A DNA stretch of 32,937 bases from an uncultured Planctomycetota bacterium (GTDB lineage Bacteria; Planctomycetota; Planctomycetia; Pirellulales; Thermoguttaceae), in assembly GCA_902772705.1 (NCBI GenBank), contig CACYBR010000047.1, positions 1-32,937 of the forward strand, given 5' to 3'. The notes below the pieces were generated by a model, which worked only from the letters and a program-made list of their open reading frames with translations, was not told where the DNA came from and made no database searches. Shown one piece after another: positions 1-32,937 of the stretch (the stretch's first letter is position 1; every line of letters starts with the position of its first letter). Both the position numbers and the translations under genes were made by a program.

Positions 1-714
1 AAAGTTCGTGGAAACAGACTGAATATCCTCGTGTTCGTCAAGCGCGTCGGTAAGCTTGAGCGCCTTACGAGCGACGTTAACGTCCGTAATCGTCAACTTA
101 TCACGAGCGATATACTCGATCTCGGCATGCTGGGTTGGAATACTTGCCTCGCTCAGAAAACGAAGAACGCCGTCAAAGGCTTCAGGAGCGCAGGAAAGAC
201 GGTAAACGTCCTCGTCTGTCTCAACGTCGTCCGCGCCGGCTTCGATCGCCAGATCCATCATTTCTTCTTCACCCTTGACGTCAGAAGGAACCTCGATAAT
301 TCCCTTTCTGTCAAAGTTCCAGGCAACACAACCAGACTGCCCCATTTTACCGCCGCAAACTTCAAAGATTTTGCGGATCTCCGGCGCCGTACGATTACGA
401 TTGTCGGTCAGACCGGCCGCCATGACGGCGACGCCTTCAGGGCCATAGCCTTCGTAGAGCACCTCTTCCAGTTCGACAGGATCAAGTTCGCCCGTGCCAC
501 GCTTAATGGCGCGCGTGATATTGTCTTTCGGGAGGCTGACGGCCTTAGCTTCGTCGATCGCGGCGCGAAGACGAATATTTTCATCAGGGTTGCCCCCGCC
601 CTGCTTAGCTGCGACGATAATCGCTTTCGCGAGCTTGCTCCACAGCTTGCCGCGTTTCGCGTCAACCAAAGCTTTTTTGTGTTTAATACCAGCCCAATGG
701 GAATGACCAGACAT
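1..714 (-). CDS. yebC: YebC/PmpR-family regulator, 3' end cut by window
   Basis: The reverse strand is open from an ATG at 714 to the window edge (238 codons), so only the last few residues and the stop are missing; the family is usually about 240-250 residues. The N-terminus MSGHSHWAGIKHKK is the hallmark of YebC/PmpR, followed by KRGKLWSKL and later TDNRNRTAPEIRKIFE. A clean AGGAGA lies just upstream of the ATG and fixes the start. Family members act in the cytoplasm, described either as DNA-binding regulators or as ribosome-associated factors that help at proline-rich stalls; the sequence alone does not tell which applies. A promoter-like pair sits directly upstream, suggesting its own short leader. 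The family call is secure, the exact role less so. Confidence 0.95.
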   Translation of the reverse strand, partial: MSGHSHWAGIKHKKALVDAKRGKLWSKLAKAIIVAAKQGGGNPDENIRLRAAIDEAKAVSLPKDNITRAIKRGTGELDPVELEEVLYEGYGPEGVAVMAAGLTDNRNRTAPEIRKIFEVCGGKMGQSGCVAWNFDRKGIIEVPSDVKGEEEMMDLAIEAGADDVETDEDVYRLSCAPEAFDGVLRFLSEASIPTQHAEIEYIARDKLTITDVNVARKALKLTDALDEHEDIQSVSTNF

Positions 715-737
715 TGATTCTCCTCGACAAAAAAATG

Positions 738-765
738 ATTGTCCCGACGTCGCCATTCCCGTCAA
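738..765 (-). promoter_or_regulatory. Candidate sigma-70 promoter of yebC
   Basis: Read on the minus strand there is TTGACG (760-765), a 16-base spacer and GACAAT (738-743). The -35 matches five of six and the -10 four of six consensus bases. Transcription would start around 731, leaving a leader of under 20 bases before the yebC ATG. Confidence 0.4.
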
Positions 766-1033
766 CTAACGCACGTTGACGACTCATCCACGCAAAACCT
801 CCAGCGTGTTCTACCAGCGAACAATCCGATTCGTCACGATTCGCAACGCCAAATCAGCGAAAGAGCAACGAGAGGTCGACGTCTCTTGTCTCACTGCGCC
901 AAGAGATCCCATATGCGTACCCTAAGATAATGTCAGACGCGAGGCCGGACTCCATCAGGAGTCTCGCAGATTGGAATCTAACGACAAACGGCGTTCACGC
1001 GACTGACCTAAGCCGCTGAGCTCGCTCGTTCGT
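766..1033. other. Intergenic region with a composite hairpin
   Basis: There is no convincing gene between yebC and the next minus-strand gene; the short plus-strand ORF at 739-930 has no ribosome site or recognisable product. The only structure I see is at 939-967, where GCGAG/CTCGC encloses an inner ACTCC/GGAGT stem with a four-base loop and a bulge. It lies 67 bases past the stop of the gene ending at 1034 and could end that transcript, but it has no T-run. Confidence 0.4.
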
Positions 1034-2698
1034 TTAACGCGGTTTCTTTTGTTGAATTTCCTTAAGCTTAGAAGCTTTCTGCGCGGAGTCTTTTGACTTC
1101 GCGCCTCTGGCGCTCTTGCCAGAATTAACGCCGGTTTCTTTGCCGGCTGTCGATTTAGGGCTCGAAGATGCGGTTCTTCCTCCCTGCTCGCCTCCCTTGC
1201 TGTGCAAATCAGGCGGTTCAGACGTCGCCACATTAGAAGTATCGGCGCTCGCACGTCGCTTCGAAGCGCCCGAAGGCTTTTCCGGAAGACCCTGAGAGAG
1301 ACGCTTAGAAGACGACTTCGACGTCTTTTCTTCCTTTGCCTTCTTCTGTTTTCCGGTCGTAACGGTTCTGGACGTGGACTCTGTTACGGCTATTTCCGCC
1401 GGACGACCCTTCCCACTCTTCTTCTGCGGCTTGTTTTCAGCTTCCGATTCGGAAGTTCCCTTGGTTTTCTTGCTCGGTCTGGAGGAACCAGAGGAATCGC
1501 CAAGCTCCGCTTGAACCACGAAGAGATCTTTCTCAACTGTTCCCACTTTAAACGGCTCGGATCCACTCTTGCTACGGGCAAGCCGCGAAGAACTGGAACT
1601 ACCGGTTCTCTTCTCTGACGCACGGTAGCTCGTTTCTCCGCCAGAGAGATCCGTCTCACTGACGCCCTGATTATCGTCGACGCTATCGGAATCCATTTCG
1701 AAATCGTCGGAGTCCTCGTCGAGATCTGAATCAGACGACGCGTCGTACATCTGGGACGGAGCGTCTTTACGGACGTCGTCCTTCTGCTTACGAGCGAGTT
1801 GACGTGCAATATCGACGGGGTCGTAATTCTTAGGAGCAACAAGAGGTTCAAAGCTACGCTTTGCGGAGTTCTTGTCAAACCCCTTGAGGAACTTCAGGAC
1901 GTCGTCCGCTTTGGCGTCGTCCATTAACTCCACGCCGAGTTCATGAAGTTGAATGAAGAAGTTCACAGTCTCAGTTTCGTTTAACACGTCTCCACCGTCG
2001 TCAAGAAATTCTTCGTCTCCAACAACTCGAACGAAACCAAGAAGGCGCAAAACTCGTAAAGCTCCCTCGCTTAAAGGCAAATTAACGCCGCCAAACGCAA
2101 AGAGCTTGACATAATCGTTCATGAAACGAGTCGAGTACGGAATGCCTGAAACAAAATCAAGCAACTCGGTCTCCCCCTTCTGACGGAGGCCTTCAAGATC
2201 AAAATCGTAGGTCTTATCAAAGATCCACTGAAGAAGCCGACGGAGACGTTCACCGGCGACTACAGCGCAGGGAATGTCTCCGATAACAGCCGCGATCTCG
2301 TTCGCTTTAGAGACGCGCACTTCGTTCCAGTCGACGAAATTATGCATAATCTCAAGGAAAGCGTGTCGAGCTTGCTCAAAGCTTCCATTTTCAAGAAAAA
2401 TCGCAAATACGAGATGGTCGATGATCGTTCTATCACGAGAAAGAACAGAGAGACCGCGACAGGCACGCCCCCCCAGATATTCCCGAAAAGCCTTGAATCC
2501 CTTTGAGGACTCCTTCTGCGCGCCGCCCTTGCTCCTCGTAGACTTCTTCTCACGCGCAGATTTCCCCTCCGCGTTTGCCCTGCCCTTGACGTCAGAGGAA
2601 GTCGCTTTGGAGACGCTTTTCTTAGTCTCAGGAGTTTTTCGCGCGGAAGACTTGGCGGCGTCGCCCTTTCGCGAATTATCTTTTGGACGTGAAGCCAT
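1034..2698 (-). CDS. Endonuclease III-like (HhH-GPD fold) protein, catalytically degenerate, with disordered tails
   Basis: A 554-residue protein in three parts. Residues 1-65 are Lys/Ser/Ala-rich and disordered. Residues about 66-300 form a globular, mostly helical domain. Residues 310-554 are a low-complexity tail, first acidic and then Lys/Ser-rich. The globular part resembles an endonuclease III-like family that I associate with planctomycetes: DHLVFAIFLENGSFEQARHA, the signature VDWNEVRVS (122-130), then GIPYSTRFMNDYVKLFAFGG (185-204) and EGALRVLRLLGF. Aligned by eye to Nth, the catalytic Lys of the helix-hairpin-helix (GVGRKTA) falls on Ser189, the catalytic Asp (VDTHIFRV) falls on Ser210, and there is no cysteine cluster for the iron-sulfur site. 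I infer a structural or DNA-binding role rather than glycosylase activity. It follows rbfA by 94 bases on the same strand and has no clear ribosome site. Confidence 0.6.
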   Translation of the reverse strand: MASRPKDNSRKGDAAKSSARKTPETKKSVSKATSSDVKGRANAEGKSAREKKSTRSKGGAQKESSKGFKAFREYLGGRACRGLSVLSRDRTIIDHLVFAIFLENGSFEQARHAFLEIMHNFVDWNEVRVSKANEIAAVIGDIPCAVVAGERLRRLLQWIFDKTYDFDLEGLRQKGETELLDFVSGIPYSTRFMNDYVKLFAFGGVNLPLSEGALRVLRLLGFVRVVGDEEFLDDGGDVLNETETVNFFIQLHELGVELMDDAKADDVLKFLKGFDKNSAKRSFEPLVAPKNYDPVDIARQLARKQKDDVRKDAPSQMYDASSDSDLDEDSDDFEMDSDSVDDNQGVSETDLSGGETSYRASEKRTGSSSSSRLARSKSGSEPFKVGTVEKDLFVVQAELGDSSGSSRPSKKTKGTSESEAENKPQKKSGKGRPAEIAVTESTSRTVTTGKQKKAKEEKTSKSSSKRLSQGLPEKPSGASKRRASADTSNVATSEPPDLHSKGGEQGGRTASSSPKSTAGKETGVNSGKSARGAKSKDSAQKASKLKEIQQKKPR

Positions 2699-2792
2699 TA
2701 TCTACACCCCATCAATGCTGGTATAATCACGGAAAAAGAATAAAGTGACCTCGACCTCAACATACGAAACGTTCAGTCGTGCGACGATTCCA

Positions 2793-3224
2793 TTATTCTT
2801 TCTCCTCCGAGGAGTCGCCCTCTTCGATATCTTCTTCTTCGAATTCGTCAATCTCAGCGGAGTTTTCCTGTTCCTCCCGGCTCTGAGCGTGTTCCTCGGA
2901 AAGGATGCGAGAAACTTCCATCAGGTTTTTGACGCCCTCGTCAACGGCAAACTGAAGCGTCGGCGTATAGCGTGAGTCAATCCTGCGAGCTACTTTCTGT
3001 TGCAAAAAGCCTGCGGCGCTCTGGAGTCCGCGCAGGGCGTTACGTTCTTTCCCTTCTCCCCCAAGAATCATAAAGTAGACCTTGGCCTGACGCATATCCG
3101 CAGTAACTTCGACTTTGGTAATCGTCGAACCCACGACCCGAGGATCTTTAAGATCGGTGAGGATCGACATAGCGACAACCTCGCGAATTGCTTCGGCAGC
3201 CTTTAACGTTCGTCTCGAAGCCAT
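2793..3224 (-). CDS. rbfA: Ribosome-binding factor A
   Basis: A 143-residue protein, slightly longer than usual. RbfA binds the 30S subunit near helix 1 of 16S rRNA and helps late maturation, especially in the cold. Evidence is the N-terminal basic helix MASRRTLKAAEAIREVV, then LTDLKDPRV, ITKVEVTADMRQAKVYF and the closing RYTPTLQFAVDEGVKNLMEV, all in canonical KH-like order. The last 27 residues are an acidic tail beyond the fold. The start is set at the ATG at 3224 because GAGGAG lies ten bases upstream; a TTG nine bases earlier would leave almost no spacer. Its position after infB is the common bacterial order nusA-infB-rbfA, though truB does not follow here. Confidence 0.95.
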   Translation of the reverse strand: MASRRTLKAAEAIREVVAMSILTDLKDPRVVGSTITKVEVTADMRQAKVYFMILGGEGKERNALRGLQSAAGFLQQKVARRIDSRYTPTLQFAVDEGVKNLMEVSRILSEEHAQSREEQENSAEIDEFEEEDIEEGDSSEEKE

Positions 3225-3315
3225 CAAGCCCAAGCTCCTCTATATAAAGACGAATGCAACGCATAAACCACGCGCTGGAATTCTATCCACAAATCTATTC
3301 GTTGTAAAGAAGAGT

Positions 3316-3359
3316 CCCGCCTGAAAACAAACCGAATCATGTCGTCGTCTTCAGGCAGG
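3316..3359 (-). other. Hairpin in the infB-rbfA gap
   Basis: On the minus strand CCTGCCTGAA pairs with TTCAGGCGGG (10 pairs, one G-U) across a 24-base loop, 10 bases after the infB stop. A T-rich stretch (ACTCTTCTTT) follows. It could act as a weak terminator or a processing site that reduces rbfA expression relative to infB. Confidence 0.4.
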
Positions 3360-3369
3360 TTTCCTCATG

Positions 3370-6300
3370 TCAGAAGGTTCTGGCCACCTCCTCGATCTTG
3401 TAGGCCTCCAGAACGTCTCCTTCCTTAACGTCGTTGTAATTCTTGAGCTTCATGCCGCACTCATAACCTTCGCGTACTTCCTTGGCGTCGTCCTTTTCAC
3501 GCTTGAGCGTTTCAAGCTTATATTCGCCAATAATACGGCTGTCACGAATGACACGAATCTGGCAGTCACGCTCAATCATGCCGTAAAGAACGCGGCAACC
3601 GGCGATAACGCCGACATGACTGATGTTGAACGTGCGCTGAACAAGAGCGCGTCCAAGTTCTTTGACCTGCTCGACGGGTTTGAGCATGCCTTCCAACGCG
3701 GCGCGGATATCTTCGGTGAGCTTATAGATGACGTCGTAACGACGAATCTGGACTTTTTTCGCCTCAGCAAGCGCGCGCGCGCCTTCGTCAGGAACAACGT
3801 TAAACCCGACGATGACCGCGTCGGAAGCGTCGGCAAGATGAACGTCCGCTTCCGTGACGCCGCCTACCGAGGCCTGAAGAATCTTGACTTTGACCTCAGG
3901 ATGCTCAAGCTTACCAAGTTCCTTTCGAATTGCTTCGATAGAACCGCGCACGTCGGCGCGAATAATGACGTTAAGGGTCTGCTGCGTCTTCGCGGAATTG
4001 ATACGCTCAAAAAGGCTCTCGAGCGTGACGTGAGAAGGAGCGCCGGCGAGTTCAACCTCATGGGCGCGCTTCGCACGCTCTTCCGCAATCTGACGCGCGA
4101 CGGCGACGTCGTCGAGCACGACGAATCGACTGCCGGCGTCAGGCGCAACGTCAAGACCCGTCATAGAAACAGGAACGCCCGGCCCGGCCTCCTTAATACG
4201 CTTTTGCTTGTTAAGCGTGTCGTTCATTGAGCGAACGCGTCCGTAAGAAGAACCGCAGAGGACCACGTCGCCGGGACGAAGCGTACCCTTCTGAACAAGC
4301 GCCGTGCAAACGACGCCTTCGCCCGACTTCAACGAAGCCTCCAAAACGACGCCCATCGCCGCGCGATTGGGGTTAGCCTTAAGCTCATGAAGTTCAGCGA
4401 CCATAAGCAACGTTTCGAGGAGCGTGTCGACTCCCATGCCGGTAACGGCGCTCGTTTCAACGATTTCCACGTCGCCGCCCCATTCGCTTGGCATCAGGTC
4501 GTTAGAGGCGAGCTCTTGGATCACCTTGTCGCGATTGACGCCAGGAAGATCCATCTTGTTCAGCGCCACGACGATTGGAACTCCAGCCGCCTTAGCATGG
4601 CTGATCGCTTCTTCCGTCTGCGGCATGACGCCGTCGTCGGCGGCAACGACAAGAACAGCAACGTCGGTAACGTTTGCGCCACGCGCGCGCATTTCGGTGA
4701 AAGCCTCGTGACCTGGAGTGTCGACAAACGTAACAGGACCACCGGGCGTCTCGACACGATACGCGCGAATGTGCTGCGTAATACCTCCCTTTTCTCCCTG
4801 AACGACATGCAGGTGGAGAATACGGTCAAGCAACGACGTCTTACCATGATCAACGTGACCAAGGAAGGTGACGACAGGCGCGCGAGGCACAAGCGTCTCA
4901 GGCGGGTCGACAAAGTCATACGCCGTATCTACGTAAAGTTCCTCAAGCGTCGCTTCCTGTTTAATGGTCGCCTTAAGTTCAAACGCGACGATGAGCAGTT
5001 CCAGCGTTTCTGTCTCGAGCGGTTGATTCACATTCAACATGTACCCGAGTTCCATCAGTTTTTTGATAACAACGGGGACCGAAAGCCCTGTCGTTTCGGC
5101 AAACTGCCTCGCAGAACATGGGGTTTCAATCACAACGTCGTTCTTACGCGGCATAGTGCTGCCTCCGGAAGAAGAGCTCTTATCACGACGAGCAGAACGG
5201 CCGCCGGATCGCGTGGAATAACGGAAATCAAAGGACTCGTCTTCGCCGTTGCGCAGGCGTCTCGATTCGTTGCCCTGACGACGACGGGAAGCGCCGCGCA
5301 CGTCCTCACGTCCCTCGACTTCGTCCCGATCCTTGCCGCCCTTCTTGGAACGACGACCGTTTCCAAATTCAGAGGAGCCTCCCTGAGTAGCGCCGAATCC
5401 AGAATCGCCACCACGCGGCGAAAAACCAGAACGCTGAAAACGGTCGCCGGAAACGCCGCCGTCTTGAGTGGAACGACCGCCTGATTTACGACCCAACGTT
5501 CCCGTCAGCGGGCCGGAAGGACCGCCTTCTTTTTGAGCGCGCAGCTTCCGTGCAAGGGGTCCGAGATTGCCGCTTGCCGCCGCGCGAAGGGCTTCTGGAG
5601 GAAGACGTTTTTCAGGCTTCTGAGCAACCGGTTCCTTGACCGCCTTCTTTATGGGACGGACAGGCTCGGCGGGCATCGGAGCGAGGTGGAGATTAAGATT
5701 CGTCTTCGGAGAATTATTACGAGCGGAAGAACCACTCTGAGAGGTGGAAGACTCCGACTTTGGCTTGGGGGTAGACGCGCCCAGAACACGGACTCTATCG
5801 TTTGGCTGAGTCGTGATCATAGGAGGCCGCTTCATTTCATCGAGAATCTGCGCCCTCGACTCAAGTTGCGCGATAAACGAGGAAGCAACGGGCGCGGGAC
5901 GCATGGGATGGACGTCAGGTTGACGAGCATTCCGCCGGGAGTCTCTGTCCCTGATTCCCCTGTCCTTGTCTTTTTCGCGCTCGCGACCACGACGCTGACC
6001 GTCCCGGCCATTACGGTTGTCCAAAGCCTGACGCAAAGGAGCCTTACGAAGAGGCGTCGCAGGATGTTGCTCCTTTTTCTCCACTTTCTCAGCGGCTTCT
6101 TCCTTCGAGGGCGTTTCAGCCGCCGTAGCGACAGTCGGCTCAGAGACAGTCGGCTCAGCGACAGTCGGCTCAGCGACAGTCGTCTCAGCTTCGGTTTTGT
6201 GGTCCGATACAACTTCGGTCGGAGCAGGCGTTTCTTCGTTAATCTTGGTTTCAACCGCAACCGTGTCTTTGACGGGAGTCTCTTCCTTCACTTCCGCCTC

Positions 6301-6867
6301 AGCTTCAGGAAGGACAGCTGGCGAAGGACGATCGTTTCTCTCGTCGCTCTCTTCCTTACCTGACGTCTGAACCGTTTCGTCAACCGAAACCTTCACGGGA
6401 ACAGCCGTTTCCACGGTCTCCGCAACAGGCGGCGCCTCAATGGGCTTGACATCAGAAACCTCTGAAGGAACAGAATCGTCAACCTTGGAAGTTTCTTTAA
6501 CCGGAATCGCGGCAGAGACTGCTCGTTTATTGGGATCAACTTCAGTGATGCGTCCTCTCGCGGGTTGGATACGACGCATCTTGCCAGAAGTGGAATGTGT
6601 TGGCTTCGGCGGTTCAAGGGGCGCCGCCAGATCTGCTTCCATCAGGTTACGGAACGAAGGCTTCTTGACGGGAGTCTCATTGGCAAAATATTCTTTAATC
6701 CGCTCAACGTCTTCATCAGAAAGAGTAGAAAGAGCGACGAGGCCTCCCTCGGAGCCCGTCTTGGCATTCTTATTTTTACTCTTTATACCAAGTTTATTAC
6801 AGACGCCGATAATAACATTATTATCTTTTTGGAGCTGTTTTGCCAGACTGTAAACTCGAATCGACAA
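3370..6867 (-). CDS. infB: Translation initiation factor IF-2
   Basis: A 1165-residue GTPase that places initiator fMet-tRNA on the 30S subunit and promotes subunit joining. The N-terminal domain (1-62) begins [16 protein letters not shown]. Residues 63-575 are a very long, charged and Pro/Gly/Arg-rich linker, which makes the protein longer than the 890 residues in E. coli. An IF2_N-like segment (about 580-635) precedes the G domain. GTPase motifs are intact: GHVDHGKT (670-677), VDTPGH (715-720), NKMD (770-773) and SAV (806-808). Domains II, III and IV follow to the C-terminus. The start codon is TTG: an in-frame TAA lies one codon upstream and no ATG occurs before residue 77. The ribosome site is a weak GAGAG. 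The linker contains a short tandem repeat (6130-6189). Confidence 0.97.
6130..6189. repeat. Four tandem 15-bp units inside infB
   Basis: The unit gacagtcggctcagc occurs four times head to tail at 6130, 6145, 6160 and 6175. The first copy ends in a and the fourth has gtc-gtc in place of gtc-ggc. It encodes a repeated Thr-Val-Ala/Ser-Glu-Pro motif in the disordered linker of IF-2, in frame with five-residue periodicity. Confidence 0.9.
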
Positions 6868-6906
6868 TGGTTAATTCTCTCAACTGCTAATTGAAATGGA
6901 TCGCAA

Positions 6907-6927
6907 CTCGTCGCGCAGGACGACGAG
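6907..6927 (-). other. Perfect hairpin in the infB leader
   Basis: CTCGTCG and CGACGAG form a perfect 7-bp stem with a 7-base loop, ending about 40 bases upstream of the infB TTG. There is no T-run, so it is more likely a leader structure than a terminator. Confidence 0.4.
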
Positions 6928-7084
6928 AAACTCGCAAGTCTTAAATCAAAACTACGGTCAGGTTCAATAACCGAATTTCGAACAAGGAGCTAACGCCGTC
7001 CCACGCTCGCTTAAAGCGCAGACAACGACGACCATCGAAAATCGTCCCTCAAAACCTGATTACTTACAAACACGAAAGGCTGAC

Positions 7085-7101
7085 GGCGTCTCGGCGACGC
7101 C
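7085..7101 (-). other. Hairpin downstream of nusA
   Basis: GGCGTC and GACGCC form a 6-bp stem with a 5-base loop, 62 bases beyond the nusA stop. The following minus-strand sequence is only mildly T-rich, so it is at best a weak terminator. The rest of the roughly 295-base nusA-infB gap holds no gene that I can support. Confidence 0.3.
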
Positions 7102-7162
7102 AACACGCTCAAACTGAACTAACCTTAGTTTATCCCTCCAAAGCAAGGAACCCAAGTAAAAA

Positions 7163-8476
7163 TCAAAGATCTTCTCCCGCGTCAAATTTACGCGGCCCGC
7201 GAAGATCGTTCTGACGGCGACCCCCTGCGCCCCGAAGTTCTTCCAGAGATCGATTATGCAACTCCTCCTTACGACGTTCCTCGGCCTCTTTTTCCTGCTC
7301 CTCTGCAAGTTGTTCAGCCTTCTCCAAAATTGAAGTCGTTAACTCCTGCGTAGCGCCTGTGATTTCCATGAAATCCTCGGGTTCAATGCAGGAAAGGTCG
7401 TAATAGGAGGTGAAACCTTCTCCTACAAGGATATCAGCAATCTCCGGCGTGAGACCCTCGATCTTACCAAATTCGACCGTCGCCCTGTCGAGCATCTCTG
7501 CGAGTTCATCCTGACCATTATCATCGTGGGTCAAGATTTCGAGTTCCCAACCGCCAAGAAGTTTCTTTGCGAGATTCACGTTCTGACCACGTTTACCAAT
7601 CGCGAGGGAACGCTGATCAGGATGAACCATCACGATGGCGCGGTCAAGCCTCGGACAAAGGATAACTTCGTCAACCTTTGCCGGAGAAAGCGCATTCTGA
7701 ATGAACTCAGACGTAGAATCGCTCCAAAGAACAACGTCAATGCGTTCGCCGTTAAGAGCCTTAGAAACTCTCATGGAACGAGAATTACGGACGCCCAAAC
7801 AAACGCCGAGCGGGTCCACGCGACTGTCGTTGGAACGAACGGCGATCTTAGCTCGAAAACCAGGATCGCGACTTATTTCAACGATCTCAACTGTGCCGTC
7901 GGTAATTTCGGGACACTCGCGTTCAAAGAGACGCCGCAGAAGAAGCTTACTCTTTCGGCTGAGGACGATACGCGCCTTCATACCGGCCTTCTCTACGCTC
8001 TCGATCACGAAATCATAGACGTTCTCATTGCGGTAAATTTCACCGCGAATCTTATTGCTGTTAGGAAGCCACGCTTCCTGCTTGTCGTCTATGATCACAA
8101 CAACCCCGCCTCGCTCAACGCGACGAACGACGCCCGTGACCAGTTCCTGCTTGTTGTTGAGACGATCGACGTAACGGTTGTAGATGGAATCACGGACAGC
8201 TTCACGAATCTTTTGCGATATGCTCTGGCGAGCAGACTGCGCGCCGGCGCGTTCCGTAATCTCAGCCGTCGTAATTGGAACATTGTCGCGATATGCGAAA
8301 ATCTCGCCAGTTTGACGCTCGATAGAAATCTTGTACTCTGAATCGTCGGAGCCGCTTCCATGGCGTTTCGCAGCCGTCATCAGCGCTTCTTCGATGCACT
8401 GGAAAACAGTTTCCTTATCGATCCCCTTCTCGAGGTAGATCTGTTCTACAAGCCTTTTAATTTCGTCAGGATTCAT
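7163..8476 (-). CDS. nusA: Transcription termination/antitermination factor NusA
   Basis: A 437-residue RNA-polymerase-associated factor affecting pausing, termination and antitermination. The N-terminal polymerase-binding domain spans about 1-105. An S1 domain (about 110-175) contains GVVRRVERGGVVVII. Two KH domains follow, with DPGFRAKIAV (204-213) before KH1 and GKRGQNVNLAKKLLGGWELE (294-313) in KH2. A helix-hairpin-helix-like segment (340-390) and a charged C-terminal coil end the protein. The KH1 loop reads GVRN (228-231) where the usual motif is GxRG, so the GXXG RNA-contact loop is altered. The ATG at 8476 starts the conserved N-terminus; the ribosome site is weak. No rimP lies upstream in this window. 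Confidence 0.96.
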   Translation of the reverse strand: MNPDEIKRLVEQIYLEKGIDKETVFQCIEEALMTAAKRHGSGSDDSEYKISIERQTGEIFAYRDNVPITTAEITERAGAQSARQSISQKIREAVRDSIYNRYVDRLNNKQELVTGVVRRVERGGVVVIIDDKQEAWLPNSNKIRGEIYRNENVYDFVIESVEKAGMKARIVLSRKSKLLLRRLFERECPEITDGTVEIVEISRDPGFRAKIAVRSNDSRVDPLGVCLGVRNSRSMRVSKALNGERIDVVLWSDSTSEFIQNALSPAKVDEVILCPRLDRAIVMVHPDQRSLAIGKRGQNVNLAKKLLGGWELEILTHDDNGQDELAEMLDRATVEFGKIEGLTPEIADILVGEGFTSYYDLSCIEPEDFMEITGATQELTTSILEKAEQLAEEQEKEAEERRKEELHNRSLEELRGAGGRRQNDLRGPRKFDAGEDL

Positions 8477-8902
8477 GCGATCGTCTTCAGTAAAATAGGA
8501 ACGCTATCAAAACGGTAGCGTCCGGCCCCTACGAAGAGGCGGCAAACATCGTCTCGAACGAGTTATGACCCGCTCTCGACAAGGTTATTATCAGGATGCG
8601 AATCAGGGCGTCAAAACACAGACGCTAAACTCCGACGCTGGCAGTCCCTTTCGGTCGCCATGATCCAAGGAAATCTCTTTGAATCTACCTCGTTGCCTAT
8701 CAAACAGGGAAAGCAGTATCGAAAATACGATTCCGGTTCTGCGCGCGGTCACGTCGTCCTCTTGAGGAAAACGCGTCCGTATACAAGAAGCGGATTATCC
8801 CATAAGTTTATCGCTGAAAAGTCAAAAGTCAAGGCACATAGCATTAACACGTCGTTATTTTTAGCTATATCTTCCACCAATTCAAAGTCGAGAGTTCGCC
8901 AT
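8477..8902. other. Intergenic region upstream of nusA
   Basis: About 430 bases without a gene that I can support. A 95-codon plus-strand ORF (8660-8947) runs into the terminator described next and resembles no family, so I do not call it. No tRNA-like arms or clear promoter were found by eye. Confidence 0.4.
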
Positions 8903-8944
8903 GAAAAAAAAGAAAGGCGTTCGAATGAAATTCGAGCGCCCTTC
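8903..8944 (-). terminator. Intrinsic terminator of the rhamnosidase gene
   Basis: Thirty-one bases past the stop at 8975, the minus strand reads AGGGCGCTCGAA, loop tttca, TTCGAACGCCTT, a stem with a single mismatch. It is followed by TTTCTTTTTTTT. This is a textbook stem plus T-run and fits only the minus orientation. Confidence 0.85.
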
Positions 8945-8974
8945 TAAAAAGGTCAAGCTACCCGGTCAAGTTGT

Positions 8975-11524
8975 CTATCTCTTACGAGCAAACGATAGTT
9001 TGTTATCGCCTGGCTTGACTTCAACATAACCGCTCACAGGGGACGCGACGGCCTTGTATTCGGGGACGTTCTTCGCGACGGAGGCCGGGGAAACGTCATA
9101 TCCTTCCGGGACGGCAATCCACCCCCTGACGTTCTCAGGAACGTTAACTGAAACTTCAAACGCGTCGTCCGACTTGTTCAGTTCAACGGCTATTCTTCCA
9201 GAAGCGGTTTGAGCGCTGTAGGAAATCGCTTTGAGCGATCCAAGTTGCGGTTGAATAACGAATTCCTTGAACGCGGGCGCGACAGGAACGAGCCCAACGG
9301 CATACTGAGCAAGGCAAGTAAGACCGCCGCCGCTCCACGCATGGTTGACCGTCCCTCCGCCATATCCCTCGGCGCCAATTCCCCAACCTTCCCAAAGAGT
9401 TGTGTAGTCCGGATGGTTCACCATCTTCGAGAAGCGCTTCTTGAGACGCTCGATCGCATAGTCCCCTTTACCAATCATGAAGAGAGCCTGAAGAACATAC
9501 TTTTCCATGTAGGGGCTGGCGTTTTCTTCCGTCTTGAAAACGTCAAGCATGTCGTCGTATCGGGAAGGTTCAACGAAACCTGCAACTATCGCCATTGCGT
9601 TAGCGCGGTCGTCGGTACGGCCTTCATACCCAGGACTACGATAGGCAGAGCCGGTCCAAAAAACACGGTTGAAGTTCTCATTAAGCTTCTCACGACGTTC
9701 CTTGAATTCTTTCAAACCATCCTGATCGCCGAGACGATCGGCCAACGTAATCCCTTCGTCGAGCGCAAGGGCATACCAACAGTTGAGAAGCGCGCGAAGG
9801 TCAATGTTTTCGCCCCAGTCGCCCCAACTCCAGTCGCCGTTACGAACTTTAATGACGCCGTCGTTGTCAAACTCCCAGATCATAAGGTAACGCTTAACGG
9901 CGGGATAGACGTCTTCGGCTGTCTCAAAGTCGCCGGAAAACCAGGAATAAACGCCAAGTCCACAGGCGCCTACAGTCGCGAGGATCTGAGCGGGTAATTC
10001 CTTAGACCAGTTTCCGTCGGGAATCGGCGCGTACATCGTACCGTCGGCGCGCTGGAAACGGGCAAGTTCGTAGAACGCCTTGCGAGGAATCGCGTCAGCG
10101 TTACGATCGAGCGCATAGAAAGCTTCGCCGAGTTCGTTGACAGCGTCGCCCCACCAGTGCGATCGTTCCCGGTCAGGACAATCGAAGTAGGAGTCGCGCA
10201 TCGTGACATAGAGCGTGCGTTCGGCTTTTCTCCAAAACCTGTTATAGAAATCGTCGTCACACTTGAAATTGGAAACGAACGTCGTGTTATAGCCAGATTC
10301 ACGGTAACGCAACGCAAGCGGCTTAACGCCGGCAGGCAACGTATAGATCATGTGGTGGCCGTTCATCCATCCAAGGGACTCGTATTCCTGAACACCTTCT
10401 TTTGTGACGTATTCGCCGCGAACATTGTATTCGCTCCCGCCCATGTAGTCGTCGGTACGCATATCAATCGTAAGGCCAGCGGGAGCTTCAACCTTGAGGT
10501 ACGGAGTCGCGTGGAGATTGTACGGAAGGTCGCAGACGACTTTCAGCCCGCCGTCTTTCTGGGGTTCTTCGGTGATGGCGACATAATCATGCAAGCCCCA
10601 GTCCTTGAAGAGAGGAGACGGACGCTCAAAAAGGTAATTCCACGGCGCAAGAGGTTTCTTCGTTGCAGGATTGTAAGCCAGTCCCAGCTCGCGAGCGTTT
10701 TTCCAAGAGGAATCGTTGAAGTCCGCGGCTTTCCAGTCGCCGTCAAAATCATACTGGGCGTTAAAGCGAACGTTCCACTCTCCGAGACGACGGTTCGGTT
10801 GCGGATCGGCGGTCGTCATTTCGTACGCGCCAGACGTCTTTTCACGCCAATCCTTTGCAACTTTAGAAGCGTCGAATTTTACCCATATCTCTTTCTGTCC
10901 GCGCTCAGTTACATTAGGACAGCTCAAACCTTCGGGAACTGCAGAATAAACGGACGTCTTCCAGGAAGAATCGCTTATAAGATAGAGCCCTGATTCGCCG
11001 TTGGTCGTCGCGTCAAAAAGGAAGCCCGGGAAACCGCTATTAACATGGGAGAAAGCCTGCTTGCCGAAGAACCAGTGGAGAACCGCAATCGTATTCTTAC
11101 CCTCCCTGAGGTACGGTTTAAGATCAACGACGTCATAGTAAGAGTCATGGGGAGTCGGGCCACGTTTGAGTCCGCCTTCAAAAACCACATTCTCGCCGTT
11201 GACATAAAGCCAATATTTCGTATCGCAGGCAATACGACAAATCGCTTTGGACGGGACGGAATCAAGCTCAATTGTCTTGCGATAAGCCAGCCAAAGATTC
11301 GGGAGAATCGGATCAGGAAGATCGGCGGCTGCGATCCATTGCGCCTTAAAATCAAGAGTTGGAGGATAATGTTCGCCAAGCGGTATCTGGCCAGCTTGAA
11401 CAAGTTGCAACGGCTTTGAGACGTCGTATTTGGCGCTCGAATTCGAGTTGGCGGCAATAACGGCCTGAGCCAAAAGAACGATCGCTATCGCGCAGGACAG
11501 CGAAGGAAAAATATAACGTTTCAT
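8975..11524 (-). CDS. Secreted alpha-L-rhamnosidase-like glycoside hydrolase (GH78 type)
   Basis: An 849-residue exported protein expected to release terminal L-rhamnose from glycans or glycosides. MKRYIFPSLSCAIAIVLLA followed by an Ala-rich cut region is a signal peptide (about 1-24); this is why the ATG at 11524 is preferred to a GTG 39 bases earlier. Beta-sandwich domains (about 55-400) include WLYVNGENV and the carbohydrate-binding-like segment NTIAVLHWFFG. The (alpha/alpha)6 barrel carries DCPDRERSHWWGD, with Glu453 as likely general acid, and LWEGW with Glu712 as likely base, followed by the conserved NHAWSGG. A C-terminal beta domain ends the protein. It follows the histidine kinase gene by 89 bases on the same strand and has its own strong terminator. 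The GH78 assignment is by motif; substrate specificity is not established. Confidence 0.85.
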   Translation of the reverse strand: MKRYIFPSLSCAIAIVLLAQAVIAANSNSSAKYDVSKPLQLVQAGQIPLGEHYPPTLDFKAQWIAAADLPDPILPNLWLAYRKTIELDSVPSKAICRIACDTKYWLYVNGENVVFEGGLKRGPTPHDSYYDVVDLKPYLREGKNTIAVLHWFFGKQAFSHVNSGFPGFLFDATTNGESGLYLISDSSWKTSVYSAVPEGLSCPNVTERGQKEIWVKFDASKVAKDWREKTSGAYEMTTADPQPNRRLGEWNVRFNAQYDFDGDWKAADFNDSSWKNARELGLAYNPATKKPLAPWNYLFERPSPLFKDWGLHDYVAITEEPQKDGGLKVVCDLPYNLHATPYLKVEAPAGLTIDMRTDDYMGGSEYNVRGEYVTKEGVQEYESLGWMNGHHMIYTLPAGVKPLALRYRESGYNTTFVSNFKCDDDFYNRFWRKAERTLYVTMRDSYFDCPDRERSHWWGDAVNELGEAFYALDRNADAIPRKAFYELARFQRADGTMYAPIPDGNWSKELPAQILATVGACGLGVYSWFSGDFETAEDVYPAVKRYLMIWEFDNDGVIKVRNGDWSWGDWGENIDLRALLNCWYALALDEGITLADRLGDQDGLKEFKERREKLNENFNRVFWTGSAYRSPGYEGRTDDRANAMAIVAGFVEPSRYDDMLDVFKTEENASPYMEKYVLQALFMIGKGDYAIERLKKRFSKMVNHPDYTTLWEGWGIGAEGYGGGTVNHAWSGGGLTCLAQYAVGLVPVAPAFKEFVIQPQLGSLKAISYSAQTASGRIAVELNKSDDAFEVSVNVPENVRGWIAVPEGYDVSPASVAKNVPEYKAVASPVSGYVEVKPGDNKLSFARKR

Positions 11525-11581
11525 AGGGGAACTTTCTTTCGGATTGCGTAAAATGAAGGTCACGAAAGGCCAAACTGCTCT

Positions 11582-11611
11582 ATCTTATTGAAAAAAACGC
11601 TATCTCAACAA
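11582..11611 (-). promoter_or_regulatory. Possible promoter of the rhamnosidase gene
   Basis: Minus strand TTGTTG (11606-11611), 18-base spacer, TAAGAT (11582-11587), each four of six matches. It lies just past the kinase stop. Read-through from the kinase gene is an equally good explanation. Confidence 0.3.
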
Positions 11612-11613
11612 GG

Positions 11614-13446
11614 TTACTTTTCTGCAGATTCTGGAAGATTAAACGTTCCCGTCTTTCGGGAAACGCCGGCTTTGGCAAATTCCTGAATTTCCGACTGCAT
11701 CGGCGATTCCGTAAGCGTCGGTAAATTCAGCCGCCACGGCAAAAGAACAGTAAAGACGCTTCCAAATCCCGGCTGGCTCTCAAGCAGAATCTCGCCCTCA
11801 AGCAGTTTGCAAAGCTCGCGAACGATAGACAGCCCCAGGCCGCTGCCTGAGTATTCACGCGTCATGGCGCTGCCGCCTGCGGAACTTTTACCCTGACGAA
11901 ACTTTTCGAAAATGACCTGTCGATCTTCTTCTGCAACGCCGACGCCCGAATCTTTAACTTTCATTTCCAAAAAGGGGATCTCGTCGGAATCGGGAGCAGT
12001 GAGCGATTTTGTAACGGAGGGACGCAAGATCCGGTTGATCATGATCTGGATTCTGCCTCCTTCAGGGGTAAATTTGATTGCGTTGGACAGCAGGTTGTTG
12101 AGAATCTGCTGGATTCGCGCTTCATCCTGACGCATCGCGGGAAGATTGGCGGCAAATTTCGTCGTTAACTCAAGATTTTTCTTGTCGACAAGAGGCCGAG
12201 CCATGTCGCACTGCGCGAGCACAACCGCTTCAATCTTGAAGTCCGAAAGCTTCACCTCCACGCGTCCGTCCTCAATACGCGCCATATCGAGGATATTGTT
12301 GATCATATTCAGGAGAGAATTTCCAGAGTTGTTGATGTTGTTGACGTACTTGCGCTGGCGATCGTCAAGAGATTCAATCGAACCCAAAATCTGACTGAAG
12401 CCAAGAATACTATTGAGAGGCGTGCGGAGCTCGTGACTCATTGTCGCCATAAAGTCGGATTTTACACGGTTGGATTCGAAGAGCCTCAGGTTTGCCTGAG
12501 CAAGCTCGTCAACCTTTTTTTCCAATTCCGAGTTCAAAGAACCCAAACGTTCCTGCGTTGCAACAAGGTATCGCAACATTTTGTTGAACGCGACGCCAAG
12601 AGCCTCAAATTCGTCGCCCGTCTGCAATTCGGCGCGCTTGGACACGTCGCCGCGGCCAATCGCTTCGCTAACCTCGCGAAGACTTCGTAACGGTTTGACA
12701 ACGACAACGCGAATAACAATATAGAATGCAATTAACGCAAGAAACGCCGTAACGATCGCGCCCCCAAGCAGGAGCGTCCAAAGTCTGGCGCTTTCCTTTC
12801 TTGCCGGAGGTTCGGGAATCGTAACCTGAATAACGCCAAGCGTCGAGCCGAGTTCAAGCGTTGAATCCCCCATAATCTCCCGGTGACAATTCCAGCAAGT
12901 GCGTTCAAGCCTCAATGGCTGATAATAACAGTAACGTCCTTCAGAATCGAAGCGTTGAATAGGGGCGTTGAAGACTTCGCCGGAAGTTTCGTCGATCGTG
13001 GCGGGCTTCGAGTCGAGCTCTTCCAGCATCCTCTTTTCAAACTCGTCGAGTTCCTCGTCCAGGTCAGCGTCGTCCACGTCGGGTTTTCTCGTTCGGATCA
13101 ACCGCGTCTCAAACCGAGCACGCTCCGCTATGCCGCCGATTTTTTCACTCAACGTCGTCATGGAATCGATAAAATCGTTAACGTCGCTCGTCTCCGACAC
13201 TCCGCCGGTTCTGCCTGACGCGCTTTCCGACGCCAGTCCCTTGATATGGGTCAGGAGAAACTCACGTTCGCTCACAAGCTTGCCCATAAGCGGATTCTGC
13301 GCCTCAACCTGCGACTTGGTCGCCTTATAGTAGAGGAGAACGCTGATTACAATAACGACGGCGAGGGCGACGCCAAAGAAAAAAAGACACTTTATCTCCA
13401 GACTGGATTCAAAAAAGGGCCTTCCGGAACGCTTTAACTCCATCAT
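11614..13446 (-). CDS. Membrane sensor histidine kinase with CxxCH heme-c motif (DUF3365/Tll0287-like sensor)
   Basis: A 610-residue inner-membrane kinase. TM1 spans about 18-40, then a periplasmic sensor (about 45-220) ends with RTCWNCHREIMG, a c-type heme site (CWNCH, 184-188). TM2 (about 223-248) and HAMP (about 250-300) lead into a coiled coil. The HisKA box SHELRTPLNSILGF has phospho-acceptor His338. ATPase motifs are NLLSNAIKFTPEG (N box, from 450), DSGVG (499-503) and GSGLGLSIV (534-542). A 35-residue tail follows. The layout fits sensors with a Tll0287-like domain, believed to sense redox state or small ligands through heme; the ligand here is unknown. The ATG at 13446 is used because a strong promoter lies between it and a more upstream TTG. 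No response regulator is adjacent. Confidence 0.88.
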   Translation of the reverse strand: MMELKRSGRPFFESSLEIKCLFFFGVALAVVIVISVLLYYKATKSQVEAQNPLMGKLVSEREFLLTHIKGLASESASGRTGGVSETSDVNDFIDSMTTLSEKIGGIAERARFETRLIRTRKPDVDDADLDEELDEFEKRMLEELDSKPATIDETSGEVFNAPIQRFDSEGRYCYYQPLRLERTCWNCHREIMGDSTLELGSTLGVIQVTIPEPPARKESARLWTLLLGGAIVTAFLALIAFYIVIRVVVVKPLRSLREVSEAIGRGDVSKRAELQTGDEFEALGVAFNKMLRYLVATQERLGSLNSELEKKVDELAQANLRLFESNRVKSDFMATMSHELRTPLNSILGFSQILGSIESLDDRQRKYVNNINNSGNSLLNMINNILDMARIEDGRVEVKLSDFKIEAVVLAQCDMARPLVDKKNLELTTKFAANLPAMRQDEARIQQILNNLLSNAIKFTPEGGRIQIMINRILRPSVTKSLTAPDSDEIPFLEMKVKDSGVGVAEEDRQVIFEKFRQGKSSAGGSAMTREYSGSGLGLSIVRELCKLLEGEILLESQPGFGSVFTVLLPWRLNLPTLTESPMQSEIQEFAKAGVSRKTGTFNLPESAEK

Positions 13447-13522
13447 TTTCAATCCATTGCCGATTACGCGCGCCTGAAACGCCGCGCACTGTGACGCGCG
13501 ACCTCTACACTGCCTGAGGTTC

Positions 13523-13551
13523 AGTATAAACCAGAAAAAATCGACCGTCAA
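13523..13551 (-). promoter_or_regulatory. Sigma-70 promoter of the heme sensor kinase
   Basis: On the minus strand, TTGACG (13546-13551), a 17-base spacer and TATACT (13523-13528): five of six at both boxes with ideal spacing. The predicted start near 13516 leaves a leader of about 70 bases before the ATG at 13446 and excludes the longer reading frame from 13587. Confidence 0.65.
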
Positions 13552-13672
13552 GCTTATTAGCTCATCGCCCTTGGTCTGGATATCCAATTTGCTTAGAACA
13601 GTAACAGTTTTGGATAATATATTCCGTTGACGTTTTTTTAAAAAACTGACGTTTCTTCAAAGCGTCATAGCT

Positions 13673-13680
13673 GCTATAAT
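13673..13680 (+). promoter_or_regulatory. Extended -10 promoter of parAB
   Basis: TG-C-TATAAT is a perfect extended -10 element. No good -35 stands at 17 bases; CTGACG is 23 bases away. The TG extension can compensate. The predicted leader is about 63 bases. It points away from the kinase promoter, so this is a divergent regulatory region. Confidence 0.5.
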
Positions 13681-13749
13681 CGCGAGGCGACCGGATTTCT
13701 CCAAGAGAATTCGGGAAAAACAAACGTATGGAAACGCCCAAATTATTCA

Positions 13750-14511
13750 ATGGAGTTGGAACCGGTGACACGAACCTTTTGTATAGCGAATCAGAAAGGC
13801 GGGGTTGGTAAAACAACGACCGCGATTTCGCTCGCGGCAGGGTTCGTTCGCGCTGGTTCTTCAACGTTGCTTATTGATCTTGATCCTCAGTGCAACGCCA
13901 CAAGTGGCATGGGGCTGGATCCCACGTTGCGTCATCCGCTCGTAACAGGCGAGCCATTGCGACGCGCAATTCGTAAAACGTCATGCGGGCTCGACGTTCT
14001 CCCCGGTTGCCGTAGCTTCGGAGACGTTGAAAGACTCGCTGGCGCGCATGATCCCAAAATCTTCGATCAGATGACGTTGCATCTGTCTCGCGAAACGCGC
14101 GGCTACGATCACGTCTTCATCGACTGTCCTCCGTCGTTGGGGCCTCTCACTCAAGCGGCGCTGGCATGGTCCACCGACGTGCTCACCCCGATTCAATGCG
14201 AGTTTTTCGCGATGGAGGGACTCGTGCAGATGATCGAGATTATTGGAAAGGCTATGAAACGTAAAGACCGTGCGCTTGAATATGGCGGCGTTGTGCTAAC
14301 GATGTGCGATCCGTCGCTCGAACTAACGCGCGAGGTCGACCATGAGGTTCGCGACTTCTTCGGCGACGTCGTATTCAGAACGACTATCCCGCGTGACGTT
14401 GCTATCGCAGAGGCGCCAAGTCACGGCAAACCGATTTTCGATTATGCGCCGCGTTCACGCGGCGCGCGCGCTTATATCGAACTCTGTCTGGAGGTATTGG
14501 AACGTGTCTAA
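13750..14511 (+). CDS. parA: Chromosome-partitioning ATPase ParA/Soj
   Basis: A 253-residue deviant Walker ATPase that binds DNA nonspecifically in its ATP form and, driven by ParB, moves the origin region. The P-loop is KGGVGKTTT with the signature lysine, preceded by FCIANQ. Later motifs are LLIDLDPQCNAT, YDHVFIDCPPSLGPLT and the conserved GVVLTMCD region, all in family order and full length. The ATG at 13750 has no ribosome site; an in-frame GTG at 13765 has GGAG nine bases upstream and may be the real start, trimming five residues that look dispensable. parB begins inside the last codons, so the two are translationally coupled. I saw no parS palindrome in the window by eye. Confidence 0.95.
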   Translation: MELEPVTRTFCIANQKGGVGKTTTAISLAAGFVRAGSSTLLIDLDPQCNATSGMGLDPTLRHPLVTGEPLRRAIRKTSCGLDVLPGCRSFGDVERLAGAHDPKIFDQMTLHLSRETRGYDHVFIDCPPSLGPLTQAALAWSTDVLTPIQCEFFAMEGLVQMIEIIGKAMKRKDRALEYGGVVLTMCDPSLELTREVDHEVRDFFGDVVFRTTIPRDVAIAEAPSHGKPIFDYAPRSRGARAYIELCLEVLERV

Positions 14512-15550
14512 AGATAAACGATTAGGACGTGGACTGGAATCGTTGTTGAGTAAAGTCGCCGCTGCCAACGAGGCCTATTCTGAAGAAACCATAAGCGGTT
14601 CATTTGACGCAAAAGACAAAGAAACGTCTTATCCTTCGATACTTACGATCAACCAGACGGAAGAAACCTCGGAAACGGTCGCCGCTCGCCGAGCCGTCCG
14701 ACGTTCCGACGCCGCAGAAATCGAGGCTAAAAAAGATCGCGCTCTCGCTGGCTTCTCGGACGGACGCGTCGCTACAGAAATTGACGTCGCGCTTATCGAC
14801 GCCAACCCATATCAACCACGTCTGAATTTCAACGAAAAAGAACTCAACGAACTCAAAGAAAGTCTGACTCAGCACGGTATGCTCCAACCAATCGTACTGC
14901 GCCGGAAAGAGAATCGATATGAACTTGTCGCCGGTGAACGACGATTCCGCGCCGCGCAAGAGGCAGGCTGGAAAAAGGTACCCGCAATCCAGATCATCGT
15001 CGACGATCGCCAAATGGCGGAGCTCGCGCTCACCGAAAATATGCAGCGACGAGATCTCAATCCACTTGAAAAGGCGACTGCGTTTCGCAATTATCTTGAT
15101 CTCTATGGCGGAACGCACGAAGAACTCGCGAAGCGGCTCGCGCTCGAACGTTCCACCGTCACGAATCTAATGCGCCTGCTTGACCTGAATGAAGAAGTCC
15201 AGGAAATGATTCGCAGCGGAGAGCTCTCTCAGGGACATGCTCGCGCGCTTCTCCCGCTCGAAGAATGGGATCAGAAAAAGCTCGCTGATCGAATTGTCGC
15301 CGAACAACTCAGCGTTCGCCAGACGGAAGCCATCGTGCGCGAAGCCCTCGCAAATGGAGTCCTTCAACCGCCTCCGCCCCGGAAAGAAGTCAGCCCTCGC
15401 ATTCAGGAACTGGAGAGACAATTCCGATCGTGGTTAGGAATGAAAATTAAACTCACTTCCAATGATAAGGGTAAAGGCAAGCTCGTCATTCAATTCAACT
15501 CAAACGACGATTTTGAACGAATCTATCAGGCTCTAAAGCCTCGTGCATGA
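14504..15550 (+). CDS. parB: Chromosome-partitioning protein ParB
   Basis: A 348-residue CTP-dependent DNA clamp that loads at parS and spreads. The GTG at 14504 overlaps the parA end by 8 bases and has GGAGG nine bases upstream, making the start secure. The N-terminus reads VSKDKRLGRGLESLL, typical of ParB. A variable linker follows to about residue 95. The CTPase core has NPYQPR (101-106), GERRFRA (144-150) and ENMQRRDLNP (178-187). The helix-turn-helix is at about 204-228 (THEELAKRLALERSTVTNL). The C-terminal dimerisation domain closes the protein. It is probably co-expressed with parA from the extended -10 promoter and ended by the hairpin just downstream. Confidence 0.96.
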   Translation: MSKDKRLGRGLESLLSKVAAANEAYSEETISGSFDAKDKETSYPSILTINQTEETSETVAARRAVRRSDAAEIEAKKDRALAGFSDGRVATEIDVALIDANPYQPRLNFNEKELNELKESLTQHGMLQPIVLRRKENRYELVAGERRFRAAQEAGWKKVPAIQIIVDDRQMAELALTENMQRRDLNPLEKATAFRNYLDLYGGTHEELAKRLALERSTVTNLMRLLDLNEEVQEMIRSGELSQGHARALLPLEEWDQKKLADRIVAEQLSVRQTEAIVREALANGVLQPPPPRKEVSPRIQELERQFRSWLGMKIKLTSNDKGKGKLVIQFNSNDDFERIYQALKPRA

Positions 15551-15558
15551 CAAACCGC

Positions 15559-15588
15559 CGGCGCGTTCATACCCAAACGAACGCGCCG
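15559..15588 (+). terminator. Hairpin terminator after parB
   Basis: CGGCGCGTTC and GAACGCGCCG form a perfect 10-bp stem with a 10-base loop, starting 9 bases past the parB stop. The following CGCTTATTT is only modestly T-rich. It sits between convergent genes and may help end both transcripts. Confidence 0.6.
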
Positions 15589-15744
15589 CGCTTATTTAAC
15601 AGAGTTCCCGTTAAACTTAGACGCGGCGTGTCTTTCTCTCATCCTTCCGTAATCGTCAATTCACGGCAAAGGATTGTCTTACGTTTGGCGACGTTTTTAC
15701 GCGACGTCCCGTTTCAAAAACTCAAATACCGCACAACTCTTACG

Positions 15745-16863
15745 TTATACAGTCTTGACGTTAGGAATCACTAGTTCAAGCACGTTCTCGTCCCCAACAC
15801 GCTCAAAATCGACTTCAGAAGCATTCTTCTTGATGATGGCTCTGGCAAAAAGACTGGCGCCAGAATCGTCCACCATCGGATTAACCTCGGGACCTCCATA
15901 GGTGAATCGAAGTTCCACCTCACGTTTCTCCGTTATTCCCAGAGCAAAGGAAAGCTGGTGGACAAATGTAAAGAAGAAATTGTCGAAGAGTTCCTCGCAT
16001 ACGTCGATTAAGAGCTGACGACGTTCAGGCTCAAGAAGATGTTTCATGGCGAAATCGTCAAGCTGAGCGTCAAAACGATAGAAGTCGAAGTCGTCCTCGT
16101 TGATCTCGAAACGAACAGTATCGACCCGACGAATAAAGGCGCGAGTACGATCGCGTTTTGGACGATCGAAAATCTGCTCCGGAGAGCCTTCCTCATAAAC
16201 GACGCCCTGATCCATATAGAAAACACGATCGGAGACTTCGCGCGCAAAACGCATCTCGTGCGTAACGATGGCCATAGTCATTCCCGCTTCGTCGGCAAGA
16301 CTTCGGATTACGCCCAGAACTTCGTTGACCATCGTAGGATCGAGCGCAGAGGTCGGTTCGTCAAAGAGAATGATCTCAGGATTCATCGCCAGCGTACGAG
16401 CGATGGCAACGCGTTGCTGCTGACCGCCGGACAGTTCCCATGGAAACGCCCAGGCTTTACCAGAGAGACCGACTTTATCGAGTAATTCAAGGGCCTGCTC
16501 TTTTGCTTCCGCCTTTGGAGTTTTCCTAAGAGAGGTTGGAGCAAGCATAATGTTTTCAAGCGCTGAGAGATGCGGAAACAGATTGAACTGCTGAAAGACC
16601 ATTCCCATCTTCATCCGCAACTTGCGCACGTCCATCTTATCGACGTCTACGCCATCGACATAGATGTGGCCGTCGTCTGGTGTTTCCAGCAGGTTGAGAC
16701 ACCGCAGAAACGTACTCTTACCCGCGCCGGAAGGACCGACAATTGACACGATCTCGCCCTTGTTGATCGTAGCGTCAAGATTACGAAGGACGTGGACTCC
16801 GTTGAAGGTCTTACACAGACCTTTAACTTCAATCATGCTTCGAATAGGAGCGTCAGGACTCAT
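15745..16863 (-). CDS. Polar amino-acid ABC transporter ATPase with C-terminal GHKL-like extension
   Basis: A 372-residue ATPase energising the amino-acid permease encoded just upstream. Residues 10-245 are a GlnQ/HisP-type cassette: Walker [10 protein letters not shown] (43-51), Q-loop QQFNLFPH (91-98), signature LSGGQQQR (144-151), Walker [12 protein letters not shown] (165-175) and H-loop THE (201-203). Residues 246-372 are an extension of about 125 residues not found in the ordinary family. It contains CEELFDNFF (289-297), like an N box, and YGGPEVNP (322-329), like a decayed G1 box of GHKL/RsbW ATPases. I recall similar tails on amino-acid ATPases of gut anaerobes, but could not check. 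ATGA overlaps the permease stop and GGAGG lies 7-8 bases upstream, so translation is coupled. The cassette call is firm; the tail is inference. Confidence 0.9.
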
Positions 16864-18563
16864 ACGCTCACCTCCCCTTTCGCACGCCTACGGCGGGTAA
16901 CAGGATTCAGACGATATTCAAGGTACGCGAAACCAGACGCAAGCATATGCGCCGTAATAAGATAAATCAGCGCCGTCGCAATAAGCGGGAAGAACGCCTC
17001 GTAAGTTCGTCCACGAACAATATCGCTCGCCTTCGTCAGGTCCTGAATCGCGACATAACCGACAATCGACGTTGATTTCAGAAGCGAAATGAACTCGCCC
17101 TTATAGACAGGCATGATCCGACGGCAGGCGATTGGGAAAATCACCTTTCGAAAAACGTCGAAACGTCCAAATCCGAGCGCTCGCGCCGCTTCAAGAAGTC
17201 CCTTGTCAATTCCATCGACGCCGGTGCGCATCTGCTCCCCGGCATAGGCGGCAAAATTAAGCCCCAACGCGATCGCTGCGACAAGTTCCCCGCTGATTTT
17301 GAGTCTGGTAAAAACGACATAGTAAAGCACGAGCAGGATGACAAGAATCGGCGTCCCCTGCATGATCGCGATGTAGATCTGAGCGGGATAACGAAGCCAG
17401 GTACGTTTCGATCGACGCATGTAACACTGAACAAACGCCATGAGCGTTCCAAGAACCGTCGCGACTACAGTAATATAGATGGTATTCGTCAAACCGTCGA
17501 CAAAAAGCTTCCAGCGATTATCGACAATAAACGTCTTCTCGAAACTTCTCTTCATGCGTTGCACGAAGGTCATATCCTCAACCGTCAACGCCGCGCCGGC
17601 GCCCGCATAACTGACAGACGCAACCGGTTCGTATGAATAACGATTCTGCAAAATCATTACCGCCGCGGGAGAATCAATATAGGATTCAGAAAAAAGAACG
17701 AGACTTTCACGATCGGGCGTTCTGTCGAGCATGCCGAGGGCGAGATCAAGTTTCTCGTCCATAAGCTCTGGAAAGAGATTATCATATTCGTCAGAAATGA
17801 TGGTCACTTCGGCGTTAAGAAACAACGCAAGCCGCTTGACAAATTCAATTTCAAATCCCGAGGCGTCGCCGTCTTCATCCTGAAAACCTGCTGGAGCGTT
17901 GTCCGTTGCCACGCCGATCACGTACGGACGGCCCGGATTAATCGGGTTTTCGGGTTCTGGAATTACAGGAAGACGCGTGCCATAAGCCTTGAACCAACGC
18001 TCGTACATGTCCTGATATGCAGAAGGTGAACTGGATTCGACAGGCTTAAACGCCCCGTTCCAATTATTGCACATTTCGTCGTATGAGAGTTCCGAACGGT
18101 AAATCTCGATAAACTCATTTACACGTTTCATCAGCTCACGTTGACTTTGCGGAGCGCCAACGGAAATAAAACCTTTCCCTACAAAATCAGGGAGAACAAA
18201 GTAGTCAGGGTCTACAGCGGCGTAATAGTCAAGGTAAGGGCGATCGTATGCGACCGCGTCGATCGAGCCCTCTTTCAAAGCCACAAGGAGTTCGTCGCCG
18301 TCGGCAAAAGGCCTAACCTCCGCCAGAGGAAAGGCTTCCTGCGCTCTTCTGAAAGAAAGCGTACCCTCCTCGCCTCCAACCACAAGTCTCGGTTTATTAA
18401 GATCTTTCAGCGAATGAACAGGAGGCTTAACCCCTTTGTCACACCCCTGAGAGGCAACCACGACAAAAACGACCGCAAAAAGAACAAAGAAAAACCAGTT
18501 ACGTCGCCGCGTTACGAGCGGCGAAGAATCAGACCCAACAATCTTAGACGCCAGAGCCCGCAT
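16860..18563 (-). CDS. Amino-acid ABC transporter binding protein-permease fusion with swapped binding-protein lobes
   Basis: A 567-residue membrane protein. A hydrophobic N-terminal segment (23-40) ends at Cys41, possibly lipidated although the lipobox is not canonical. Residues 50-168 ([15 protein letters not shown] to YDEMCNNW) match the second lobe of SBP_bac_3 proteins, and 213-308 ([14 protein letters not shown] to [14 protein letters not shown]) match the first lobe, so the order is permuted. Asp107 (IDAVAYDRP) and Arg285 (RTPDRE) correspond to residues that hold the amino and carboxyl groups of bound amino acids. Residues 340-560 are a HisM/GlnP-type permease with an EAA loop (EAARALGFG, 458-466). 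The protein would present its own receptor to the translocation path. Its stop overlaps the ATPase start. The exact amino acid is unknown. Confidence 0.88.
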
Positions 18564-19006
18564 CCCTCTTAAGTCCTCACTCTTATCAAGCCGAAATAGT
18601 CAAAAACCGGTCGTCACGGCCAGAATCGTCAGGAAGCGCTCGATCAAACCACGCATCAAGGCGTCAAATTGTCGCAATTTCCCAAACCAACCGCGTAACA
18701 AGCCGGAAATAAGGCTACCAGCGCCTTTAACGCCCACAGGCGTCAACGCGCGGACAAATTCCTCGCGGCCGATCAGAATGAACGCACGATCGACCGGAAA
18801 GAAAAGGACGCTTCAGAGAACGATCGACACGGTCGTTTCCTTAGCCGTTTGAAAAGCGGCTCCATACGAAGAAGCCGCAGGAGAAAAGAACCACGTTTAC
18901 GACCGAAAACGTCGCAGACGCATAGCTACGTTATGGGATGGGAAAAGGGAACGGGCGCTCTCGCTAAAAACGCCCATTCCAACTAAAGCCCCATCCAACG
19001 CGAGCC
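18564..19006. other. Gap between the two binding-protein genes
   Basis: About 440 bases with no supported gene. A weak hairpin (GGGCG/CGCCC, 18953-18975) followed on the minus strand by CCCTTTTCCC may partly terminate the upstream gene. AGCCG/CGGCT at 18843-18861 is a second small inverted repeat. No remnant of a permease reading frame was recognised. Confidence 0.35.
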
Positions 19007-20047
19007 TCATTCGGCCGCCGGTTCTGATTCGGCTTGCGGAGCGGCTTCCACCTCGGGAACCGTATCGGACTCGGACTCAGTCGTGGCTTCAGGCGCGGGG
19101 GCAGCGTCTTCGAGCGGTTGCCAGCGGCTCTTGAGAACCATAACTCCAGCGGGACAATCGATATAGTCGTCGGAAAAGAGCATTGTTTCCGCACGCTCGG
19201 GAGTTTTATCAAGATTACCTACCGCGAAATCGAGCTGACCACTTTCGACCGCAGGGAACAACGCGTCGTAGAAAAGACGTTTGAACTCGAATTCGACGTT
19301 GTACCAGAGAGCAAAACGCATGACAAACTCCGTGTCGAATCCGGTCATTTCGTTGTTGCCGTCGACAAACGACATCGGAAGGTTCTGAGGATCGTTGCCG
19401 ACGATCAACGGCTTGCCAGCGTTTGTGGGATTCTCAGGTTTCGGGATATCTGGCATCGGAGGGTCAATCGAATTAACCCAACGATTATACATGTCCTCGT
19501 AACAACTTTTAGATTCCGGATTGACGGGTTTCAGAGCGCCGTTCCAGTTATTGCACATCTCCTCATAGGTGTGTTCAGCACGATAGAGGGCAATAAACTC
19601 GTTGATTTTTGCCATGAGCTCTTTTTTGTTCAGAGGCGCGCCAACGGCGATGTGTCCCTCGCCGATAGTTTGAGGCAAAACGACATACGCGTCATTCTGA
19701 GTCGCGGCGTAGTCAAGGGGCGGACGATCATAGGCGACAGCGTCAATTCTTCCTGCAAGCAACGCGGCATAACAGTCGGCAGGAGTGGAAAAGTTTGCAA
19801 TCTTGGCTTTGGGAAAGGCTTCCTGTCCCATTCGCAGTGAAACCGTTTCCGTTTCGCCGCCGATAACGATTCCAGGTTGGTTAAGATCGTCAAGAGAATG
19901 GATCGGGGTCGCAGGCCGCCCTCCGCAACCTTCTCCTGCCAACAACGTCAGGAATCCGATCGACAAGACGATCAGAAACGAAAAACCACGACGCGACGAA
20001 CGCGACGAAGAACCAGACCCATACTTTTCAAACACTGGAGTCCGCAT
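19007..20047 (-). CDS. Stand-alone amino-acid binding protein with swapped lobes
   Basis: A 346-residue exported binding protein, paralogous to the receptor part of the next gene downstream. The first 305 or so residues align to it without gaps: hydrophobic export segment, Cys41, IHSLDDL, lobe-2-like part with Asp107, CNNWNGALKPV, then lobe-1-like part with Arg285 and FSDDYIDCPAGVMVLKSRW. In place of the permease it ends in a Pro/Ala/Glu-rich tail of about 35 residues. The order of lobes is again second-before-first. The ATG at 20047 has GAGG nine bases upstream, and the bases around the start resemble those of the fusion gene, which argues for duplication; the GTG 15 bases earlier is less likely. 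It probably supplies additional or different substrate to the same permease, which is inference. Confidence 0.85.
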   Translation of the reverse strand: MRTPVFEKYGSGSSSRSSRRGFSFLIVLSIGFLTLLAGEGCGGRPATPIHSLDDLNQPGIVIGGETETVSLRMGQEAFPKAKIANFSTPADCYAALLAGRIDAVAYDRPPLDYAATQNDAYVVLPQTIGEGHIAVGAPLNKKELMAKINEFIALYRAEHTYEEMCNNWNGALKPVNPESKSCYEDMYNRWVNSIDPPMPDIPKPENPTNAGKPLIVGNDPQNLPMSFVDGNNEMTGFDTEFVMRFALWYNVEFEFKRLFYDALFPAVESGQLDFAVGNLDKTPERAETMLFSDDYIDCPAGVMVLKSRWQPLEDAAPAPEATTESESDTVPEVEAAPQAESEPAAE

Positions 20048-20333
20048 CCTTTTAATCCTCACTCACGTAAGAGCTGTAATCACGAAAAACCTACGCTTTT
20101 CTTGAAACCTGGCCGCCTTTATCTGACCAATGGTCAAAACAAGACCCCAAGCCTTGAATACGAAGAACCAATCTCCGCAAGACGGCCACATCAACCAACA
20201 TTCCGGAACACTACGCTCTGACTGCCGTCAAAAACGAACTGCTCCGAAACATGCTTAAACCTATCAGAATTAAGTTTACAAAAAACGACGCCTGGAAACA
20301 ACCAGTCCGGAAAAAGATTAACAGACGTCGCCG
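20048..20333. other. Region upstream of the binding-protein gene
   Basis: There is no gene here. The notable element is the perfect palindrome listed separately at 20124-20136. I found no convincing -35/-10 pair. Confidence 0.4.
20124..20136. promoter_or_regulatory. Perfect 6-1-6 palindrome upstream of the amino-acid transporter
   Basis: TGACCA-A-TGGTCA lies 77 bases upstream of the binding-protein ATG, in a region with no other use. The size and symmetry suit a dimeric repressor site; no cognate regulator is encoded nearby. Confidence 0.4.
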
Positions 20334-20361
20334 GGATTACAGGGGCGACGCCCTGTAATCC
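20334..20361 (-). terminator. Strong inverted repeat after thrS
   Basis: GGATTACAGGG and CCCTGTAATCC form a perfect 11-bp stem with a 6-base loop, 13 bases past the thrS stop. A T-run on the minus strand comes about 15 bases later rather than immediately, so efficiency is uncertain. Confidence 0.55.
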
Positions 20362-20374
20362 GCAAAGTCAGCGA

Positions 20375-22357
20375 TCAAAGGCGACGTTCGTCGTTTTCCT
20401 GCTTGAGGTCTGCAATGAATTTGTCGACGTCAATCGCGCCCATTTCACCTTGTTTACGACCTCGCACTCCAACGGCGCCAAGTTCCTCTTCCTTCGCGCC
20501 CACGACGCAGAGGTAAGGAATAAGGTCGTTGCGTCCCACGCGGATCTTCGCGCCAATCTTTTCAGAACTAAGATCAAGCTTAACTCGCAAACCCGCCGCC
20601 TTCATCTTAGCTGCGACCTGCTTCGCGTAATTCTCAAACTTTTCGGAAATCGTAAGGATACGAACCTGTTCCGGCGCGAGCCAAAGAGGGAACGCCGCAG
20701 CGAAATGCTCAATAAGAATGCCCGTAAAACGCTCAAACGATCCGAAAGGAGCACGATGAATCATAACTGGCTGATGCAACTCGCCGTCAGCGCCAACATA
20801 CTTCAGGTTAAAGCGTTGGGGACTCGGGAGGTTGTAGTCAAGCTGAATCGTCCCAAGTTGCCACTTTCTTCCCAGGCAGTCACGGACGATAAAGTCGGCC
20901 TTTGGACCATAGAACGCGGCTTCGCCCTCGACGATCTCGAGTTTTGGAAGATCCATTTCTTTGCAGGCGCGCTCAAGTGACGCTTGGGCTTTACGCCAAA
21001 CGTCGTCAGAACCGACGTACTTTGAACTCTTCCAATCGCGGAAACTGAGTCGGACCTCGTAGTCGCTGAATCCCATAGTCTTGAGAACTTTAAGAGTCAT
21101 GTCGACGCAATTCTTGAACTCATCCTCAACCTGTTCTTCCGTACAGAAGATGTGTGCGTCGTCCTGAGTAAAACCACGAACGCGAGTCAAACCGCTAAGC
21201 TCGCCGGATTGCTCGAAACGATGGACGTTTCCGAATTCTGCGATACGCAGGGGCAACTCACGGTAACTACGGGGTTTCGACTCATAGACCATGACATGAA
21301 GCGGGCAGTTCATCGGACGGAGAAGATAGCGGTCGCCGTCGTCGACGGTGATCGGCGGAAACTGGCTGTCCGCATAGTAAGGGTAGTGACCGGAAGTCTC
21401 AAAGAGTTCAACACGGCAAATGACCGGAGAGTAGACCGGCTGATAATCTCGTTTGATCAGTTCTTCGTAAATGAAGTTTTCAAGTTGTTTACGAATAAGA
21501 GCGCCTTTAGGAAGCCATACAACCAACCCCGAACCAACGCGGTGGTCAATCAAGAAAAGCTCGTGTTTCTTGCCAAGAACGCGGTGATCGCGTTTCTTCG
21601 CTTCTTCAAGTTGCGTCAGGTAGGCGCTCAATTCCTTCTTATCGAAGAAGGCAACGCCATAAACACGACAAAGTTGCTGATTATTCGCGTCCCCCTTCCA
21701 GTAAGCGGAAGAAGTGGACATGATCTTGAACGCGCCGATAAATCGGGACGATGGGATATGCGGTCCGCGACAAAGATCCATGAACTCGCCATGTCGGTAG
21801 AAGGAGACGATTTCGTTCTCGGCAAGGCCAGTTTCGAGGTGTTCAACCTTGAGAGACTGACCCGCGGCTCTGAGAAGCTCAATCGCCTCGTCACGCTTCA
21901 TTTCGATGCGCTCGAACGGCTCGTCTTCTTTGATAATCTTCGCCATTTCGGCTTCGATTTTGGCAAAATCTTCTTCAGTGAAAGGTTCTTCCTTCCAAAA
22001 ATCATAATAGAAGCCCGTCTCCGTCGTCGGACCAAACGCAAGCTGGACGTCCTTGAAAAGGCGCATGACCGCGCGTGCCATAACGTGCGCGCAGGAGTGA
22101 CGCATGATTTCAAGCGCTTCAGGATCCTTTTTCGTAAGCAGACGGAGTTCTACGACGCCGGATTCGGGAAGCGGTTCAGTCGCCGAGGTTGTCTTCGTGA
22201 CGGGAACGCCGTTTTCGTCGAGGTTATCGGGAATCGTAACAACAGCCGCAACCGTCGACTTGGCCAGACCTGAACCGATCTCGGACGCTACGTCCAAAGG
22301 ACTGACTCGATTTTCATATGACTTTTCAGAACCGTCAGGAAGAACAACCTTTAACAT
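20375..22357 (-). CDS. thrS: Threonyl-tRNA synthetase
   Basis: A 660-residue class II synthetase that charges tRNA-Thr. A TGS domain (1-65) opens with MLKVVLPDGSEKSYENRVSP. The editing domain has HSCAH (87-91) and CRGPH (196-200), which remove mischarged serine. In the catalytic core the zinc ligands are Cys351 (MNCPLHVM), His402 (TQDDAHIF) and the His of MIHRAPFGS; motif 2 is VHRFEQSGE. The C-terminal anticodon-binding domain contains VRILTISEKFENYA and later RNDLIPYLCVVG. An ATG 15 bases earlier (22372) contains the GAGG that serves this start at a spacing of nine bases, so the shorter form is preferred. It is unrelated in function to the transporter genes that follow, and separated from them by a strong inverted repeat. 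Confidence 0.97.
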   Translation of the reverse strand: MLKVVLPDGSEKSYENRVSPLDVASEIGSGLAKSTVAAVVTIPDNLDENGVPVTKTTSATEPLPESGVVELRLLTKKDPEALEIMRHSCAHVMARAVMRLFKDVQLAFGPTTETGFYYDFWKEEPFTEEDFAKIEAEMAKIIKEDEPFERIEMKRDEAIELLRAAGQSLKVEHLETGLAENEIVSFYRHGEFMDLCRGPHIPSSRFIGAFKIMSTSSAYWKGDANNQQLCRVYGVAFFDKKELSAYLTQLEEAKKRDHRVLGKKHELFLIDHRVGSGLVVWLPKGALIRKQLENFIYEELIKRDYQPVYSPVICRVELFETSGHYPYYADSQFPPITVDDGDRYLLRPMNCPLHVMVYESKPRSYRELPLRIAEFGNVHRFEQSGELSGLTRVRGFTQDDAHIFCTEEQVEDEFKNCVDMTLKVLKTMGFSDYEVRLSFRDWKSSKYVGSDDVWRKAQASLERACKEMDLPKLEIVEGEAAFYGPKADFIVRDCLGRKWQLGTIQLDYNLPSPQRFNLKYVGADGELHQPVMIHRAPFGSFERFTGILIEHFAAAFPLWLAPEQVRILTISEKFENYAKQVAAKMKAAGLRVKLDLSSEKIGAKIRVGRNDLIPYLCVVGAKEEELGAVGVRGRKQGEMGAIDVDKFIADLKQENDERRL

Positions 22358-22697
22358 CGCAACTTGCCTCATTGGAATATCGCAAGAGTCTGTTTCGTGC
22401 CTGTTGTCTCAGCACGTCACCCGCACACAACACGGCAGACGTCCCGTTATGAACGGAAAACGTCGACAACGACACTTTTTTAACGCGGTCATTGTACTCA
22501 TGCTGTAAAAATTTTAAAGGCAGAATACGAAAAAAAACATTACATTAGTCGGTAAAGAAATCGGCGTCGCACTCTATCATGCCAATCAAAAGAGTTTTTT
22601 AAAAGACGAAAAGACGTGTCAAAACATCCTCGCGTCTCAACGTTGAATCCATTATTAACGACGTTAACGAAATTCAGGGAAGGAAAAAGGCTTTCCC
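22358..22697. other. Divergent intergenic region: thrS leader and oxidoreductase upstream region
   Basis: No gene is seen. On the minus strand a possible thrS promoter is TTTAAA (22513-22518), 16 bases, TACAAT (22491-22496). Between it and thrS, GTCTG/CAGAC (22388-22392, 22436-22440) encloses GTGC/GCAC (22397-22400, 22412-22415), so the leader may fold. No T-box signature was seen. Confidence 0.35.
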
Positions 22698-22726
22698 TTG
22701 AAAACACCGTCGTTTGCGACTATAAT
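22698..22726 (+). promoter_or_regulatory. Sigma-70 promoter of the oxidoreductase gene
   Basis: TTGAAA (22698-22703), a 17-base spacer and a perfect TATAAT (22721-22726). The start would fall near 22733, inside the palindrome described next, leaving a leader of about 120 bases. Confidence 0.75.
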
Positions 22727-22727
22727 T

Positions 22728-22739
22728 CCCAGCGCTGGG
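22728..22739. promoter_or_regulatory. Palindrome at the predicted transcription start
   Basis: CCCAGCGCTGGG is a perfect 12-bp palindrome beginning one base after the -10 box. Its place over the start site suits an operator; a chance GC palindrome cannot be excluded. Confidence 0.4.
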
Positions 22740-22851
22740 GCTTGAGTCGTTTCAAGTAATCGAGCGCCCCCGCCGCATTCAGACGCCTTTGTCGTCAGAT
22801 TTATATGAAGGAGGCGTCGGCAACCATGAAATTGGAAACAGGAGTTAACTC

Positions 22852-24174
22852 ATGAGCGTTCAGTCCCGTCGAGATTTCCTCGTCAAAAGCGCCGTTCTTT
22901 CCGCAACGGTTGCTACGACTTCCACCCTTTCCACCCCTCGAGTTCACGCGGGCGAAAACAACGCCCTTCGGCTCGGTATCGTTGGTTGCGGAGGTCGCGG
23001 TTGCGGCGCGGTCGACAACGCGCTTACGGCGGACCCAAACGTCAAGCTGATTGTCGCCGCCGACGTCGATAAGAAGCGCGCCGCCGCCCAACTCGACGGT
23101 CTTAAGGCAAAATGGGACGATCGTGTCGCCATCAACGACGACAGCCTTTTCATTGGCTTCGACGCTTATAAAAAAGTTCTTGAAAGCGACGTCGATATCG
23201 TTCTGCTGACGACCCCTCAGCACTTCCGTCCCACGATGATCAAGGAAGCCGTGGAAGCAGGCAAACATATCTTCGCAGAAAAACCGGTTGCCGTCGACGG
23301 CGAAGGAATCAAGACAATTCAGGAAGCTGGTGAAATTGCTCGTAAAAAGGGCCTGAATATTGTCGGCGGTCTGGTCAACCGTTACGGCAAATCCGCGCAG
23401 GAAGTTATGAAACGCATTCAGGACGGCGCTATCGGCTCTGTTGTCACGGCGCGCGGCGACCGTATGGGCGGTCCCTTGTGGACGCGTCCGCGTACAGAAG
23501 GCCAAACGGAAATGCAGTATCAGATGACAAACTGGGTGAATTTCAACTGGATCGCAAGCGAGTTCATCAACGACGTCACAATTCACCAGCTCGACATTGC
23601 CTTGTGGTCTTTCAACGACCAACCGCCCAAGGGCGCTTACTCGCTCGGAGGTCGCCTCGCGCGACGCGGACCGGACGACGGCGACATGTACGACTCCATG
23701 GCAACCGTGTACGAGTTTGAGGACGGTCGCTCCCTCTACGCGTTCTCGCGCCAAATCCCGGGATGCTTCAGTCGCGGAACGACGACGATTAACGGCTCTA
23801 AGGGATACGCCGTCATTGGCAATCTTGAATCAGTCGCAAGCGTTTTCGTTGGCGGGGAAGAAATCAAGATTCCACGAGGCGAGGTTTCAGGTTACGTCGT
23901 TGAACACAAGGTCCTCATCGACGCGGTCCGCAGCGGCGGCCAAACTTACGTCAACAACGTCAACTACATGACAAACTCCACTGGCGCGGCGATTCTCGGA
24001 CGTATGGCGGCCTACAACGCCCAGTACGTGACGTGGGACGAAATGCTTGCGTCTGTCGGCGACAAACCGTCCGAATATTCCTGGGACGCCGTTCCTCCGA
24101 CCCTACCGGATGAACGAGGCCGTTATAAAATCGCCATTCCGGGTCCCGGAGACGGATGGGGATATCTTGACTGA
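22852..24174 (+). CDS. Tat-exported Gfo/Idh/MocA-family oxidoreductase
   Basis: A 440-residue NAD(P)-dependent oxidoreductase of the family acting on sugars, inositols and related polyols. The Tat signal SRRDFLVKSA (5-14) is followed by an Ala/Thr-rich segment ending near VHAGE, so the protein is exported folded with its cofactor. The Rossmann motif is GIVGCGGRG (42-50). AEKPVAVD (142-149) holds the catalytic-type Lys144. The C-terminal domain has NWVNFNWIASEFINDVTIHQ, with His245 as a likely catalytic residue. Length and order fit the many exported paralogs of planctomycetes. AGGAG lies eight bases before the ATG, with a strong promoter upstream. It is probably monocistronic; the substrate is unknown. 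Confidence 0.9.
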   Translation: MSVQSRRDFLVKSAVLSATVATTSTLSTPRVHAGENNALRLGIVGCGGRGCGAVDNALTADPNVKLIVAADVDKKRAAAQLDGLKAKWDDRVAINDDSLFIGFDAYKKVLESDVDIVLLTTPQHFRPTMIKEAVEAGKHIFAEKPVAVDGEGIKTIQEAGEIARKKGLNIVGGLVNRYGKSAQEVMKRIQDGAIGSVVTARGDRMGGPLWTRPRTEGQTEMQYQMTNWVNFNWIASEFINDVTIHQLDIALWSFNDQPPKGAYSLGGRLARRGPDDGDMYDSMATVYEFEDGRSLYAFSRQIPGCFSRGTTTINGSKGYAVIGNLESVASVFVGGEEIKIPRGEVSGYVVEHKVLIDAVRSGGQTYVNNVNYMTNSTGAAILGRMAAYNAQYVTWDEMLASVGDKPSEYSWDAVPPTLPDERGRYKIAIPGPGDGWGYLD

Positions 24175-24528
24175 TCGCATTCCTCAATAACGTCGCAGGA
24201 CGACTATAACAACCTGTTCCAGAAATTGTTCTGTTTTTATAAAACAGCAATGATATTCACGGAACCACGTTAAATTATGGATTGCCGCAATGCGTTTTTT
24301 TGCAAAGGCGAACCAAATCAGGAAGTTTTTATAGCCGTTCTGCGCGCTTCACGTAGTCGTTACCCTACCTTTGTCACGTTCCCAAAAGCATGCGCAAAAG
24401 ATCGGAAGGCGTCTTCGCGACGTCCTTCGGTTCACAGCCGACGACGGCTGTCGCTGATTTTATCATTACACACAGAAGCTCTAAATCACTTACTTTTGAC
24501 GTTTTTTCGTCGGGAGAAACTCACCGCC
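24175..24528. other. Intergenic region with two adjacent hairpins
   Basis: No gene is called; an upstream extension of the next frame to 24277 has no support. Hairpins: CTGTTTT-TAT-AAAACAG (24231-24247); GAAGGCGTC/GACG-CCTTC with a bulged T (24405-24428); and the perfect ACAGCCG-ACGA-CGGCTGT (24434-24451), followed by ATTTTATCATT. They may terminate the oxidoreductase transcript or form the leader of the next gene. Confidence 0.4.
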
Positions 24529-25926
24529 ATGTCCATCGTAACCAACACAACTTCCTGGGGTTCCCGCGCTGGAAACTCATTTAAAGGAATCCTCGCAGGA
24601 ATCTTGATCGTCGTTGTGGCGATTGCAGTTCTTTTCTGGAACGAAGGTCGAACCATCAAACGCACTAAGGCCCTTAAAGAGGTTGCAAAAGTCGCAGTAA
24701 GCGTTGATCCACAGACGATCGACGACGCCAACGAAGGCAAACCAATCCATACTTCTGGCGACGTTGTCACAGAAGACGTTGTCTCTGATCCTGAATTTGG
24801 AATTTCCCTCAAAGCCCTGAGACTTGATCGTAAGGTCGAAATGTATCAGTGGCAGGAGGACACTGACACAGACACGCGACGTACCTCCGGCGGAGGCCAG
24901 GAAGAGGTCACGTCCTACTCCTACCAAAGGGTTTGGTCTGAAGAGCTCATTGACTCTTCCTCTTTCCACGAAGCCGGCCATGACAACCCCAAGACGATGC
25001 CCTACAGTTCACAGTCTTTCCCCGCTCAAAACGTGACGCTCGGCGCGTTCTCTCTCACCAAAGAACAGATCGACGCTCTTGGGCCAAACGTCGATTACAA
25101 CCTAAATCAGTCGTCCTCTGACGCGAAGGGAGCTCCTCAAACCGAAGGAAACGCTCCGGACTCCGTCACGGTTCCAGCGCCTGACCAGCCGAAGCCGGCG
25201 GAAAATGAAGAGGCCACGCCCAGTCCGGCGAAAGACGTGAACGCTTATCGACCCGCCAATATTGGCGAACGTTTCGCGCAGGATTTCTCCGTCTCTACGT
25301 CCCCGAACACGAGCGACCTCAATATTTCCACAGACGGCGCCGCCGCTCAGACTCCGGCAAACGATTCGGGCTCCAACGTTCAGCTCAAGCTTTATGGCAA
25401 CGGCTACTATATCGGCGATCCTTCCCATACCGAAATTGGCGACGTCAGAATCACGTTCTCCTTCGTCGAAACGCCCTGTCCGACGAGCTTTGTAGGTCAG
25501 CAGCATGGCAACACGCTCATTCCTTACCAAGCCAAAACGGGCTCCGTTCTCCTCCAGACGCCTGGCATTCATTCGTTGGAAGAAATGATAACGTCCGCTC
25601 AGAAGGAGAACAAACTTATCGCTTGGATTGTTCGTGCCCTCGGACTGTTCTTCATCTTCATCGGGATCAAAGTCATTCTTGCGCCTCTCGTCGTTTTGGC
25701 TGACTTTATTCCATTTGCCGGCAGAATCATCGGATTCGGAACCGACGTTGTCGCGTTCTGCGGAACGCTCTTCCTCGGTCTTGGCACGATTTCCATTGGT
25801 TGGATCTATTATCGACCGTTAGTTGGAATCCCACTCCTTGTGATCGCGGTTGGCGCGCTTGTCTATCCGTTTGTCCGCAACAAGAAGAAGGAGGTTTCAA
25901 TCACTTCCACGGATCAAACCGTCTAA
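24529..25926 (+). CDS. TMEM43-family membrane protein
   Basis: A 465-residue integral membrane protein. TM1 (17-38) ends in LFWNEGR, a typical TMEM43 feature, followed by RTKALKEV, and ALRLDRKVEMYQWQE (96-110) also fits the family. A hydrophilic extracytoplasmic part spans about 40-360 with a Pro/Ala/Glu-rich insert at about 195-240. Three or four hydrophobic segments (365-450) close the protein. The human relative sits in the inner nuclear and ER membranes; the bacterial role is unknown. The ATG at 24529 is chosen because it opens the conserved N-terminus, with GGAG 12 bases upstream. The next gene starts 88 bases after the stop, so the two are probably co-transcribed. The family call is good; no function is claimed. 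Confidence 0.8.
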   Translation: MSIVTNTTSWGSRAGNSFKGILAGILIVVVAIAVLFWNEGRTIKRTKALKEVAKVAVSVDPQTIDDANEGKPIHTSGDVVTEDVVSDPEFGISLKALRLDRKVEMYQWQEDTDTDTRRTSGGGQEEVTSYSYQRVWSEELIDSSSFHEAGHDNPKTMPYSSQSFPAQNVTLGAFSLTKEQIDALGPNVDYNLNQSSSDAKGAPQTEGNAPDSVTVPAPDQPKPAENEEATPSPAKDVNAYRPANIGERFAQDFSVSTSPNTSDLNISTDGAAAQTPANDSGSNVQLKLYGNGYYIGDPSHTEIGDVRITFSFVETPCPTSFVGQQHGNTLIPYQAKTGSVLLQTPGIHSLEEMITSAQKENKLIAWIVRALGLFFIFIGIKVILAPLVVLADFIPFAGRIIGFGTDVVAFCGTLFLGLGTISIGWIYYRPLVGIPLLVIAVGALVYPFVRNKKKEVSITSTDQTV

Positions 25927-26014
25927 CCAGTCGGTTGAACGTCGTCTATTCAAGCGCGCGGCGTTGTCGGCAACGCTGCGCGCCCCCCTCGCCCACGAGT
26001 CTCAGATTAACGCC

Positions 26015-29000
26015 ATGAACCGTAACACCGTCCTGAAAACCGCTCCTCGTTCCCGCGATTCCAGCGCCGACGCCACGTCGTTTCTGACGCCGGACTCACC
26101 GTTCGACGGGTCCAACTCGGAATCGGTTAAACAAGCGGAAAAGACGCTGATCTCCAGACTCGTTAAAACGCAGCGCGCAATTCGCCGCGTCGATCTCTTT
26201 ACCGCGTTCTGCGCTTTTGCCACATTGGCGTTCGGAGTCCTTTTTCTGGGAGTTCTGTGCGACTGCTGGCTCCTCTCCGAAGGGCTCTCTACGCGTGGAC
26301 GCGTCTTCTTCATTCTGTTTCTGCTCGTCGTTTCTCTGGTCAGCTTTCTGTGGAAACTCGCGCCCGTTCTGCGAAGGCGCGTCAATGCGCTTTATGCGGC
26401 AAAAGTCCTCGAAGAAACGCAACAGGACAAGCATAACCTTACGATCAATTGGCTCCAGCTTTGTCGTGAAGGCGTTTTACGATCCATCAAGTCGTCAAAG
26501 CCGGCGTTGAACGACGCCACGACCGAGCAGGCGGAGGAAACTCGACGCGCCGTGCTTCAAAACGTCGCGCTTCAGGCAGCGCGTCAGGCTAATAATTCTC
26601 ATTCTGACGTCTCCGTCGACTGCTCATCTCTCATACGCTGGGGAATCGCACTTGCGTGTCTTGCTTTGATCGGCGCCGTTTACGTCGTTCTTTCTCCTAA
26701 AAGTCCGTTCGCTTCCGCCGCGCGAATCGTCGTCCCGCTCGCAAATATTGAACGTCCCCAAGCGTTGCGTTTTGAATCGGTTTCCCCCGGCGACGCGGAC
26801 GTTTTTCAGGGAGATTTTATCGACGTCGAAGCGATAATTCCTGGCGCCAAGGCCTCCGAAACGGTCGAAATTCTTTGGTCGACGGAAGACGGACGCGTCA
26901 CGAACGTCGCTATTCCGATGGAATCGAGCGCTCCGACTCGCTTCAAGACGTCCTTGCCGGAAGGAGAAGAAGGCTTCCGTGAAAATCTTCTCTACAAGGT
27001 TGTCGCTGGACGCGGAACCCAATTCGAAAGCGCTTCCGACACATACCGTGTGACAGTTCATCCACAACCTTCTTTCAGGGTGGTTAAGACCACGTTGAGG
27101 TTCCCTCAATATACCGGTCTTACTCCGCAAACCTTTGACAATCAGGGAGACGTTCGCGCAGTCGAGGGGACGACGGTAGAAATCGTCGCACAGGCCAACG
27201 AAAAGCTATCGAAAGCGTATCTGCTTCCCGACGGCGACCAAACGCGCGCCGTAAGAATGGATATCAGTCCCTCACAACCAGAAATCGCGACCGTCAGCTT
27301 TACGCTCCAATGGAAAAAATCTGACGAGCAGGATCAAAAACCTGAGTTTACAACCTATACCCTCCAGTCGGAGGACGTTAATGGCGAAAAAAACAGGGAC
27401 GCTCAGATCTATACCGTTTCCATTCTTCCAGACCTTCCTCCTGTCATTCGCTGGGAAACAGAGGGAAACGGCGCTCTTCAGATTCCTCTGAACGACGTCC
27501 TTCGCGTTAATTTCTCCGCAGAGGATCCCGACTACTCGCTTCGGCGCGTTTTGCTCCATGTCGCATACGCCAATTTGAATCAGGGCGATCAGGCCGATCA
27601 AAAATCTGATCCCAAGCCAATAGAACTCCCTCTTTCTAATTCGCAAAATTCGTCTCTCAAGCCAGACGCTCCAACGCCATTTGTCGGGGTTCAATCGTTA
27701 TCCTACCCGCTTATTCCGGAAAAACTCGGACTCAAGGTTGGCGACGAGCTCGAATACTGGGGAGTCGCGTTTGATTCCAGGTTTCCGGACGCAAATGTTG
27801 GGACAAGTGAAAAACGAATTTTCGTCGTGGTCGACCCTGTCGATAATCCCAGCAATCCCAATGAAGAAGAGCCCAAAGAAATTCAAAACGAGGAATCCGG
27901 AGACGCGCAAGCGCCCGGCTCTTCTCAGAGAGACGGCTCTTCCAACGAACAAAAGCGAGAAAACAACAATCCCGACGGCAAGACCGGAGACGGCGAAAAT
28001 TCAGGCAATCAGGGAGAATCAGACGCCAATCGCTCCGAGACGTCCGGTCAGGAGGGCGAACAGTCAGACCCCGCTTCTTCTGACAACGAGAACTCAGGCG
28101 TAGGGGAGACAAGTTCCGGCGCAGGCGAATCTCAGGAACAGGGATCAGAAGGTCAGGAAGAAGGAAGCGAATCAACGCAGGAGGATGGACCCTCGAAAGG
28201 CGGCGAACAAGCCCCGGAAAACGGTCAGAACGCTGAACAGAGAGAAGGAGAAGCGGAATCGGACGGAACGTCCGGCGAAACCTCTGACGAAAACACGAAA
28301 GGCGCCTCTCAGACCGGTTCGTCACGTTCTGACGAAACAGGAGAACAAAATCCCGAAAATACCTCAGGCGATAACGATCCCTCGGAAGGCGATCCTTCTG
28401 AGAACAAGACCCCGCCCAATGAGGCGTTCCAGAAGATTCTGGATTTCATGAAGGAACAACAAGCCGAAGCTGGCGACGGATCGTCCGATCAGGAATCAAG
28501 CGCAGAAAAACGAAACAACGGATCACCGTCCGGACAATCGTTCGAACGCGATCCTTCTGACACGCAAAGCGCTCCACACGACTCGAAAGACGAAGTCGAT
28601 CCCGAATTCAATTCCTCCGATAATCTCGACGACGCTCAGGAAAAACGTAATCTTCCTACACGTACAAGCTCAGAAAAACCAAGCGAAAAATCCCCTGTCT
28701 ATCAGGCGGAGAATCCGGAGAAAATTGATCCCAACACGAGACGACGACAAGACGACGTCAATCCTCAGGGAAACGACTACCTCGCTCAGAACGTCGCTCC
28801 AGACCAACCGGAAACCTCCTCACCAAATCAAAAGCGTAACGACGCCAACGTCATGCTTGATCCTCTTGATCAGTCTGCGGGAACTGCGGCAGATTCGATC
28901 AATCGCGATTCGCCTGAACTCCAGGGTAGTTCTAACGTTCCAGAAGGCGGAGCCGCCGAAGTTGATCACGACGCGCCGGACGATCCGAATCGTTCCTCGA

Positions 29001-29677
29001 CTCCGAATCAGGAGAAGAATCAGAGCGATCTCCCAACCTCGATGGGAGGAAACGGCGTTCCCGGAACAGGCGAAGGACCTTCCGAGCAGAACGATTCGTC
29101 GAAGACTGACGATGGAATCGGCGCCTCTGGCAATCGTAATACTTCCGAGAAAGACAAGACTACGCCTTCAAGCGGCGATTCCAACAACGAAGGCGTTGCC
29201 CATGGAGGGGGAGCCGCAGGCGCAGGGTATGGAGAAATAGAGAGCTCCGAAGAGCAGTTAGCCCCCGCCGACGCCCCTCGTCTCCAATATGCCGAACAAG
29301 CGACGAATCTCGTTCTGGAATATCTTGAAGACAATCTGAAAGACAAAGTCGACGAACGTCTCCTCCGCAAACTTGGTTGGACGGAAGAGGAAATGCGCGC
29401 GTTCCTTGAAAAGTGGAGAAAAATGCGCAGCGCGGCGCTTCTGGACGACGGTCTGAACCGTGACCAGTATCTTGAGGCGCTCGAAAAAGTCGGACTTGAC
29501 GAATACGCGTCGTTGGACTCGTCTGAGGTCGTTGACTCCACGCGTGAACGCGATCACGAAGATGGAAGAGCCAAAACAGGTTCCCGCGAAGGTTCCCGCG
29601 TCAAAACGCCAGATCGTCTTTCTGAAAGAGTTCGTGCGTTTAATCGAGGCGTCTCGTCAGGAACTGGCCTAAAATAA
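26015..29677 (+). CDS. Giant planctomycete-type membrane protein (DUF4175-like) with a 460-residue acidic low-complexity region
   Basis: A 1220-residue protein. Two TM segments (about 62-85 and 96-113) are followed by a cytoplasmic loop and a third TM (about 206-227). Residues 230-610 look like beta-rich extracytoplasmic domains (RFESVSPGDADVFQGDFIDV, TTLRFPQYTGLTP, DLPPVIRW). Residues about 615-1075 are a Ser/Glu/Asp/Asn/Gln/Gly-rich stretch with almost no hydrophobics. A conserved helical C-terminal module follows (about 1090-1165: LQYAEQATNLVLEYLEDNL, LLRKLGWTEEEMRAFLEKWR). I know the overall plan from planctomycete membrane proteins often near MoxR/vWA genes, and it resembles DUF4175, but neither neighbour is present. 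The ATG at 26015 is preferred over a TTG at 25850 inside the previous gene. The ribosome site is weak. Confidence 0.7.
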   Translation: MNRNTVLKTAPRSRDSSADATSFLTPDSPFDGSNSESVKQAEKTLISRLVKTQRAIRRVDLFTAFCAFATLAFGVLFLGVLCDCWLLSEGLSTRGRVFFILFLLVVSLVSFLWKLAPVLRRRVNALYAAKVLEETQQDKHNLTINWLQLCREGVLRSIKSSKPALNDATTEQAEETRRAVLQNVALQAARQANNSHSDVSVDCSSLIRWGIALACLALIGAVYVVLSPKSPFASAARIVVPLANIERPQALRFESVSPGDADVFQGDFIDVEAIIPGAKASETVEILWSTEDGRVTNVAIPMESSAPTRFKTSLPEGEEGFRENLLYKVVAGRGTQFESASDTYRVTVHPQPSFRVVKTTLRFPQYTGLTPQTFDNQGDVRAVEGTTVEIVAQANEKLSKAYLLPDGDQTRAVRMDISPSQPEIATVSFTLQWKKSDEQDQKPEFTTYTLQSEDVNGEKNRDAQIYTVSILPDLPPVIRWETEGNGALQIPLNDVLRVNFSAEDPDYSLRRVLLHVAYANLNQGDQADQKSDPKPIELPLSNSQNSSLKPDAPTPFVGVQSLSYPLIPEKLGLKVGDELEYWGVAFDSRFPDANVGTSEKRIFVVVDPVDNPSNPNEEEPKEIQNEESGDAQAPGSSQRDGSSNEQKRENNNPDGKTGDGENSGNQGESDANRSETSGQEGEQSDPASSDNENSGVGETSSGAGESQEQGSEGQEEGSESTQEDGPSKGGEQAPENGQNAEQREGEAESDGTSGETSDENTKGASQTGSSRSDETGEQNPENTSGDNDPSEGDPSENKTPPNEAFQKILDFMKEQQAEAGDGSSDQESSAEKRNNGSPSGQSFERDPSDTQSAPHDSKDEVDPEFNSSDNLDDAQEKRNLPTRTSSEKPSEKSPVYQAENPEKIDPNTRRRQDDVNPQGNDYLAQNVAPDQPETSSPNQKRNDANVMLDPLDQSAGTAADSINRDSPELQGSSNVPEGGAAEVDHDAPDDPNRSSTPNQEKNQSDLPTSMGGNGVPGTGEGPSEQNDSSKTDDGIGASGNRNTSEKDKTTPSSGDSNNEGVAHGGGAAGAGYGEIESSEEQLAPADAPRLQYAEQATNLVLEYLEDNLKDKVDERLLRKLGWTEEEMRAFLEKWRKMRSAALLDDGLNRDQYLEALEKVGLDEYASLDSSEVVDSTRERDHEDGRAKTGSREGSRVKTPDRLSERVRAFNRGVSSGTGLK

Positions 29678-29931
29678 TATAGCGGTCTTTATCCGAATGA
29701 ATATTGCGTAGCGCCAAAAAAATACTGGAAACACTTTTTTCGAGTCGTTTTCAGTGTATAATCGACCCTTAGAGCCGTTTGACAGCGTGTTTGTTTGTAG
29801 CGGTTATCATTCTCCTGTCAACCTCGCATAAGCGTCGTTTGGGCAGGGTCGGCATGAGGAGCCGTAGGCGTTAGCCTCAGTTCGTTCGTCCTTATACATG
29901 ATTAATTAAATTACGCAGGATATTTGTTTTA
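29678..29931 (+). promoter_or_regulatory. Leader region of the BtaA-like gene
   Basis: A TATAAT box stands at 29757-29762 with a poor -35, and a consensus TTGACA lies at 29779-29784 without a well-spaced -10. Further down TGAGG and CCTCA (about 29856-29879) can pair. A long leader of up to 160 bases is likely. I do not recognise a riboswitch class in it. Confidence 0.35.
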
Positions 29932-31128
29932 ATGGGTTCGCTAGCCGAAAAAATCAGCATGAAGGTCTTCACCAAGGTTCATGGCAATAATCTGGTCTAT
30001 AACACTTGTTGGGAAGACCCAAGGCTCGACAAACAAGCGTTGGAATTGACGTCTGACGACAACGTTCTGGTTATCACCTCTGCAGGTTGTAACGCCCTGT
30101 CCTATGCAATTGGCGGAGCAAATCACGTTTATGCGGTCGACATGAATTACCGCCAAAACGCGACGCTTGATCTCAAGATCGCTGGTATTAAGGAACTCGA
30201 TTACGAAACTTTCTTCCAGCTTTTCGGCGAAGGCCATCTTCCCGGCGTTCAGCAAATCTATCAGGAAAAGCTCCGTAAGCGTCTTCCAGAGCAGTCTCAA
30301 AAATACTGGGATCAGTACATTAAGAAGTTTTTTGACAATCCGTCCAAAACGTTCTACTTCTGCGGCACCTCTGGATATCTTGCCAAACAGATTAACCGTT
30401 ACATGAATCTTCGAGGGCTCCGCCCCAAAATCGACGCGCTTCTTAACGCAAAAGACCTCGACGAACAGAAAAGGTTATGGGCGGATTTCCGCAATAAGTT
30501 CTGGTCGCCTCTCATGAAGTTCATCGTTAACCGCGACACGACGATGTCGATGGTCGGCGTGCCAAAGGCCCAGCGTCGTCAGATCGAAAAGACCTATGGC
30601 AACCTTGTTCCGTTTGTTCAGGAATGTCTCGATACGATCTTTGGAGTCCTTCCAATTCAGGACAACTATTTTTGGCGCGTCTACGCTACGGGCAAGTACA
30701 CGAAAGAGTGTTGTCCGGAATATCTCTCCCGAGAAGGGTTCGACGTCCTTAAGGCAGGCGCCGTGGATCGAGTCTCCAGTTATACAGACACGTGCGAAGG
30801 ATTCCTCCGTAAGAATCCAGATCTGAAGATTAGCCGTTTTGTGCTTTTGGACCACATGGACTGGCTCTCCGACAAGCTCTTTGACGCGCTTGTCAACGAA
30901 TGGGACGCCATACTTAAGACGGCGACCCCTCACGCGCGAGTACTCTGGCGTAGCGGCGGTCTCGACACGTCAAATTACCTGCACAGGGTGCCAGTGAAAG
31001 TCAACGGACAGGATAAAATGCTTGGCGACATTCTTAGTTATCATAAAGAGCAAGCAGAAGAACTCCACAAGCTCTGTCGGGTTCATACCTACGGCAGCTT
31101 TTACATTGCCGATCTTCTCAATGACTAA
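29932..31128 (+). CDS. btaA: BtaA-like S-adenosylmethionine:diacylglycerol 3-amino-3-carboxypropyltransferase (DUF3419)
   Basis: A 398-residue enzyme of full family length. BtaA transfers the aminocarboxypropyl group of SAM to diacylglycerol, the first step to the betaine lipid DGTS, a phosphorus-free membrane lipid. The N-terminus has VYNTCWEDPRLDKQALEL. The SAM-binding region is NVLVITSAGCNALSYAIGGA followed by VYAVDMNYRQ. C-terminal family motifs are VLLDHMDWLSD and ARVLWRSGG. The methyltransferase BtaB needed to finish the lipid is not in the window. The ATG at 29932 opens the conserved region; AGGA lies 11 bases upstream. A long leader precedes the gene. The enzyme family is clear; whether the product is DGTS or an intermediate-type lipid cannot be read here. 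Confidence 0.85.
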   Translation: MGSLAEKISMKVFTKVHGNNLVYNTCWEDPRLDKQALELTSDDNVLVITSAGCNALSYAIGGANHVYAVDMNYRQNATLDLKIAGIKELDYETFFQLFGEGHLPGVQQIYQEKLRKRLPEQSQKYWDQYIKKFFDNPSKTFYFCGTSGYLAKQINRYMNLRGLRPKIDALLNAKDLDEQKRLWADFRNKFWSPLMKFIVNRDTTMSMVGVPKAQRRQIEKTYGNLVPFVQECLDTIFGVLPIQDNYFWRVYATGKYTKECCPEYLSREGFDVLKAGAVDRVSSYTDTCEGFLRKNPDLKISRFVLLDHMDWLSDKLFDALVNEWDAILKTATPHARVLWRSGGLDTSNYLHRVPVKVNGQDKMLGDILSYHKEQAEELHKLCRVHTYGSFYIADLLND

Positions 31129-31164
31129 GAAGTTTCGTACGCTATAGCTCTCCATCTTTAACCG

Positions 31165-31193
31165 GTTCCCGACGGATTCTGACCGCCGGGAAC
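31165..31193 (+). terminator. Hairpin after btaA
   Basis: GTTCCCGACGG and CCGCCGGGAAC form an 11-bp stem with one mismatch and a 7-base loop, 36 bases after the stop. No T-run follows. A second hairpin, TCCCGA-cct-TCGGGA, is at 31232-31246. Confidence 0.45.
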
Positions 31194-31276
31194 GAACTTG
31201 TAAATACGGCCGCGTAAACGGCGCAATAAAGTCCCGACCTTCGGGAGGCGCTTCAAGCGCGGCGCTGAAGGTCGCC

Positions 31277-32937
31277 ATGATTTCTCTGATACCCTGCTAC
31301 AGTCTTGAAGATTTTTCTCTGTATCGCAAGGCTTCCGACGTAGACGAAATTTTTTCAGTCTGGTCCGCGCTTTATCATCCCGCGCTGGTCGCTCACTTTG
31401 GCGAGGCGCCACGCTGGGAAGCCGCAGGAAGTCCGTCAACGGGCAAAATCAGAAGACTGGTTGTTATTCCTCCGTGCGCTGAATATCTGGTATCCAGAAG
31501 TTGGATTAAGTCGGCGGAAGCCGAAGGAGCCGTTGTTATCCGTCATGTCTCCGACCGGGACGCGATTCTGGAAGAGGCGTTCGACAAACTTGGAATCGAC
31601 CCACGTCCGGAAATGGTCGACGCCAATCATACAGCCCCAACCTCAGAGCAAACTCAAACTCCTCCAAGAGGGTCAGATTCAGGCGCGTTGTCAGACGTCT
31701 CTCGCTCTTTCAAAGAAATTCCCTATGACGACGACGCAGAAACGTTCCTCGCGTTAGGACTTTGTTGTCTCATGGAGGAACTTCTTACGCGCAAATTACG
31801 TTATATGAGCAACCTTGATCAGATTAGCTTTAATTCACGCGTCGTCGACGCGGCCAAGGCTCATATGACAGGCAACGCGCAGGAACGAGAAAAAAATCTT
31901 CAAAAGGCCTTCGATCTTCTTGCACAAGCTAAGGAATACTTTTTCCCAACGGCGACAAAATTCTTTGATCTAACCTGGGTTCTTTCTGAAGATTTAAAAA
32001 CCGACCTTCCGAAAATGCTCGAGAGCCGACGGTTACGAAAAGAGAAAACCAATCTTGTCCTCCCGGTTCCCGTTCTTAAGGAATGTGAAAGAAACTATCC
32101 TGAAACTTTAAAGCTTCTTAAAGAGGAAATTGAAGCGCAGCGCGTCAAACTCATTGGCGGCGACGAATGGGAGGCGCCGCTGTATCTTATGTCGCCCCTC
32201 GAAATCGCGCGCGTGATTAAGCGTGGACGAAACGAGTACCAGCGCGTGTTAGGAGAAACTCCTATCGTCTTTGGTCGACAGGAAGCGGGTTACGCTCAGA
32301 TTCTTCCCCAAATTCTGAAACTGACCGGTTACCGCGGGGCTCTCGCGCGTACTGGCGACGGCTGGACGCTTCTGGAAAAGAAGACCGATCGTTCTCGAAT
32401 CCTTTGGACCGGACGCGACGGAACGTCTATGGCGGCAATCTGTAAGACCCCAGTCAATGCAAGCGATTCCGAAGATCTCCTTCAGTTACCCGACAAGATC
32501 GGCAATTCGTACTACTCTGACGACGCGTCCGCCGTCGTTTTCGAACATCGTCCCAATCAGGAATCACGATGGTTACGCGATATGGCGCGTATGGACCGTT
32601 ATTCTCCCGTCCTCGGTAAGTTCTATGATATTAACGATTATCTACGGGTAACAGAAGGTTCGGGCGACAAGGAAAAATTCGTGAAAGATCGATTTAAGAC
32701 GAATTTCCTAACGCGTTCCGCCAAGCGTTCTCGCGAAGATCTTGTCTCTCTCTGGCCCCAGCGACGTCGTCTGGGGCTGGCGTTGTCTGCTCTCTCTGAA
32801 CTGGAAACGACGCTTAGAATCCTCACGTTTAAGATAAAGACAGATACAAATAAAAAACTCGAATCGCTCTTCTGCAAATATCTTGAAGAAACGGCTAAAC
32901 TTCGCTGTCAAATTGACGAAACGCTGAATCTACTGGA
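31277..32937 (+). CDS. Large GH38/GH57-like planctomycete protein, 3' end cut by window
   Basis: The frame is open from the ATG at 31277 to the window edge (553 codons so far). The start MISLIPCYSLEDFSLY, an N-terminal domain with LVVIPPCAEYL, and later GLCCLMEELLTRKLRYMSNLDQISF (split over about 161-185) match a family of roughly 900-1000 residues that I know from planctomycetes. From about residue 205 the sequence looks like a glycoside hydrolase 38/57-type barrel: LVLPVPVL, KLIGGDEWEAPL (291-302), PIVFGRQEAGYAQILPQIL and YSPVLGKF. Such barrels act on alpha-mannosides or alpha-glucans, but I cannot identify catalytic residues with confidence. AAGG lies five bases before the ATG, inside a region rich in small hairpins. 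The family call is moderate; activity is unproven. Confidence 0.7.
   Translation, partial: MISLIPCYSLEDFSLYRKASDVDEIFSVWSALYHPALVAHFGEAPRWEAAGSPSTGKIRRLVVIPPCAEYLVSRSWIKSAEAEGAVVIRHVSDRDAILEEAFDKLGIDPRPEMVDANHTAPTSEQTQTPPRGSDSGALSDVSRSFKEIPYDDDAETFLALGLCCLMEELLTRKLRYMSNLDQISFNSRVVDAAKAHMTGNAQEREKNLQKAFDLLAQAKEYFFPTATKFFDLTWVLSEDLKTDLPKMLESRRLRKEKTNLVLPVPVLKECERNYPETLKLLKEEIEAQRVKLIGGDEWEAPLYLMSPLEIARVIKRGRNEYQRVLGETPIVFGRQEAGYAQILPQILKLTGYRGALARTGDGWTLLEKKTDRSRILWTGRDGTSMAAICKTPVNASDSEDLLQLPDKIGNSYYSDDASAVVFEHRPNQESRWLRDMARMDRYSPVLGKFYDINDYLRVTEGSGDKEKFVKDRFKTNFLTRSAKRSREDLVSLWPQRRRLGLALSALSELETTLRILTFKIKTDTNKKLESLFCKYLEETAKLRCQIDETLNLL

Follow-up and report, generated by a model that had tools for sequence, protein, structure and literature searches.

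The question raised by this locus is what keeps a gene whose product has the fold of a DNA repair glycosylase and has lost the residues of glycosylase chemistry. The gene, here called X, lies in a window of 32,937 nucleotides (the whole stretch of DNA that was analysed) from an uncultured member of the Planctomycetota. An earlier note on this DNA had suggested that X is a retired glycosylase reused for DNA or nucleoid binding. The features of the locus are as follows.

1..717, minus strand: yebC, directly downstream of X and truncated by the window end
1034..2698, minus strand: coding sequence of the pseudo-glycosylase X, ATG start, 554 amino acids plus stop
1037..1588, minus strand: basic Lys/Ser-rich C-terminal tail of X, residues 371-554, ending KKPR, net charge +21
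1589..1843, minus strand: acidic stretch of X, residues 286-370, net charge -12
1844..2500, minus strand: core of X with the HhH-GPD (endonuclease III) fold, residues 67-285, net charge -10
2069..2071, minus strand: Ser210, at the catalytic-Asp position in two alignments
2123..2125, minus strand: Phe192, at the catalytic-Lys position in two alignments
2312..2332, minus strand: D-W-N-E-V-R-V, residues 123-129, with N125 and R128 invariant in 134/134 rows not picked by the motif
2501..2698, minus strand: Lys/Ser-rich N-terminal tail of X, residues 1-66, net charge +13
2793..3233, minus strand: rbfA, directly upstream of X with a 94-nt gap
3370..6867, minus strand: infB (translation initiation factor IF-2)
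7163..8476, minus strand: nusA

Reading frame, family and fold of X

The open reading frame was found to be real, as were the long tails said to flank the core, Lys/Ser-rich at the N-terminus and acidic and then basic towards the C-terminus. An annotation artefact or a decaying gene was ruled out, as X was kept as a single-copy gene in 39 of the 40 genomes searched (the genome of the window included) and its omega values were well below 1. In-frame stop codons were present in five of 39 genome matches (L005, L008, L009, L010 and L013), in each of which the frame was open through the core and closed in the tail region; we read these stops as probable overruns of the alignments past shorter tails. 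A domain fusion was also rejected, as Pfam gave no credible second domain in 10 X members, some of them with long frames. No relative of X was found in viral contigs, and a scan for terminators and promoters gave signals near the shuffled background.

Of the 392 genomes sampled from the phylum, 306 had a match to X and 86 had none at E 1e-3. The 65 distant members considered below were drawn from the better-scoring of these 306 matches, and counts among them lean to well-matching members. The Planctomycetia set comprised 149 rows, nine of which were duplicates, leaving 140 distinct sequences. A tree of 92 rows was built with 20 chosen rows of the 149, and with the poorly aligned distant rows L112, L240, L104, L220 and L107 excluded. 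In this tree a branch with a support of 99 separated 80 X members from canonical Nth and the Lys-bearing DR2438-like proteins, and the four DR2438-like rows did not form a single clade. Judged from these sequences, X is one coherent family in Planctomycetota. Members bearing the Fe-S cysteines bridge it to known families, as in L100, which adjoins yebC and matched DR2438 at E 9.1e-15 and Nth at E 2.8e-9. Canonical HhH-GPD genes were also present in 39 of the 40 genomes, and most relatives of the window genome had at least two HhH-GPD genes. In the genome of the window itself (G000, 84% complete), a MutY-like HhH-GPD gene (contig C300, L031) was found and no canonical Nth.

A family profile was needed to detect the homology. 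With the single window sequence, Pfam gave no match up to E 1, leaving the gathering cut-off of PF00730 unreached, and phmmer found nothing useful. The sole NCBIfam match was the monofunctional glycosylase DR2438 (NF053634; E 0.0032, 17.1 bits versus a cut-off of 400). When a 14-row profile of the core was compared with solved structures, D. radiodurans EndoIII-1 (E 4.5e-10) and ROS1 (E 4.5e-7) were matched. Comparison with Nth by profile alignment, a check proposed in the earlier note, found homology between the 149 Planctomycetia cores and 28 planctomycete Nth sequences (hhalign probability 95.5, E 4.7e-9). The AlphaFold2 model of X (pLDDT 91.9, pTM 0.88) had ROS1 as its best structural match (Z 16.3, rmsd 3.9 over 203), with further matches to DrEndoIII-3 (Z 15.9), DrEndoIII-1 (Z 15.0) and the EndoIII-DNA intermediate 1orn (Z 14.7). 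The call of an endonuclease III, or HhH-GPD, fold was thus right, with profile, hhalign and model superposition (Z 14-16) in agreement; X has both the two-domain helical fold and the detectable homology that define the superfamily.

Among solved proteins the best sequence match was D. radiodurans EndoIII-1 (PDB 4unf, 8a5c, 8a5f), which we take to be DR2438, the namesake of NF053634. This protein resembles X in fold, in core length and in the DW of the corresponding segment, but has Lys, Asp, an Fe-S cluster and Arg61/Tyr100, whereas X has Phe, Ser, no cluster and Asn/Cys, together with long tails. The glycosylase domain of Arabidopsis ROS1 (7yhp), the top structural match, has a D-W-x-x-x-R segment in common with X; it retains the catalytic Lys and Asp, as seen in the alignment, whereas X is without both. 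ROS1 also has an Fe-S cluster and further domains, of which X has none. Canonical planctomycete Nth (PF00730) shares the fold, but carries the sequence LPGVGRKTA...VD and, by cysteine pattern, an Fe-S cluster in 27 of 28 cases, and lies at another genome location than X.

Active site, iron-sulphur cluster and DNA-contacting residues

Ser had been proposed at both catalytic positions. This was correct for the Asp position (Ser210) and was ruled out for the Lys position, at which two independent alignments (HMMER against EndoIII and hhalign against Nth) gave Phe192. The Lys column of the 140 distinct Planctomycetia sequences held Phe in 136, Tyr in 3 and Ser in 1; in the 65 more distant relatives it varied among Phe, Tyr, Gly, Ala, His and further residues, with Lys in none. 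The catalytic Lys was therefore absent in all 205 distinct relatives of X across Planctomycetota. The Asp column held Asp in 119 of the 205 (90/140 in Planctomycetia, 29/65 in the distant members), and a tree of the 149 Planctomycetia rows, from which that column had been left out, implied 10 or more switches between Asp and a non-Asp residue. The absence of an Fe-S cysteine cluster was confirmed, as the whole protein has just two Cys (80 and 144). The Fe-S cysteine pattern was found in one of the 149 Planctomycetia rows and in 26 of the 65 distant members, a count which relies on cysteine spacing and overlooks at least L092, an evident case caught by a wider pattern. Eighteen of these 65 had the Fe-S pattern without Asp, and 21 had Asp without the pattern. 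As Lys, Asp and Fe-S were each missing among members, all three are dispensable for whatever keeps the X family. A distant subgroup (L216, L236, L238 and L250) had the Fe-S cysteines, Ala or Gly at the Lys position, Thr at the Asp position and long basic tails.

The DNA-intercalating positions were located in the alignment via the R61Q and Y100L variants of DrEndoIII-1, the intercalating roles of Arg61 and Tyr100 being those given in the available text of PMC9268735. In the window protein these positions are Asn104 and Cys144. The first was Asn or Asp in 140 of the 149 Planctomycetia rows and the second was Asp or Glu in 115. The second glycine of the HhH was replaced by Thr or Ser in 143 of the 149 rows and was Gly in none, and the LPGxG hairpin of Nth reads IPYST in the window protein. 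None of the marks of Nth (catalytic Lys, catalytic Asp, [4Fe-4S] cysteines, LPGxG hairpin) was found in this protein; the combination typical of MutY, Asp without Lys, was absent from it (Ser210) and present in many relatives. For this protein the description as a retired glycosylase held: Lys, Asp, Fe-S, the HhH glycines and the intercalating residues have all been replaced, under purifying selection that continues. The X family is very probably non-enzymatic, at least in the lineage of the window.

The retention of Asp in 119 of the 205 distinct members could suggest instead a family of monofunctional glycosylases akin to MutY or DR2438 that can do without Lys, with activity lost secondarily in the window lineage. 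The nearest curated family is indeed one of that kind, matched at E 9.1e-15 by the Fe-S-bearing L100 and at E 0.0032 by the window protein. However, the Asp changes counted above already number 10 or more within Planctomycetia, most Planctomycetia, those with Asp among them, have changes at the intercalating positions and in the HhH hairpin, and the NF053634 cut-off of 400 bits is missed by far, which makes this explanation improbable for the family. A MutY-like monofunctional activity may nevertheless be present in the Asp-bearing members, because Asp is kept in 90/140 and 29/65 sequences.

X might also be a DNA-damage sensor or repair accessory that binds lesions uncut and recruits factors, by analogy with Mag2 or DrEndoIII-3. 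Mag2 is catalytically silent, and its structure bound to damaged DNA (PDB 4hsb) was among the structure matches of X, at rank 47. DrEndoIII-3 (4uob, 8a5g), which has the fold in common with X, provides a precedent, as it has no detectable glycosylase activity yet binds damaged DNA tightly; it retains Lys, Asp and the Fe-S cluster (PMC9268735, in the part available), whereas the window protein is without all three. X mostly has N, D or E at the positions which stabilise a flipped-out lesion, and no conserved repair gene adjoined X in the eight loci with neighbours read; a sensor role is, on balance, the most doubtful of the explanations considered.

Conserved segment, tails and selection

The segment DWNEVRVS occurs at residues 123-130, as the earlier note stated, and is not the endonuclease III signature for which it was taken, as canonical Nth is without it and ROS1 shares only the DW and one R. 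Eighty named loci had been fetched via the DWNE pattern and were left out of counts of that motif. In the 134 rows not fetched by it, N125 and R128 were present without exception, D123 was present in 127, V129 in 126 and E126 in 116 (with Asp in 17 more). DxNExRV is the invariant segment of the X family. The core of X is under strong purifying selection, with omega (NG86) at 0.06-0.16 in the 11 pairs, out of 13, that had unsaturated dS, among them pairs in which Ser or Ala replaces the Asp. For the tail, omega was 0.13-0.31 in 12 of the 13 pairs.

Conservation of the tails across planctomycetes differed by tail, the basic C-terminal tail being widespread in the phylum and the N-terminal and acidic stretches local. 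The final 30 residues had a net charge of at least +4 in 187 of the 211 members counted (order 26/28, named loci 73/79, genus 12/18, class 22/22, phylum 54/64), and a KPR ending was frequent in the order (19/28) and in the named loci (72/80). Of the relatives, just the closest two, L002 and L003, had a comparable N-terminal extension, and the other members of the genus begin immediately before the core. An EPPD motif in the disordered tail was present in 12 of 19 genus members (L001-L007, L012, L016-L019) and absent from the other 130 Planctomycetia rows, and is a possible docking motif.

In line with the earlier note, X could be a nucleoid-associated DNA-binding protein, in which the dead core would be kept for its shape and an H1-like Lys-rich tail would coat or bridge DNA. 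HhH-GPD proteins bind DNA, and the C-terminal charge found in 187 of 211 members is consistent with this. However, the net charge of the core is -10 in the window and has a median of -1 in the 149 Planctomycetia rows, compared with +7 in the 28 canonical Nth, the HhH glycines and intercalating residues are lost, and the genes linked to X are translation genes. Nucleoid binding is therefore unlikely, and is a weaker rival than a role as an accessory of transcription or translation.

Gene neighbourhood and predicted role

The gene order in the window is nusA-infB-rbfA-X-yebC, on a single strand. In all 146 Planctomycetia loci with a contig reaching that far, rbfA preceded X; in the Planctomycetia genome loci, rbfA was found with X in 69/69 and infB in 68/69. 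Among the named loci rbfA was present in 77 of 80, and the three misses (L144, L205 and L206) have only about 200 bases (<250 nt) upstream. Every rbfA match was on the same strand as X, and in L101 the start of X overlaps the stop of rbfA as ATGA. For the distant members, infB, rbfA or yebC was found within 1.5 kb in 40/65 (46/65 when hisG was included) and none of the three in 25/65 (19/65 also without hisG), the limit being set by the 1.5 kb flanks of the control loci. In those controls, infB, rbfA or yebC was found near canonical Nth or MutY in 0 of 31 loci. The hisG gene itself lay within 1.5 kb of X in 23 of the 65 distant members (e.g. L101 and L103), including 6 of the 26 that bear the Fe-S pattern.

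The conserved linkage nusA-infB-rbfA-X-yebC points to the transcription/translation machinery, and the basic tail suggests that X has some nucleic acid as its partner. Canonical use of DNA is disfavoured by the loss of the residues for lesion recognition and of a positive core. The explanation preferred here, tentatively and at a little short of even confidence, is that X is a non-enzymatic, basic-tailed, nucleic-acid-binding accessory of this machinery. X would be kept as a single-copy member of the infB-rbfA(-yebC) gene cluster, and its core would form a protein- or RNA-docking scaffold built round the DxNExRV patch. The disordered Lys-rich tail would lend a non-specific affinity for nucleic acid, most likely for rRNA or mRNA over damaged DNA, and X would act with NusA, IF2, RbfA and YebC, or be made together with them, in ribosome assembly or translation. 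YebC is described, in the accessible part of PMC12234827, as an rRNA-binding factor which aids the translation of proline-rich stretches. For the basic tail, DNA and RNA are equally plausible ligands. Against a role in translation, bacterial gene linkage can be historical, the N-terminal and acidic tails are without conservation, and 25 of the 65 distant members have no infB, rbfA or yebC within 1.5 kb. A more specific form of the preferred explanation, that Planctomycetota recruited a repair fold at an early stage for a non-enzymatic part in translation or ribosome assembly, with X encoded between rbfA and yebC and the DxNExRV patch and basic tail as its working part, is possible and is put forward with less confidence.

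No paper combining 'planctomycet' and 'HhH-GPD' was found. Nothing on the X family was found in the available portions of the literature on planctomycete EndoIII, rbfA, nucleoid, gene order and histone H1, or of that on pseudoenzyme glycosylases. The main text of the P. limnophila essential-gene paper (PMC10632474), as far as it was available, makes no mention of infB, HhH, glycosylase or endonuclease III.

X is a widespread single-copy planctomycete protein, encoded beside core translation genes and with a defined invariant patch. It clearly illustrates an entire enzyme family shedding its chemistry piecemeal while the fold and the gene neighbourhood persist. A fold from DNA repair seems to have been put to a new use that involves no catalysis; should X work on ribosomes, a DNA-glycosylase fold would be serving in protein synthesis.
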